From positions 1-64,000 of the forward strand of contig NZ_WTEX01000001.1 of the NCBI RefSeq assembly GCF_009795845.1: a stretch of 64,000 nt of DNA, in the 5' to 3' direction. The DNA is from Gilliamella sp. Lep-s35 (lineage in GTDB: Bacteria; Pseudomonadota; Gammaproteobacteria; Enterobacterales; Orbaceae). The notes beneath the pieces were generated by a model. The model saw only the letters and a list, made by a program, of their open reading frames with translations. It was not told the DNA's origin and ran no database searches. Within the stretch, counting starts at the first letter, position 1. Each line of letters starts with the position of its first letter. A program made the position numbers and the translations under genes. Positions 1 to 64,000 of this stretch are shown here, piece after piece.

Positions 1-45
1 AATATGACGCCGATTGAATTTAAAACACAAAAACAGGCAGCGTGA
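1..45 (+). pseudogene. C-terminal fragment of an IS3-type transposase
   Basis: An open frame entering from the left edge ends at a TGA at 43-45. It reads NMTPIEFKTQKQAA, which resembles the usual last residues of IS3-group integrase-core transposases (a 'TPIEF' motif before a short basic tail). Only 14 codons are visible, so this may be the end of an intact element outside the window. It differs from the transposase ends at 1541-1675 and 28089-28592. The bases up to 142 hold no recognisable gene. Confidence 0.45.
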
Positions 46-142
46 TTTTCTACGTGAGTTTTGTGCTAAAAATGGGGTATTTACAATCTGTGTTATTTCT
101 CTAGTGGTTAATAGTGGAAAGCTAACTTTACTAAATCCATTA

Positions 143-472
143 TTATTTCCATTTTTTCTTTTTCTTTGTTAAATACTCTTTTGGGCTTTCTAACCAGGAT
201 ATTGGAAAAATAGTATAAACAATTAGAAATATAAATGCTGATAATGCAATAGGACCATAATCTGGATTAGAAGGAACGATACGTTTAAGTTCACCTTCAA
301 TTATAACTTGAACAGCTAAAGCAACATAATTAAAAACCAACATGATGCGCCTTTGCCATTTCAACTTTTTATTATATTGATAATCAAATATTGTGTATTT
401 TCTAAAACGATAAGAAATCATAATAGGCAAAATAGAGAAAAAGTAATACGCAATGTAAATCAATATAATCAT
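143..472 (-). CDS. small membrane protein, possible immunity protein
   Basis: 109 residues, not recognised as a named family. It has three hydrophobic stretches (about residues 2-18, 42-58 and 72-92), a basic loop between the first two, and a lysine-rich C-terminus (KKKKK). It starts 14 bases after the stop of the DUF4225-like gene, with CAGGAA about 11 bases before the ATG, so the two are probably one transcript. A small membrane protein directly after a predicted membrane-acting toxin is the usual place for an immunity protein. That role is inferred from context and there is no sequence match behind it. Confidence 0.55.
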   Translation of the reverse strand: MIILIYIAYYFFSILPIMISYRFRKYTIFDYQYNKKLKWQRRIMLVFNYVALAVQVIIEGELKRIVPSNPDYGPIALSAFIFLIVYTIFPISWLESPKEYLTKKKKKWK

Positions 473-486
473 CTGTGTTATTCCTG

Positions 487-1509
487 TTATTCAATAGAAC
501 CTTCTTCAATATGGCCATCAAAATATTGCCGATATATAGTACCATCTAAGCGCGTGCACAATGAATAATTAGGTTGGTCATCAGCATCAGATTCTCGACC
601 TGTAACACGTATTACTATTGCACAACTATCTACAATTTTCTCTATATTATCAATCTGTTCCGGGTTTGAAATATATAGATTTGTCTCACTACTTTCATTA
701 TCTTTAACTAATATATTTTTAGCCTCTTGATAAATTTCATATAATGATATAGCATCACTTACTATTTCATAACTTAACAACCATTTATTCATCTGTTTAT
801 ATGCTTGTATCAAATCCTTTCTACCATAATAAAATAATTTGAATTTAGCTGGATTAGCACGATTGTATTGATTAATTGCAAAACTTTCATCAATTTTAGG
901 AACTAATTTAAGTTTACCATGTGCGGATATACCAATATCAACTAAATCATAAGCCAAAGAACCTGCCTCTTTAGACATTCCCAATCTTTCAGCCGCATTT
1001 TGATACACTGATTTTAAAAAGCCATCTTCATCGGTTATCCCTTCTTGAATACTATTAACTCCATGCGCTACTACATATGAGCCAAGTATACACCCCCCAC
1101 CAGTTGAGCACATTGCAACCCCCATCCTCATCAAGCCAAAACCACCTAAAACACTTAGTCCCCGACCTACCCAGTGAATGCTTTGATCCAATAAACTCTT
1201 TTCTTCAGATTTTATCGCTTCTGAGCCTTGTTCATAACTCATCGCTCCGCTTTCCACTTGATTTACAATGCGCGTGGCGAAACCATCAACATTGTTAATG
1301 AAATCTTGTTTTATATCATCATGGTAAAGGTGTTTTTCACAAACTTCATGCGCACAATCAAGTAAATTTTGAGCGTCAAGACGAATCTTTGTTTTATCTT
1401 CATTTGGTGCTACTAATGAATTAATTTGTGTGTGAATATCATTTTGCGCGATTGTTGAAAATGTATTATTAATAGGATTTGACTTATTTGTATAATATGA
1501 GGTTGCCAC
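487..1509 (-). CDS. DUF4225-like protein, putative toxin module
   Basis: 340 residues. The central part (about 110-200) has a glycine-rich hydrophobic segment (GRGLSVLGGFGLMRMG, then GGGCILGSYVVAHGVNS) followed by YQNAAERLG and LAYDLVDIGIS. From memory this is the layout of DUF4225 proteins, found in enterobacterial polymorphic-toxin and Rhs neighbourhoods. The N-terminal 100 residues look helical and soluble. The chosen start is a GTG; the frame stays open upstream into an IS3 fragment at 1541-1675, so the true N-terminus or a delivery domain may have been lost. No signal peptide is seen. The small membrane protein downstream is a candidate immunity partner. The toxin role is inferred. Confidence 0.5.
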   Translation of the reverse strand: MATSYYTNKSNPINNTFSTIAQNDIHTQINSLVAPNEDKTKIRLDAQNLLDCAHEVCEKHLYHDDIKQDFINNVDGFATRIVNQVESGAMSYEQGSEAIKSEEKSLLDQSIHWVGRGLSVLGGFGLMRMGVAMCSTGGGCILGSYVVAHGVNSIQEGITDEDGFLKSVYQNAAERLGMSKEAGSLAYDLVDIGISAHGKLKLVPKIDESFAINQYNRANPAKFKLFYYGRKDLIQAYKQMNKWLLSYEIVSDAISLYEIYQEAKNILVKDNESSETNLYISNPEQIDNIEKIVDSCAIVIRVTGRESDADDQPNYSLCTRLDGTIYRQYFDGHIEEGSIE

Positions 1510-1540
1510 ATCAACAAAAAGAATAAGACTTAATCGCTTA

Positions 1541-1675
1541 AACTCAACGACTGAGTTACAACGCGCTTTTTCGGCTTATGCCTATTGGTACAATCATAAA
1601 CAATTACATTCTTCGTTAGGCTACTTGCCTTCCGTTGAATTTAAAAAACACTTACCCCTTAATTTTTTTGTTTGA
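1541..1675 (+). pseudogene. 3' end of an IS3-family transposase (fragment)
   Basis: The last 44 codons of an integrase-core transposase (ELQRAFSAYAYWYNHK, then LHSSLGYLP and LPLNFFV), ending at TGA 1673-1675. It is nearly identical to the end of the longer pseudogene at 28089-28592, and the match continues about 20 bases past the stop. In this copy the codon at 1544-1546 is TCA, where the other copy has TAA. It lies just upstream of the DUF4225-like gene on the other strand and probably marks a rearrangement junction. Confidence 0.75.
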
Positions 1676-1735
1676 AATGTGTTGCTATTTCAATGAGATA
1701 AATATAGAAAGGTTATTTGTACTAAATTGAAGTCA

Positions 1736-1773
1736 AATAAAAAGTGTAACGCCATTGCAGGCAATTACACTTT
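1736..1773 (-). terminator. intrinsic terminator of the rsp operon
   Basis: Inverted repeat AAAGTGTAA (1741-1749) and TTACACTTT (1765-1773). On the minus strand it is followed by a T-rich run. It sits about 37 bases past the ydfI stop. Confidence 0.7.
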
Positions 1774-1809
1774 ACTGTTATTAATTATGTGAGTTTTGTT
1801 AGTAATGCT

Positions 1810-3291
1810 TTAAAAAAATTTTTCTAACTGTTTTACTGACTGTTTAGCACCAATATCTCGCAAAGATAAATAAGCTTTAGTCACTTGCTCAACAAAATAT
1901 TGATTGTTAGGTAGATCATCGCCAAATACATGTGATAATGACAATAACGATTTTACCCGTTCTTGATTATCTTGGCTATTTGCTACTAATTCTTTTAACT
2001 TATCAACCATTGGATCACTTATTTCAATTGCCTTACCGGCATCATCAGTGCCACTTACATAGCGCATCCAAGCAGCAATACCTAAAGCTAAGCAATCAAA
2101 TGGTGTGTTTTTTGCTAAATGAAAACGGACTGAATCAAGCATACGTTGAGGTAATTTTAAGGTGCCATCCATGGCTATTTGCCAAGTACGATGTTTTAAA
2201 CCTGTATTACGATAACGATCAAGCAACGAATCAGCATAAGCCTGTAAATCAACGCCTTTCACTCGTAATGTGCTTGCTTGTTCATTTATCATCAAATGCC
2301 TTGCAGCTTTAACATAAAAAGGATCTTGCATGCATTCATCTATATGTAAATATCCTGCTAAATAACCTAAATAAGCTAGAAATGAGTGGCTACCATTTAA
2401 CATACGTAGCTTCATCTCTTCATAAGGTAAGACATCACTAACAAGTTCAGCGCCAACTTTTTGCCAATCAGGCCGGCCATTAACAAAATTGTCTTCAATA
2501 ACCCATTGCTTAAAAGGTTCGCCGGCAACACCGGCAGGGTCTTCGATACCGCCGAGTTGCTTTTGAATTTTTTCCATCGTTTCAGGCGTTACAGCAGGTA
2601 CAATTCGATCAACCATTGTTGAAGGAAACGTTACATTTTGTTCTATCCAATTAGCCAAATTTGGATCGCGCAGTTTGGCTAACGCCAAAACGACATTCCG
2701 CGTTACATGACCGTTTTCTGGCATATTATCACAAGACATAACTGTAAACGGTTTTAACCCCTTTTCTTTACGTAAGTATAATGCTTCAACAATCACACCA
2801 GGGACAGTTTTTGGTTTAGTAGGATTTTCAATATCGTGTTTAATTAGTGTATTATTGGTATCAATTGATGCCGTTGCAGGTAAATAGCAATAACCTTTTT
2901 CGGTAACAGTGATTGACACAATAGCAATTTCAGGGCGCGTGATAACTTCGAGTATTTTGGCAATACCATCTATATCGGCATGTAATGCCTCTTTGGCGAC
3001 ACCAACAACTCGAGTTGACCAATTGTCATAAGCCATTTCACAAACACTAAATAAGCAATCTTGCTGTTTTAAATCCTCAATTTGCTTTTCACCGCCGATT
3101 AAATTGACTTCACAATATCCCCAATCACTACCATATTTAGCCGCTAAAATATCAGTAAAAACTGCCTGATGAGCACGATGAAAGGCACCAAAACCAAGAT
3201 GGACAATTTTAGTTTTAAGCTTATTTCTATCATAGTTTGGTACAACTACCTCTTTAGGTAGTTGTGATAAAGTTTTAGTTGATAGTTTCAT
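1810..3291 (-). CDS. ydfI: mannitol dehydrogenase-family oxidoreductase (YdfI/UxuB type)
   Basis: 493 residues, full length for the long-chain mannitol dehydrogenase/fructuronate reductase family. The N-terminal Rossmann motif is HLGFGAFHRAHQA (about 32-44). The catalytic-domain signature includes EMKLRMLNGSHSFLAYLG (about 292-309), with the K, N and H expected in this family. It probably interconverts D-fructuronate and D-mannonate with NAD(H) in the cytosol. It is the last gene of a four-gene minus-strand operon, 23 bases after ydfJ and followed by a terminator. The order rspA-rspB-ydfJ-ydfI matches the E. coli locus before its interruption by the Qin prophage. UxuB proper is the alternative name; context favours ydfI. 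Confidence 0.85.
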   Translation of the reverse strand: MKLSTKTLSQLPKEVVVPNYDRNKLKTKIVHLGFGAFHRAHQAVFTDILAAKYGSDWGYCEVNLIGGEKQIEDLKQQDCLFSVCEMAYDNWSTRVVGVAKEALHADIDGIAKILEVITRPEIAIVSITVTEKGYCYLPATASIDTNNTLIKHDIENPTKPKTVPGVIVEALYLRKEKGLKPFTVMSCDNMPENGHVTRNVVLALAKLRDPNLANWIEQNVTFPSTMVDRIVPAVTPETMEKIQKQLGGIEDPAGVAGEPFKQWVIEDNFVNGRPDWQKVGAELVSDVLPYEEMKLRMLNGSHSFLAYLGYLAGYLHIDECMQDPFYVKAARHLMINEQASTLRVKGVDLQAYADSLLDRYRNTGLKHRTWQIAMDGTLKLPQRMLDSVRFHLAKNTPFDCLALGIAAWMRYVSGTDDAGKAIEISDPMVDKLKELVANSQDNQERVKSLLSLSHVFGDDLPNNQYFVEQVTKAYLSLRDIGAKQSVKQLEKFF

Positions 3292-3314
3292 TATTTTTCC
3301 TTCAAAACCTTAAA

Positions 3315-4664
3315 TTATAATGCGGCATCATTTAAATCAGATAAATCACGGTCTTTAACTTCCGGCATAAAAATCGCTGATATCAAACCAATACAAGAAT
3401 AAACAATGATCATAACAACAATTGGCCACCAATCGTTGACAATATTACAGAAAATTCCGGCTAATAAAGGACCAAACCCGACCGCAATAAGACCTCCGGC
3501 TTCTTTAGATATCGCCATTTGAGTAAAGCGATTACGAGCACCAAACATTTCAGCCATTGTAATATTTTCTAGTGCAAATAGCCCTAGTACGGCAATATTA
3601 TGAATAATAATCAAACATAACATTATAGTGCTAACTGAATGACTTTTATCAACAACAATAGATAGCATTGGATAAGCAAGAATAATTGAAGAAACAGTCA
3701 AAATAATATATGGAATTCGTCGCCCAATTTTATCCGATAACCATCCTAAAAAAGGAATAGTGACAAATCCTACAATCGAACTAATCATTAAAGCATCTGT
3801 CGGTATACCTTTTTCGAATAATAAGGCCTGCACTAAGTAACCTGCTAAAAAAGTTTGAATTAATCCTGAATTTCCTGCCTGTCCAAAACGTAAACCAGTT
3901 GCTAGCCAAAATGATTTACTTTTTATCATTTCAACTAATGAAATGTGTTTGATTGGTTGTTTATTACTAATTGGTTGGGTATTTACATCATTAACACCGT
4001 CAAATACAGGGCTTTCTTTTAAGTTCGTTCTAAGCCATATGGCAAAGATCATAACGATCGCACTTACAAGAAAAGGGACTCTCCATCCCCATGCAATTAG
4101 CTGTTGTTTATCTAACAAAAAAAACATAACTGCCCAAATCGCGGTAGCACTCAATGTACCGCAATTAGTGCCCATTGCAACTAATGAAGAAATGATTCCT
4201 CTTTTTCCTGTTGGAGCATATTCTGCAAGCATAGTGCCTGCCCCTGAAATTTCGGCACCAGCGCCCAATCCTTGTACTATACGTAAAACAACCAACATTA
4301 AAGGAGCTAAAATACCTACTTGAGCATAAGTTGGTAATACACCAATTAGTGTTGTACAAATACCCATCATAGTAATTGTAATAAATAATACTTTCTTTCT
4401 ACCTATTGCATCGCCCATTCGTCCAAAGATAAAAGCACCAACAATTCGGGCAATGTATCCTGCCCCATAGGTTCCCATAGCTAAGATTAGTGCCATAATT
4501 GCCGATTGTTCGGGAAAAAATATTTCACGAAATACTAGTGCTGCACCTAAGGAATATAACTGAAAATCCATAAATTCTAATGCTGTTCCAAGCCATCCTG
4601 AAATAGCTGCTTTAACCAAATCCGATGTATTTCTTTCACATTTTCTATTTCCTATATTATTCAT
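3315..4664 (-). CDS. ydfJ: MFS transporter, metabolite:H+ symporter type (YdfJ-like)
   Basis: 449 residues, about 12 membrane segments. It carries the family loop motif GRMGDAIGRKKVL (about 82-94) and its repeat GWLSDKIGRRIPY in the second half. The N-terminus (SGWLGTALEFMDFQLYS) is typical of the ShiA/ProP-like metabolite:H+ symporters. Between rspB and ydfI it is the obvious importer of the sugar acid the operon degrades. In E. coli K-12 the homologue is split by the Qin prophage; here the frame is complete. The substrate cannot be read from sequence; L-gulonate or a hexuronate is inferred from the neighbours. Confidence 0.85.
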   Translation of the reverse strand: MNNIGNRKCERNTSDLVKAAISGWLGTALEFMDFQLYSLGAALVFREIFFPEQSAIMALILAMGTYGAGYIARIVGAFIFGRMGDAIGRKKVLFITITMMGICTTLIGVLPTYAQVGILAPLMLVVLRIVQGLGAGAEISGAGTMLAEYAPTGKRGIISSLVAMGTNCGTLSATAIWAVMFFLLDKQQLIAWGWRVPFLVSAIVMIFAIWLRTNLKESPVFDGVNDVNTQPISNKQPIKHISLVEMIKSKSFWLATGLRFGQAGNSGLIQTFLAGYLVQALLFEKGIPTDALMISSIVGFVTIPFLGWLSDKIGRRIPYIILTVSSIILAYPMLSIVVDKSHSVSTIMLCLIIIHNIAVLGLFALENITMAEMFGARNRFTQMAISKEAGGLIAVGFGPLLAGIFCNIVNDWWPIVVMIIVYSCIGLISAIFMPEVKDRDLSDLNDAAL

Positions 4665-4721
4665 GATGTTACTCCCTTTTTATTTTATATATAAAATACC
4701 TACGACTAGAGAGAGCAAACA

Positions 4722-5738
4722 CTAACTAAAAGTTAGTAAAACTTTGCAACACTGTTTTTGATCTTTTTCGAAAGTTTCAATTGCTTGAACAATTTTCGAA
4801 TAATCAAATTGATGAGTAATGAGTTTTTTAGGATCAACTAATTTTTTTGTTAACCAATCAATAACTACAGGGAATTTATTTGCATTTAATCGAGATGAAA
4901 AAATAGATAATTCTTTACTTGTAATGCCTTGCTGAGTTATCTGACAGGCATCACCTGAGAATCCCATAATCAAGATCCTTGCCGCTGGTGATGCAATACT
5001 AATTGCTTCTTGCAAAATGGAGGGATGACAGGCTGCATCTATAATAATTGTCGGTTTAATACTAAGCTTATCTAGCTCATCTTTTAAAGATAAAGAGGTA
5101 TTGTTTATTACTCTGTCAGCACCACTAATTTTTGCCATATCTAAACGTTCTTCAATCCTGTCAACAACAATGACCTCTTTAACGTTATAAACTCCTTTTA
5201 ACGCTTGTACTGACGTTAGTCCCATTGGGCCGGCACCATAAATTAATGCAATATCATTTTCAGTTGGTTTTAAATGATTGGTTGCATTTGCTGCAATAGT
5301 AAATGGTTCAATCATCACAGCAAACTCATCACTAATTTCATCTGGAATAACATAAGCATTTTTACTTGGAACTACCGCGTACTGACTAAATCCCCCATCA
5401 CGATGAACACCTAATACAGTAAGAGATGTACAGACATTAGGGCGACCAATAGAACAAGGATAGCAATGTCCACAACTAATTACTGGATCAACAGAAACAC
5501 GTTCGCCAATTCTTGATTGATCAACCCCCTGCCCAACTGCATCAATCACACCAAAAAATTCATGTCCAATAACTCGTGGATATTTAACAAATGGGTTATG
5601 TCCGCGGTATATATGGCTATCTGAACCACAAATACCTGCTAATTTTACTTTTACTCTTACTTCTCCATTTGCAGGCTGAGGAACTTCTCGTTCCTCAATT
5701 ACCAATTCATTAGGTTGCTTTATTACAATACTTTTCAT
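4722..5738 (-). CDS. rspB: zinc-dependent medium-chain alcohol dehydrogenase RspB
   Basis: 338 residues, matching E. coli RspB in length. Catalytic zinc motif CGSDSHIYRG with GHEFFG (about 37-66), structural zinc cluster CGHCYPCSIGRPNVC (about 92-106), and a Rossmann motif IYGAGPMGLTSVQ (about 167-179). Members of this group have been reported as L-gulonate 5-dehydrogenases, giving D-fructuronate, which YdfI could then reduce to D-mannonate for RspA. It starts 15 bases after rspA with AGGAGG before the ATG, and is 57 bases from ydfJ. The substrate assignment is from family knowledge and context. Confidence 0.85.
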   Translation of the reverse strand: MKSIVIKQPNELVIEEREVPQPANGEVRVKVKLAGICGSDSHIYRGHNPFVKYPRVIGHEFFGVIDAVGQGVDQSRIGERVSVDPVISCGHCYPCSIGRPNVCTSLTVLGVHRDGGFSQYAVVPSKNAYVIPDEISDEFAVMIEPFTIAANATNHLKPTENDIALIYGAGPMGLTSVQALKGVYNVKEVIVVDRIEERLDMAKISGADRVINNTSLSLKDELDKLSIKPTIIIDAACHPSILQEAISIASPAARILIMGFSGDACQITQQGITSKELSIFSSRLNANKFPVVIDWLTKKLVDPKKLITHQFDYSKIVQAIETFEKDQKQCCKVLLTFS

Positions 5739-5753
5739 ATAACCTCCTATAAT

Positions 5754-6968
5754 TTACCAATTCCACAACGTGCCATCTTCTAAACGAGCAATCGGTAAGT
5801 AAGCTGGTTTGTATGGATATTTTTCGGCAAGTTTTTCGTCAAAATCGATACCTAATCCTGGTTTGTCGCTTGGGTGCATATAACCATCATTAAAAGTCCA
5901 ATTTGGTGAAAAAACTTCTAGCATTTGCTCTGAATACCCCATAAATTCTTGCACGCCAAAATTAGGTACCCACATATCAAAATGTAGTGCTGCAGCATGG
6001 CAGATTGGGGATAAATCAGAGGGTCCGTGCGATCCTGTTCTTACTTGATAAAGCGCAGCGAAATCAGCAATACGACGCATATGGGTAATACCGCCTGCAT
6101 GAGTAATGGTGGTTCTTATATAATCAATTAATTGCTCTTGGATCAGTTGTTTGCAATCCCAAATGCTATTGAATACTTCACCAACTGCAATTGGTGTGAC
6201 AGTATGTTGACGAATTAAACGGAAACATTCTTGATTTTCAGCCGGTGTTGGATCTTCCATCCAAAATAGACGGTAATCTTCTATGCTTTTTCCAAAACGA
6301 GCTGCTTCGATAGGCGTTAGGCGATGATGCATGTCATGCAGTAAATGCTCATTAAAACCAAATTTACTTCGTACTGCATCAAACAATTTAGGCATAAAAT
6401 CAAGATACTTCTCGGTTGCCCAATATTGTTCTTCAGGATAATTCCCTCTTGTTGCTGGTTCATAAGCAAAGTTTTTACCTTTACTTTGACCATAGGTTGT
6501 CTTCATTCCAGGGATACCACATTGTACGCGAATTGCTTTAAACCCCATTTCCTTATGTTTAGCGTAATCATCTAATGCTTCATCAATACTTGAACCAGTC
6601 GTATGACAATACACCATGACCCCTGTTCGTGATGCACCTCCGAGTAGTTGGTATAATGGCATGTTGGCTAACTTACCTTTAATGTCCCAAAGTGCCATAT
6701 CAATTGCTGAAATAGCCGACATGGTGACAGGACCACGGCGCCAATATGCACCTTTATAGAAATATTGAAAGATATCTTCAATTTGATGGGGATCTCGCCC
6801 TATAAGTTGTGGGCAAAGATGATCTTTAAGATAGGATGCTACAGCTAATTCACGGCCATTGAGTGTTGCATCTCCTAAACCGTATACCCCTTCATCGGTA
6901 GTAATTTTTAATGTGACAAAGTTTCTTCCTGGACTACATACAAAAACTTCAGCTTTTACAATTTTCAT
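5754..6968 (-). CDS. rspA: D-mannonate dehydratase RspA (enolase superfamily)
   Basis: 404 residues, the same length as E. coli RspA. Enolase-superfamily architecture: N-terminal capping domain, then barrel motifs. [20 protein letters not shown] is near 90-110, metal ligands lie in [11 protein letters not shown] (about 210), MEDPTPAE (about 236) and VGEVFNS (about 262), and HGPSDLSP is near 314. It should convert D-mannonate to 2-keto-3-deoxy-D-gluconate. Low-efficiency members of this subgroup are known, so flux in vivo is uncertain. First gene of the operon; its leader carries a CRP site and two perfect dyads. Assignment to the ManD subgroup is confident. Confidence 0.93.
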
Positions 6969-6992
6969 TCAATACCTCTTTTGTGGAATTGG

Positions 6993-7010
6993 GTGTTATC
7001 AAAATAACAC
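6993..7010. promoter_or_regulatory. perfect dyad in the rspA leader
   Basis: GTGTTAT at 6993-6999 and ATAACAC at 7004-7010 form a perfect 7-bp inverted repeat around CAAA, 25 bases upstream of the rspA ATG. It could be a repressor operator or a small transcript hairpin. The factor is unknown; RspR is one candidate. Confidence 0.45.
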
Positions 7011-7022
7011 GTAAATACTACC

Positions 7023-7040
7023 ATACAAGTAGAGTTGTAT
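7023..7040. promoter_or_regulatory. candidate RspR operator overlapping the rspA core promoter
   Basis: ATACAA (7023-7028) and TTGTAT (7035-7040) are perfect inverted arms around six bases. On the minus strand the dyad overlaps a plausible -10 (TATGGT, 7025-7020) and the spacer, just downstream of the CRP site. This is where a GntR-family repressor would act. The link to the distant rspR gene (28686) is inferred. Confidence 0.45.
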
Positions 7041-7045
7041 ATTTT

Positions 7046-7061
7046 TGTGAGATTTATCACA
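7046..7061. promoter_or_regulatory. consensus CRP site upstream of rspA
   Basis: TGTGA-GATTTA-TCACA is a perfect match to the CRP consensus half-sites. Its centre lies about 41 bases upstream of the start site implied by the -10 at 7025-7020, the class II activator position. It predicts catabolite control of the rsp operon. Confidence 0.75.
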
Positions 7062-7076
7062 GAAAAAGAGAATTTT

Positions 7077-7113
7077 TGTCAAAAAGTTTCAGGAAACTCG
7101 GCGTTTTAGTATA
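7077..7113 (+). repeat. dispersed 37-44 bp repeat, copy 1
   Basis: This reads TGTCAAAAAGTTTCAGG, then a variable spacer, then CGTTTTAGTATA. Related copies are at 25724-25767, 54490-54533 and 61576-61617. It lies between the rspA regulatory region and pabA. It has no coding capacity and is probably a mobile-element end or a small miniature element. Confidence 0.55.
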
Positions 7114-7250
7114 AAAAAAGGAAATAAAAAGATAGCAAACTGGCAATCATATCTGTTTTTAACTGTATTAACGGTATAATAACTCTGGATATAACTGGAA
7201 TTTGGCTGTTATAAATGCCAATGTTTTAAAAACAATACGCTATGTAATTA

Positions 7251-7838
7251 ATGGACTCTATTTTGATATTATTAATAGATAATTATGATTCTTTTACTTT
7301 CAATATTCACGATTATTTGTGTCAAGTTGGCGCAGAAGTTAAAGTGATTAAAAATGACGAAATGACAATTGAACAAATAAAAGAGCTTAGCTTTTCTAAG
7401 ATTATCATTTCGCCGGGGCCTAGCTCCCCAATCAATGCCGGAATATCACTTGCTGCGATTGCCGAATTTAGTCATATTTGCCCAATATTGGGAGTTTGTT
7501 TAGGCCATCAAGCGATTGCTCAATATTATGGGTATAAGATTATTAAAGCACCAACACCTATGCATGGAAAAGTCGATGAAATAATGCATGATGGTCAAGG
7601 CGTGTTTAAAGGAATCAAAAGCCCGCTTTCAGTCGTTCGTTATCATTCATTAATTGCTTGTGATAAGCTTTTATCAAAAGAGTCACAACTAATTGTAACA
7701 GCAAGAAACCATCAAGGATTGATTATGGGATTACGCCATAAAATGTTACCCATAGAGTCCGTCCAATTCCATCCAGAAGCAATTAAAACCGAATTTGGTT
7801 TACAAATGATTGATAATTTTGTCCATGAGCAATACTAA
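7251..7838 (+). CDS. pabA: aminodeoxychorismate synthase glutamine amidotransferase
   Basis: 195 residues, class I glutamine amidotransferase. It has the N-terminal LIDNYDSFTFN (about 8-18), oxyanion motif SPGPSSP (about 53-59), nucleophile loop GVCLGHQAIAQYYG (Cys near 84) and the catalytic pair in SVQFHPEA (about 172-179). It releases ammonia from glutamine for PabB in p-aminobenzoate (folate) synthesis. TrpG is the close alternative, but the pabB-pabC fusion one base downstream decides for pabA. The ATG at 7251 has no clear ribosome site; a TTG at 7263 would give the more usual short N-terminus. Confidence 0.9.
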   Translation: MDSILILLIDNYDSFTFNIHDYLCQVGAEVKVIKNDEMTIEQIKELSFSKIIISPGPSSPINAGISLAAIAEFSHICPILGVCLGHQAIAQYYGYKIIKAPTPMHGKVDEIMHDGQGVFKGIKSPLSVVRYHSLIACDKLLSKESQLIVTARNHQGLIMGLRHKMLPIESVQFHPEAIKTEFGLQMIDNFVHEQY

Positions 7839-7839
7839 A

Positions 7840-9594
7840 ATGAAAATTCATATTGATTTTGAAGGTCAACATAAATATTTTTGCAATCCAATAAAAGTTT
7901 TTGCTACAAATGATTATTCTTTAATTAAACAACAATTGGATGAAATCGAAAAATTCACACAACAAGGCTATTATGCAGTTGGATATCTCGCTTATGAAAG
8001 CGCAATGGGATTCAATAGTGAACATAAAACAAAACAGAATTATGATTTGCCGCTATTGATATTTGGTATTTTTGATAAATTTTCTATCATTGAGCAAAAA
8101 CATGTAGAAATAAGTGATTACACTCCACCAACTTTTGATTTGATAAGCGATACATCAAGAGACGAATATAATAAAAAGATTGATTTTATTCGCTCGCAAA
8201 TTGAATCAGGCAATACTTATCAAACCAACTATACAATTCAATTTACTGCGCCATTCAATGACAGCGCTATTGATTATTACTATTTTCTACAAAAGAACAA
8301 TCAAGCCGACTATTGCGCTTATATTGAGTTTGACGACTATTGTATTTTATCAATTTCGCCAGAATTATTTTTTAAGTTAGAAAATAAAATTATTACCACA
8401 AAACCAATGAAAGGAACTACTGCCCGTGGTTTAACTAATCAACAAGATAAGCAACAATTAGAATTTTTATTTTCTGAAAAAAACCAAGCTGAAAATATGA
8501 TGATTGTTGATTTATTACGTAATGATTTAAGTCGGGTTGCAAAGGCAGGATCAGTTACAGTTCCTAAATTATTTTCAGCCGAAAAATATCCAACCGTTTG
8601 GCAATTGACTTCTATGATTCAAGGTGAATTGAAAGAACATGTTAATTTATATCATATTTTTCAAGCACTATTTCCTTGTGGATCAATAACTGGAGCGCCT
8701 AAAACCAGTACCATGCAAATTATTGCCGATATTGAAAACTCACCTCGAGGTGTTTACTGTGGAACAATTGGTTATATTGAACCATATATGAACAAAGCTA
8801 TATTCAATATCCCAATTCGGACTTTAACCATACACAATCAACAAATGCATTATGGTGTTGGCGGAGGGATCACTTGGGATTCAACCTCACAAGATGAATA
8901 TAATGAGATTTTAGCTAAAACAGCAATTTTAACTCGTACCACTTCTTCTCCCAAATATATCATTGAATCATTATTGCTTGAAAAAGGACAATTTTTCTTA
9001 TTGGAAGAACATTTAAGCAGACTTTCTCAATCAGCTGATTATTTCGATTTTAGATGTGATATTAATGCGATTAAGTTGCACCTTATTAAGTTAGCGATTG
9101 CAACCACTGAAAATATTTCGAATATTTATAAAGTCAGAGTGTTACTGCAAAAAAATGGGCTATATACTATTAGCGAGAATATCATTAACTCGCCAATGGA
9201 GATCAATGAAATCGCATTTGCAAAACAGTGTGTTCATAACCAAAATGTCTATTTGTATCATAAAACGTCAAATCGTGAACACTTTCCTGATTTAGCTACA
9301 GGAAAAGAGTATATTAATTTTAATCAATACAATGAAATCACTGAATTTGTTAACGGTAATCTGGCATTGCTGATTAATGATCAATGGATTACCCCTAAAA
9401 AAGAATCAGGATTACTAGCTGGCACCATGCGGCAATTTTATTTAGATCATAATCAATTGTTAGAAAAAACACTTTTAAAAGATGATCTTTTAAAAGCTAA
9501 TAAAATCGCATTTATCAATAGTGTTCGCAAATGGATTACGATTGATGATGAGGTTTTTAGTCAATTCAAATTGCAATTAAAATCATTGATTTAA
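7840..9594 (+). CDS. pabB-pabC: fused aminodeoxychorismate synthase I / aminodeoxychorismate lyase
   Basis: 584 residues from the ATG one base after the pabA stop; in-frame ATGs at 7810 and 7825 are alternatives. The first 350 or so residues are a chorismate-binding domain with CGSITGAPKTSTMQII and GVYCGTIGYIEP, lacking most of the usual N-terminal subdomain. The rest is a PabC-like, aminotransferase class IV domain with a candidate PLP lysine in YHKTSNREH and ELVNG-like FVNGNLALL. One polypeptide would thus make 4-amino-4-deoxychorismate and release pyruvate to give p-aminobenzoate. Fusions of this kind are known in other bacteria. No separate pabB or pabC is in the window. Confidence 0.9.
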   Translation: MKIHIDFEGQHKYFCNPIKVFATNDYSLIKQQLDEIEKFTQQGYYAVGYLAYESAMGFNSEHKTKQNYDLPLLIFGIFDKFSIIEQKHVEISDYTPPTFDLISDTSRDEYNKKIDFIRSQIESGNTYQTNYTIQFTAPFNDSAIDYYYFLQKNNQADYCAYIEFDDYCILSISPELFFKLENKIITTKPMKGTTARGLTNQQDKQQLEFLFSEKNQAENMMIVDLLRNDLSRVAKAGSVTVPKLFSAEKYPTVWQLTSMIQGELKEHVNLYHIFQALFPCGSITGAPKTSTMQIIADIENSPRGVYCGTIGYIEPYMNKAIFNIPIRTLTIHNQQMHYGVGGGITWDSTSQDEYNEILAKTAILTRTTSSPKYIIESLLLEKGQFFLLEEHLSRLSQSADYFDFRCDINAIKLHLIKLAIATTENISNIYKVRVLLQKNGLYTISENIINSPMEINEIAFAKQCVHNQNVYLYHKTSNREHFPDLATGKEYINFNQYNEITEFVNGNLALLINDQWITPKKESGLLAGTMRQFYLDHNQLLEKTLLKDDLLKANKIAFINSVRKWITIDDEVFSQFKLQLKSLI

Positions 9595-9596
9595 AT

Positions 9597-9620
9597 ACTC
9601 CGTCAAAATTCTGATGGAGT
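9597..9620. terminator. hairpin between convergent pabBC and pqiC
   Basis: ACTCCGTCA (9597-9605) pairs with TGATGGAGT (9612-9620) with one G-T pair and a six-base loop. It lies 3 bases after pabBC and 12 before the pqiC stop. No long T run, so strength is uncertain. Confidence 0.5.
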
Positions 9621-9631
9621 GTGATTATAAC

Positions 9632-10216
9632 TTAATGTTTTATTGAACTAGCAAAGTCTAGTTCTTCATCTTGCCAAGCTTTTGATAGTGCTTTAACTAA
9701 AGCACTATATCCATTGGATTCTAAAGGAACATGGCGCTCAAATGGTTTTGTTTCAATATTATTTTTACTGTCACTAATCACCCATCGCCCTTTAATGATC
9801 GCATCGCCAGTATAACTGCCATGAAAGCCGTCAATAAATAATTTTACTGTTAATGTCGGTGTTGTAATTGACTGGCTCGATACTAAATAATTAGGCAATA
9901 AAACGGTTAAATCTTGCGATAACCTCTCTTGAAGTTGCTGTGATAGTGTTGAAGCCCATAAATTTTGAGTTGCCGTTTCATATGTGATATTGTCTGTTTG
10001 TAATACTATCCCTGGCTTGTTTAAAAAACTTGCCATATCCACCGATTCTATCCAAATAAAACGATTAGTTGTTTTTATTTTTTGCGATGCAGGGCTCGGT
10101 AAATTACTGGTTAGTTGAAAATAGCTTTTACTTGACATGCTAGTTGAACAACTGGCTAATATAGCAAGTAATGGTACAAATACAACTATGAGCAAATTTT
10201 TATATATTCTGTTCAT
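9632..10216 (-). CDS. pqiC: outer-membrane lipoprotein PqiC
   Basis: 194 residues. N-terminal lipoprotein signal with lipobox LASC (Cys about 23), then an ABC-transport auxiliary (DUF330/YmbA) domain: SYFQLTSNLPSP, FIWIESVDMASFLNKPGIV, and a C-terminal KALSKAWQDEELDFA. It is the outer-membrane anchor of the PqiABC envelope-spanning lipid-transport complex. Its ATG overlaps the pqiB stop by one base, so it is translationally coupled. Confidence 0.9.
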   Translation of the reverse strand: MNRIYKNLLIVVFVPLLAILASCSTSMSSKSYFQLTSNLPSPASQKIKTTNRFIWIESVDMASFLNKPGIVLQTDNITYETATQNLWASTLSQQLQERLSQDLTVLLPNYLVSSQSITTPTLTVKLFIDGFHGSYTGDAIIKGRWVISDSKNNIETKPFERHVPLESNGYSALVKALSKAWQDEELDFASSIKH

Positions 10217-11853
10217 TATTTTTTACCTTTTGCTTGAGGCTCTTGATCTTTCTTTGACGGAGCAGAAAATATCAGTGCATTACTCTTATCGTTAAGCGTG
10301 TTAAGTAATGGCGTTAATTCGTCCATCATTTGTTGAGCTTTTTGTAAACTTTCTTTCATTTGATTGTTTAGTTCAGAACCCGGTTGTAATCCTTTTAATG
10401 TTTTATTTAATGAGCGTAATGTCTTTTGTAAATCTTTTGGCATATTTTGCATCTCTTTACTTGCCATAACTCGATTTAATGAATTCATTAAGCGTTGGCT
10501 TGATGCAAGTGATTGATTAAGTTGTGACACCGTGTTATTAAGAGGTAAGTTATTAAAATTATCTAATAACTGCATAACTTTGGATTGAATTTGTGCAATT
10601 CCTGTTGAAGTTGCCTCAATGGTATCATAACCAAACTGCTTTGCCATTTTAGGGTCATATTTATTTTTTAAATCAGGATAAAAATCAAGATCTATATACA
10701 TTGCGCCAGTGAACATGTTTGAGGTCTTTAACGAAGCTCTTAAGCCATTTTCTTGCTCTTTCATAATTAATTCAGCAATATCGACTTTTTCATCAACTAA
10801 TTCAGATAAACGTTCTGGCTCAATCCTAATTAATATTGGTACTTTTTTATTTAAAATTGAGGATTTTTCTAACATCTCTGCAGTATAAAATGGCACTTTA
10901 GATACTGTTCCTAACCTAATACCATGATATTCAACAGGTACGCCTTCTGATAATCCCGATATGGAGTCAGAAAGCATAACAAGGAATTCTTTATATTCAG
11001 TATATTGAGAATCTTTAATGGATTTTTTATCTTCATATAATTTATAAACTGCATTTTGTTCTGCTAGCGCTCCTAATTTAGACCCTTCAGGCAAATCAAA
11101 ACTAATCCCACCTGACATTAAGACATCTAAGGAAGGAACATCTAAATTGGCTCCTTGAGGAGAAAGTGTTAAATTAACTCCGCCTTCTTTCCAAAAGCGT
11201 ACATTTTGAGTTACCAGTACATCATAAGGTTTAGTAATAAAAACTTGATATCTCATTTTACGTGCTTGAACATCAAATTCTGAAGTTTCAACATTACCAA
11301 CACGATAGCCATGAAACATAACAGAAGCGCCTCTTGGGATCACACCATTTTGTTCACTTTCTAAATTTAAACGGATCCCTTTAATACTTGGATCTGACAA
11401 TGGTGGAGTATCAGAAAGCATAAAAGGTTTGTTTTGGAAACTGTGCGTATCGTTTCCGGCAACTAATTCTATATAAACGCCTGATAAAATAGTTCCTAAT
11501 CCTGTCACACCATCTCGTCCAATTTCAGGCTTAACAACCCAAAAAATTGAATCATTTTTCAGTAGTGGATCCATATCATTGTAAATACGACCTTTGATTA
11601 CCACTTGCTTGTAATCATCAGATAAAGTCACTTCATCAACGATACCCACATCAACACTACGGTTTTTAATGGTGGTTTTTCCTGCAACGATGCCACTTGC
11701 ATCTTTTGCAAGCAAAGTGAAAGAGGTTCCCCTATCGGCAAAATGAGAGTAGATTATCCAAAGACCAACAATTGCAGTCACAATGGGAATAATCCATATT
11801 GCGGAAATAGCTCTAATTTTAGTTATCTTTGCTAATTTACTTGATGTTGCCAT
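10216..11853 (-). CDS. pqiB: MCE-domain protein PqiB
   Basis: 545 residues, close to E. coli PqiB. One N-terminal membrane anchor (about 15-37, IWIIPIVTAIVGLWIIY) followed by three MCE/MlaD repeats (about 40-135, 155-250 and 280-390), seen as repeated GVYIEL/GISFDL/GAMYIDL strands. A long helical C-terminal part rich in LNQSL/LNRVM/LNKTLK forms the needle that spans the periplasm in the E. coli protein. The tail is basic. Middle gene of pqiABC, 7 bases after pqiA. Confidence 0.93.
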   Translation of the reverse strand: MATSSKLAKITKIRAISAIWIIPIVTAIVGLWIIYSHFADRGTSFTLLAKDASGIVAGKTTIKNRSVDVGIVDEVTLSDDYKQVVIKGRIYNDMDPLLKNDSIFWVVKPEIGRDGVTGLGTILSGVYIELVAGNDTHSFQNKPFMLSDTPPLSDPSIKGIRLNLESEQNGVIPRGASVMFHGYRVGNVETSEFDVQARKMRYQVFITKPYDVLVTQNVRFWKEGGVNLTLSPQGANLDVPSLDVLMSGGISFDLPEGSKLGALAEQNAVYKLYEDKKSIKDSQYTEYKEFLVMLSDSISGLSEGVPVEYHGIRLGTVSKVPFYTAEMLEKSSILNKKVPILIRIEPERLSELVDEKVDIAELIMKEQENGLRASLKTSNMFTGAMYIDLDFYPDLKNKYDPKMAKQFGYDTIEATSTGIAQIQSKVMQLLDNFNNLPLNNTVSQLNQSLASSQRLMNSLNRVMASKEMQNMPKDLQKTLRSLNKTLKGLQPGSELNNQMKESLQKAQQMMDELTPLLNTLNDKSNALIFSAPSKKDQEPQAKGKK

Positions 11854-11860
11854 ATTGTTT

Positions 11861-13114
11861 CTATTGACCTATTTTTTTATTTTGCGGACGATCCCAAATT
11901 AAACGAGGATCAAATTTTTGTGATGCAATCATTGTGATAATAACGACACTTGCAAAAAATGTAACACCAATATCAGGGTAAACCCCCATCATTTGTTGAT
12001 TTCTAACTAAAGAACAAATAACTGAAACCACAAATATATCTATCATTGACCATTTACCTATAAATTCAACAGCAGTATATAATTTTTTCATTTTTAAGCA
12101 ATTACGCTTATTTTTTTGTTTTACTGCGAGTGCAAAATAGCAAAGCCAACTCAGTGAAATGATTTTTAAAATTGGAATTACAACACTTGCAATAAAAATA
12201 ACAAGCGCAACAGGTACATCACCTGATTGCCACATATAAATGACGCCATCGATAATGGTTGAAGTTGATGGAGATCCAAAAACAACGGTTATCATAATAC
12301 CAAATAAATTAGCGGGAATATAAAGAATTAATGAAGTTACCAATAACGCTATAGTCCATTGTATTTTATCGCAATTTCTAATTTTACTTTTTTGTTTACA
12401 TCGAGGGCATTTTTTATAATTTACAGGTAATATAGCCTGACAGCAATTACATAGTTTTAAATTTTGACTTATACCTGTTTTACCCGCTTTTAACGTATCG
12501 GCAGAAAAATTATTACGGTGAATTTCATTCCAAATTATTTCTGGTGAAAAAATAACTAATGACTTGATATAAAAAAAGACAAATAAGCAAAATGCAAAAA
12601 ATGCGCTAGTCACACCAATAGTGCCATAACTCATTAATTTAACAAAACTAACTAAAATTCCGACAAGAAATATTTCAGGCATACACCAATGTTGAAACTT
12701 TTCATAAACAATAAGCAAATCTCGCTTTCGATACTTTGTTAATGGTAATTTAGAACAAAGTATCGTAGTAATTAACAAATTTAATATGGGGAAAAGCAAA
12801 ACAAATAAGATAAAAAGTGCAGAAATATAGCTATATTTATCAAAAAAAAGGGTTTTAGGAATGTCTAATATACTAATACCAATAAAATTACCGACAAGAC
12901 GAATATCAATAAAGATAAAACCGTAAGCGACAACAATCATAATCAACGAACAAACTGCATACATAGCCGCTCTAAACTTCATCTCACTATTATTTTTGAC
13001 TAATGTTGCATTACAACGGGGACAAATAGCTTTGTACCCTACCATTATATCAGGTAATTCTACGACCAAATCACAATGTGAGCACAAAACATAATGTTGC
13101 TTATCAATGGTCAT
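11861..13114 (-). CDS. pqiA: inner-membrane protein PqiA
   Basis: 417 residues with two homologous halves, each a zinc ribbon followed by four membrane helices. The first ribbon is CSHCDLVVEL...CPRC (about 11-35) and the second CNCCQAILPVNYKKCPRC (about 221-238). It is the inner-membrane partner of PqiB in lipid transport between membranes; the E. coli operon is SoxRS-induced. First gene of the operon. No clear SoxS site is recognised upstream. Confidence 0.92.
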   Translation of the reverse strand: MTIDKQHYVLCSHCDLVVELPDIMVGYKAICPRCNATLVKNNSEMKFRAAMYAVCSLIMIVVAYGFIFIDIRLVGNFIGISILDIPKTLFFDKYSYISALFILFVLLFPILNLLITTILCSKLPLTKYRKRDLLIVYEKFQHWCMPEIFLVGILVSFVKLMSYGTIGVTSAFFAFCLFVFFYIKSLVIFSPEIIWNEIHRNNFSADTLKAGKTGISQNLKLCNCCQAILPVNYKKCPRCKQKSKIRNCDKIQWTIALLVTSLILYIPANLFGIMITVVFGSPSTSTIIDGVIYMWQSGDVPVALVIFIASVVIPILKIISLSWLCYFALAVKQKNKRNCLKMKKLYTAVEFIGKWSMIDIFVVSVICSLVRNQQMMGVYPDIGVTFFASVVIITMIASQKFDPRLIWDRPQNKKIGQ

Positions 13115-13476
13115 TATTTCCCTTTATTCGATCAATTTAATCAATAAAAATATTCAAACTAGAATAACATTGAAACGCAAAAACTAATAAATTATTTTAA
13201 ACAATTAGTCGAAGAAATGGCGACTAATAAGAAACAAATCTGATCAAAGATTCCTCAAGATGCTATATCATATCAAATAACAATTTTAATTAAAGAACAT
13301 TAATTCAAATTTGTTTAAAGGGCATAATCGAAAAATTAACATAATAAATTTAATCTTGAATAACAATATTTTATCACCATGTGGTATTTTCAGTTATTAT
13401 AGTGAATAAATTAGCTATACAACAGTGTGAGAAAATTCGCATAACTAACTAAATGATTATCGTATATAAAAAAAAC
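13115..13476. other. intergenic region between pqiA and recA
   Basis: About 360 bases, very AT-rich, between divergent genes. It should hold the pqiA promoter. No repeat, RNA gene or convincing open frame was seen. Confidence 0.5.
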
Positions 13477-13504
13477 TTGATACTGTATAACAATACAGTA
13501 TAAT
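13477..13504 (+). promoter_or_regulatory. recA promoter with LexA box
   Basis: -35 TTGATA (13477-13482), 16-base spacer, -10 TATAAT (13499-13504). The spacer contains TACTGTATAACAATACAGTA (13481-13500), a perfect CTGT-N8-ACAG SOS box, so LexA would block the promoter directly. Transcription should start near 13511, which rules out an in-frame ATG at 13505 as the recA start. Confidence 0.92.
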
Positions 13505-13537
13505 GTGCTACATCCTAACTCATTGGAATTTTATAAT

Positions 13538-14584
13538 ATGAACGAAAACAAACAACGCGCACTTTCAGCTGCATTAAGTCAAATCGAAAAACAATTTGGT
13601 AAAGGTTCAATTATGCGTTTAGGGGATACTCAAACGCTAGATGTGGATGCGGTATCTACTGGCTCTTTAGGGCTAGATATTGCATTAGGCATTGGTGGCT
13701 TACCAATGGGGCGAATTGTTGAAATTTTTGGACCAGAATCATCAGGTAAAACAACACTCACTTTATCAGTAATAGCACAAGCTCAAAAAGAAGGTAAAAC
13801 TTGTGCATTTATTGATGCTGAACATGCGCTTGATCCAATTTATGCAGCGAAATTGGGTGTACAAGTTGGTGAGCTATTAGTTTCTCAACCTGATACAGGC
13901 GAACAAGCACTTGAAATTTGTGATGCACTAGTTCGCTCTGGCGCTGTTGATGTTATTATTGTCGACTCAGTCGCAGCGTTAACGCCAAAAGCTGAAATTG
14001 AAGGTGAAATGGGTGATTCTCATATGGGATTACAAGCTCGCTTAATGTCACAAGCATTACGTAAACTAACTGCGAATATCAAAAATGCAAATTGTTTAGT
14101 TGTATTTATTAACCAAATTCGTATGAAAATTGGTGTTATGTTTGGTAGCCCAGAAACAACAACTGGTGGTAATGCACTAAAATTCTATGCTTCAGTTCGG
14201 CTTGATATTCGCCGCATTGGTTCAGTAAAAGAAGGTGAAAATATTATTGGTAGTGATACTCGGGTAAAAGTTGTTAAAAACAAAGTTGCAGCACCATTTA
14301 GACAAACTGAATTCCAAATTCTTTATGGTTGTGGTATTTCAAAAGAAGGCGAACTAATTGATTTAGGTGTTAAAAACAAATTAGTAGATAAAGCGGGGGC
14401 ATGGTATAGCTACAATGGCGAGAAAGTTGGTCAAGGCAAAGCTAACTCAATTAAATTTTTACAAGAACACCCTGAAATTGCCAAAGAACTTGAAACTAAA
14501 CTACGCGATTTACTACTAAATAGTCCTGCCGTTTTTGCCTCTGATGAAGAAAGCGTTTCACAAGAAGATGAAAGTTTTGAATAA
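13538..14584 (+). CDS. recA: recombinase RecA
   Basis: 348 residues from the ATG at 13538. An upstream in-frame ATG at 13505 lies before the predicted transcription start and adds 11 residues foreign to the family. Walker [10 protein letters not shown] at 65-73, Walker [11 protein letters not shown] near 140, L2/DNA-binding region including [14 protein letters not shown], and an acidic C-terminal tail ([10 protein letters not shown]). It forms filaments on single-stranded DNA for strand exchange and triggers LexA cleavage. The recX start codon overlaps its stop (TAATG). Confidence 0.98.
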
Positions 14585-15084
14585 TGGATAAAAAACTCAA
14601 TAAATCAATTCTAAATAAAGCTGTGCAACTGCTTGCACAGCGCGATCACTCTTCGTATGAACTAACGCAAAAAATAACATTTTTTTTTGCTAAAAAACAA
14701 TTACCTCTAGACGAAGATTATCACGATCAACTAACTAAACTAAAAACTGAAATACAAGATGTTATTAGGTATTGCATCAATCAAAAGTGGCTCAATGATG
14801 AACAATACATTGAAAAGTATATCGTTATGCGTGCCAATAAAGGTTATGGAAAATATAAAATTGCAATGGAACTTAAGCAACGTGGTTTACCAACTGATTT
14901 AAGTCAACAACTATTACAGATGTCTGATATCAACTGGGGACACCTTGCTCATACTCAATTACGAAAAAAACTAAAACAAATTAAACCCCAAAATAATGAC
15001 AGAAAACAAAAAGGTATTCAGTTTTTAATCGCAAGAGGTTATACACAAGATGATATAAAAACTGCACATAATTTATTGACTTAA
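14584..15084 (+). CDS. recX: RecA regulator RecX
   Basis: 166 residues, the same length as E. coli RecX. Helical repeats are typical of the family: LLAQRDHSSYELTQKI near 15-30, YCINQKWLNDEQYIEKYIVM near 62-80, and KGYGKYKIAMELKQRGL near 84-100. It modulates RecA filament extension. Its ATG shares one base with the recA stop, so it depends on recA translation and SOS induction. Confidence 0.93.
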   Translation: MDKKLNKSILNKAVQLLAQRDHSSYELTQKITFFFAKKQLPLDEDYHDQLTKLKTEIQDVIRYCINQKWLNDEQYIEKYIVMRANKGYGKYKIAMELKQRGLPTDLSQQLLQMSDINWGHLAHTQLRKKLKQIKPQNNDRKQKGIQFLIARGYTQDDIKTAHNLLT

Positions 15085-15277
15085 ACAAAGATAATATCTA
15101 AAATAGTGTACAGAAAGTAAAAAAATGATTACAAATAAAACTTACTAATTCTTTTTATTTTTACTTGTAATATTAACTAGATCCGCTTCAATAGTAACAA
15201 TATTTACTTTTCAACTTTAGTTGTAACGAGTATTATTACAGTATTTAAAAATCTATCGTTTTTATATGGAAGCATAA

Positions 15278-17911
15278 ATGAAAAGCACTGCAGAAATTCG
15301 TCAAAGTTTTCTTGACTTTTTCCATAACAAAGGACATGAAGTTGTCGCAAGTAGTTCCCTTGTTCCACACAATGACCCAACTCTATTGTTTACTAATGCA
15401 GGAATGAATCAATTTAAAGATGTTTTTCTTGGTGTTGATAAGCGTTCTTACACTAGAGCCACAACATCGCAACGTTGTGTCCGTGCGGGCGGTAAACATA
15501 ATGATTTAGACAATGTCGGCTACACAGCTCGACATCATACTTTTTTTGAAATGTTAGGGAACTTCAGTTTCGGCGATTATTTTAAGCATGATGCAATTCA
15601 TTTTGCATGGGAATTATTAACCAGTAAAGAATGGTTTAATCTACCTAAAGATAAACTAACTGTCACTGTTTATGAAACCGATAACGAAGCATATGCAATT
15701 TGGGAAAAAGAAATCGGTATCCCTAAAGAACGCATAATTCGTATTGGTGATAATAAAGGTGCGCCATATGCTTCTGATAACTTTTGGCAAATGGGGGATA
15801 CAGGTCCTTGTGGTCCTTGTACCGAAATTTTCTACGATCATGGTGATCACCTTTGGGGTGGGCCTCCTGGTAGCGCTGAAGAAGATGGCGATAGATTTAT
15901 CGAAATTTGGAACATCGTCTTTATGCAATTTAATCGCCATCCTGACGGCACAATGGAACCATTACCTAAACCATCAGTCGATACAGGAATGGGGTTAGAG
16001 CGCATTGCCGCTGTTTTGCAACATGTCAACTCTAATTATGAAATAGATCTTTTTAAAAAATTAATTAAAGATGCAGCAGAGATTATTCAAACTAAAGATC
16101 TAGAAAATAAATCACTACGCGTTATTGCCGACCATATCCGTTCTTGTGCTTTTCTTATTTCAGATGGCGTATTACCTTCAAACGAAGGCCGAGGCTATGT
16201 ATTACGACGTATAATTCGACGTGCAGTGCGCCATGGACATATGCTTGGCGCAAAAGGCATATTTTTCTACAAACTGGTAAAACCATTAATTGATGTGATG
16301 GAAAGCGCTGCGGTTGAATTAGCCAATAATCAAAAACAAGTTGAAGACGCACTTAAACTAGAAGAAGAGCAATTTCTAAAAACATTAGAACGTGGATTAT
16401 TTTTGCTTGATCAAGAGTTAACAAAAATCACAGGCAAAATATTACCCGGTGATGTTGCATTTAAACTTTATGACACCTATGGCTTTCCACTAGATTTAAC
16501 CGCAGATGTATGTCGCGAAAAAAATATCTCTATCGATGAAGAAGCCTTTAATCGATGCATGGAAGAACAACGAAAGCGCGCACGTGAATCAAGTTCATTT
16601 AGTGTTGATTATAGCAACGTCATCAAACTTGATGATGAAACTGAATTTTTAGGTTATCAAGCCACTGAAGCTTCAGGTAAGATTATTGCTATATTTAAAA
16701 ATGGTCAAAAAGTTGACAGTATTCATACTGGTGATGAAGCTATTATCATTCTAGATAAAACACCATTTTATGGTGAATCAGGTGGTCAAATTGGTGATAA
16801 AGGCTTATTAACAGCTGCAAATGTTGAATTTACTGTTTTAGATAGTCAAAAATATGGAAAAAGTATCGGCCATATAGGTAACATCGTCAAAGGCTCTTTA
16901 AAAGTTGGAGACACAGTTACAGCGGCAATTGATGTTGAGCTACGTGAGCGAATTCGTCGTAATCATTCAGCTACACATTTATTACAAGCTGCATTACAAC
17001 ACGTTTTAGGTAATCATGTTCATCAAAAAGGGTCTTTAGTCAATGATAACTATCTGCGCTTTGACTTTTCACATAACCAAGCCATAACGCAAGAACAAAT
17101 TATTGAAATAGAAAACCTTGTTAACCGACAAATTCGTCGCAATTTACCAGTTGATATTGAGCTTATGCCGATCGATGAAGCCAAAAACAAAGGCGCTATG
17201 GCACTATTTGGTGAAAAATATGACGATATAGTAAGAGTGCTTACTATGGGCGATTTTTCGATTGAACTTTGCGGTGGTACTCATGTAGATAGAACCGGCG
17301 ATATTGGTTTATTTAAAATAATATCAGAATCAAGCATAGCATCTGGCGTACGCCGTATTGAAGCGACCTCGGGGCAAAATGCAATGGATCTAATACACTA
17401 TGAGTCAAATTTATTAACTCAGATTGGACAAATCATTAAAAGTGATAAATCTGCAGTTTTAGCACGTATTGAACAACTGTCTGATCAAACCAAGCAGCTT
17501 GAAAAAACAGTTGAACAATTAAAAGCACAAAAAGCTAGCCAAGAAAGCGCTCAATTGCTTAATCAATGTGAACAAATCAATAATACTAATGTACTTATTG
17601 CTAAACTTGACAATATTGAAGCAAAAGTATTACGCACTATGATTGATGATCTTAAAAATCAGTTAAAAACAGCCGTAATTATTTTGGCTGCTGTTAACGA
17701 TGGAAAAATCAATTTAGCTGCAGGTGTAACTAATGATTTAATCAAAAATATTAAAGCTGGTGAGCTAGTTTCTCAATTGGCATTAAAAATAGGTGGTAAA
17801 GGTGGTGGGCGGCCTGATTTCGCTCAAGCAGGTGGAATGGATCTCTCAGCATTACCCGAAGCATTATCTTCGGTAAAAAAGGAAATCAGTAATAAATTAC
17901 AAGCAAGTTAG
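15278..17911 (+). CDS. alaS: alanyl-tRNA synthetase
   Basis: 877 residues, full length. Class II catalytic core at the N-terminus ([36 protein letters not shown]), editing domain with zinc ligands [11 protein letters not shown] and [13 protein letters not shown] (about 555-670), a coiled-coil linker near 730-770, and a C-terminal glycine-rich C-Ala domain ([20 protein letters not shown]). Gene order recX-alaS-csrA-tRNA-Ser-tRNA-Arg matches E. coli. Confidence 0.98.
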
Positions 17912-18054
17912 CCATATATACTCAAGTATTTGTTAATTGAATATTAGAGTTTTCCTCAAAATTCCATCTTCTATCTTATAGATATAGATGGAGGCTGACG
18001 AAGCTATATCTTAAAATTGTTTGGATATACACTTAACTGATATTAGGAGAGCTC

Positions 18055-18255
18055 ATGTTAATTTTAACTAGGAGAGTAGGTGAAACACTAATAATTGGGG
18101 ACGATGTAGTTATTACCATCTTAGGCGTAAAAGGCAATCAAGTCAGAGTTGGTATTAATGCACCTAAAGACGTTTCTATTCACAGAGAAGAGATATATAA
18201 CAGAATTCATCAAATACAAGATTCAACGGATGAATTCCCCGAGCCTAAAGGGTAA
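18055..18255 (+). CDS. csrA: carbon storage regulator CsrA
   Basis: 66 residues. Nearly canonical Csr[21 protein letters not shown], then [20 protein letters not shown] (both RNA-binding edges intact), with a slightly longer, acidic C-terminal tail than E. coli (61 residues). It binds GGA motifs in mRNA leaders to control translation. A strong AGGAGAG lies upstream of the ATG. No CsrB/C-like small RNA was seen in this window. Confidence 0.97.
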
Positions 18256-18301
18256 TATTGGGCAGTAAATAAACAACTAACGCACATAAACGAAAAAATG
18301 T

Positions 18302-18329
18302 TTGACTTATTTTTTGTAAAAAGTAATAT
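18302..18329 (+). promoter_or_regulatory. promoter of the tRNA cluster
   Basis: -35 TTGACT (18302-18307), 16-base spacer, -10 TAATAT (18324-18329), followed by a GC-rich discriminator (GTGCGCC), a pattern common for stable-RNA promoters. It lies about 48 bases before the tRNA-Ser gene. Confidence 0.6.
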
Positions 18330-18376
18330 GTGCGCCACACATTATGATTTTGTTGTTCAAGAAGTCGTTATGTATT

Positions 18377-18469
18377 GGTGAGATGGCCGAGAGGCTGAAG
18401 GCGCTCCCCTGCTAAGGGAGTATGCGGTCAAAAGCTGCATCGAGGGTTCGAATCCCTCTCTCACCGCCA
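18377..18469 (+). tRNA. serV: tRNA-Ser (GCU)
   Basis: 93 bases with encoded CCA. Acceptor GGTGAGA/TCTCACC, long variable arm typical of class II tRNAs, anticodon stem CTCCC/GGGAG around CTGCTAA giving anticodon GCT, and T arm with GGTTCGAATCC. It is first in a cluster equivalent to E. coli serV-argVYZQ. Confidence 0.97.
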
Positions 18470-18488
18470 TTTTAAAAATTTAAAATAT

Positions 18489-18565
18489 GCATCCGTAGCT
18501 CAGCTGGATAGAGCACCCGGCTACGAACCGGGAGGTCAGGGGTTCGAATCCCTTCGGATGCACCA
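18489..18565 (+). tRNA. tRNA-Arg (ACG), copy 1
   Basis: 77 bases, CCA encoded. Acceptor GCATCCG/CGGATGC; anticodon stem CCCGG/CCGGG around CTACGAA gives ACG (read as ICG after deamination, so it serves CGU, CGC and CGA). Confidence 0.97.
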
Positions 18566-18582
18566 TTTTAAAACTTCAAAAC

Positions 18583-18659
18583 GCATCCGTAGCTCAGCTG
18601 GATAGAGTACCCGGCTACGAACCGGGCGGTCAGGGGTTCGAATCCCTTCGGATGCACCA
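18583..18659 (+). tRNA. tRNA-Arg (ACG), copy 2
   Basis: 77 bases, CCA encoded, 17 bases after copy 1. It differs from copy 1 by GAGT for GAGC in the D-stem (a G-U pair) and CGG for AGG in the variable loop. Anticodon ACG. Confidence 0.96.
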
Positions 18660-18680
18660 CTTTTTTTAACGAACTTACAC

Positions 18681-18757
18681 GCATCCGTAGCTCAGCTGGA
18701 TAGAGCACTCGGCTTCGAACCGAGCGGTCAGGGGTTCGAATCCCTTCGGGTGCGCCA
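18681..18757 (+). tRNA. tRNA-Arg (UCG), anticodon-switched copy
   Basis: 77 bases, CCA encoded, third tandem tRNA-Arg. The body matches the two ACG copies but the anticodon loop reads CTTCGAA, giving TCG, and the stem is CTCGG/CCGAG with a compensated pair. The acceptor has one G-U pair (GCATCCG/CGGGTGC). It should read CGA and CGG. The E. coli arginine tRNAs of this cluster are all ACG. Confidence 0.93.
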
Positions 18758-18890
18758 TTTCGGTTGAATCCCGACATAATTCTAGTATACTAAGCTAACA
18801 AAATTTAATATCTAAAATCAATCTACTTTTTGATTTATAAGTTCTATATTAGAATAACGATAAAGTAGAAAGATATACCCTAATTAATAA

Positions 18891-20195
<1,305 letters not shown>

Positions 20196-20213
20196 GTAAA
20201 ACCAAACTTATTT

Positions 20214-20247
20214 AATAGCGCTACTTATTAGTTAGCGCTATTTTTTT
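20214..20247 (+). terminator. serS terminator
   Basis: AATAGCGCTA (20214-20223) pairs with TAGCGCTATT (20233-20242), followed by a run of T. It lies 18 bases after the serS stop. Confidence 0.88.
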
Positions 20248-20267
20248 ATTAACAAAAGAGAAAGAAA

Positions 20268-21164
20268 ATGATAAAAGGCGTCACACTTTTAATATTTGCA
20301 TCATGTCTTTTTGCTTTGCTTTATTACTACCCTGTACTATTACAGCCATTATCTGTTATTGATATTTTTTGCTGGCGACTATTAACCTCGTTTCCTGCAA
20401 TTATTGTATTAATTATCATCCAAAAACAATGGTCAGCAGTAACAGCTCTATTCACACGCATAAAACAGCAACCGCTTTATTTATTAGGACTGATATTTTC
20501 CTCTTTTTTGCTAACTATCCAAATGATGATTTTTATCTGGGCGCCAGTTAACGGACATGGACTATCAGCATCGCTAGGTTATTTTTTATTACCATTAACT
20601 ATGGTCATTTCAGGACAAATCTTTTACAAAGAAAAACTCAGCTTTTTACAAAAAATTGCTGTTGGGTTAGCAGCTTTAGGGGTAATCATCGAAATCACAA
20701 CCACAGGCGCATTTTCGTGGGAAACAGCCATTATAGCCTTAGGATATCCCATTTACTTCATCACAAGAAGAAAATTGCAAATAGAAGGGATTGCGGGCAC
20801 ATTTTCAGACTTCTTGTTTATCTTTATCGGTTGCCTTATTTACTTCTCGTTAAATTATAATGCACACAAAATTATTGGAGATATTGTCCATTTTCCGATT
20901 TATATTCCAATGTTAGGAATCATAACTGCTATTGCTTTTGCTATATACTTTTTTGCAAGGCAATTATTGCCGCTGGGGTTATTTGGCTTGCTCGGTTATG
21001 TAGAACCCGTATTGTTAACCATCGTTTCGGTATTATTTTTACATGAGACAGTATCTTCTGAGCATATTGCCTCATATGGACTAATTTGGCTATCAGTATG
21101 CGTACTTGCTTTAGAAGGAACTATTTTTGTTTTACGAGCAATAAAACGAAAAAGAATACGATAA
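20268..21164 (+). CDS. EamA/RarD-like inner-membrane transporter
   Basis: 298 residues, about ten membrane segments in two five-helix halves, as in the drug/metabolite transporter superfamily. RarD-like features are DIFCWRLLTSFPAI near 31-44, a conserved NGHGLSASLGYFLLPL near 92-107, and FGLLGYVEPVLLTIVSVLF near 241-259. The C-terminus is basic (RAIKRKRIR). Substrate unknown. AAAGAGAAAG precedes the ATG, 20 bases after the serS terminator, so it needs its own promoter or read-through. Confidence 0.75.
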   Translation: MIKGVTLLIFASCLFALLYYYPVLLQPLSVIDIFCWRLLTSFPAIIVLIIIQKQWSAVTALFTRIKQQPLYLLGLIFSSFLLTIQMMIFIWAPVNGHGLSASLGYFLLPLTMVISGQIFYKEKLSFLQKIAVGLAALGVIIEITTTGAFSWETAIIALGYPIYFITRRKLQIEGIAGTFSDFLFIFIGCLIYFSLNYNAHKIIGDIVHFPIYIPMLGIITAIAFAIYFFARQLLPLGLFGLLGYVEPVLLTIVSVLFLHETVSSEHIASYGLIWLSVCVLALEGTIFVLRAIKRKRIR

Positions 21165-21465
21165 TAATACTTAAAAATTTTCAATTTATATATAGTAGCC
21201 TAGTAGCTTGGTAAACTTGACTGGTGAAAAGTAATAATCCATTAAATAATAATTTAGAGTATTTATTTCACCTATTAGGCATCCATTTTACTAAAATAAA
21301 TTTCAATAAATAATGAGCATCTGCTAAGTTAAGTTTAAGTGATTATATTTAATTGCACTTTTATATATGTATAAAAAACTCCGTAAACTACAAATATTAA
21401 GGAGAAAATAGACAAAAAACGAATATATATTTATTTGTAAACCTTCAATAAGCACATGGCATTGC
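21165..21465. other. intergenic region between convergent genes
   Basis: About 300 AT-rich bases between the RarD-like gene and the APC permease. No strong terminator, repeat or RNA gene was recognised; a weak CTCC/GGAG hairpin lies near 21381-21404. Confidence 0.4.
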
Positions 21466-22812
21466 TTACTTACTTTTTTCTAACCATATTAGTTGAGCTT
21501 GACCTTTATTTAAACTGAGAATAATTATTCCCACGATGAACCAAATAACGCCAACAATCTTTGCATCATTATCAATATGAAATAGCACAGGCAATAGCAC
21601 CACGATACCAATAATTGGCATAACAATATCTAAAATCCACGAAAGCCATCCTTTTGAGCCTTTTTTAAGTTTAAAATAACCGATTACAGACAAATGCAAC
21701 ATAATAAATGCCGTCAATGCTCCAATATCAACAAATGATACCAAAGTGGGTAATCCTTTGGCATTATTAGCCGCAATGACCACTAGGCATAAATTAAATA
21801 GTGCAGCAAATAAAACGGCTATTGTTGGTACACCAGTACTTTTACCAACTTTAGCAAGAAAAGAGGGCAAACGTTTATCACGCCCCATACTAAATAAAAG
21901 ACGACTTGCTGCAGCTTGTCCAACCATTGCTGCAAATGATGCACCAATAGCTTTCATTAAACCTAGTGCCCACCCTAACCACAGATTAATTTCTTGATTA
22001 ACAATATGATAGTAAACTTTACCTTGTAGTTCTGGATGACTACGCAAATATTCCGGGTTATAAGGGTTAAGTAAGCTACCAACATAAATTTGTAGCACAA
22101 ATAAACACCCAGCTAAAATTAAACAACATATAATCGCTTTACTAACTAAATTATGAGGTCCGCCATTTTCTTCGGAAAAAGTAGCAATAGCGTCAAATCC
22201 CAAATAAGATAATACAGCAATAGACACAGCATTAAATAGATTACTCCAACTGAATAAATTACCTCCAATAAAAGGTTGTAACCAATCTCTGTTACTACCA
22301 TTAGTGGCTATTATCCAAATACCAACAGATAACACAGCAAGTAATATAATAATTTCAAATATCAAGATGATTAACGTAATTTTAGTCGATTTTCTAACAC
22401 CAACTAAATTCAGCGTAGTAGTTAACATTACAGCTAAACATGTCCATAACCATACTGGCACTTCGGGAATCAATGCATTGAACGATATACCGCTAAATAA
22501 GTACGCAACCGCAGGGATAAACATATAATCAAGTAACAACAACCAGCCTACTAAAAATCCGGCACTAGGATGAATGCCAATAGAACAATAAGCATAAACA
22601 GCTCCCGCATGCGGTAAAGCGTTTGCCATTCTGGCATAAGAAAGCGCGGTAAATGCCATTACCAACGTTGCAACAATATAGACTAAAACAATAGCGCCAT
22701 CGCTTATCGCATCTAAAACACCAAATAGCCCTATCGGTGCTGCAGGGCCAATAAAAAGCAATCCCAGAATAACTAAATCCCGAAATCGCATATTTTTGCT
22801 TAACTGTTGCAT
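21466..22812 (-). CDS. APC-superfamily amino acid/polyamine permease (PuuP-like)
   Basis: 448 residues with about 12 membrane segments. The first is FRDLVILGLLFIGPAAPIGL (about 11-30), the conserved glycine-rich helix 1 of APC transporters. Helix 6 contains LSYLGFDAIATFSEE (about 208-222), a signature of this family, and helix 8 has GRDKRLPS after it. The closest group I can name is the putrescine importer PuuP and relatives. No polyamine catabolic genes are adjacent, so the substrate is open. Single gene. Confidence 0.75.
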   Translation of the reverse strand: MQQLSKNMRFRDLVILGLLFIGPAAPIGLFGVLDAISDGAIVLVYIVATLVMAFTALSYARMANALPHAGAVYAYCSIGIHPSAGFLVGWLLLLDYMFIPAVAYLFSGISFNALIPEVPVWLWTCLAVMLTTTLNLVGVRKSTKITLIILIFEIIILLAVLSVGIWIIATNGSNRDWLQPFIGGNLFSWSNLFNAVSIAVLSYLGFDAIATFSEENGGPHNLVSKAIICCLILAGCLFVLQIYVGSLLNPYNPEYLRSHPELQGKVYYHIVNQEINLWLGWALGLMKAIGASFAAMVGQAAASRLLFSMGRDKRLPSFLAKVGKSTGVPTIAVLFAALFNLCLVVIAANNAKGLPTLVSFVDIGALTAFIMLHLSVIGYFKLKKGSKGWLSWILDIVMPIIGIVVLLPVLFHIDNDAKIVGVIWFIVGIIILSLNKGQAQLIWLEKSK

Positions 22813-22927
22813 AAAATCATGCTCTTATGGCAATTATCAATAAAATAAATATTAAATGATGAATGCAAAATGTGCTAAGATCTGCTTGTTATTAGCTTAT
22901 AATTATTAGTTATAAGTATGCAATTTA

Positions 22928-23344
22928 CTAATACTCTCTAATTTCATAGGTATAAGTCATTTTTGCTGTTTTACCAAGCATGATAGAGGCGCTACAATAT
23001 TTTTCTGATGCAAGTTTTACTGCCATTTCAACGGCTTCGTTATCGATATTAATACCCGTAATGACAATATGAAAATTAATTGACGTATACACTTTAGGGG
23101 AGGATTCTGCTTGAGTTTTATCAATATCTATCCAAAGATCACGAACATCTTTTTTTTTATTTTTTAAAATTGCAATAATATCATAAGCCATACAACCAGC
23201 TGCACCATGCAACAAAAGCTCCATAGGGCGAGCTCCACGATTACGGCCACCATGCTCAATACCACCATCCATAACTAATGAATGCCCACTTGCTGTTTCA
23301 CCTAAAAAACCAAAATCATCCACCCACTTTAAACGATCTTTCAT
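22928..23344 (-). CDS. OsmC-family protein (YhfA-like)
   Basis: 138 residues. OsmC/Ohr fold: GGRNRGARPMELLLHGAAGC near 32-51 with the first redox Cys at its end, and ASEKYCSASIMLGK near 110-123 with the second. The family includes peroxide-reducing Ohr and OsmC; this spacing resembles YhfA, whose substrate is not established. CGAATAATG at the start with an AAGGAGCG ribosome site. Monocistronic. Confidence 0.85.
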   Translation of the reverse strand: MKDRLKWVDDFGFLGETASGHSLVMDGGIEHGGRNRGARPMELLLHGAAGCMAYDIIAILKNKKKDVRDLWIDIDKTQAESSPKVYTSINFHIVITGINIDNEAVEMAVKLASEKYCSASIMLGKTAKMTYTYEIREY

Positions 23345-23458
23345 TATTCGCTCCTTTTAATTTACCTTTAAATTTTGCGTTACAATTTACTAAATAACAT
23401 AAATGTTTTTAATCATTCTGTCATCTTTTGCCTGCCATATTAATGTTATGCTAGCCAT

Positions 23459-23482
23459 AAAAAAGGTCGCAATTGCGACCTT
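23459..23482 (-). terminator. mltB terminator
   Basis: AAGGTCGCAA/TTGCGACCTT (23463-23482) is a perfect inverted repeat; on the minus strand it is followed by a T run (A run at 23459-23464). It lies about 50 bases past the mltB stop. Confidence 0.85.
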
Positions 23483-23534
23483 GAAATCTTATAGAATATA
23501 AGCCAATCTGGCTTAATACTAAGCAATAAAATCG

Positions 23535-24608
23535 TTATCTGGCATCTTTAACTGCCAGCCCTAATTGCCAAACAGCCATGGCATAATGTGTACTGTGATT
23601 GTAACGAGTAATCACATAAAAGTTTGGTAATCCATACCAAAATTGGTAATTATCACCCATATCAAGCCGTAATAAGCTAACTTGTGTATGTCCATCTAAC
23701 GAGCTTTGTGGTTTTAACCCAGCTTTTGCCAATGTTTCAATTGAATATTTAGTACTAAAACCAGTATCAAGTGATAGTGCTTGACCATCAGCCATTACAG
23801 CCACTTTTTTACCACGTTGCCAACCGTATGATTTGAAGTAGCTTGCCACACTACCAATAGCATCAACGGGATCCCATAAATCAATATGCCCATCATGATT
23901 AAAATCAACAGCGTGACGTCTAAATGCGGATGGCATAAATTGGCCATATCCCATAGCACCAGCAAATGATCCACTCAAATCAAAGGGATCAACGCCCTCA
24001 TCTCGGCACATAACTAAAAAATCTTCTAATTCGTCAGAAAAATACTGCGCACGTCTTGGATAGTAAAATGCAAGAGTAGACAAGGCATCAATAATTTTAG
24101 TTTTACCCATCACTCTACCCCAACCTGTTTCAACACCAATAATACCAACAATAATTTCAGGTGGTACGCCGTATTTATTATAAGCACGCTGTAATTCTTT
24201 TTGGTATTGATTCCAAAATTCAACACCTCGTGGAAGGTTACTTGCAGTAATAAATTTATTTTTATATCGGATCCAAGCGCCATTTGGCACTGTTGATGAG
24301 CCTGCTTTTGGCGCTTGCTTATCCATTAGATTAATGACCCAATCAAGCTTATTGGCTTGTGCAAGCACATTACGCAACTGTTCACGGTTAAAACCATGTT
24401 TGTTGACCATTCTATCGATAAACTTTTCTTGATCAACAGCTAATGGGGCGCTTGTGGTTTTTTCCTGATTATGATCTTTTTCAAGATAAACCCCACCCTT
24501 GACATTGGTATGTCCACGGTGTTCTTTCATTGGTGATGTTGGCGACCGCTTATTACTACAAGCTGCAAGCAATAAAATTAAACTAATAAATACAATAATG
24601 CGCTGCAT
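23535..24608 (-). CDS. mltB: membrane-bound lytic murein transglycosylase B
   Basis: 357 residues (E. coli 361). Lipoprotein signal with lipobox LAAC (Cys about 17). SLT-type catalytic domain: GIIGVETGWGRVMG (catalytic Glu near 160), GSFAGAMGYGQFMPSAF (about 210-226), and DFNHDGHIDLWDPVDAIGS (about 232-250), the latter an EF-hand-like calcium site known in MltB. It cleaves peptidoglycan glycan strands from the outer membrane. Ends with YNHSTHYAMAVWQLG, typical of the family. Confidence 0.95.
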   Translation of the reverse strand: MQRIIVFISLILLLAACSNKRSPTSPMKEHRGHTNVKGGVYLEKDHNQEKTTSAPLAVDQEKFIDRMVNKHGFNREQLRNVLAQANKLDWVINLMDKQAPKAGSSTVPNGAWIRYKNKFITASNLPRGVEFWNQYQKELQRAYNKYGVPPEIIVGIIGVETGWGRVMGKTKIIDALSTLAFYYPRRAQYFSDELEDFLVMCRDEGVDPFDLSGSFAGAMGYGQFMPSAFRRHAVDFNHDGHIDLWDPVDAIGSVASYFKSYGWQRGKKVAVMADGQALSLDTGFSTKYSIETLAKAGLKPQSSLDGHTQVSLLRLDMGDNYQFWYGLPNFYVITRYNHSTHYAMAVWQLGLAVKDAR

Positions 24609-24664
24609 AAAAAAACCATATTTTAAGTAGTTGAAAAATCGACAACATCATAAGATATTTATTA

Positions 24665-25666
24665 TTATTTAACAATATTTGGGCATAATTTACCTTCAGA
24701 TATTTGTTGAATATTATTTAACGTGGTATCTGAAATATTCAATAACGCTTCTTGTGTTAAAAATGCCTGATGCCCCGTAAAAATAACATTATGACAAGAA
24801 GACAAACGACGAAAAACATCATCTAAAATAACATCATTCGATTTATCTTCAAAAAAGAGATCACGCTCATTTTCATAAACATCCATGCCTAAAGCACCAA
24901 TTTTAGTTTTCTTTAATGCATCAATAGCTGCGGTTGCATCAAGTAATGCACCACGACTAGTATTGATAATCATCACACCATCTTTCATTTTTTGAAAAGA
25001 TTCTTTATTTAATAAATGATAATTTTCAGGTGTCATAGGGCAATGTAGCGTAATCACATCTGATTTTGCATATAACTCATCTAACTCAACATATTGCGCT
25101 CCTAATTCAACTGCAACATCATTAGGATAAGGATCATAGGCAAGAATATGCATACCAAAACCTTTCAAAATGCGGATAACTGCTTGACCAATTTTTCCCG
25201 TACCAATAACACCAGCAGTACGATTGTGCATATTAAATCCAGTTAATCCATCTAACGAAAAGTTCGCATCACGAGTACGCTGATAAGCTTTATGCGTTTT
25301 TCTATTTAGCGTCATCATTAACGCAACCGCATGTTCTGCAACTGCTTCGGGCGAATAAGCAGGAACACGAACAACAGTAATACCTAATTTTTCAGCCTCG
25401 GCTAAATCAACATTATCAAATCCTGCACAGCGAAGTGCTAAAATTTTAATACCATAACTGGCCAATTTTTGGAGTACTTTTTTATCGATTTCGTCATTCA
25501 CAAATGCACAAACCGCATCATAACCTTGGGCTGTAACTACTGTTTTATGGCTTAATTTATGCTCATAATACTCGATATCAAAACCAAATTTTTTATTTGC
25601 GATGTCTAAATGTTCTTTGTCATAATGCTTACTGCTAAAAACAGCAACCTTGATTGAACTTTTCAT
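24665..25666 (-). CDS. ldhA: fermentative D-lactate dehydrogenase
   Basis: 333 residues (E. coli LdhA 329). D-2-hydroxyacid dehydrogenase: NAD motif GVIGTGKIGQAV near 152-163, catalytic Arg in NTSRGALLD near 235, Glu in DVYENERDLFFE near 262-273, and catalytic His in FTGHQAFLT near 296. Start residues VAVFSSKHYDKEH match LdhA. It reduces pyruvate to D-lactate, expected in a fermenting gut bacterium. A copy of the dispersed 44-bp repeat lies upstream of its start. Confidence 0.95.
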   Translation of the reverse strand: MKSSIKVAVFSSKHYDKEHLDIANKKFGFDIEYYEHKLSHKTVVTAQGYDAVCAFVNDEIDKKVLQKLASYGIKILALRCAGFDNVDLAEAEKLGITVVRVPAYSPEAVAEHAVALMMTLNRKTHKAYQRTRDANFSLDGLTGFNMHNRTAGVIGTGKIGQAVIRILKGFGMHILAYDPYPNDVAVELGAQYVELDELYAKSDVITLHCPMTPENYHLLNKESFQKMKDGVMIINTSRGALLDATAAIDALKKTKIGALGMDVYENERDLFFEDKSNDVILDDVFRRLSSCHNVIFTGHQAFLTQEALLNISDTTLNNIQQISEGKLCPNIVK

Positions 25667-25723
25667 ATTACTGACCTCTTTTTTATGATAATTAGTTAAT
25701 TTTTTAATTGGATATTGGCATTA

Positions 25724-25767
25724 AATTTTATACTGAAACACATAGTATTCCTGAAACTTTTTAACAA
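25724..25767 (-). repeat. dispersed 37-44 bp repeat, copy 2
   Basis: On the minus strand it reads TTGTTAAAAAGTTTCAGG, a variable six to eight bases, then a segment ending in AGTATAAAATT. It lies 58 bases upstream of the ldhA start, so it could carry or disturb promoter elements there. Confidence 0.6.
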
Positions 25768-25876
25768 GACTTAATTTGAATAATGAGTTTTTAGTTTTCA
25801 ATGTAACTTTTTATGTAAAAATGACTGTAGAATAAATCGGCTATCTTAATTTACCAAATTATTTTTTAAAATTGTG

Positions 25877-25885
25877 TGCTATGAT
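25877..25885 (+). promoter_or_regulatory. extended -10 promoter of ampG
   Basis: TGCTATGAT is an extended -10 (TGn-TATGAT) 36 bases before the ampG ATG. It sits inside a perfect 7-bp dyad GTGCTAT-G-ATAGCAC (25876-25890), which could also be an operator. No good -35 is seen. Confidence 0.45.
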
Positions 25886-25921
25886 AGCACTTTGCCAAAA
25901 ACTAACCAATAAAGTTAAATA

Positions 25922-27184
25922 ATGGATAATTCGCAAAATTCACTTTTAAAAACCATTTTTACTACCAAGATGATGATCTGCATTTTTACGGGTTTTGCTT
26001 CTGGTCTTCCTTTTTATTTATTATTACAGCTTTTACCTGCATGGTTAGAAAGTGATGGCATCAATATCAAAACGATTGGAATTTTTTCATTAACGCAAAT
26101 TCCCTATATTTTTAAATTTATCTGGTCACCATTTATGGATGGCTTTTCATTGTTTAATTTAGGCAGGCGGCGAGGTTGGATGCTTGGATCTCAAATTGTG
26201 CTTATCTTTTCAATTGCAATATTGGGATTTTTTTCGCCTTCATTAAATATTTGGTTAATAGCAACCATTTGCTTTATTATTGCGCTATTTTCAGCAACTC
26301 AGGATATTGCACTCGATGCCTTTAGACGAGAATTATTACTTGATAAAGAATTAGGCCTTGGTAACAGTATTCATACTAACGCCTATCGAATTGCTGGTTT
26401 AGTACCAGGTTCATTATCACTTATATTATCAAACTCTCTGCCATGGAATAGTGTTTTCATCATTACTGCACTATTTATGCTACCCGCTATCATAATGACA
26501 CTGCTAGTAAAAGAGCCTATTAGTCAAACATCAAAAAAACATGATTTTGAAGATGTCATCATTAAACCATTTAGTGAATTTATTAACCGAAATGGACTTA
26601 AAACAGCAATATTGATTTTAGCATTTATCTTTTTATATAAATTAGGCGATAGTATGGCTACATCCTTAGCCACACCTTTCTACTTACAAATGGGGTATAG
26701 TCGCCCTGATATTGGTTGGATTGCCAAAAATGCCTCTTTATGGCCAAGTGTGTTTGGTGCATTAATAGGGGGGATTTTGATGATCAAAATAGGTATAAAC
26801 CGAGCACTATGGTCTTTTGGTGTTGTCCAAGTTATCTCAATTTTAGGATTTGTTTGGCTTTCGATAGAAGGGCCGTTTACTACAATAGGAACATCTCAAA
26901 AAATGTTATTAGCCATAGTGATAGGGATTGAATCACTTGGTGTCGGTCTTGGTTCGGCTGCTTTTGTCGCATTTATTGCAAAAACAACTAACCCACTTTA
27001 TACCGCAACCCAATTTGCTTTATTTACTAGTATTGCCTCAGTACCTAGAACGTTAATTAATGCATCTACAGGTATTATGGTTGAATATTTAGGTTGGACA
27101 AACTTTTTTTGGTTATGTTTTATTCTTGCCATTCCAGGTATGTTATTATTATTAAAAGTTGCCCCGTGGAATAGCAAATCTTAG
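25922..27184 (+). CDS. ampG: muropeptide permease AmpG
   Basis: 420 residues, about 12 membrane segments, MFS. Family features are FTGFASGLPFYLLLQLLPAW near the N-terminus, the loop FNLGRRRGWMLGSQ (about 78-91), SATQDIALDAFRRELL (about 122-137), and an acidic-basic central loop. It imports GlcNAc-anhydroMurNAc peptides for wall recycling, which fits with mltB 1.3 kb away producing such muropeptides. Shorter than E. coli AmpG (491), lacking the extra C-terminal helices. Confidence 0.9.
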   Translation: MDNSQNSLLKTIFTTKMMICIFTGFASGLPFYLLLQLLPAWLESDGINIKTIGIFSLTQIPYIFKFIWSPFMDGFSLFNLGRRRGWMLGSQIVLIFSIAILGFFSPSLNIWLIATICFIIALFSATQDIALDAFRRELLLDKELGLGNSIHTNAYRIAGLVPGSLSLILSNSLPWNSVFIITALFMLPAIIMTLLVKEPISQTSKKHDFEDVIIKPFSEFINRNGLKTAILILAFIFLYKLGDSMATSLATPFYLQMGYSRPDIGWIAKNASLWPSVFGALIGGILMIKIGINRALWSFGVVQVISILGFVWLSIEGPFTTIGTSQKMLLAIVIGIESLGVGLGSAAFVAFIAKTTNPLYTATQFALFTSIASVPRTLINASTGIMVEYLGWTNFFWLCFILAIPGMLLLLKVAPWNSKS

Positions 27185-27192
27185 GAGAAAAT

Positions 27193-27855
27193 ATGGACAA
27201 GCTAACCCAAGCATTCGACTTTAGACATGCATGTAAAAAATTTGATGGCACAAAAAAGATCAATAATGATGATATTGAATATATATTAGAAGCTGGGCGA
27301 CAATCTCCATCATCATTTGGTATGGAACCTTGGCATTTTGTGGTGGTTGATAGCAAAAAAATAAAAGTTGAATTACGCAATGTTTGCTATAACCAAGAGC
27401 AAGTCACAAGCTGTTCGCATTTTGTCATTGTGCTTTACCGCAAAGCGAATAATTTTACGTTACAGAGCGATTATTTACGACAAACAATTGCACGCACCTT
27501 ACCGGATCCCAATAATCAAACCGATATTGATATTGCTTGCCAAGGCTTTATCAATTTTTGCGAACAAGGCTTAGCCGACGGCTTAACCATCAACCACTGG
27601 TCAGAAATGCAAGACTATATTGCTAGCGCCAATATGATGACAGCAGCGGCATTTCGTGGTATCGATTCATGTGCTATTGGTGGGTTTGATCATGATAAAG
27701 TCATAAAAATTCTAGAAAAACACATCCCACAATTTGGTAGTGACTTATTTGGTGTTGGACTTTGTTTGGCTTTTGGTTACCGAATTAACGAACCAACTGC
27801 ACATATCCGTTGGCCACTTTTAGACTTAACCACATACCTATCAGATAATAGCTAA
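27193..27855 (+). CDS. nitroreductase-family NAD(P)H oxidoreductase
   Basis: 220 residues. FMN-binding nitroreductase fold: FRHACKKFDGTKK near 9-21, RQSPSSFGMEPWHFVVV near 36-52 (the phosphate-binding and stacking segment), and MMTAAAFRGIDSCAIGGFDH near 149-168. Substrate unknown; members reduce nitro compounds, quinones or flavins. It starts 8 bases after ampG with TTAGGAGA, so it is probably co-transcribed. A second, more NfsB-like paralogue is at 40710. Confidence 0.85.
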   Translation: MDKLTQAFDFRHACKKFDGTKKINNDDIEYILEAGRQSPSSFGMEPWHFVVVDSKKIKVELRNVCYNQEQVTSCSHFVIVLYRKANNFTLQSDYLRQTIARTLPDPNNQTDIDIACQGFINFCEQGLADGLTINHWSEMQDYIASANMMTAAAFRGIDSCAIGGFDHDKVIKILEKHIPQFGSDLFGVGLCLAFGYRINEPTAHIRWPLLDLTTYLSDNS

Positions 27856-27878
27856 ACTGTAGGAAAACGCCGAGTTGT

Positions 27879-28058
27879 TTACACTTCATGGTTAAAATAA
27901 TTCGCTAAAAACTCATAAAGCATTTTGCTTGAAATCGTTTTATGCAGTTTAACGGTATAGAATCCTGAATATTTTTTACAAAATAACCGGCAAAATAAAC
28001 CAATAAATGGCCCTACTGATTTTTGTCTATTCAATTTATACTGATAATAAGCATAATA
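27879..28058 (-). pseudogene. decayed transposase C-terminus (IS481-like), copy 1
   Basis: On the minus strand an open 60-codon fragment ends at TAA 27879-27881. Its C-terminal part reads YTVKLHKTISSKMLYEFL then ANYFNHEV. The form TVKPHKAISGKTPY of other copies resembles the end of integrase-core transposases where 'RPH.A..GKTP' is common. There is no start and no catalytic triad. Related ends occur at 41361, 47011 and 61701. It abuts the IS3 pseudogene on the other strand. Confidence 0.6.
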
Positions 28059-28059
28059 T

Positions 28060-28091
28060 GTAGAAATCCCTCGCGTTGTTTACGGTAATTT
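28060..28091 (+). repeat. degenerate copy of a hairpin repeat
   Basis: GTAGAAAT followed by TTGTTTACGGTAATTT. It matches the 36-bp hairpin at 41456-41491, but the left arm has changed so the stem is weak. It forms the junction between the two transposase fragments. Confidence 0.45.
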
Positions 28092-28592
28092 GATGTCGGT
28101 GATAAAAAACAAATTGTTGTTGCGGATTTAACCTATATTCAAGTTAAGCAACGTTGGAACTATTTATGTGTTTTAGTGAACTTATCCGATAGGCAGATTG
28201 TCGGTTACCATGTTGGCCAACATAAAACAGCAGAGCTTGTTATGTCGGCATTAAGCCAAATTAAACTGCCATTATCGAAATTAGATTTATTTCATTCTGA
28301 CCGAGGTAAAGAGTTTGATAATCGGTTATTAGCGGATTGTTTTAAGACATTTAATATCACGCATTCATTAAGCAAGAAAGGATGTCCTTATGACAATGCG
28401 GTAGCGGAAGCAACATTTAAAACAATTAAAACGGAATTTGTAAAAGGCCAACGTTTTAACTAAGCAGCTGAGTTACAACGCGCTTTTTCGGCTTATGCTT
28501 ATTGGTATAATCATAAACGATTACATTCTTCGTTAGGCTACTTGCCTCCCGTTGAATTTAAAAAACACTTACCCCTTAATTTTTTTGTTTGA
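28089..28592 (+). pseudogene. IS3-family transposase, 5'-truncated with a nonsense codon
   Basis: An in-frame integrase core from 28089: VVADLTYIQV (first Asp), LDLFHSDRGKEFDNRL (second Asp) and KKGCPYDNAVAEATFKTIK (catalytic Glu), ending LPLNFFV at TGA 28590-28592. The N-terminal half and first ORF are missing, and a TAA at 28461-28463 interrupts the frame where the related fragment at 1544 has TCA. It is therefore inactive. It lies directly upstream of rspR and may have separated that gene from its operon. Confidence 0.85.
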
Positions 28593-28685
28593 AAATGTGT
28601 TGCTATTCCAATCAAAAAAACTTTTCTTATACCTAAAAATATCCTACTATTCTCCCTTATTTTGTTCCTTGCATAAGAATGATAT

Positions 28686-29369
28686 ATGTTTAAATCTGCC
28701 GACTTGAATATTTCAGAACCCGTTAATCAACAAATTTATCGTAAATTAAGAAAAGCGATTATTACTTGTCAAGTATTGCCTGGTGTTTTACTGTCAGAAA
28801 AAGAGATTTCTAGTCAATTTAGTGTTTCAAGGCAACCGGTTAGAGAAGCGTTCATTAAATTAGCCGAAGCGGGACTAGTGCAAATTCTTCCTCAACGAGG
28901 AACATTTGTCACAAAAATATCGATTAAAAAAGTGATGGATGGGCAATTTATTCGTGATGCTGTTGAATGTGCAATTATTAGGCAAACCGCATTAAAAATT
29001 AATGACTCAGATATTTTATTACTGCAAAAAAATATTGATGAACAAAAAGAGGCCAATAAACATAAAAATATTCAATATTTTCTAGAAAAAGATGATGAAT
29101 TTCACCAAATTTTAATGAACGTAATAGACTGCCAAATGGCATGGGAAACGGTTGAAAATATTAAAGCTATGATGGATCGCGTAAGATTTCTTTCATTAGA
29201 AGAAATTTCGCCTCCCGAAGATCTTGTTAAACAGCATGAAAAAATCTTAGTAGCTTTAAAAAATCATGATCCAGATCTTGCAGCAATAGCTCAACATGAA
29301 CATTTATCGGCTATTTTGGAGACTATAAAAATAGTATCAAAACAGAAGAATGAATGGTTTGTTGATTAA
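28686..29369 (+). CDS. rspR: GntR-family regulator RspR (YdfH)
   Basis: 227 residues (E. coli 228), with high apparent similarity: PVNQQIYRKLRKAI, LSEKEISSQFSVSRQPVREA (winged helix, about 37-56), IKLAEAGLVQILPQRGTFV, and the C-terminal FCD/FadR-type effector domain with DDEFHQIL and ending NEWFVD. In E. coli it represses rspAB. Here its likely target operon is 21.7 kb away (rspA start 6968) instead of adjacent. An IS3 remnant ends 93 bases upstream. Effector unknown, plausibly a sugar acid. Confidence 0.88.
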   Translation: MFKSADLNISEPVNQQIYRKLRKAIITCQVLPGVLLSEKEISSQFSVSRQPVREAFIKLAEAGLVQILPQRGTFVTKISIKKVMDGQFIRDAVECAIIRQTALKINDSDILLLQKNIDEQKEANKHKNIQYFLEKDDEFHQILMNVIDCQMAWETVENIKAMMDRVRFLSLEEISPPEDLVKQHEKILVALKNHDPDLAAIAQHEHLSAILETIKIVSKQKNEWFVD

Positions 29370-29453
29370 TCTTCATTAACGATCTGAATTATTATTTTGC
29401 ATATTTTCTGTAACTATGCCACTTGTTATTGTAGTTTACTCAGATGTAGGCAA

Positions 29454-30065
29454 TTATTTATTTTTACGTAAATACCCCAAAACACGAAAGTTATCTATTT
29501 TCCAAATTCCATCTTTAAATATGAGAGGATAAGTGGCACGGCTGCTTGCATTTGGCCCCGGATTTTGTTGAACAATTTCAATTTCATCATCTGTTACTTT
29601 GCTAATGATAGCGACATGTCCATACCTTGACAGACCAAAAACAATGATATCGTCAACTTGTGGTTTAGTTGGTGAACCATTATGAAATTGTAATAAATTT
29701 CGTTTAGGATTAATTTGGCCATCAGCAATAGTGTCGTCAAAGAAATTTTTAGCATGACCATAACTATCTGGCATTTTATGATTAAAACGCTGATAATAAT
29801 AGCGCTTAATAAATTCAACGCATTGATATTTTTGCCCTAAATTATAACCGTCTTGAGTTAGATTACGCCCACTCACATTACCAGTACTGCCATTATAATA
29901 AACATCAACACCATTGAATTGATCAACAACTGTGCCTATTTTATCTTTATCAACTTGCATATCAAGATACACATATTGATAAAAAGCATAACCACTAAAT
30001 ACAGATAAAATGATGAAGAAAAAAAATAGTTTTTTTTTGTATTTGAATAATATTATATTTTTCAT
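29454..30065 (-). CDS. CHAP-domain amidase-like protein, membrane-anchored
   Basis: 203 residues. One N-terminal membrane helix (about 13-32), then a CHAP domain: nucleophile Cys in KYQCVEFIKRYYY (Cys 82), NGSPTKP, catalytic His in RYGHVAIISK (His 150) and polar residue in VQQNPGP (Asn 168). The pattern QCVEF, NGSP, GHVAII and a C-terminal LGYL resembles the amidase half of glutathionylspermidine synthetase/amidase. The domain would face the periplasm, so peptidoglycan or glutathionylspermidine-like amides are possible substrates. Its paralogue lies 147 bases upstream. Confidence 0.8.
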   Translation of the reverse strand: MKNIILFKYKKKLFFFFIILSVFSGYAFYQYVYLDMQVDKDKIGTVVDQFNGVDVYYNGSTGNVSGRNLTQDGYNLGQKYQCVEFIKRYYYQRFNHKMPDSYGHAKNFFDDTIADGQINPKRNLLQFHNGSPTKPQVDDIIVFGLSRYGHVAIISKVTDDEIEIVQQNPGPNASSRATYPLIFKDGIWKIDNFRVLGYLRKNK

Positions 30066-30211
30066 TATTAGAATTTATTTTCCTATTATATTGTTATAAA
30101 TATTTTCCTATTAAAAACAAAATCATGCTGCTTGAACCTGAGGATCTATTAAGCTATTTTTATTAATCTAGGTATTTGGGGATAATATTATTTAATAACT
30201 TATTAATTATA

Positions 30212-30817
30212 TTACATTTTACGTAAATAACCTAAAACGCCATAATTCTCTATTATCCATTTCCCATCTTTAAAGATTAAAGGAAAAGTTGCTCTACTGT
30301 TTGCATTTGGTCCCGAATTTTGTTGCACAATCTCAATTTCGTTATCGGTTACTTTACTTACAATGGCAACATGTCCGTAACTTGTCCAATTAAGAATAAT
30401 GATATCTTCAACTTTTGGTTTTGTTGGTGAGCCATTGTGGAATTGTAATAAATTGCGTTGTCGATTAATTTTGCCATCAGCAACTAATGGATCAAAGAAA
30501 TCTTTTGCATGCCCATAGCTATTAGGCATTTTGTGGTTAAAGCGCTGATAATAATAACGTTTGATAAATTCAACACATTGATATTTAAGACCTAAGTTAT
30601 AGCCGTCTTTAGCAATATTTCTTCCACTTACATTATAAATACTGCCGTTATAATAGACTTTCACACCATTAAATTCATCAATGACTTTTCCTATTTCTTG
30701 TTTATTAATTTCAATATTGGCAAAAGCACATGAATTAAGTGTATAGTAGCTTAACACTGATAATAACCAAAACCAAAGGATCCCTTTTTTATATTTCAAT
30801 AACATGTTTATTTCCAT
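30212..30817 (-). CDS. CHAP-domain amidase-like protein, exported paralogue
   Basis: 201 residues; the second ATG (residue 5, position 30805) has a better ribosome site. Hydrophobic signal (about 11-33) ending SCAFA, so either signal-peptidase cleavage or anchoring. CHAP residues are conserved: QCVEFIKRYYY (Cys 81), SYGHVAIVSK and VQQNSGP. About 75 percent identical by eye to the downstream paralogue over the mature domain, but the N-termini have diverged, suggesting different localisation after tandem duplication. Substrate unknown. Confidence 0.8.
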   Translation of the reverse strand: MEINMLLKYKKGILWFWLLSVLSYYTLNSCAFANIEINKQEIGKVIDEFNGVKVYYNGSIYNVSGRNIAKDGYNLGLKYQCVEFIKRYYYQRFNHKMPNSYGHAKDFFDPLVADGKINRQRNLLQFHNGSPTKPKVEDIIILNWTSYGHVAIVSKVTDNEIEIVQQNSGPNANSRATFPLIFKDGKWIIENYGVLGYLRKM

Positions 30818-30951
30818 TATTTTAATTGTATATTATTAATTATAATCATTTATTTTTATTAAAAAAATAGAATTTAATCGAATAATAAAAATATTATTAT
30901 TCATGTATGTAAAATTAAGCTTACAATTTAAAACAAAGTAGGAATTATAAA

Positions 30952-31230
30952 ATGATTAAAAAAGTTAAAATAGATATTAGTGGTCTTGTTCAAGGTGTAG
31001 GATTTCGTTTTTTTACTTATCAGCAAGCCCAAAAACTGGGTTTAGTTGGTTATGTTCAAAATTTAGATAATGGCGATGTTGAGATTATAGCTCAAGGTGA
31101 TAGTTTACAAATAAGCAAATTAATAAAATGGATTGAAAATGGCGGTCCTGCATCTTCACGCATTTCACATGTTAATATTTTTGAATTATTACCACAAAAC
31201 GATTTAACTTCTTTTAATGTTCGATATTAA
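30952..31230 (+). CDS. acyP: acylphosphatase
   Basis: 92 residues, the family size. Catalytic Arg in GLVQGVGFRFFT (about 12-23) and catalytic Asn in GYVQNLDNGDVEI (about 36-48). It hydrolyses acyl phosphates such as carbamoyl phosphate. AGGAATTATAAA precedes the ATG. Located upstream of lptC but separated by 80 bases, so probably its own unit. Confidence 0.95.
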   Translation: MIKKVKIDISGLVQGVGFRFFTYQQAQKLGLVGYVQNLDNGDVEIIAQGDSLQISKLIKWIENGGPASSRISHVNIFELLPQNDLTSFNVRY

Positions 31231-31310
31231 TTTAATAAAAAATAAAGTAGAATAATTAAAATTTTGGCATTCGAAATAATAATTTCTAATTAATGTGAAA
31301 AACGTATGTT

Positions 31311-31874
31311 ATGAATAAAAAAAATCTAATCTGTTTTTTACTTCTCATTGTTGTTATCGGTGTTTATTATAATTATCAAAAAGGAGATGAGGTTGTAAAT
31401 CAATCCACTCTAAATATATCAGATAAGCCGATTTATCAAAGTGATGAAATGTTAACAGATATTTACGATTTATCAGGGGATCTTATTTATAAAATTGAGT
31501 CTAGTAATGTTAGGCATTTTGATGATTCAGACAATACTGAATTTGATTTACCTAATTTTACGTTTTATGATCAAGATCATTTAGCAGCATGGCATATTAA
31601 AGCCAAAAAAGCGACGTTAACAAATGATAAACAGCTTTACCTTTATCAGGATGTTGAGTTAGATAATTTGACGCAAGACGCCCAATTAAAACAAGTAAAA
31701 ACAGATAATGCAGTGATAGATTTAACTTCACAGCTAGTTACATCAAAAGATCCTGTCATCATTAATGGGGTGGGGTTTTATTCAACCGGTATTGGGTTAG
31801 CCAGTGATTTACATAGCAAAACGGCTAATATACTTGAAAATGTAAAAACATATTATAACACTGAGGCAAAATAA
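31311..31874 (+). CDS. lptC: LPS export protein LptC
   Basis: 187 residues. One N-terminal membrane helix (about 4-20) and a periplasmic beta-jellyroll. Fits LptC by length, by strands such as IYDLSGDLIYKIESSNVRHF and WHIKAKKATLTNDKQLYLY, and by position directly before lptA. It passes LPS from the LptB2FG transporter to LptA. It ends 3 bases before lptA. The usual upstream kdsD-kdsC genes are absent here. Confidence 0.92.
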   Translation: MNKKNLICFLLLIVVIGVYYNYQKGDEVVNQSTLNISDKPIYQSDEMLTDIYDLSGDLIYKIESSNVRHFDDSDNTEFDLPNFTFYDQDHLAAWHIKAKKATLTNDKQLYLYQDVELDNLTQDAQLKQVKTDNAVIDLTSQLVTSKDPVIINGVGFYSTGIGLASDLHSKTANILENVKTYYNTEAK

Positions 31875-31877
31875 AAC

Positions 31878-32432
31878 ATGAATTCCCTAAAACATACTGT
31901 TTTTTCATTAATTTTATTATTACCTATCTCTTTGAGTAGTTTTGCTAATGAACCATCTAAGCAATCTACAGACACTAAAGGAGAACATAAAATATTCGCT
32001 GATAATAAGCCCATTACAATTGATGCAAATAATCAACACATTGATATTGAAAAAAATATAATTACGTTTATTGGTAATGTTATCATTGTTCAAGATGGGT
32101 TAACCATAAATGCTGATAAAGTTGTTATTACCGACATGCAAGATACGGAAAAACAAAAAATTACAGCTTATGGTAATCCTGTAAATTATAAGCAAATTTT
32201 GCCAGAAAAAAATAAAATTGTAACAGGTCATTCGGCTCAAGTGATTTATGATGTAAAACAAAATAATGTTGTTTTACAAGGTAATGCAGAATTATTTCAG
32301 CAAGATAACCATATTATTAGTGATCGGATTACTTATGATGTCAAAAAACAGCAAATAGTTGCGCAGCCGGGTAAAAATGGGCGAGTAAAAAGTACGATTA
32401 TCCCAAATCAAGTAAAAGGGATGAACAAATAA
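31878..32432 (+). CDS. lptA: LPS transport periplasmic protein LptA
   Basis: 184 residues. Signal peptide ending SSFA (about 23), then the OstA-like jellyroll: [40 protein letters not shown], and a later repeat [20 protein letters not shown]. It forms the periplasmic bridge for LPS. One base separates its stop from the lptB start. Confidence 0.95.
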
Positions 32433-32433
32433 A

Positions 32434-33159
32434 ATGTCAATTTTAAAAGCAGAAAACCTAGCCAAAGTATACAAAAAACGACGTGTTGTTGAAGATGTTA
32501 GCTTAATGGTTAATTCAGGTGAAATTGTCGGACTATTGGGACCAAATGGTGCAGGTAAAACCACTACGTTTTATATGGTAGTTGGTATAGTGACATTAAA
32601 TGCAGGTAAAATTTACCTTGATGATCATGATATTAGCATTTTACCTTTACATGAGCGAGCTCAAAAAGGCATTGGTTATTTACCGCAAGAAGCGTCTATT
32701 TTTAGAAAATTGTCTGTAATTGATAATATTATGGCAATTTTAGAAACACGCAAAGATATTGATAAAAATGAAAAAATCGATCGTGCGGAAGAGTTACTTG
32801 AAGAATTCCATATTACGCACATTCGTGACAGCATAGGGCAATCGTTATCGGGTGGCGAAAGACGGCGAGTTGAAATTGCCAGAGCATTAGCGGCAAATCC
32901 AAAATTTATTCTGCTTGATGAACCTTTTGCAGGTGTCGATCCTATTTCAGTCATTGATATCAAAAGTATCATTAAACATTTGCGTGATCGTGGATTGGGT
33001 GTATTAATAACCGATCACAATGTGCGTGAAACATTAGATGTTTGTGAACGCGCTTATATTGTCAATAAAGGACATTTAATTGCTGAAGGTTCACCTAGTG
33101 ATATCTTAAGTAATGAATATGTAAAACGAGTCTACTTAGGAAATGAATTTAGGTTATGA
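32434..33159 (+). CDS. lptB: LPS export ABC ATPase LptB
   Basis: 241 residues, as in E. coli. Walker [10 protein letters not shown] (about 36-44), signature [15 protein letters not shown] (about 137-151), Walker [14 protein letters not shown] (about 158-170) and switch His in [10 protein letters not shown]. Powers LPS extraction from the inner membrane. Its stop overlaps the rpoN start (ATGATG, 4 bases). Confidence 0.97.
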
Positions 33160-34574
33160 TGAAACCAAGTTTACAACTGAAAGTTTCGCAACAGCTTTCG
33201 ATGACACCACAATTACAATTGGCGATTCGATTACTCCAGTTGTCAACTTTAGAACTTCAACAAGAAATTCAAACCACTTTAGAAAATAACCCATTACTTG
33301 AAATTGCCGATCAATATGACGAAATTAACGTTGAACAACACGATGAAATTGAACATATTGACACGCGTGAAGCATTAGATAGCCAAGAGATACCCGATAA
33401 TATTCCACTTGATGCATCTTTAGATGATATTTATACAGCAGGTACCCCATCTGGAACAAGTTCAGATTACCGTAATGATGAATTACCTATCTATCAAGGC
33501 GAAACTCACGAAACATTACATGATTATTTAGAATGGCAATTAGAGCTAACACCTTTTAGTGATACGGATAGGGCAATAGCCATTTCAATTATAGAAGCGA
33601 TTGATGAACGAGGCTATTTGACCGTTTCGTTAGATGAGATTTTAGAAGAACAAGGTAATGATGAGATTGAATTTAATGAAGTTGAAACTGTTTTAAAGCG
33701 TATTTGGCATTTTGACCCTATTGGTGTTGGTGCAAGATCGCTACAAGAATGTTTATCTATCCAAATTCAAAATTTATCCCCTCCACCTTTTGTTAATCAA
33801 ATAATTAATCAATATTTAGATTTATTAGCTAGCCGTGATTATAGAACCTTAAAAAAAGTATTAAATGCTAGTGATGAACAGTTAAAAGAAGCAGTCAATT
33901 TTATTCAACATTTACACCCCTATCCAGGTGAATCAATAAATACAACGCCTCCCGATTATGTACTACCTGATGTGTTAGTCAAAAAATTGAATGGAAAATG
34001 GATTGTTGAATTGAATAATGACACAATGCCAAATCTACGTATCAATCAGCAGTATGCAGCAATGGAGAAGATAGCAAATGAAAGTGATAGTCAATATATT
34101 CGCTCGCATTTACAAGAAGCCAATTGGTTTATTAAAAGTATCGAAAATCGTAACGAAACCTTATTAAAAGTCAGTCAGTTTATTGTTGAGCATCAACAAG
34201 CATTTTTTGACAATGGTGCAGAACATATGAAGCCGATGATTTTGTCTGATGTAGCTGCTGCTATTGAAATGCATGAATCGACGATTTCTCGTGTAACAAC
34301 TCAAAAATATCTGCATTGTCCAAGTGGAATTTATGAACTTAAATTCTTTTTCTCAAGTCATGTTAATAATGATTCAGGCGGTGAGGTTTCATCTACTGCT
34401 ATCCAAGCATTAATTAAAAAATATATATTGGCAGAAAACAGTAAAAAGCCATTAAGTGATAGTAAATTAGTTTCGATGCTTGAAGAGCAAGGCATTATTA
34501 TTGCACGTCGCACCGTAGCAAAATACCGTGAAGCCTTATCAATTCCGCCATCAAGTCAACGAAAACAGCTTTAA
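33156..34574 (+). CDS. rpoN: RNA polymerase sigma-54 factor
   Basis: 472 residues. Region I, Gln- and Leu-rich ([20 protein letters not shown], activator contact), an acidic region II (about 55-100), core-binding domain, HTH ([15 protein letters not shown]), and the C-terminal RpoN box [12 protein letters not shown] that reads the -24 element. Translationally coupled to lptB, as in many proteobacteria. The usual followers hpf, ptsN, rapZ and npr are absent; a terminator follows. No sigma-54 activator gene is seen in the window. Confidence 0.97.
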
Positions 34575-34588
34575 ATGTAAAGCTGTTT
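34563..34588 (+). terminator. hairpin at the end of rpoN
   Basis: AAACAGCTTTA (34563-34573) pairs with TAAAGCTGTTT (34578-34588), overlapping the rpoN stop and lying between convergent genes. The following T content is modest. Confidence 0.6.
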
Positions 34589-34604
34589 ATGACAACGGAT
34601 CGTT

Positions 34605-35369
34605 TTAGATAACTTTTTCAGTTTCAATAATCATCATATCCGTAGTAAAAGAACCATCTGCTTGAAGTTCAAAATATTTTTTTGTATCGTCGGCTGCTGT
34701 TTCTTGGTAAATTCGTATCGCTTCAATCAACTGTTCAGGAGTACGCATTCGTTTAACCCATGTATCAAAAGAGAGTGTTAAACGATGACGAGTTATATTA
34801 TTAATGACGAAACCCGCTTCAGTTAAAAAGGTTAACCACTCACCGGGGGTATAGTCACGAACATGTGAGGTGTCACGCATGGCTTCAACGGTTTGTAACC
34901 AAATATCTAATACAGGGTGACCTGGTGACACAACATCCATAATAATTAATTTACCGCCAGCTTTAGTTATTCGATGAAGCTGTCGAATACTTTTGCCTAC
35001 ATCATGCCAATGATGAGCTGAATAACGACTAACAACAATATCAAATTGATTATCATCAAAAGGGGGATATTCAGCATAACCTTGCTTAACGGTTATATTT
35101 TGTAAATTGCGCTCTTTTGCTGTTTGCGCTACAACCGATAACATTTCATTTGAAAGATCATAAGCTGTAACATGTTTAACATATTTTGCCGCAATAAAAC
35201 TGACATGGCCTGCACCACATCCCATATCAAGTAGGTTTGCCTCGGAATGCGATATAAGTAGATTAGATAAATATTCAAGATCAGGCCCTTGAGCATGTAC
35301 TTTGCTAGTTAAATAGGCATTGGCTTGCTCGCCAAACTGCTGTTTTACATTGTCATGATGTGTTGCCAT
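34605..35369 (-). CDS. class I SAM-dependent methyltransferase (YafE/UbiE-like)
   Basis: 254 residues. SAM motif I LLDMGCGAGHVSFIAA (about 46-61), motif II region FDIVVSRYSAHHWHD (about 108-122), and LHRITKAGGKLIIMDVV near 130-146. The N-terminus (HHDNVKQQFGEQANAYLTS) resembles E. coli YafE and the ubiquinone/menaquinone group. The substrate is not known. Monocistronic, convergent with rpoN. Confidence 0.8.
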   Translation of the reverse strand: MATHHDNVKQQFGEQANAYLTSKVHAQGPDLEYLSNLLISHSEANLLDMGCGAGHVSFIAAKYVKHVTAYDLSNEMLSVVAQTAKERNLQNITVKQGYAEYPPFDDNQFDIVVSRYSAHHWHDVGKSIRQLHRITKAGGKLIIMDVVSPGHPVLDIWLQTVEAMRDTSHVRDYTPGEWLTFLTEAGFVINNITRHRLTLSFDTWVKRMRTPEQLIEAIRIYQETAADDTKKYFELQADGSFTTDMMIIETEKVI

Positions 35370-35415
35370 TGTCGATTCTCATTATTGGGCGCAAATAAGC
35401 GCCCAAAAGTTAAAG

Positions 35416-36018
35416 TTAAGCTAAAAATGAAGGGATTTTATGTTCAAAGTCGCTAATCGCTTCTTCATGTTGTAAGGTTAAACCAATATTATCTAACCCA
35501 TTTAACAAACAATGACGTTTAAAAGCATCAATTTTAAATGAATATTGCTTATCGCCAGCAATGACCACTTCATTAACTAAATCGATGGTAAATTCAATGC
35601 CTTCATTGGCTTCGACAATTTTAAATAACTCATCGATATCCTCTTCGGATAAATTGACCAACAATAACTGATTGTTAAATGAGTTATTGTAAAAAATATC
35701 GGCAAAACTTGAACCAATAATAGTTTTAAACCCATAATCAGCAAGCGCCCAAGGGGCATGTTCACGTGATGATCCACAACCAAAATTTTCACGCGTAAGT
35801 AAAATACTAGCACCTTTATAGCGTGGTTTATTTAAAACAAATTCAGGATTAGGTTGCTCACCAGCATCATCTAAAAAACGCCATTCATGAAAAGCATGTT
35901 TACCAAATCCAGTGCGTGTTACTTTCTGTAAAAACTGTTTTGGAATGATTGCATCTGTATCGACATTAGCCGCATCTAAAGGAACAACTAATCCGGTATG
36001 TTTTGTAAATTTAGCCAT
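35416..36018 (-). CDS. leuD: 3-isopropylmalate dehydratase small subunit
   Basis: 200 residues. N-terminal [20 protein letters not shown] and [17 protein letters not shown] near 75-91 (substrate loop of the swivel domain). With LeuC it isomerises 2- to 3-isopropylmalate. Last gene of leuABCD, 11 bases after leuC. Confidence 0.97.
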
Positions 36019-36029
36019 GACAAGTCTCC

Positions 36030-37430
36030 TTAAAATGGTTTGCGAATATCAGTAAAATGACCAGTAATTGCTGCCGCTGCCGCCATTGCTGGGCTAACTA
36101 AATGGGTTCTAGCATCGCGCCCTTGGCGACCTTCGAAATTGCGGTTACTGGTTGATGCGCAGCGATCTCCTGGTGCTAATTTATCATCGTTCATTGCAAG
36201 ACACATAGAGCAACCTGGTAAGCGCCATTCAAAACCTGCTTCAATAAAAATTTTATCTAATCCTTCGGCTTCGGCTTGTTCTTTTACTGGTCCTGAGCCT
36301 GGAACAACTAACGCTTGCACACCATCAGCTACTTTACGGCCTTTAGCTATTTGCGCAGCAGCTCGTAAATCTTCTATACGCGAATTGGTACACGAACCGA
36401 TAAATACTTTATTAATTTTAATATCAGACATGTTTGTTCCTGCTGTTAACCCCATATAAGCAAGCGCCCGTTCAGCGGAATGTTTTTCAATAGGATCAGC
36501 AAAATCATTAGGATTTGGTACTGTTGCATCAATTGATGTAACTTGACCAGGATTAGTACCCCAAGTGACCTGTGGGGCGATATCTTTGCCTTCTAACGTC
36601 ACAACTGTATCAAAATGTGCACCTTCGTCGGTTTTTAATGTCTTCCAATAGGCAACAGCTTTATCAAAATCCTCACCTTTAGGTGAAAATTGGCGTCCTT
36701 TTAAGTATTCAAATGTAACCTCGTCTGGCGCAATAATGCCCGCTTTTGCTCCCATTTCAATTGCCATATTACATAATGTCATGCGTCCTTCCATGGATAA
36801 TGATTTAATCGCATCACCACAAAACTCAACCACATGCCCAGTACCGCCAGCGCTGGTGGTTTTACCAATAATAGCTAAAATAATATCTTTAGCGGTAATG
36901 CCGTCAGCAACTTGCCCTTTAACTTCAATTTTCATGGTTTTAGCACGACCTTGTTTTAAAGTTTGAGTTGCTAGCACATGCTCAACTTCTGACGTACCAA
37001 TACCAAAAGCTAATGCACCAAAGGCACCATGAGTTGCGGTGTGAGAGTCACCACACACAATAGTCATACCCGGTAAAGTCATACCTTGTTCAGGGCCGAC
37101 TACATGCACAATACCACGTAATGGGCTTTGTAAATCATATAACGAAACACCAAACTCTTTGGCATTTTTTGCCAGTTCGGTTAATTGAATGCGAGCCATT
37201 TCGCTGCAAGCATTTAAATCATTACTTTTGGTTGAAGTGTTATGATCCATTGTTGCAAATGTTTTATGTGGTTGACGTACTTTACGGTTCATGGCTCGTA
37301 AACCATCAAACGCTTGTGGTGAAGTTACTTCATGCACTAAATGGCGATCGATATATAAAATAGGCGTCTCGTTTGGCGCTTCGTAAACGACATGTGCATC
37401 ATATAATTTTTGATACAGTGTTTTTGACAT
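36030..37430 (-). CDS. leuC: 3-isopropylmalate dehydratase large subunit
   Basis: 466 residues. Aconitase-family 4Fe-4S enzyme with cluster ligands in [13 protein letters not shown] (about 344-356) and GCSMCLAMN (about 405-413), plus [20 protein letters not shown] near 126-145. Third gene of the leucine operon, separated from leuB by 156 bases without a recognised promoter. Confidence 0.98.
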
Positions 37431-37586
37431 TGCATATTCCTTATTATTTTTTACAACCGGTATTAGTTTTAAACTTTGATATTATTTACTAATACTGTAA
37501 TTAATTGAATTAAAAAGGATAAAATGAGCAGTTTATTCTGCATACTTGAGTATCCCTTTACTACACATTTAACATAGCTAATTCAA

Positions 37587-38669
<1,083 letters not shown>

Positions 38670-38734
38670 TTATTCCTTTACAATCTTATTTAATTTGCTT
38701 GTTTTGCTGTTAAATGAGCAAAACAAATTATTTT

Positions 38735-40282
38735 TTAATCTTGGTGTAATTTTTGTTTTTCTTGCGCAACTTGATTTGCTCGATAGACATTATTTAATAC
38801 ATTAATTAAAGCTAAGGCAGACGAGTGAACAATATCGGTTGCAAGCCCTACACCATGGAATTTACGGCCTTTATAATCAGCAACAATATCCACTTGCCCT
38901 AAAGCGTTTTCGCCTTGCCCTTTAGAAGCTAATTGATATTTAACAATCGAAATTGGCTCGCCAGTAATTCGATTGATTGCTTGATAAACCGCATCAACGG
39001 GGCCATTACCTGTTGCTGCATCAGAAAATTTTTCATCCCCAATGATAAGACTTACCGATGCAGTAGACACAACAGTAGAGCCTGATTGCACATTAAAATA
39101 ATCTAAAACATAATGCTCTTTTTCATCTTTTAATTGATTGATAAAGATTAATGCTTCTAGATCATAATCAAACACTTGACCTTTTTTATCCGCAAGCTCT
39201 AAAAATGACGTATAGACTTGATCCAAGTTATAGTCTTTATCGTGATAACCAAGTTCTTCTAAACGATGTTTAACAGCAGCACGCCCAGAGCGTGAAGTTA
39301 GGTTCAATTGGATCTGATTTAAACCAATTGATTCAGGGGTCATAATTTCATAGGTTTCACGGTTTTTAAGCACACCATCTTGATGGATACCAGAAGAATG
39401 AGCAAAAGCATTGCTACCAATAACGGCTTTGTTTGCAGGGATTGGGGTATTCGTGATTTGGCTAACGATTTGACTAGTGCGATAAATTTCTTGATGATTA
39501 ATATTAGTGTGAACATTTAAGATATTTTGACGAACTTTAATCGCCATAATAACTTCTTCAAGTGCGGTATTACCCGCACGCTCACCTAAACCATTCATCG
39601 CCCCTTCAATTTGCCGAGCACCTTCTTGAACCGCGCTAATCGAGTTAGCCACCGACATGCCCAAGTCATCATGGCAATGAACAGAGATAATCGCCTTATC
39701 AATGTTCGGGACACGTTCAAATAAGGTACGAATAATGCCACCAAATTGATAAGGGACAGTATAACCGACAGTATCTGGAATATTGATCGTTCTCGCCCCT
39801 GCTTTAATTGCTGCTTCAACGATCCGACATAAGTTATCAATTGGGGTACGGCCTGCATCTTCACAAGAAAACTCCACATCATTAGTATAATTACGTGCAC
39901 GCTTAATACAGTGCACAGCCCGTTCAATGACATCCTCAAATGTCATTTTTAATTTATCTTTAACATGTAAGGTTGAAGTTGCCATAAAAGTATGGATACG
40001 AAACTGATCAGCTACTTTTAAGGCTTCTGCTGCAACATCAATATCTTTATCAACACAACGAGATAACGCACAAACACGGCTATCTTTAATCGTTTTTGCA
40101 ATGGTTTGAACCGACTCAAAGTCACCAGGTGATGAAACAGGAAAACCGACTTCCATCACATCGACCCGCATTCTTTCTAACGCAAGTGCAATTTGTAACT
40201 TTTCTTTAACACTTAAACTTGCTTGTAATGCCTGTTCACCATCACGTAACGTTGTATCAAAAATAATGACTTGAACGCTCAT
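38735..40282 (-). CDS. leuA: 2-isopropylmalate synthase
   Basis: 515 residues. Catalytic N-terminal barrel ([17 protein letters not shown], metal-binding [13 protein letters not shown] near 201), [11 protein letters not shown], and a C-terminal leucine-feedback domain (about 390-500, with [17 protein letters not shown]). First committed step of leucine synthesis. It is preceded by a leader peptide and attenuator at 40335-40478. Confidence 0.98.
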
Positions 40283-40334
40283 TGTTTTTCCTTTTATATA
40301 TTTTAGCGCTAGCTCGGTATTTCAAGTTATGAAA

Positions 40335-40363
40335 ACAAAAAAACCCGCACATTAGCGCAGGTT
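40335..40363 (-). terminator. leucine operon attenuator terminator
   Basis: On the minus strand ACCTGCGC-TAAT-GTGCGGGT forms a short GC-rich hairpin followed by seven T. It lies between the leader peptide and leuA, about 50 bases upstream of leuA, which is where an attenuator terminator is expected. Confidence 0.9.
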
Positions 40364-40400
40364 CTTGTTAATTTGTTGAGATGTTTATTAAACGACTTCT

Positions 40401-40478
40401 TCACTCCACACACAAGCTATCCGCGCAAATTGATGCGAGGAGGAGGCTTAGGTCGAGTGATAAGAAGTTAATAAACAT
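40401..40478 (-). CDS. leuL: leucine operon leader peptide
   Basis: 25 codons (ATG 40478, TGA 40401) on the transcript upstream of leuA. Seven are Leu, including three consecutive CTC codons at residues 12-14. No protein function is expected. Ribosome stalling at the Leu codons when leucyl-tRNA is scarce should prevent the downstream terminator. The first 24 bases (40478-40455) are an inverted repeat of the 26 bases after the stop region (40406-40381), so a long stem would enclose the Leu codons. The upstream sequence has no strong ribosome site. Confidence 0.88.
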   Translation of the reverse strand: MFINFLSLDLSLLLASICADSLCVE

Positions 40479-40520
40479 AATAATCTCTAAATTTTTTCTT
40501 ATTAAAATAAACTGGTAATA

Positions 40521-40549
40521 CTTTTACCAAATGATATTATCTGTGTCAA
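40521..40549 (-). promoter_or_regulatory. leucine operon promoter
   Basis: On the minus strand TTGACA (40549-40544), 17-base spacer, then TAAAAG (40526-40521) as a weak -10. It is 43 bases upstream of the leader ATG. The consensus -35 supports it; the -10 is poor. Confidence 0.6.
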
Positions 40550-40709
40550 CGATTATTTTGTTCAATTTTAATATAGTCTAATTTTTTAACTATAAAAATT
40601 AAGTAACAAGCGTTGATAGATTATTTAGCAAATCTATTAAAATGATAACTTGAGATGTAATTTAACCTAATTATAATAATTTAAAGCATAACCTCATGAG
40701 GACATAACC

Positions 40710-41354
40710 ATGAATATCGTTGATATTTCACAAAAACGCTATACCACCAAACACTACGACGCAACAAAAAAAATTCCTGCCGATCAATTCGAGCAATTGT
40801 TAACAGTTTTAAGAAACAGCCCATCGTCTGTAAATTCTCAACCATGGCATTTTTATGTTATTGATAACGATGCGGCTAAAAATAAAATTTTACCGGCTAT
40901 ACTTGAATTTAATCAACCAAGAGTGACTGGCGCTTCGCATACGATTGTCTTTTGCATTAAAACCCCATTAGATGAAGCCCATCTAGTTAACCTACTTAAT
41001 CAAGAAGAAAAAGACGGACGCCTTCCTTCTGCGGATTTAAAGGCATCTCAAGACCAAGGAAGACGTCATTTTGTTAATTTGAATAGTAAAACACCTCAAT
41101 CACAACAATGTTGGGAAAGTAAACAAGCCTATATTGCATTAGGGCAATTGCTTTTTGCTGCAGCGGCAATTGGTATTGACTCAACAGCTATTGAAGGATA
41201 TGACGCCGAAAAAATGGATGAAATATTAGATCTTAAAAGCAAAGGATTAAAAAGTGTTGTTGTTGCAACATTAGGTTATCGTGCTGAAAATGACGGCAAT
41301 GCAAATCGTCCAAAATCACGCCTACCTAAAGAACAGATTTTTACTTTTTTATAA
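40710..41354 (+). CDS. nfsB: oxygen-insensitive NAD(P)H nitroreductase NfsB
   Basis: 214 residues (E. coli 217). SQKRYTTKHYDATKKI near 7-22, LRNSPSSVNSQPWHFYVI near 35-52, and C-terminal PKSRLPKEQ match NfsB closely. FMN enzyme reducing nitroaromatics and quinones; dihydropteridine reductase activity is also reported for the E. coli enzyme. Monocistronic, preceded by ATGAGGACATAACC. Confidence 0.92.
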   Translation: MNIVDISQKRYTTKHYDATKKIPADQFEQLLTVLRNSPSSVNSQPWHFYVIDNDAAKNKILPAILEFNQPRVTGASHTIVFCIKTPLDEAHLVNLLNQEEKDGRLPSADLKASQDQGRRHFVNLNSKTPQSQQCWESKQAYIALGQLLFAAAAIGIDSTAIEGYDAEKMDEILDLKSKGLKSVVVATLGYRAENDGNANRPKSRLPKEQIFTFL

Positions 41355-41360
41355 GATAAT

Positions 41361-41430
41361 AAAAAAACCGCTAAAAACTCATAAGGTGTTTTGCCTAAAA
41401 CCGCTTTATGATAAGGTTTAACGGTATTAT
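41361..41430 (-). pseudogene. decayed transposase C-terminus (IS481-like), copy 2
   Basis: On the minus strand it reads NTVKPYHKAVLGKTPYEFLA, the same C-terminal motif as the fragments at 27879, 47011 and 61701. Only about 20 codons remain, directly after nfsB. Confidence 0.6.
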
Positions 41431-41455
41431 AAAAAATGAATAAATTGTTTAAGCT

Positions 41456-41491
41456 GTAGAAATTACTCTCATTGTTTACAGTAATTTCTAC
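41456..41491. repeat. 36-bp perfect hairpin repeat
   Basis: GTAGAAATTACT (41456-41467) and AGTAATTTCTAC (41480-41491) are perfect 12-bp inverted arms around a 12-base loop. Degenerate relatives at 28060-28091 and 61136-61168 keep the loop sequence ATTGTTTACAGTAATTT. It lies between nfsB and metG beside a transposase remnant. Could be an element end or a terminator; no T run follows. Confidence 0.6.
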
Positions 41492-41689
41492 ACTTAAATC
41501 CTTCTGTGTTTTTATTCTTTGAGCAGAACTGCTACTATTTTTCTTAGTTTTTGTTTTCCATTTTATATTTACCTAGTTTTTACTCATGAAAGCAGTTTAA
41601 AAATAAGCAAATTCACAAGTTTATTTACACGGCCTGTTAACAAGCATATTCGCTTGTTAAGATGTCGCTCCTATAAATTAGGATATCAA

Positions 41690-43717
41690 TTACGAAATTC
41701 GCATTCCCGGTTTAGCACCACTATCTGGCGATAACAAGTACACGCCTTCACCATCATCTTTACCACTTGCACAAAGCACCATACCTTCTGAAATACCAAA
41801 ACGCATTTTACGAGGGGCTAAGTTAGCAATCATGATGGTTAAACGACCAATTAACACATCAGGATCAGGGTAAAACTGCTTAATACCTGAAAACACGTTA
41901 CGGGTTTCATCGCCAATATCAAGTGTCAATTGAAGTAATTTATCAGAACCCTCAACAAAACAGGCATGTTTAATCAACGCTACACGCATATCGACTTTAG
42001 CAAAATCATCAAAATTAATCATCTCGGCGATAGGTTCAGCAACTTTAGGTTTTGCCGGTTGGGCTAATGCAGCTTGTTGTTTTGTTTCTTCAATCATGGC
42101 AGTAATTTTATCCATATCAATACGATTAAATAAAGCTTTAAACTGGTTAATTTTATGACTTGTTAAAGCATTATCAATTTCATTCCATTCTAATTTGCTA
42201 TTTAAAAATGCTTCTGTACGTTCAGCCAATGAAGGCACTATTGGTTTTAAATAGGTCATTAAGATGCGGAATAAGTGAATACCCATCGAGCAAATATCTT
42301 GCAATGCTTGATCTTGCCCTTCTTGTTTAGCAACCACCCAAGGGGCTTTTTCGTCAATATAGCGATTCGCTTCATCAGCGAGTGCCATAATTTCACGAAT
42401 AGCCTTACCTGATTCGCGTTGTTCAAAATAGTCAGCAATTACTTTAGATTTTTCAACAAACAAGGCATACAATTCAGGCTCTGCCACTTTGGCTGATAAT
42501 TTACCGTCGAAACGTTTATGAATAAAACCAGCCGAACGCGAAGCAATATTAACAACTTTATTGACTAAATCGCTATTTACACGTTGAACAAAGTCTTCTA
42601 AATTCAAATCAATATCATCAATATGTGATGATAGTTTAGCGGCATAATAATAACGCAAGCAATCAGGATCTAAATGTTTTAAATAGGTACTTGCTTGAAT
42701 AAAAGTACCACGCGATTTCGACATTTTTGCGCCGTCAACCGTCACATAACCATGTACAAAGATATTAGAAGGCTTACGATATTCACTGCCGTCTAACATT
42801 GCCGGCCAAAACAAACTATGGAAGTAGACAATATCCTTACCAATAAAATGATATAATTCAGTACTTGAATCTTTACGCCAAAACTCATCAAAAATCGGCT
42901 TATTTTGTTTATTGCAGTAATTTAAAAAAGACCCCATATAACCAATTGGCGCATCTAACCAAACGTAGAAATATTTGCCTGGCGCATCGGGGATCTCAAA
43001 TCCAAAATAAGGTGCATCACGGCTAATATCCCACGGTTGTAAGCCTGATTCGAACCATTCTTGCATTTTATTAGCAACTTGATCTTGTAATGTTCCTGAG
43101 CGAATCCACTCTTGTAACATAGTTGAAAAAGCAGGTAGATCAAAAAAGAAATGTTCAGACTCTTTTAAAATCGGCGTAGCGCCCGAAACCACAGACTTAG
43201 GGTCAATTAAATCAATAGGATTATAAGTAGCACTACACACTTCACAGTTATCACCATACTGATCAGGCGCTTTACAACGTGGGCAAGTGCCTTTTACAAA
43301 ACGGTCAGGTAAAAACATCTGTTTTTCAGGATCGAATAGCTGTGAAATAACTTTAGTTTTAATATAGCCATTCGCCTTTAAACGCTTATAAATTTGCTCT
43401 GATATCTCACGATTTTCTGGGCTATGGGTTGAATGGTAATTATCATAACTAATATTAAAGCCAGAAAAATCACGTAGATGTTCGGTTTTGACTTCACTAA
43501 TCATCTGCTCTGGAGTAATTCCCAATTGCTGAGCCTTTAACATAATTGGCGTGCCATGGGCATCGTCAGCACAAATAAAATAGATCTCATTACCACGCAT
43601 ACGTTGATAGCGTACCCATACATCAGCTTGAATGTGTTCTAGCATATGACCTAAGTGAATGGCACCATTGGCATAAGGAAGTGCACAAGTCACCAATATT
43701 TTGCGTTGAGTTGTCAT
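41690..43717 (-). CDS. metG: methionyl-tRNA synthetase
   Basis: 675 residues (E. coli 677). Class I motif HLGH in [18 protein letters not shown] (about 17-34), zinc knuckle CPRC...CEVC (about 145-162), KMSKS in [11 protein letters not shown] (about 334-344) and C-terminal dimerisation/tRNA-binding OB domain (about 570-675). Divergent from mrp, as in E. coli. Confidence 0.98.
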
Positions 43718-43967
43718 GTTGATTTATTACCCTTTTTTACATAATGGCAGAAATAGTACATCAATCGTGGGAATATCGCTAGATTTATGCCATAATTTGA
43801 TAAAATTTATATACTCAATTCATATTTCAAACAGCAAATAATCATTTTTATGAGGGGAAACCAATTTACTGTTTACCGTCTTATTATTTAAGGTATTTTA
43901 CGCTTTTAATACAAGGTAATTGGAAATAAAACGAGTATAAATACTGAGGCATAAAGAGATAACCATA

Positions 43968-45041
43968 ATGAACACTGAAGTAAAAAAAATTCTTGAAAAT
44001 TTTACTCATTCAACTCTACAAAAAAATTTACTTGAACTTGGAGCAATAAAAAAATGCGAAATAGTTAATCACCACTTAACTATAAATTTAACAATGCCTT
44101 TCGCTTGGCAATCTACTTTTGAAGAATTGAAAAAAATAACCACTCCAGAATTGCTTAAACTTAACAGCGTTAATGAAGTTGACTGGCATATTGAATATAA
44201 AATTGCTACTTTAAAACGTGCTAATAACCAAAATGCCATTAATAATATAAAAAACATTATCGCGATAAGCTCAGGAAAAGGCGGTGTGGGCAAATCATCA
44301 ACAGCGGTCAATCTTGCGCTAGCTTTACAAAAGCAAGGCGCTAAAGTAGGAATTTTAGATGCTGATATTTATGGTCCATCAATTCCAACCATGCTAGGTA
44401 CCGAAAAAGAGCACCCATTAACACCAGACAATAAGCACATGACGCCAATTATGGCATACAAATTAGCCAGTAACTCTATAGGTTATTTAGTTGATCCTGA
44501 CAGTGCTATGGTATGGCGTGGACCAATGGCAAGCAAAGCATTACTACAAATATTACAAGACACACTTTGGCCTGAACTCGATTATCTTGTTATTGATATG
44601 CCACCAGGTACTGGGGATATTCAATTAACGCTTGCTCAAAATATTCCAGTAACAGCGGCCGTAATTGTTAGCACCCCACAAGACATTGCATTAATTGATG
44701 CCAAAAAGGGCATTACCATGTTTAATAAGGTTAACATTCCCACCCTAGGAATTATTGAAAACATGAGTTACCACATTTGTGAAAATTGTGGTCATCATGA
44801 AACAATATTTGGTGAAGGTGGCGCACAAAGTTTGGCCAATCAATATCAAACAAAATTACTTGGACAAGTACCACTTCATAAAACCTTACGCCAAGATCTT
44901 GATACAGGCAAGCCCACCGTCATTAGTCACCCTAATAGCGAATTTACTCAACTTTATTGCCAAATTGCCGAGCGTATTGCAAGCGAGTTATATTGGCAAG
45001 GCGAGGCGATTTTGCCAGATATAGCCTTTAAAGCGTTGTAA
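43968..45041 (+). CDS. mrp: iron-sulfur cluster carrier Mrp/ApbC
   Basis: 357 residues. N-terminal MIP18-like domain (about 1-80), then a P-loop with deviant Walker A SSGKGGVGKSSTAVNLA (about 101-117), DADIYGPSIPTMLG, and the cluster-binding CxxC in HICENCGHH near 265. Carries 4Fe-4S clusters to apoproteins. 250 bases divergent from metG. Confidence 0.96.
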   Translation: MNTEVKKILENFTHSTLQKNLLELGAIKKCEIVNHHLTINLTMPFAWQSTFEELKKITTPELLKLNSVNEVDWHIEYKIATLKRANNQNAINNIKNIIAISSGKGGVGKSSTAVNLALALQKQGAKVGILDADIYGPSIPTMLGTEKEHPLTPDNKHMTPIMAYKLASNSIGYLVDPDSAMVWRGPMASKALLQILQDTLWPELDYLVIDMPPGTGDIQLTLAQNIPVTAAVIVSTPQDIALIDAKKGITMFNKVNIPTLGIIENMSYHICENCGHHETIFGEGGAQSLANQYQTKLLGQVPLHKTLRQDLDTGKPTVISHPNSEFTQLYCQIAERIASELYWQGEAILPDIAFKAL

Positions 45042-45156
45042 CTTAAAATTAAACTATTGGCTGTCAAAAAACGACGGCCAATGCTATTGATATTTTATAA
45101 ATAATTTGGCAATACATCGCCTCTATCAATCACATAAAGATCCTCCATTATCAACC

Positions 45157-45897
45157 TTATTTTAAATAACTGAACTCCGCTTTTGCCTTAGTTAATTGTC
45201 GATTAAACTCAGCATTTGCATGTAATTGAGCAACTACTGCAGCAGCCATCACTCTAGCTGCATCGACATCACTTTGCCAATGATAGCCACAAATAACACG
45301 GCTTTCACCAATCTCATAACCTCGTTTTAAAATTTCATTTTGGCGCGCTGGATTAATCTCGGCTAACACAAGTGAAATAGCAAATCCCATTGTTGTATGA
45401 CCAGAAGGGTATGACCCATTGGTCGATAACATTTTTTCATCTTCTGGACGACAAGTTGATTCATTAAAAAATGAAAAAGGTCGAATACGATTATAATATT
45501 TTTTAGCTGAACGAGTTGCTAAATCCCCAGCGTCTTCTTTCATTGTAGTAACTAATTTATAAATTTCTGGCGTTTTTTTATCAGAAATTTCAAACCCAAA
45601 AGAATGTGAAAATTGCTTAGTTATATTATCCTTACTTGAATCAGCATCTAAATAGGCCTGTTTTCCACGTTCTGTATTACGGACGGACTTCCCCCAATCA
45701 TACATTGCTTTATCTCTTAAAAAATCAATGCTATTAAAAGAAGGGGGAGGAGGCAAAAGAAGTAAACTATTAGGTGCTTGTTCTTCTTTGAGAAAAAAAT
45801 CATTAGGATCTGTTGTTACATCTTTAATATTACTAGCATAAATATTGGCAGATATTAACACACTTATAATAATACTATTTACAAAGATCTTTTGCAT
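45157..45897 (-). CDS. class A non-specific acid phosphatase
   Basis: 246 residues from the ATG at 45897, which has AAGGAA 8 bases upstream; an in-frame ATG at 45960 would add 21 residues before the signal peptide. Signal peptide ends IYAS. The three acid-phosphatase motifs are intact: [19 protein letters not shown] and [17 protein letters not shown]. Periplasmic enzyme releasing phosphate from organic monoesters, PhoN/PhoC group. A proline-rich stretch (LLLLPPPPS) follows the signal region, also usual in the class. Confidence 0.93.
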
Positions 45898-46092
45898 ATG
45901 AGTTTCCTTATAAAAAACACTATCACTCTTGGTAACTAATAACTCATGATGATTTACCAATTATTTAAATAGGAAAATTGACTTACAAGATTGCTAAGTA
46001 ATGAATATTACTTATTTTAAACATATCAATGCGGTTACTTTACAACATTTATCAATTAATAGTTTAGTTAAGCATAAATTAATTTCTTTATA

Positions 46093-46108
46093 TGTGATAA
46101 CTATCACA
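46093..46108. promoter_or_regulatory. consensus CRP site between the phosphatase and tpx
   Basis: TGTGA-TAACTA-TCACA matches CRP perfectly. It lies about 196 bases from each of the two divergent start codons, so either or both could respond; an FNR reading is poorer (TGTGA instead of TTGAT). Confidence 0.65.
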
Positions 46109-46304
46109 TTTATTTTTATTAGAATTTTTTTATTTATCGCCTTTTTTCTAAATTGAGTAATCAAAAATTTTATTCATTGGATAAATCATCACATCTAGAA
46201 TAATATGACTACTGAATAATGCGAGATTTATATAGATCTGTAAAATTTCAATAAGTTCGCTCTATCAAAACAACGTTATTTGTCACAACATGAAGGAGAC
46301 AATT

Positions 46305-46817
46305 ATGCAAAAAAGAGTTAATGAAGTTACAATGCGTGGTAACCCAATTACTTTATTAGGCCAAAAAATCAATGTCGGTGATTTGGCACCTGATTTTACT
46401 GTGCAAGATCTAGAGATGAAACCGATAAGATTATCCGATTTTAGCGGCAAAGTAAGGATAATAAATTCTGTACCATCAATTGATACTTCTGTCTGCAGTG
46501 CCCAAGTTCACCATTTCAATGTAGAAGCAGCAAAACTAAAAGATACCGTAATATTTTCAATTAGTGTTGATCTCCCTTTTGCATTAAATCGTTATTGTGC
46601 AGCTGAAGGGATTGATGCGGTCAAAGTCACTTCTGACCATAAAGATCTCGACTTCGGTTTAAAATATGGCGTTGTTATTGAACAGCTACGGTTACTTACT
46701 CGGGCCGTATTTGTCATTGATAAAAATGGCAAAATTGCTTATGTCGAATATGTAAAAGAAACCTCTTTAGAGCCTGATTATGACAAAGCCCTAGCGGCGG
46801 CTAAAGTATTAGCATAA
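46305..46817 (+). CDS. tpx: thiol peroxidase Tpx
   Basis: 170 residues from the ATG at 46305, chosen because AAGGAGAC lies just before it; the ATG at 46290 overlaps that site. Peroxiredoxin: peroxidatic Cys in SIDTSVCSAQ and resolving Cys in NRYCAAEG, 34 residues apart. Reduces lipid and alkyl hydroperoxides with thioredoxin. One difference is VPSIDTS for the usual FPSIDTG. A hairpin follows. Confidence 0.95.
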   Translation: MQKRVNEVTMRGNPITLLGQKINVGDLAPDFTVQDLEMKPIRLSDFSGKVRIINSVPSIDTSVCSAQVHHFNVEAAKLKDTVIFSISVDLPFALNRYCAAEGIDAVKVTSDHKDLDFGLKYGVVIEQLRLLTRAVFVIDKNGKIAYVEYVKETSLEPDYDKALAAAKVLA

Positions 46818-46830
46818 ATCACAACATAAT

Positions 46831-46866
46831 ATATCGCTACCCAATAACAATATTGGGAGCGATATC
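46831..46866 (+). terminator. hairpin after tpx
   Basis: ATATCGCT-A-CCCAATA pairs with TATTGGG-AGCGATAT around ACAA, with one bulged A. It lies 14 bases after the stop. No T run. Confidence 0.55.
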
Positions 46867-47010
46867 TAAAATATCCTATTTATAACCCCAAAGAGCTTAT
46901 TTGACATTAAATAAATCATCCTCCTAAATATAAAGCATTAAAATAAATAGCGTAAAATTTTTTAGATAAGCGGTGTAATCACTATTGGTTATTTACTTTT
47001 TTTATTATAT

Positions 47011-47189
47011 TTTTGTAAAAAATATTCAGGATTCTATACCGTCTAAAGATTAAAAAAATGAAAAGAGCAATTCGAACTTTGAATTGCGATATGACATAAT
47101 TGGCAATTATTTAGTGATGCAAAAGATAGATAATAAAAGCTTAAACGCCTTATAAGTTTTTAGAGGATTATTTTAATCATGAAGTGTAA
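47011..47189 (+). pseudogene. decayed transposase C-terminus (IS481-like), copy 3
   Basis: Matches copy 1 at TTGTAAAAAATATTCAGG and ATTCTATACCG, and matches copy 4 at CGAACTTTGAATTG and TTTAGTGATGCAAAAGA. It ends TPYKFLEDYFNHEV at TAA 47187-47189. A middle part is missing, apparently by recombination between short AAACGCYTTA repeats. Its last bases run into the lipoprotein pseudogene and supply that gene's ATG. Confidence 0.6.
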
Positions 47190-47635
47190 GCAACTGGGTA
47201 TTTTACTATATTTATTGTTATGTTTTACCGTATTATCAGGATGCCAGGAAGGCGAACCTCTTGATTCTAGAGTTTGAGGATATTGGGATTGATGATAGAA
47301 GATATGATATGTCAATTTGGATGATAAAAAATAATTGGTTCCAAAGAAAAACTAAAAATGATATTGTTGAACAATTACCAAAAAGAAACACCTATAAAAC
47401 TACAATTACTAATAATAAAATAACATATTGTGTGAAAGAGATTAGAGGATGGAATATTGATAGCGAATCGAGACCGTTAGCTTATTTAGATCTTTATTTT
47501 AAAGATGATTTAGTAATAAAAGTAGTGTTGAGAGAAAGAAAACAAACTTTTTTAGATAAAATAGAATCATTAGATGGATTTCCAATAATATCTGAACAAG
47601 AATATAAAAAAAAATTGGTATGGAATGAAAAATAA
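47179..47635 (+). pseudogene. array gene 1 (type A lipoprotein), frameshifted
   Basis: ATG 47179 opens a lipoprotein signal with lipobox LSGC and then CQEGEPLDSR, as in array gene 4, but meets TGA at 47275-47277. The remainder (RRYDMSIWMIKNNWFQ onward, to stop 47635) continues in another frame. Compared with gene 4, eight bases are missing around 47272-47290. The first codons come from the transposase remnant, so the native start has been replaced. The intact downstream frame alone would lack export. The stop overlaps the start of gene 2 (TAATG). Confidence 0.75.
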
Positions 47636-48150
47636 TGAAAAAAATCATACTATTATTAATGTTTATATCAATGGTAGCATTAACCAGTTGCAACAAAACC
47701 CCCTTAGAAAAGGTTTTAAATGATATAAAAGAAAATAATCCTAAAACCATAACCTTATCTGATTATACTAATTTTAAATGGGATGAAGTTTGGTTAATCA
47801 GTGGCAGTATTGGTGGAAGGTATATCATATTAATGCGAGAACAAAATATTGATGTCAAAAAAGTAGAAAGACCTAAAAGGAAATATGGAAAATATCAAGA
47901 GCTTTCTAAGACTGTAGTGTATGTATATAATAAAAAAGTTGTCTATTACGAATTCCCTCCGGATAACAGGGACAGGGAATTTTCTCTTTTAGGTTTTGTC
48001 GAGCCGTATGCACTTTTAGATTTTAAACTAGAAAGAGGGCAAATTGTTGTTGTTTCAAGCGATAATTCTGTATGTGAAGTAAAACACAGAACATTAGTAC
48101 CCATTAAGCCTATTAAAATCTATGAAAACATGGATGAAAAATTGAAATAA
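47635..48150 (+). CDS. array gene 2: type B lipoprotein of unknown function
   Basis: 171 residues. Signal with lipobox LTSC (Cys about 19), then NKTPLEKVLNDIKENNPKTI, LSDYTNFKWDEVWLISGS, IGGRYIILM and VVYYEFPPDNRD. No known family recognised. Close paralogues are genes 5, 6 and 7; gene 3 is a distant one. The conserved W-D-E-V-W and FPPD motifs suggest a compact beta-rich periplasmic domain. No +2 Asp, so outer-membrane sorting is expected (residue after Cys is Asn). Translationally coupled to gene 1. Confidence 0.8.
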   Translation: MKKIILLLMFISMVALTSCNKTPLEKVLNDIKENNPKTITLSDYTNFKWDEVWLISGSIGGRYIILMREQNIDVKKVERPKRKYGKYQELSKTVVYVYNKKVVYYEFPPDNRDREFSLLGFVEPYALLDFKLERGQIVVVSSDNSVCEVKHRTLVPIKPIKIYENMDEKLK

Positions 48151-48246
48151 ACCGATAATGAATTAGCAGATAAAGTATTAGATTATTATCATGAACATGG
48201 TTTATGGGAAGCGAAAAAAAGCATTTCTAAAGCAAAAGAGTATTAA
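48151..48246 (+). pseudogene. in-frame remnant between array genes 2 and 3
   Basis: Directly after the TAA of gene 2 the same frame continues open for 31 codons to TAA 48244-48246, including ELADKVLDYYHEHGLWEAKK. It is charged, helical and looks like real coding sequence. It has no start of its own. Either gene 2 was once longer and gained a stop, or this is the C-terminus of another lost gene. Three bases separate it from gene 3. Confidence 0.45.
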
Positions 48247-48249
48247 ATA

Positions 48250-48720
48250 ATGAAAAAAATCATGCTATTGTTACTTATGTGTTTATTTCTAACCAATTGT
48301 AACAAAACTCCTTTAGAAAAAATTGACAGTTTTTTGGATAATGTAAAGTCATCAGATACATTAGTATTATATAATTTTACAAACTTTAACTGGGATTATT
48401 TCATAATTATTACAGCAAGAGATATAGAAAAAACGAACTCTATATTAAATCAAAAAGGAATTTCAACGAATAATATTCAAAATATAAAAGTATTAAGAGA
48501 AACTGAATCTTGGACTGAAGTAATATATTTTATTTATAAAAATGATGTTATTTATGTAGATGTTTTTCCGGATAATAACAAGTACTATTTTGATAATATA
48601 AAAGATGGAAAAACTATCTTTAAAATAGATTATCTATGGCCTAGAGAAAAAAGTATCTTTAAGATAAATAAAGATTCTTTCCAAGGGAATTATTATAAAT
48701 TAACACCTATAATTAAATAG
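48250..48720 (+). CDS. array gene 3: divergent type B lipoprotein
   Basis: 156 residues. Lipobox LTNC (Cys about 17) followed by NKTPLEKIDSFLDN, the same start as gene 2. It shares the skeleton NFTNFNWDYFIII, VIYFIYKNDVIYVDVFPDN with genes 2 and 5-7 but differs over most positions. It is the oldest branch of the local family by eye. Function unknown. Confidence 0.78.
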   Translation: MKKIMLLLLMCLFLTNCNKTPLEKIDSFLDNVKSSDTLVLYNFTNFNWDYFIIITARDIEKTNSILNQKGISTNNIQNIKVLRETESWTEVIYFIYKNDVIYVDVFPDNNKYYFDNIKDGKTIFKIDYLWPREKSIFKINKDSFQGNYYKLTPIIK

Positions 48721-48738
48721 ATAATGAATCATTAAATT

Positions 48739-49179
48739 ATGAAAAAGTTACTTCTTTTATTATTATTTTTCATATTATCAGGATGCCAGGAAGGCGAACC
48801 TCTTGATTCTAGAATTTGGGGTTCATCAGATACAAATATTGATAATAGAAGATATGATATGTCAATTTGGATGATAAAAAATAATTGGTTCCAAGGAAAA
48901 ACTACAAAAAATATTGTTGAAAAATTACCGGAAGCAAAAGTAGGAACAGTAACTACAATTACTAATAATAAAATAACATATTGTGTGAAAGAGATTAGAG
49001 GATGGAATATTGATAGCGAATCGAGACCGTTAGCTTATTTAGATCTTTATTTTAAAAATGATTTAGTAGTAAAAGCCGTATTGAGAGAGAGAAAGCAAAG
49101 TTGGTCAAATAAAATTGATGGGATGGGAGGTGTTTTTGAACAAGAATATAAAACAAAATTGGTATGGAATGCAAAATAA
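48739..49179 (+). CDS. array gene 4: intact type A lipoprotein
   Basis: 146 residues. Signal with lipobox LSGC (Cys about 16), then CQEGEPLDSRIWGSSD and a domain with YDMSIWMIKNNWFQGKTT, NNKITYCVKEIRGWNIDS and PLAYLDLYFKNDLVVKAVL. Not a recognised family. It is the complete version of broken gene 1 and ends with the same TAATG coupling to a type B gene, so the pair is a duplicated unit. The second Cys (near 84) could be free in the periplasm. Confidence 0.8.
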   Translation: MKKLLLLLLFFILSGCQEGEPLDSRIWGSSDTNIDNRRYDMSIWMIKNNWFQGKTTKNIVEKLPEAKVGTVTTITNNKITYCVKEIRGWNIDSESRPLAYLDLYFKNDLVVKAVLRERKQSWSNKIDGMGGVFEQEYKTKLVWNAK

Positions 49180-49697
49180 TGAAAAAAATCATACTATTAT
49201 TAATGTTTATATCAATAGTAACATTAACCAGTTGCAATAGTAAAAGACCTTTAGAAAAAGTATTAAAAGATATAGAAGAAAATCACCCTAAAACCATAAC
49301 CTTATCTGATTATACTGATTTCGAATGGGATGAAGTTTGGTTAATCAGTGGCAGTATTGGTGGAAGGTATATCATATTAATGCGAGAACAAAATATTGAT
49401 GTCAAAAAAGTAGAAAGACCTAAAAGGAAATATGGAAAATATCAAGAGCATTCTGATGCCGTAGTGTATGTATATAATAAAAAAGTTGTTTATTACGAAT
49501 TTCCTCCGGATAACAGGGACAGGGAATTTTCTCCTTTAGGTTTCGTAGAGCCATTTCCACTTTTAGATTTTAATTTAGAAAGAGGACAGATTATAGTTGT
49601 TTCCAGTAATAATTCTGTATGTGAAGTAAAAGATGGAGATTTAGTTCCCATTAAACCTATCAAGATCTATGAAAACATGGATGAAAAATTGAAATGA
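49179..49697 (+). CDS. array gene 5: type B lipoprotein
   Basis: 172 residues from the ATG overlapping the gene 4 stop; an in-frame ATG at 49164 is inside gene 4 and would spoil the signal peptide. Lipobox LTSC, then SKRPLEKVLKDIEENHPKTI. Very close to gene 2 (LSDYTDFEWDEVWLISGS, VERPKRKYGKYQE). It ends NMDEKLK, with its TGA overlapping the gene 6 ATG by 4 bases. Confidence 0.8.
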   Translation: MKKIILLLMFISIVTLTSCNSKRPLEKVLKDIEENHPKTITLSDYTDFEWDEVWLISGSIGGRYIILMREQNIDVKKVERPKRKYGKYQEHSDAVVYVYNKKVVYYEFPPDNRDREFSPLGFVEPFPLLDFNLERGQIIVVSSNNSVCEVKDGDLVPIKPIKIYENMDEKLK

Positions 49698-50200
49698 ATA
49701 TACGTTTGATTATCGCTATTGTTTTTGTGTTCCTTCTTATTGGTTGCGACAAAGATCCGTTAGAAAAGGTAGCCGAATATATAGAAAAAAATCACCCTAA
49801 AACCATAACACTTTCTGATTATACTGATTTCGAATGGGATGAAGTTTGGTTAATCAGTGGCAGTATTGGTGGGCGTTATATTACATTAATGCGAGATCAA
49901 AATATTGATGTTAATAAAGTAGAAACTTCTCCAAATTCTAGATATGGAATAGATAAAGATTATTTTAAAACTATAGTGTACATATATAATAACAAAGTAG
50001 TTTATTACGAATTTCCTCCAGATGGTAGGGGATATTTTAATGCTATAGACGCAATTTGGACGCGTGCCGATTTTGGTTTAGAAAGAGGGCAAATTGTTGT
50101 TGTTTCAAGTAATAATTCTGTATGTGAAGTAAAAGATAGAGATTTGGTTCCCATCAAGCCGATTAAGATCTATGAATTCATGGATGAAAAATTGAAATGA
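49694..50200 (+). CDS. array gene 6: type B lipoprotein, first of an exact duplicate
   Basis: 168 residues. Lipobox LIGC (Cys about 18), then DKDPLEKVAEYIEKNHPKTI and the family core. The residue after Cys is Asp, which in enterobacteria retains a lipoprotein in the inner membrane, unlike genes 2 to 5. Identical to gene 7. Its stop overlaps the next ATG (ATGA). Confidence 0.8.
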   Translation: MNIRLIIAIVFVFLLIGCDKDPLEKVAEYIEKNHPKTITLSDYTDFEWDEVWLISGSIGGRYITLMRDQNIDVNKVETSPNSRYGIDKDYFKTIVYIYNNKVVYYEFPPDGRGYFNAIDAIWTRADFGLERGQIVVVSSNNSVCEVKDRDLVPIKPIKIYEFMDEKLK

Positions 50201-50703
50201 ATATACGTTTGATTATCGCTATTGTTTTTGTGTTCCTTCTTATTGGTTGCGACAAAGATCCGTTAGAAAAGGTAGCCGAATATATAGAAAAAAATCACCC
50301 TAAAACCATAACACTTTCTGATTATACTGATTTCGAATGGGATGAAGTTTGGTTAATCAGTGGCAGTATTGGTGGGCGTTATATTACATTAATGCGAGAT
50401 CAAAATATTGATGTTAATAAAGTAGAAACTTCTCCAAATTCTAGATATGGAATAGATAAAGATTATTTTAAAACTATAGTGTACATATATAATAACAAAG
50501 TAGTTTATTACGAATTTCCTCCAGATGGTAGGGGATATTTTAATGCTATAGACGCAATTTGGACGCGTGCCGATTTTGGTTTAGAAAGAGGGCAAATTGT
50601 TGTTGTTTCAAGTAATAATTCTGTATGTGAAGTAAAAGATAGAGATTTGGTTCCCATCAAGCCGATTAAGATCTATGAATTCATGGATGAAAAATTGAAA
50701 TGA
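50197..50703 (+). CDS. array gene 7: exact copy of gene 6
   Basis: 168 residues, identical to gene 6, with the nucleotide sequence repeating at a 503-base period. Its stop again overlaps an ATG that starts a third, truncated copy. Identity implies a recent duplication or continuing gene conversion. Confidence 0.8.
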   Translation: MNIRLIIAIVFVFLLIGCDKDPLEKVAEYIEKNHPKTITLSDYTDFEWDEVWLISGSIGGRYITLMRDQNIDVNKVETSPNSRYGIDKDYFKTIVYIYNNKVVYYEFPPDGRGYFNAIDAIWTRADFGLERGQIVVVSSNNSVCEVKDRDLVPIKPIKIYEFMDEKLK

Positions 50704-50789
50704 ATATACGTTTGATTATCGCTATTGTTTTTGTGTTCCTTCTTATTGGTTGCGACAAAGATCCATTAGAAAAGGTAACTATAACTTAA
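50700..50789 (+). pseudogene. array gene 8: truncated third copy
   Basis: 29 codons: the signal peptide and lipobox LIGC of genes 6 and 7, then DKDPLEKV, after which the frame runs into unrelated sequence and stops at 50787-50789. It marks the right edge of the array. It could encode a bare lipopeptide. Confidence 0.7.
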
Positions 50790-50999
50790 TCACTCCGAAG
50801 CCACCGCACCCAATCCACTGTATCTACTAACAAAAAAGACCTTGTTTTTTACAAAAAATAGATTGAAATAGCATTGATTTTATTAATGTTTTTTATTTTC
50901 TTGTTTTTAACTGTTACTATTTTACTATAACTCAGGTACTGAAATATTCTTTTAAAACTAAGCTAATAATCCATTGATTCTTGCTTATTAAATAGAATG

Positions 51000-51027
51000 T
51001 TGATGTTAACTTATACCACTCTATGTT
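51000..51027 (+). promoter_or_regulatory. promoter of rnr
   Basis: TTGATG (51000-51005), 16-base spacer, TATGTT (51022-51027). The predicted start near 51034 lies after an in-frame ATG at 51028 and before the ATG at 51064, supporting the latter as the rnr start. Confidence 0.5.
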
Positions 51028-51063
51028 ATGCTAGCGCTAATATTAGTCACAGGATATTCCTTT

Positions 51064-53523
51064 ATGATAAAAGACCCATTTTTTGACCGCGAAGCCGAGA
51101 AGTATGATTCCCCAATTGCCAGTCGAGAGCTTATTTTAGATTACCTTAAACAAGAAGCAAAGCCTGCCAGTTTAGAAAAAATTGCTCAAGCTGTTGATAT
51201 TAAAAATGATGAGCAAAAAGTGGCGTTGCACCGGCGTTTGCGTGCTATGGAGCGCGATGGTCAGGTGGTGTTTACACGTCGTAAGTGTTATGCCTTGCCC
51301 GAAAAGTTCGACATGGTCAAAGGTAAGGTTATTGCCCACCGTGATGGTTTTGGCTTTTTGCGGGTAGAGGGTAATCCTGAGGACTATTTTTTAGCACCAG
51401 AACAGATGAAAAAAGTCCTACAAGGCGATGTAATTTTAGCCCAGCCTATCGGCACGCAATACCGAGGTAAAACCGAAGCTAGGGTAGTGCGAATTTTAGA
51501 GCCGCGTAGTAATCAAATTGTTGGCCGTTATTTTATCGAGCAAGGCGTTGGTTTTGTGGTGCCTGATGATAGTCGTTTAAACTTTGATATTTTAATAACA
51601 GGTAAACCCGATCGCACCGTGCGCATGGGGGCGGTTGTAGTCGTTGAGTTACAACAGCGACCAGAGCGTCGTCAAAAAGCGGTGGGTGTGATTAAAGAAG
51701 TGCTTGGCGAAATGATGGGCACAAATTTAGCCATTGATATTGCCCTACGTAATCACGAAATTCCTTATGAACTGCCTAAAGCGGTTGAAATCGAGGCTAG
51801 CAAATTTGCCGATCAAGTGCCCGAAAGTGCCAAAAAAGGCCGTAAAGATTTACGAAATTTACCTTTGGTAACAATTGATGGCGAAGATGCGCGTGATTTT
51901 GATGATGCGGTGTATTGCCAAAAAAACCGTGGCGGTGGCTATCGGTTGTGGGTGGCGATTGCGGATGTGAGTTATTATGTTCGCCCTAGTAAAGCATTAG
52001 ATAAAGAGGCTTGTTTGCGTGGTACGTCGGTTTACTTTCCGTCGCGCGTGGTGCCTATGCTTCCTGAAGTTTTATCTAATGGGCTGTGTTCATTAAATCC
52101 GCAAGTGGATCGCTTATGTTTGGTTTGTGAAATGACGGTGTCTAATCGAGGGCGTTTGACGGGGTATGAGTTTTATGAAGCGGTAATGAACTCGCATGCT
52201 CGGTTAACGTATACCAAAGTGGCGAAGATTTTAGAGGGCGATGAAGAACTTCGTGAGCATTACCGTGATTTGGTACCTCATCTTGAAAACCTTTATGGGC
52301 TTTATAATGTGCTTGATAAAGCACGGGTTACTCGTGGGGCGATAGGGTTTGAGTCAGAAGAGCCTAAATTCATCTTTAATGCTGATAAGCGTATTGAAAG
52401 TGTCGAGCTAGCACAGCGTAACGTGGCGCATAAAATCATTGAGGAGTGCATGATTTTAGCCAATGTGGCTGCGGCAAAATTAGTGATTAAAGCGGATATT
52501 CCTGCATTATTCCGTGTGCATGACAGGCCTGATGAAGATCGCATTAATAATTTGCGTAGTCTTTTAAGCGAACTTGGGTTATCGCTTGGGGGCGGAGCTA
52601 ATCCTAAACCTAAAGATATCGCTGAATTAATGACCGTGGTTGAAACGCGTCCTGATCATGATATGCTACAAACGGTTATTTTGCGCTCTATGAAACAAGC
52701 CATTTACGATCCTGAAAACCGTGGGCATTTTGGTTTAGCGCTTGAGGAATATGGACATTTTACTTCACCAATTCGTCGTTATCCTGATCTACTTTTGCAC
52801 CGTGCGATTAAATGGATTTTAGCGGATGAACAACAAAAAACCAGTAAAACAGGTGGCTACCGTTATACCACTAGCGAAATGCTCTATTTTGGCGAGCACT
52901 GTTCCATGACCGAACGACGTGCCGACGAAGCGGTGCGTGATGTAGTTGATTGGCTTAAATGTGATTATATGCAAGATCATGTCGGCGAGGTTTTTAACGG
53001 TACGATTTCGAGCGTGGTAAATTTTGGCTTCTTTGTGCGATTAGACGATCTATTTATTGATGGCTTAGTACATGTATCATCGCTAGAAAATGATTATTAT
53101 ACGTTTGACGGTTCGCGCAATCGTTTAATTGGTGAAAATACGCGTTTTGTTTACCGTTTGGGTGATAAAGTGCAAGTGAAAGTCGATAACGTCAATCCAG
53201 AAGAGCGTAAAATTGATTTTTCATTAGTGGGTAGTAATAATAAGCCAAAACGTCAGGGAAAAACGGCAAAAGATAAGTCCAAACAAGCCCCAAACGCTCA
53301 ACAAGCTGATTTGCCTGTTAAGCGAAAAGGCAAAAAATCAACCAGTAAAAAAAGTAGCGCGAAGCCAAATACTAAGCAAAATACTAAACCAAGTACTAAA
53401 TCAAGTACCCCAAAAAAGGCAAAATCGAACGCTAAATCAAGCATGAAAGCAAGTGCTAAAGTTGAAGTGAAAGCTAAAAGTAAAAAACGTAGTAAATCAA
53501 AATCAACCAATAAAACCAAATAG
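51064..53523 (+). CDS. rnr: exoribonuclease RNase R
   Basis: 819 residues from ATG 51064 ([20 protein letters not shown], matching the E. coli N-terminus). Order: helix-turn-helix (about 20-75), two cold-shock domains (about 80-230), RNB catalytic domain with [12 protein letters not shown] (about 274-285, metal-binding Asps), S1 domain (about 632-715), then a Lys/Ser/Thr-rich tail of about 100 residues with repeats such as [14 protein letters not shown]. Processive 3'-5' decay of structured RNA. Codon usage is richer in G and C than the neighbouring lipoprotein array. In operon with rlmB, as in E. coli. Confidence 0.97.
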
Positions 53524-53550
53524 TTAATAAGATAAAAGAGTAACAAATAA

Positions 53551-54312
53551 ATGAGTGAAACAGTTTATGGCCTGCACGCCATTGAAGCATTATTAGCACG
53601 TTCGCCAGAAAGAATTATTGAAGTATTTATTATTAAAGGGCGTGAAGATAAACGCCTTCTTGCCGTTGTGCGTCAGTTAGAGCAACTTGGCTTGCCAGTG
53701 AAAATAGCTAATCGTCAATGGTTAGATGAAAAGTCGAAAAACGGCGTGCACCAAGGTATTTTAGCCATGGTAAAACCAAACCGAGGTTATCAAGAAAACG
53801 ACATTCCGCTATTAATGGAACAGCAACCAAACCCCGTTATTTTAATTTTAGATGGTGTGACTGATCCCCACAATTTAGGCGCTTGCATTCGTACTGCCGA
53901 TGCGGCTGGGGTTGATTTTATTATTGTGCCAAAAGATCGCTCCGCACCACTAAATTCCACCGCACAAAAAGTTGCCTGTGGCGCAGCTGAAAGCGTGCCT
54001 GTGGTTAGAGTAACCAATTTGGCACGTACTATGCGAATGCTGCAAGACGAGTATCAAGTTTGGATTGTGGGTACCGCAGGCGAAGCAGATAAGACGCTTT
54101 ATCAAACCGATTTTTATAAAACATCAACACAAACCGCACTTGCATTGGTAATGGGTGCTGAAGGTGAAGGCATGCGTCGTTTAACCAAAGAACACTGTGA
54201 TGAATTAGTCAGCATTCCAATGGCGGGTATTGTGTCATCACTAAATGTATCGGTAGCAACTGGTGTATGCTTGTTTGAAATTGTTCGGCAAAAATCCCTT
54301 GTTATAACTTAA
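53551..54312 (+). CDS. rlmB: 23S rRNA 2'-O-methyltransferase RlmB
   Basis: 253 residues. SpoU/TrmH knot enzyme: N-terminal substrate domain (VYGLHAIEALLARSPERI), then DPHNLGACIRTADA (about 110-123), VMGAEGEGMRRL and SIPMAGIVSSLNVSVATG. It methylates the ribose of G2251 in 23S rRNA. 27 bases after rnr. Confidence 0.95.
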   Translation: MSETVYGLHAIEALLARSPERIIEVFIIKGREDKRLLAVVRQLEQLGLPVKIANRQWLDEKSKNGVHQGILAMVKPNRGYQENDIPLLMEQQPNPVILILDGVTDPHNLGACIRTADAAGVDFIIVPKDRSAPLNSTAQKVACGAAESVPVVRVTNLARTMRMLQDEYQVWIVGTAGEADKTLYQTDFYKTSTQTALALVMGAEGEGMRRLTKEHCDELVSIPMAGIVSSLNVSVATGVCLFEIVRQKSLVIT

Positions 54313-54739
54313 TTTAAATAATTATAACCGTATTACTTATCTAACGATTTAAATTTTATATTAAATCAATATGTTGTGTTAAGCCAATACGGTTAAAACT
54401 GTCATAAAAATATATCAATAAATATCATTTTTATTAGCTTGAATTTTTCATTCATCTTTAAAAAAGCTAAACAAGCCGATAAGTATCGTTTGTTAAAAAG
54501 TTTCAGGAAAACCCTACGTTTAAGTATAAAATTGTTATTTTTCAATAACTTGGTTAAGTTGGTAAATTGTGATTTTATCAAGCTTATTCCTACTTATACT
54601 CTTTCATAAAATGTTTATTTTCATGATACAAATAGACATCATCCAATTTTTTGCCATTTTTATTGGCAAAAATACCAACTAGGTAAGCAAATCTATCTCA
54701 CTTATACTTAATTTATGAAGTAAATAGGTGAATAAGTTT
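54313..54739. other. intergenic region before the PTS operon
   Basis: About 430 AT-rich bases. Contains one copy of the dispersed repeat (54490-54533) and presumably the operon promoter. No terminator-antiterminator (RAT) structure and no RNA gene recognised. Confidence 0.45.
54490..54533 (+). repeat. dispersed 37-44 bp repeat, copy 3
   Basis: TTGTTAAAAAGTTTCAGG, eight bases, then ACGTTTAAGTATAAAATT. The cleanest copy, 207 bases upstream of the PTS regulator. Confidence 0.6.
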
Positions 54740-56830
54740 ATGCGAACAAGAACCATTGAATTATTTAAAAAATTTATTTCAATCGACTACCCAATCACCT
54801 CCGAAATGCTATCGGATGAATTTCAAATTAGTGTGCGAACTATTCGTAATGAAATCCAAGAAATTAATGCGTTTTTAACGCAAAGACAGTTTCCTTTAAT
54901 TTCAACAGTACGTAGTAAAGGTTTTATAATCAATGCGCCACAAGATGAAAAACAGTTAATTTATAATGCATTATTGGGCATACCAATCTCATCGATTTTA
55001 AGTAAAGATGAACGCCAGTTTGATTTGTTATTGTCTATCGCTTTTTCTGCTTCTCCTACCATTTTAAGCCATAAAGAAGATGTATATTTTGTATCAAAAA
55101 GTGTTTTAGATGAAGATGTTAGAAAACTCAAAGCACGACTTAAAAAATATGATATTGAATTAATTAGCCAGCCAAAGCAAGGTATGCAGTTTGTGGGGTT
55201 AGAGCGTTCTATTCGTTTAATGATGTATGAAGCGATTAATCAGTTTTTGGGGAATCTTGAATTAGATAAACCACGAAATGAGATGAGTTTGATACAGCAG
55301 TTACTGTTCAATTATATTCCTCAAGAATTAATAGATAGTTTATTACAACTTGCTCATCAAACGCTTAGCCAGATTCATGATGAAATTTATGTTCAGCAAT
55401 TGGTTGTTTTTACTGCTATTTGGATAATTCGAAATCAACAGCAACATCACCTTACCATGATAAGAGTGGATTTTAATAATAATGATTTGGGTGAAATAGC
55501 AAGGTTTATTCATTTAACTTGTCAACAGATTGCTTTGCAGGTCAGCAGGCAAGAGCAACAATACATTATTTATATGTTAGAAGCGTTTAATACCAAGGAT
55601 ATTAATAACTATGTCGAATGGGTAAATGCGCAGTTATTAGCCATTAAGCTAGTTAATTATGTCGAAGAAAAAACGCAAATTCCATTTTCAACCAAGCAAG
55701 AGCAACTGTACGAAAACTTATGTAAACACTTAGCAGGGCTGATTGCCCGAGTAAGTAATAATATTCATATTGTTAATCCATTACTTGATAACATCAAACA
55801 AAACTATAGCGAAATTCATGCCGTTATTACCACTTTTATGCACGATCTTGAAACAACGTTAAGTCGTAAAATTTCAGATGATGAAATCGCATTTTTAACT
55901 ATCCATTTTTCAGCTTTTGCTAGCGCAATAAATCAACAGCGAAGTTACTATTTTAAAGCAGTGGTATTTTGTGATCATGGTATTGCAACCTCTAACTTAT
56001 TAGCTGAAACACTTAAAGAGTTTTTTAGTATTGATGTATTGGCAATTTTAGGCCGCCATGATCAGGATCTATTAGCTCAACTTGATTTTGACTTAATTTT
56101 TTCTACGTTTCCATTGCAGCACTTAGCTCATCCTGTATTGGTGTTAGAACCGATTTTAAAAGAAAAAAATCATCCTATTATTACTGATTTTTTAGCTAAA
56201 CACAGTGCTAATCAACGGGTTGTAAATCATTTAGTGGATGCGACCGATCTTTTCTATTCACTGGTTGATTTGATTCAACAAAGTGGTGGCATTGTGTCTG
56301 CTCCTATCTATAACCAACTCGAAAAGTGTTTGGCAATCAATAACCTTAAAATCAATAAAAGGAAAATCCAGCCTATGTTGAAAGATATTCTTACCGATAA
56401 TGACATTATCTTGCAGCAAGATAGCTCAGATTGGCGACAAGCGATCAAAATTGCTGCGGAGCCGTTATTAAAAAAACAATTTATTTTACCTTCCTATATC
56501 GAAGCTATGATTACCTCGGTCGAACAATATGGCCCTTACATAGTCATAGGTAAACATTTAGCTTTGGCACATGCTCGCCCTGAAGACGGCGTAAATCAAT
56601 TAGGAGTGAGTGTGGTAACCATGCGACATGCTGTTGATTTTGGTAATTCTGAAATGGGTCCGGTAAAAATTATATTTTGTTTGGCCGCTATCGATTCGTT
56701 TTCTCATCTCAATATTATGCGCAGTTTGATTGAATTAATTAATGATGAACAAAAACTTGAACGCTTAACGATGTGTGATTCTGTACAGCAATTTAAAACC
56801 ATTTTATTTAATGAACCGAATTTAGATTAA
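54740..56830 (+). CDS. PRD-type PTS-responsive activator with fused EIIB and EIIA domains
   Basis: 696 residues from ATG 54740 (AGGTGA 8 bases upstream; a GTG at 54728 is the alternative). Order: DNA-binding HTH (about 5-55, SEMLSDEFQISVRTIRNEIQ); two PRD domains, the second clear (LCKHLAGLI and DEIAFLTIHFSAF, with phosphorylatable His); an EIIB-like domain (VVFCDHGIATSNLL, Cys kept); and a C-terminal EIIA of the ascorbate/mannitol type (ALAHARPEDGV, His kept). It has no RNA-binding CAT domain, so it should activate transcription (MtlR/LicR type) and not antiterminate. As no separate EIIA gene is present, its EIIA may also serve transport. Confidence 0.85.
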   Translation: MRTRTIELFKKFISIDYPITSEMLSDEFQISVRTIRNEIQEINAFLTQRQFPLISTVRSKGFIINAPQDEKQLIYNALLGIPISSILSKDERQFDLLLSIAFSASPTILSHKEDVYFVSKSVLDEDVRKLKARLKKYDIELISQPKQGMQFVGLERSIRLMMYEAINQFLGNLELDKPRNEMSLIQQLLFNYIPQELIDSLLQLAHQTLSQIHDEIYVQQLVVFTAIWIIRNQQQHHLTMIRVDFNNNDLGEIARFIHLTCQQIALQVSRQEQQYIIYMLEAFNTKDINNYVEWVNAQLLAIKLVNYVEEKTQIPFSTKQEQLYENLCKHLAGLIARVSNNIHIVNPLLDNIKQNYSEIHAVITTFMHDLETTLSRKISDDEIAFLTIHFSAFASAINQQRSYYFKAVVFCDHGIATSNLLAETLKEFFSIDVLAILGRHDQDLLAQLDFDLIFSTFPLQHLAHPVLVLEPILKEKNHPIITDFLAKHSANQRVVNHLVDATDLFYSLVDLIQQSGGIVSAPIYNQLEKCLAINNLKINKRKIQPMLKDILTDNDIILQQDSSDWRQAIKIAAEPLLKKQFILPSYIEAMITSVEQYGPYIVIGKHLALAHARPEDGVNQLGVSVVTMRHAVDFGNSEMGPVKIIFCLAAIDSFSHLNIMRSLIELINDEQKLERLTMCDSVQQFKTILFNEPNLD

Positions 56831-56856
56831 ACCATTAAATTGTAGGAGGATAGAAC

Positions 56857-57159
56857 ATGAGTAATTTAATCATTTTATTTGTTTGTGGTGCAGGGCTAGG
56901 CAGTAGTTTTGCTGCACAAATGGCGACCGAAGATGTACTAAAAACTAAAGGTATTGAGGCTAAGTTAGATCATACCGATATTTCATCTGCCGCGGCAATG
57001 AACGCCGATATTATCATCACAGCTGAAAATTTTCGCCCTCAATTTGCTAAATTCAATATTAGCGAGAAGACCTCAATTGTCTACCTTAAAAATATTGTTT
57101 CAAAAACCGAAATTGATGAAAAGTTAACCCCAGTGTTGCAACAAAAGGGACTAGTTTAA
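56857..57159 (+). CDS. PTS sugar transporter EIIB (ascorbate family)
   Basis: 100 residues. LFVCGAGLGSSFAAQM (about 6-21) holds the phosphorylated Cys; size and pattern match the ascorbate/galactitol-type EIIB (UlaB-like). It transfers phosphate from EIIA to the sugar carried by IIC. TAGGAGGATAG gives a strong ribosome site. Between the regulator and IIC. Confidence 0.9.
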   Translation: MSNLIILFVCGAGLGSSFAAQMATEDVLKTKGIEAKLDHTDISSAAAMNADIIITAENFRPQFAKFNISEKTSIVYLKNIVSKTEIDEKLTPVLQQKGLV

Positions 57160-57180
57160 ATTGCAAAATAGGAGAATATT

Positions 57181-58470
57181 ATGAACGTAATTAACTTTAT
57201 TATCGATAATATTTTAACTCAAGCTTCAATAACCATTAGCTTAATTGCTATGTTTGGCTTGATTTTACAACGTAAATCAGTCGGACAAATTATTTCAGGA
57301 TCGCTTAAAACATTATTGGGCTTTCAAGTGCTTAATGCAGGGGCAAGTATTATTGTGGGCAGTTTGACTTATTTCGGTCATATTTTTACTGCCGGTTTTA
57401 ATATGCAAGGGATTATTCCTTCTATTGAGGCGATTAACGGGCAAGCAATGAGCCAGTTAGGCTTAGGCCGTGATATTGCTCTGACTTTTTTGATGATCTT
57501 TATTTTTAATATTCTTATTGCCCGTTTTACACGCTGGAAATATATCTTTTTAACTGGTCAGGCAATTCTTTGGATGGCTACCATGACCACCGTATTTGGT
57601 AGTTTTGCAGGGCTTTCAGGGATTATGTTAATTGTTGTTGGCGGTCTGGTTGGTGCACTTTTTGCGGTATTTATGCCCGCTATTGCACAGCCGATTATTC
57701 GTAAAGTGACGGGATCTAATGATATAGCTCTTGGCCATTTCTGTACAATCGGTTACTTATTTGAAGCAGGCGTTGCCTATGTGGTCGGTGAACGAGGTGA
57801 AAACAAACGTTCAATTGAAGAGATGAAATTGCCTAAATCATTTGAATTTTTGCAAGATACTTATTTGTCGGTCATGGTGGTAATGATACCACTTTATATT
57901 ATTACCGTTCTTTTTGCTGGTGAAGAATATGCTTCAACATTGTCTGGTGGACAACATTATGTGATGTATGCCTTTACGCAAGCGATTATTTTTGTAGTAG
58001 GCATCTATGTGTTATTAGCTGGTGTTAGGTTATTGCTCGGAGAAATTGTGCCCGCATTTAGAGGCATTGCGATGAAGGTTGTTCCTAATGCCATACCAGC
58101 ACTTGATTGTCCTGTGTTCTTCCCTTATAGCCCTAATGCGGTAATTTTAGGGTTTATTACCACGTCAATTGGTACGGTGATTGCGATGTTAACCTTGCCA
58201 GTTTTTGGATTAGCCATGATTTTACCAGGCATGCTAACTAACTTTTTTGCAGGCGGTACTGCTGGCATATTTGGTAATGCGGTAGGAGGTCGTCGTGGGG
58301 CTCTTATTGGTGGCATTGCGCATGGATTTTTTATTACTTTGTTACCAGCGTTGCTTGTGACTATCTTTAACCAAATGGGCTTTATTAATGCAACAGCCAC
58401 CGATGTCGATACGGTTACGGCGGCATTGCTCTATGCATGGATTTTAAGTCCGTTATTAAAGAATTTTTAG
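57181..58470 (+). CDS. PTS EIIC, UlaA/SgaT family
   Basis: 429 residues, about 11 membrane segments. Family features: RKSVGQIISGSLKTLLGF near 30-47, the substrate-side segment LGHFCTIGYLFEAGVAYVVG, and FFPYSPNAVILGF near 313-325. The family carries L-ascorbate in E. coli (465 residues), but the operon lacks ulaD, ulaE, ulaF and ulaG and has an aldolase instead, so the substrate is probably another sugar. Confidence 0.9.
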   Translation: MNVINFIIDNILTQASITISLIAMFGLILQRKSVGQIISGSLKTLLGFQVLNAGASIIVGSLTYFGHIFTAGFNMQGIIPSIEAINGQAMSQLGLGRDIALTFLMIFIFNILIARFTRWKYIFLTGQAILWMATMTTVFGSFAGLSGIMLIVVGGLVGALFAVFMPAIAQPIIRKVTGSNDIALGHFCTIGYLFEAGVAYVVGERGENKRSIEEMKLPKSFEFLQDTYLSVMVVMIPLYIITVLFAGEEYASTLSGGQHYVMYAFTQAIIFVVGIYVLLAGVRLLLGEIVPAFRGIAMKVVPNAIPALDCPVFFPYSPNAVILGFITTSIGTVIAMLTLPVFGLAMILPGMLTNFFAGGTAGIFGNAVGGRRGALIGGIAHGFFITLLPALLVTIFNQMGFINATATDVDTVTAALLYAWILSPLLKNF

Positions 58471-58484
58471 TTTAGGAGATTGCT

Positions 58485-58892
58485 ATGTTTAACTTTTTCA
58501 AAAAAAGTCACCCTAAAACAGAATCCAAACAGAAATCAGAAATAAAAGTCACTCTGACATCATCGCAAATAGAGCAAATTGAACAAGATATTAACCAGTT
58601 ATTACAACAAATTGACCAAACTGATGATGCGGTAATTTTAGCCACATTATGCGAAAAAGCTGGACTGCTATATTGTCAATTAGATCGTGCCGATTTTGCA
58701 ATTGAATATTTAGAAAAGAGTTTACAACATAAAAAATCAATTGGAGAGGGGTATAAAGCATTAATGAATTTGTACAACCATAAACGTGCCGATGCCGCAC
58801 AAAATGGTTCAATAGACGATATTGATTTTTGGATGAATAAGATCGATTCCATGCGCAACATTGCCAAACAAGTTACAGTTCAACGAGATTAA
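58485..58892 (+). CDS. small TPR-like helical protein of the PTS operon
   Basis: 135 residues, no named family recognised. Basic N-terminus (MFNFFKKSHPKTESKQ), then paired helices: AGLLYCQLDRADFAIEYLEKS (split here as AGLLYCQLDRADF and AIEYLEKSL) is a good tetratricopeptide unit near 68-90, followed by GYKALMNLYN. Soluble. It begins 14 bases after IIC with AGGAGA and is clearly co-transcribed. Perhaps a scaffold or regulator for the enzymes; this is inferred only from position. Confidence 0.7.
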   Translation: MFNFFKKSHPKTESKQKSEIKVTLTSSQIEQIEQDINQLLQQIDQTDDAVILATLCEKAGLLYCQLDRADFAIEYLEKSLQHKKSIGEGYKALMNLYNHKRADAAQNGSIDDIDFWMNKIDSMRNIAKQVTVQRD

Positions 58893-58903
58893 AGGAAATT
58901 ATT

Positions 58904-59761
58904 ATGTATACCACACTAAAAGATGTCACATTATTAGCTCAAAAACTCAATTTCACCGTGGGTGCGTTCAACACGCATAATTTAGAAATGTTGCCCGATA
59001 TGCTACGCGCAGCAAAAGAAGTTGGTGCGCCAATTATTATACAAACTAGTGTTGATACTGCACGTTATATTGGTTTTAAAGTGCTCGTTAATGCGGTAAA
59101 AGCCATCGCTGATGAAGAAATTGTTGATGCTGTGTTACATTTAGATCATGCTAAAAGTTTTGATGATATTAAAGAAGCGATCGATAGTGGCTTTACCTCG
59201 GTGATGTTTGATGGTTCTTCTTTACCATTTAAAGAAAATATTTTAAAAACCCGTGCGGTAGTTGAGTATGCACATGCGCGTGGCGTATCGGTCGAAGGTG
59301 AGTTGGGTACAATTGGGGGAACTGAAGAGGGCATTCATGTCGATCCTAATGATCGAATCTATACTAAACCAAATGATGCTTTAGAGTTTGTTAAAGCAAC
59401 GGGTATTGATGCCTTGGCTGTTGCCATTGGTACTAATCATGGGCAGTTTAAATCAAAAACAGAGGTGAATATTCCTTTATTGAAAGAGATTCACGCTATG
59501 GTAGATATTCCACTGGTGATTCATGGCGGTACAGGCGTTAAAGAAGAAGATTATCCTGAGCTGATTAATAACGGTATTCGTAAATTTAATGTAGGCACTG
59601 AATTATTAGTAACTTGGACCCAAGTTGCCAAAGATAAGTTTGCTGATACTGAAGTGAATAAATCGTTACGACACAATATTATTCCAGCTAATCAATCGGT
59701 TAAGGAAATTGTTAAACACAAAATGAGTTTGTTTCTTAACGTTAATAACCGAATTAATTAA
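58904..59761 (+). CDS. class II ketose-bisphosphate aldolase
   Basis: 285 residues. Zinc-dependent FBA family: LHLDHAKSFDDI (about 80-91), EGELGTIGGTEEG (about 132-144), AIGTNHGQFK near 175, PLVIHGGTGV near 200, and NVGTELL near 225. Size and motifs are of the GatY/KbaY/FbaA-short group, which cleave tagatose- or fructose-bisphosphate to DHAP and glyceraldehyde-3-phosphate. AAAGGAAAT precedes the start. The exact ketose is not set by sequence. Confidence 0.92.
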   Translation: MYTTLKDVTLLAQKLNFTVGAFNTHNLEMLPDMLRAAKEVGAPIIIQTSVDTARYIGFKVLVNAVKAIADEEIVDAVLHLDHAKSFDDIKEAIDSGFTSVMFDGSSLPFKENILKTRAVVEYAHARGVSVEGELGTIGGTEEGIHVDPNDRIYTKPNDALEFVKATGIDALAVAIGTNHGQFKSKTEVNIPLLKEIHAMVDIPLVIHGGTGVKEEDYPELINNGIRKFNVGTELLVTWTQVAKDKFADTEVNKSLRHNIIPANQSVKEIVKHKMSLFLNVNNRIN

Positions 59762-59772
59762 GGTACGTAAGT

Positions 59773-60384
59773 ATGCAGAAATATTTAATTTTACTGGCAG
59801 GCTGTCCATGTACAGGAAAAACCTATCTAGTTAATCAATTGCAACAGCAATTTAAAGATAGCTTTGTTATAACTCCTGATGAAGCTAAAATTTTATATGC
59901 TGAATCAATCGGTTTTAACTGTAAGGCTGAAAAAGAAGCGTTAGAACACAAAGTTTGGCAGTTTTATTATGGTGTTTTACAACTGTATATGGATGCAGGT
60001 AAAAGAGTGATTATTTCTGAATACCCATTTAGTGATAAACAAAAAAAGCAACTGAGTGAATTTGCTGAACAATATCACTATCAAGTGATAACCATTCGCT
60101 TAGTTGCTGATTTTGATGTGATATGGCAACGTCGTTATCAGCGTGATCGTTCACCTGAGCGCCATTTATGCCATATTATGCAACATTATCATTATGGCGA
60201 TAGGTTAGAAAATCGAAATCTTGCTGATGATTTAATTACTAAGGAGCAATTTTATCAAGTCTGCCAAACACGACAATATGATCAATTTGTTTTAGGTAAA
60301 TTGCTCGAAGTTGATGTAACGGACTTTACTAAAGTGGATTACTCATTATTATTCAATGAGTTGAAGCAAATAATTAAGTTATAA
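59773..60384 (+). CDS. P-loop kinase-like protein, putative sugar-phosphate kinase
   Basis: 203 residues. Walker A LLAGCPCTGKTYLVNQL (about 7-23), a lid-like basic segment WQRRYQRDRSPERHLCH (about 119-135) and a C-terminal ADDLITKEQFY. It belongs to the broad AAA/zeta-toxin-like kinase group. It sits last in the PTS operon, 11 bases after the aldolase, where a kinase making a ketose bisphosphate from the imported monophosphate is needed. That role is inferred; nucleotide kinase or RNA kinase are alternatives. Confidence 0.7.
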   Translation: MQKYLILLAGCPCTGKTYLVNQLQQQFKDSFVITPDEAKILYAESIGFNCKAEKEALEHKVWQFYYGVLQLYMDAGKRVIISEYPFSDKQKKQLSEFAEQYHYQVITIRLVADFDVIWQRRYQRDRSPERHLCHIMQHYHYGDRLENRNLADDLITKEQFYQVCQTRQYDQFVLGKLLEVDVTDFTKVDYSLLFNELKQIIKL

Positions 60385-60404
60385 ATAGCACTATTATAAA
60401 AATG

Positions 60405-60434
60405 ATAATGCCGGCTAAGTTTAGTCGGCATTAT
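60405..60434 (+). terminator. terminator of the PTS operon
   Basis: ATAATGCCGGCTAA (60405-60418) pairs with TTAGTCGGCATTAT (60421-60434) with one G-T pair. No T run, but it is the only strong hairpin after the operon. A related ATGCCGAC hairpin follows katA. Confidence 0.6.
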
Positions 60435-60533
60435 GCAGAGGGTTAATTGTTCGCTCACGCTACAATGTATTGGCTAAATAAGTAATTTATACTCGTGAGT
60501 ACTGCCTAATATTTTATCTATGGGAAGCATTTA

Positions 60534-60968
60534 TCATTGTTTGAAAATACATCTCTTATATATTTTTTCAATCCAAAAAATCGAGTAGTGACAGCACAAT
60601 AAAATGGCTGGGTATATGATAAAATTAAGGGTAACGGCTGATGATATACACAGATCTGCAATAATTACGTCAATATCTAGAACTAATGTATTGTGATCTC
60701 CCATAATGAATGGGCGGACAATCCATGAGATAAAGTTTATTAAAACACCAATAACTATCCCACAAAAGACTAAACCTGACGGTCGTTTTATTTTATCTAG
60801 CATAAAGACGGAAATAAGAATAAAACAGAAATAACACAAGCAATACAATATTAAAAAATGAGATTCTGGTGTACTATGTTTTCGGATAAACTGATAACAC
60901 CATTGGTAACTTAACAATCCTCCAACACAATTAAACAATAATATAATAATTAGCTTAATGATTTTCAT
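60534..60968 (-). CDS. small four-helix membrane protein, possible orphan immunity protein
   Basis: 144 residues, not recognised. Four predicted membrane segments (about 3-22, 36-55, 66-88 and 108-132) and short basic ends. Its start overlaps the end of a 32-codon fragment (60955-61053) that has no start of its own. This is the arrangement left when an upstream toxin or effector gene decays and its coupled membrane partner survives. Role is inferred. Confidence 0.55.
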   Translation of the reverse strand: MKIIKLIIILLFNCVGGLLSYQWCYQFIRKHSTPESHFLILYCLCYFCFILISVFMLDKIKRPSGLVFCGIVIGVLINFISWIVRPFIMGDHNTLVLDIDVIIADLCISSAVTLNFIIYPAILLCCHYSIFWIEKIYKRCIFKQ

Positions 60969-61053
60969 TGACTAGCCTTTTTTTATCTTCAATTTCTTTA
61001 ACTGCTTTATTTAAAACAGTATATGTACAATATAAACCATCAAAAGCAATTGT
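60955..61053 (-). pseudogene. C-terminal gene fragment upstream of the membrane protein
   Basis: On the minus strand 32 open codons (FDGLYCTYTVLNKAVKEIED, then KKRLVNENH) end at TAA 60955-60957, preceded in frame by TGA at 61054-61056. Charged helical content looks coding. Origin unknown. Confidence 0.4.
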
Positions 61054-61135
61054 TCATTATTATTTTTAGTTGTAGCAGATTATTTAATAGGGATAAATTT
61101 AATACTTTAGTTTATGCAGTTATATTGCTTAATAT

Positions 61136-61168
61136 GTAGGAACTACTCGCATTGTTTACAGTAATTTA
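61136..61168 (+). repeat. degenerate copy of the 36-bp hairpin repeat
   Basis: GTAGGAACTACT then CGCATTGTTTACAGTAATTT; related to 41456-41491 with a weakened right arm. Confidence 0.5.
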
Positions 61169-61169
61169 A

Positions 61170-61575
61170 GAAACAACTGTAATAAATATACATAAAAAAA
61201 CAAAACTAATGTCCTATCATAAGCAAGCGATATAACGCTGACACCATAAAGAAAAATAACCGTTACTAATTAGGTCAAACACTCTATGGTCATTCGCGAG
61301 AGCATTTATAATATGCTAAACAAGCCTGATGAAAGCTGTTTGTGCCTTTAACCAGTAAGAACCAATGTTATAAAACCATCAGCTAGGGTATTAAACGTTT
61401 ATTTAAAATCGAAAAAGCCATTAAAAATAAATTAAGGCGGCAAGCTAAAGGCGATAACAAAACCTCTCTAAGCGAAATACGACAGGCTGATACCTAAAGT
61501 TTGCCGTTACTTAAAAATCAAACAAAGCAGCAAACTAGAAAATACCCTCTATTTTTATCTATTTGATTTTTAATG
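61170..61575 (+). pseudogene. decayed coding remnant, possibly an IS66-like transposase
   Basis: Short open pieces in shifting frames: RLFKIEKAIKNKLRRQ, then SLSEIRQADT, then a final LENTLYFYLFDF. The order 'LFKIEKxI ... RQ' recalls the C-terminal half of IS66-type transposases, but many stops and frameshifts make it uncertain. It ends next to a copy of the dispersed repeat at 61576. Confidence 0.3.
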
Positions 61576-61617
61576 TTTTATACATAAACGTAGTACACCC
61601 CTGAAACTTTTTAACAA
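61576..61617 (-). repeat. dispersed 37-44 bp repeat, copy 4
   Basis: On the minus strand TTGTTAAAAAGTTTCAGG, GTGTACT, then ACGTTTATGTATAAAA. It directly abuts the decayed coding remnant at 61170-61575, which supports an insertion-element end. Confidence 0.6.
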
Positions 61618-61700
61618 AAAACATACTATATTGATTTATTTATATAAAATGTGTAATAACCGGTATATCAAGCAAAAATCACCTGCCTATAAACTAATGG

Positions 61701-61890
61701 AAAAGCCGAAAGCGTGATACGAACTTTGAATTGAAATGCGGCATAAGCAGCCAATATTTAGCGATGCAAAAGAGTGAAAATAAACGCTTAAACGCTTTAT
61801 TCATTTTTATCATACCGTTAAACCGCATAAAGCGATTTCAGGAAAAACGCCTTATGATTTTTAGCGGATTATTTTAATCATAAAGTGTAA
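61701..61890 (+). pseudogene. decayed transposase C-terminus (IS481-like), copy 4
   Basis: Reads FYHTVKPHKAISGKTPYDF, then one T is missing at the TTTTTAG run; restoring it gives LADYFNHKV and a stop at 61888-61890. Upstream bases match copy 3 (CGAACTTTGAATTG, TTTAGCGATGCAAAAGA). It is the best-preserved C-terminal motif of the four copies. Confidence 0.65.
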
Positions 61891-62083
61891 ATAACTTGGC
61901 GTTTACTTACACTTAATATGACCATTTTGATAGCTGTTGACTAATTTAATTTATAAGCTATGGTAATACCGTGTAGCCTAGTGAGTGAAAGCTTTCCTGT
62001 GAATTTTTGTCATTATTGATGTGTATTTTTAATCGGTAATTACAATAGATAGTTATAATAAGTCGTTACAGCCAACATTCTAA
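61891..62083. other. intergenic tail before katA
   Basis: Nothing recognised apart from the presumed element end (AATAACTTGGCGTTTAC) just after the transposase remnant. Confidence 0.35.
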
Positions 62084-62108
62084 AATGCCGACGAAGTTAG
62101 TCGGCATT
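62084..62108 (-). terminator. katA terminator
   Basis: AATGCCGAC (62084-62092) and GTCGGCATT (62100-62108) form a perfect 9-bp stem; on the minus strand TTTTAG follows. It lies 14 bases past the katA stop. Confidence 0.8.
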
Positions 62109-62121
62109 GTTATTTTTAGTG

Positions 62122-63582
62122 CTAATTTTTTATTAGGTCTATATTAATGCCTAATCCTTTGGCAATTCCTGAACCATAATCAGGATGCACTTTGTAGAAG
62201 TGTTTGAGCTGCCTGATTTGAATGTCTTGATTGACGTTTTTCATCGAGCCAACGATATTATCAATAAGCAGTTGTTTTTGATCAGGCTGCATTAAATTAA
62301 ATAATGCGCGTGGTTGTGAGTAATAGTCGTCATCAACACGATGATCATGCCTGCCCATTGTGCCAGCTGGTACATGCATTGGCGGTTCGGCATATTGTGG
62401 TTGTTGTTTTGGTGCGCTATCGACGCTATTAGGCTCATAGTTAGGCGCGTTATCAGGAGTATAAAAACGCATTGCACCATCACGTTGATAATTATGCACA
62501 GGACATTTTGGCGCATTGATTGGTAATTGTTGATAATTAGTTCCTATACGATAACGATGTGCATCGGCATAAGCAAAAATTCGACCTTGAAGCATTTTAT
62601 CAGGTGATAAGCCCGTACCAGGAACCACATTACTTGGTTCAAAGGCAGATTGTTCAACTTCGGCAAAATAGTTTTCAGGATTACGGTTTAGTTCCATTAC
62701 ACCGACTTCAATTAATGGATATTGTTTTTGTGACCAAACTTTAGTAACATCAAACGGGTTTTCAGGATGGTTATTAGCTTGCTCTTCAGTCATGACTTGC
62801 ATATAAAGTCGCCACTTAGGATAGTCGCCACGTTCAATGGCTTTAAATAGATCTTCTTGTGCAGAATCTGGATTAGTTCCATCAATTTCAGTTGCTTTTT
62901 TAGGATGAATATTTTTGATACCTTGTTCGGTTCTAAAATGCCATTTTACCCAAGTGCGAACGCCATCTTTATTAATTAAGCTATAAGTATGGCTACCATA
63001 GCCGTGCATATGACGATAACCATCAGGAATACCACGATCAGAAAATAAAATAGTGACTTGGTGAAGTGATTCTGGCGATAAAGACCAAAAATCCCACATC
63101 ATTTGTGGATCTTTTAAATTAGTTTTAGGGTCACGCTTTTGAGTGTGAATAAAATCAGGAAATTTGAGTGGATCACGAATAAAAAATACAGGGGTATTGT
63201 TGCCGACGATATCCCAGTTGCCTTGGTCTGTGTAAAATTTTACTGAAAATCCACGGGGATCACGCGCTGTATCTGACGAACCTCGTTCACCGCCTACTAA
63301 CGAAAAACGAGCAAAAATTGGAGTTTGTTTGCCCACATTGGCAAATAAACTAGCGTAAGAATATTTTGTAATATCATTAGTGACAGTAAAGGTACCATGT
63401 GCACCAGAACCTTTAGCATGAACACGACGTTCTGGAATATTTTCACGGTTAAAATGAGCGAGTTTTTCGATAAGTTGAAAATCATCTATCAACACAGGAC
63501 CACGGGGACCTGCTGTTCGGGAGTTTTGGTTATCGGCTATTGGTGCGCCGTTATTAGTGGTTAGTTCTTTTTTTTCTGACAT
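62122..63582 (-). CDS. katA: monofunctional heme catalase
   Basis: 486 residues, small-subunit clade 3 type. Distal His in [14 protein letters not shown] (about 52-65), Asn in [15 protein letters not shown] (about 123-137), proximal heme Tyr in [15 protein letters not shown] (about 331-345). Lacks the extra domain of large catalases. Disproportionates hydrogen peroxide; with tpx it covers peroxide defence in the window. GGAGTG lies before the ATG. No OxyR site could be assigned in the 255 bases upstream. Confidence 0.97.
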
Positions 63583-63837
63583 TGCAACACTCCTTTATTT
63601 TATATTAAAAAAGCTTTTAAATATGAAAGACTCAATTACTTTTGAATGTTATGTATTAGAAATTAGAACGCTAGTGCATAGTAACAGTAATTCATAGTAA
63701 CAAAGTTATATTCGATTCGAAAAATGTGTTTAACGTTAAGAATAAAATCAGTTTTATTACTAATAATATTAATCTAGATTATTTGTACGCTGCTACTTAT
63801 TATAAAGTTTGGCTATTTTAACTTATTATTAATAAAC

Positions 63838-64000
63838 TTAAGCGTAAATAATTTCGGGTAGTTTGATATCCCAAGGTTTGTTGTCAATATGTTGTACCTT
63901 TTGACAAGCAAAAGCAAGCCCAATAGGTAAGATTTTTTTTGTTTGGTAATTTGCAAGTAATCGGTCATAAAATCCACCGCCCATTCCCATTCGGTAGCCA
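63838..64000 (-). CDS. 5-formyltetrahydrofolate cyclo-ligase, C-terminal part
   Basis: A minus-strand frame enters from the right edge and ends at TAA 63838-63840. It reads [17 protein letters not shown], then [11 protein letters not shown] and a final KLPEIIYA. The GMGGGFYDR motif is the hallmark of 5-formyl-THF cyclo-ligase (YgfA/FAU1), which converts 5-formyl-THF to 5,10-methenyl-THF. About 53 codons are visible; the N-terminus is outside. Confidence 0.92.

Follow-up and report, generated by a model that had tools for sequence, protein, structure and literature searches.

A tRNA-Arg(UCG) gene of Orbaceae, most simply a changed copy of a tandem tRNA-Arg(ACG) array, is the probable only encoded reader of CGG

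The last gene of a four-tRNA cluster in Gilliamella sp. Lep-s35 codes for a tRNA-Arg with the anticodon UCG. We hold with high confidence that this is a tRNA-Arg derived from tRNA-Arg(ACG) which has replaced tRNA-Arg(CCG) and is now the probable only encoded reader of CGG codons. In the scenario proposed, one tandem ACG copy lying between csrA and serS in the ancestor of the sampled Orbaceae would have changed A34 to U34. The U34 tRNA would no longer be a substrate of TadA, and would pair with CGG through U-G wobble and with CGA in Watson-Crick fashion. tRNA-Arg(CCG), the ordinary CGG reader, would be missing; the remaining ACG copies, deaminated to ICG by TadA, would keep CGU and CGC and share CGA with tRNA-Arg(UCG). 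We infer that the gene is expressed, that its product is charged with arginine, modified at the wobble base and essential, and that the UCG gene was gained before the CCG gene was lost. The support for the replacement mechanism is good, and comes from comparison and not from experiment.

RESULTS

The tRNA-Arg(UCG) gene closes a cluster located between csrA and serS

The window, i.e. the whole stretch of DNA analysed, spans 64,000 nt. The source genome is a 2.47 Mb draft in 103 contigs, with the cluster on contig C19. On the + strand between csrA and serS, positions 18377-18757 hold genes for tRNA-Ser(GCU), tRNA-Arg(ACG), a second tRNA-Arg(ACG) and tRNA-Arg(UCG), in this order (Table 1), an assignment by ARAGORN that Rfam bears out. 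A preliminary description of this DNA had recognized a tRNA-Arg with a TCG anticodon beside tandem ACG genes, and ARAGORN called the gene over exactly that span; its score against Rfam RF00005 was 67.1 bits (gathering score, 29), as expected of a cloverleaf tRNA. The gene encodes CCA and has A20 in the D-loop and G73 as discriminator base (A20 and base 73 were placed by eye). A20 and A/G73 are arginine identity elements (PMC8629427), and both were present when the sequence was inspected by eye. The same description held that the E. coli cluster contains ACG copies only, which was true of 4 of 4 Arg genes in the single E. coli record examined. Scans for promoters and terminators found nothing that rose above shuffled sequence.

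Elsewhere in the window, positions 7810-9594 (+) code for a protein of 594 aa, residues 102-371 of which match PabB/TrpE-type chorismate enzymes, with residues 384-574 matching the aminotransferase-like chain 3qqm. It appears to be a PabB-PabC fusion.

Table 1. Genes of the tRNA cluster and its neighbours (window coordinates)
Feature	Position	Strand	Evidence and remarks
alaS, upstream of csrA	15278..17911	+	NCBIfam TIGR00344, 1150 bits (cut-off 457.05)
csrA, upstream neighbour	18055..18255	+	NCBIfam NF002469, 110.7 bits (cut-off 73)
tRNA-Ser(GCU), anticodon GCT, leads the cluster	18377..18469	+	ARAGORN, Rfam
tRNA-Arg(ACG), first copy	18489..18565	+	ARAGORN; body unique (1/77 Orbaceae ACG genes collected)
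tRNA-Arg(ACG), second copy	18583..18659	+	ARAGORN; same form in 66/77 Orbaceae ACG genes collected
tRNA-Arg(UCG), anticodon TCG	18681..18757	+	ARAGORN, exact span; Rfam RF00005
serS, downstream neighbour	18903..20195	+	NCBIfam TIGR00414, 585.8 bits (cut-off 301.65)

The gene is present in all the Orbaceae genera sampled

tRNA-Arg(UCG) was seen in 41 of 44 Orbaceae genomes, whole in 39 and cut by contig ends in two (G005 and G019). The clusters were fetched for 42 of the 44. Of the other two genomes, G031 (59% complete) gave no match to the UCG gene, and G025 (67% complete) gave two matches and was left out of the cluster reading. The whole UCG gene stands last in 39 of the 42 clusters fetched, and in all 39 it follows an ACG gene. 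Thirty of these whole genes are identical over 77 nt, eight differ only at the discriminator base, and one (G011) differs at a few positions; nine of the 39, including those of other genera, have A73. A misreading of the anticodon, which would have undone the original description, is very unlikely, given these 30 identical genes and the TCG of the nine others.

A 37-base stretch of the UCG gene found 26 exact matches in named GTDB records, all of them Orbaceae (Gilliamella, Orbus, Frischella, Schmidhempelia, Zophobihabitans or 'Orbaceae bacterium'), in a search that may leave out records very near the window. Since the gene occurs in all five Orbaceae genera sampled, the ACG-to-UCG change probably predates their split. 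Cluster spacing varied: the spacers of two clusters, L206 (G004) and L214 (G011), were 37-63 bases long, versus 10-25 in the other clusters.

tRNA-Arg(CCG) was not found in Orbaceae

A strict CCG pattern anchored on the D-arm matched none of 22 Orbaceae genomes and 233 of the 273 other genomes of the order. In the order and class samples this pattern replaced a first, looser one, discarded as it matched 43 of 44 genomes, mostly no more than its backward control. When three mismatches were allowed in 13 Orbaceae, the anticodons among the matches listed were ACG, TCG, TCT and CAT only, with no CCG. The one-contig relative G001 has, among 50 ARAGORN genes, Arg genes with the anticodons ACG (two), UCG, UCU and CCU (one each). 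No CCG appeared among its 52 Rfam tRNA matches, which came from 150 scored out of 227 first-look candidates; two of them that ARAGORN did not call were, by eye, poor tRNA-like stretches with loops other than CCG. These two are weak (46.7 and 32.5 bits), look decayed and adjoin each other at L393 (G001:C1:865250-865700). The 103-contig draft of the source genome likewise gave no CCG gene (150 of 196 first-look candidates were scored in its Rfam search), an absence backed by G001.

The UCG pattern matched 33 of 295 genomes of the order, namely 21 of 22 Orbaceae and 12 of 273 others, and none of the 33 matched the CCG pattern (Fisher test, 7e-27; 2e-11 without Orbaceae; related genomes are not independent). 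Neither pattern was matched in 29 of the 295, which suggests that the patterns miss some genes or that genomes are incomplete. In a sample of 229 genomes of the class, UCG was found in 39 and CCG in 156; 13 genomes had both, 26 only UCG, 143 only CCG and 47 neither (Fisher test, 1e-6; the 2x2 tables for order and class were tallied by eye). Outside Orbaceae the class sample had UCG in 38 of 228 genomes; together with the 12 of 273 in the order, and with the low identity of the outside UCG types (see below), this means that the same gene is not general in Gammaproteobacteria; had it been general, this would have spoken against the original description. A strict exclusion of UCG and CCG everywhere had to be dropped, as 13 of the 39 UCG genomes of the class sample also carry CCG: the two genes tend to exclude each other, but do not always do so. 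Such genomes indicate that a stage with both genes exists, and might represent an intermediate of the swap.

CGG codons are in use and TadA is encoded

TadA scored above its family cut-off in all 44 Orbaceae genomes. The TadA of the source genome aligns with that of E. coli (1z3a) and retains the HAE and PCxxC stretches, which are deaminase motifs. With tRNA-Arg(ACG) and TadA both encoded, ICG is predicted to cover CGU, CGC and CGA, deamination being assumed. CGG made up 95 of 48,132 codons in the sample of the source genome (2.0 per 1000), and ranged from 1.9 to 3.0 per 1000 in samples of five further Orbaceae. Counts were made on open reading frames of at least 150 aa with little overlap, from the window plus six stretches of 20 kb for the source genome and from two to four such stretches in each of nine other genomes, G034 being added with four. 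Because no CCG gene was found, CGG is still used and TadA is present, tRNA-Arg(UCG) is very probably the sole encoded tRNA able to read CGG. A reassignment of CGG was rejected, given the arginine identity elements and the alignments to PDB chains: of 13 CGG codons that fall inside such alignments in four window proteins, 10 face Arg (by eye), and the remaining three, which face Gly, Ala and Glu, all belong to the 2-isopropylmalate synthase alignment.

According to the preliminary description, a dedicated UCG tRNA would change how CGA and CGG are decoded, in keeping with an AT-rich genome. This held for CGG, where the gene matters in that no CCG tRNA was found; no shift was visible in the use of either codon. 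CGA stood at 6.9 per 1000 in the source genome (35.5% GC), and the CCG-bearing relative G047 (33.3% GC) had 8.0 CGA and 1.9 CGG per 1000. A raised CGA use in UCG genomes was thus not found for Orbaceae against this one comparator of similar GC. G207, a UCG-bearing genome outside Orbaceae, differed from the Orbaceae sampled in having more CGA (14.3 per 1000) than CGU (10.1; L348-L351).

CmoB scored above its cut-off in 41 of the 44 Orbaceae, the three below it being 59-74% complete. Since CmoB is encoded, a putative cmo5U34 modification of tRNA-Arg(UCG) is possible. Several partial or split copies of cmoB were present in G004 (contigs C1, C2 and C3); the other well-assembled Orbaceae listed had one near full-length match each.

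An assembly lacking both genes

The main observation against UCG as the CGG reader comes from G034 (99% complete, 40 contigs), whose assembly has neither UCG nor CCG. Its cluster (L215, G034:C42:37600-39200) is shortened to tRNA-Ser(GCU) and a single ACG gene of the common Orbaceae sequence. The 3' flank of that gene matches the one behind the UCG gene of G033 at 40 of 40 positions, and those of 76 Orbaceae ACG genes at no more than 17 of 40. An ACG gene with the 3' flank of a UCG gene fits a tandem array that the assembler collapsed; the short cluster is likely to be such an artefact and looks like a majority consensus. A real loss of the UCG gene in G034 is conceivable.

The use of CGG in this genome (1.88 per 1000 in four stretches of 20 kb) agrees with another reading, in which tRNA-Arg(UCG) gives redundant help with CGA, the genome being AT-rich, and is not needed for CGG, which is read otherwise, e.g. 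by residual unmodified ACG as proposed for Mollicutes; residual A34 reading has been argued for M. capricolum (PMC3711424). We regard a redundant role as very improbable: the UCG gene is strongly conserved, the Orbaceae searched gave no CCG, TadA is encoded with both characteristic stretches, and CGA use is no higher than in the CCG-bearing relative.

The body of the gene is that of tRNA-Arg(ACG)

Gene bodies were compared over 73 positions, leaving out CCA and masking the wobble base. The set contained only 77-nt ARAGORN genes with the anticodons ACG, TCG or CCG, identical sequences being merged to give 86 rows; this excluded a few UCG calls of lesser length and every genome whose locus had not been fetched. 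Orbaceae UCG genes agreed at best at 72 of the 73 positions with Orbaceae ACG genes, at 68 with outgroup ACG genes, at 64 with outgroup UCG genes and at 59 with CCG genes. By the measure for anticodon switches used by Yona and colleagues, the body is nearer to an ACG gene than to genes with its own anticodon, since the 29 distinct UCG types from outside Orbaceae shared only 53-64 positions. In a FastTree analysis the three Orbaceae UCG types grouped into a single clade (support 0.86) nested within the Orbaceae ACG genes; the clade enclosing it had support 0 and took in one outgroup ACG type. The tree is weak, being based on only 73 positions from tandem copies that seem to exchange sequence. 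The Orbaceae UCG gene would most simply be a changed copy of the tandem ACG array in which it lies, as had been proposed at the outset.

The stem pair was to be read differently. The preliminary description had seen a compensatory change of the UCG gene in the T-A pair of its anticodon stem (CTCGG/CCGAG), a polarity that is probably reversed. All four ACG genes in the E. coli cluster examined have this pair, as do 18 of 22 ACG genes from eight other genomes of the order; these eight were chosen among those that matched the UCG gene better, and may be biased in its favour. In families further away the stem reads CCTGG or CTTGG, paired with CCAGG (16 matching genomes). Because E. coli and most of these outgroup ACG genes have T-A, the C-G version looks derived, and the UCG gene seems to have kept the older pair while most ACG copies of Orbaceae changed theirs. 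The UCG-type stem also occurs in some ACG genes of G004 (one gene of cluster L206), G011 (both genes of L214) and G043, which is why tandem copies appear to exchange sequence.

That exchange leaves some room for an origin of the UCG gene in the lost tRNA-Arg(CCG), through a C34-to-U34 change and later homogenization with the ACG copies by gene conversion. The acceptor-stem U-G pair and the G73 of most UCG copies are similar to the 3' acceptor strand found in some CCG genes, and in two other genomes of the order, G281 and G289, the UCG gene shares more positions with a CCG gene (61 and 62 of 77) than with the ACG gene of the same genome (59 of 77). We nonetheless find this origin highly improbable for Orbaceae, given that the body agrees at best at 59 of 73 positions with the 30 CCG types compared, that an ACG gene precedes the UCG gene in every whole case, and that nine of the 39 UCG genes, those of other genera among them, have A73. 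An acquisition from another gammaproteobacterium already bearing tRNA-Arg(UCG), which the scatter of the gene through the class could suggest, is hardly credible in view of the low identity of the 29 outside types and of the location in a conserved Ser(GCU)-Arg(ACG) cluster.

Beyond Orbaceae, each of the 29 distinct UCG types has at least one ACG type in the set that is closer to it than every CCG type; UCG thus seems to arise mostly from ACG. A comparison with each genome's own genes counts against such a rule: six of nine UCG genes were nearer to the ACG gene, two were nearer to a CCG gene and one was tied. Two genomes of the class, G481 (L265) and G332 (L266), have UCG in the same cluster as a tRNA-Arg(ACG) of similar body, an apparently independent parallel of the Orbaceae arrangement.

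DISCUSSION

The replacement of CCG by an ACG-derived UCG tRNA would be a natural anticodon change that made the probable sole reader of a codon throughout one family of insect-gut symbionts. The principle is published and UCG replacing CCG has already been described in other bacteria, so that the value of Orbaceae is that of an example, a clean new instance. The family might serve as a test bed for the rewiring of a tRNA set, with the essentiality of the UCG gene, the modification of U34 and the reading of CGA by ICG or UCG as possible subjects. No paper on tRNA anticodons or codon usage in Orbaceae or Gilliamella was found in the open literature, which mostly does not cover subscription journals.

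Shulgina and Eddy (PMC8629427) consider that a UCG tRNA likely reads both CGA and CGG, which would complicate different meanings for the two codons. Wald and Margalit (2014; PMC4041420) state that, where ICG is present, either UCG or CCG is mandatory for CGG. Among their 319 bacteria, 239 had CCG, 24 UCG and 26 both, CCG tracking high and UCG low GC content, and two of the five gains by anticodon mutation that they report were changes from ACG to UCG in arginine tRNA. The link with an AT-rich genome made in the preliminary description agrees with this rule on GC content. The main text of that article makes no mention of Gilliamella or Orbus. As in the bacteria described there, UCG stands in for CCG in Orbaceae; unlike the cases reported in it, the Orbaceae swap spans a whole family, with the donor array still adjacent.

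Mollicutes offer a second likeness. Yokobori and colleagues (2013; PMC3711424) describe members without CCG, with an extra tRNA-Arg(UCG) in the Pneumoniae group and two Hominis species, so that those species and Orbaceae share the absence of CCG and the presence of UCG. The TadA of these Mollicutes is, according to the same article, altered or lost, whereas Orbaceae encode a TadA with its motifs and keep their ACG genes.

An experimental counterpart is that of Yona and colleagues (2013; PMC3868979), in which a single substitution in one of several copies of an arginine tRNA supplied a missing isoacceptor, and the bodies of tRNAs for the same amino acid proved interchangeable. Their work comprised a UCU-to-CCU change in laboratory yeast and a database survey of natural switches, whereas the change in Orbaceae is natural, bacterial and old, and leads from ACG to UCG.
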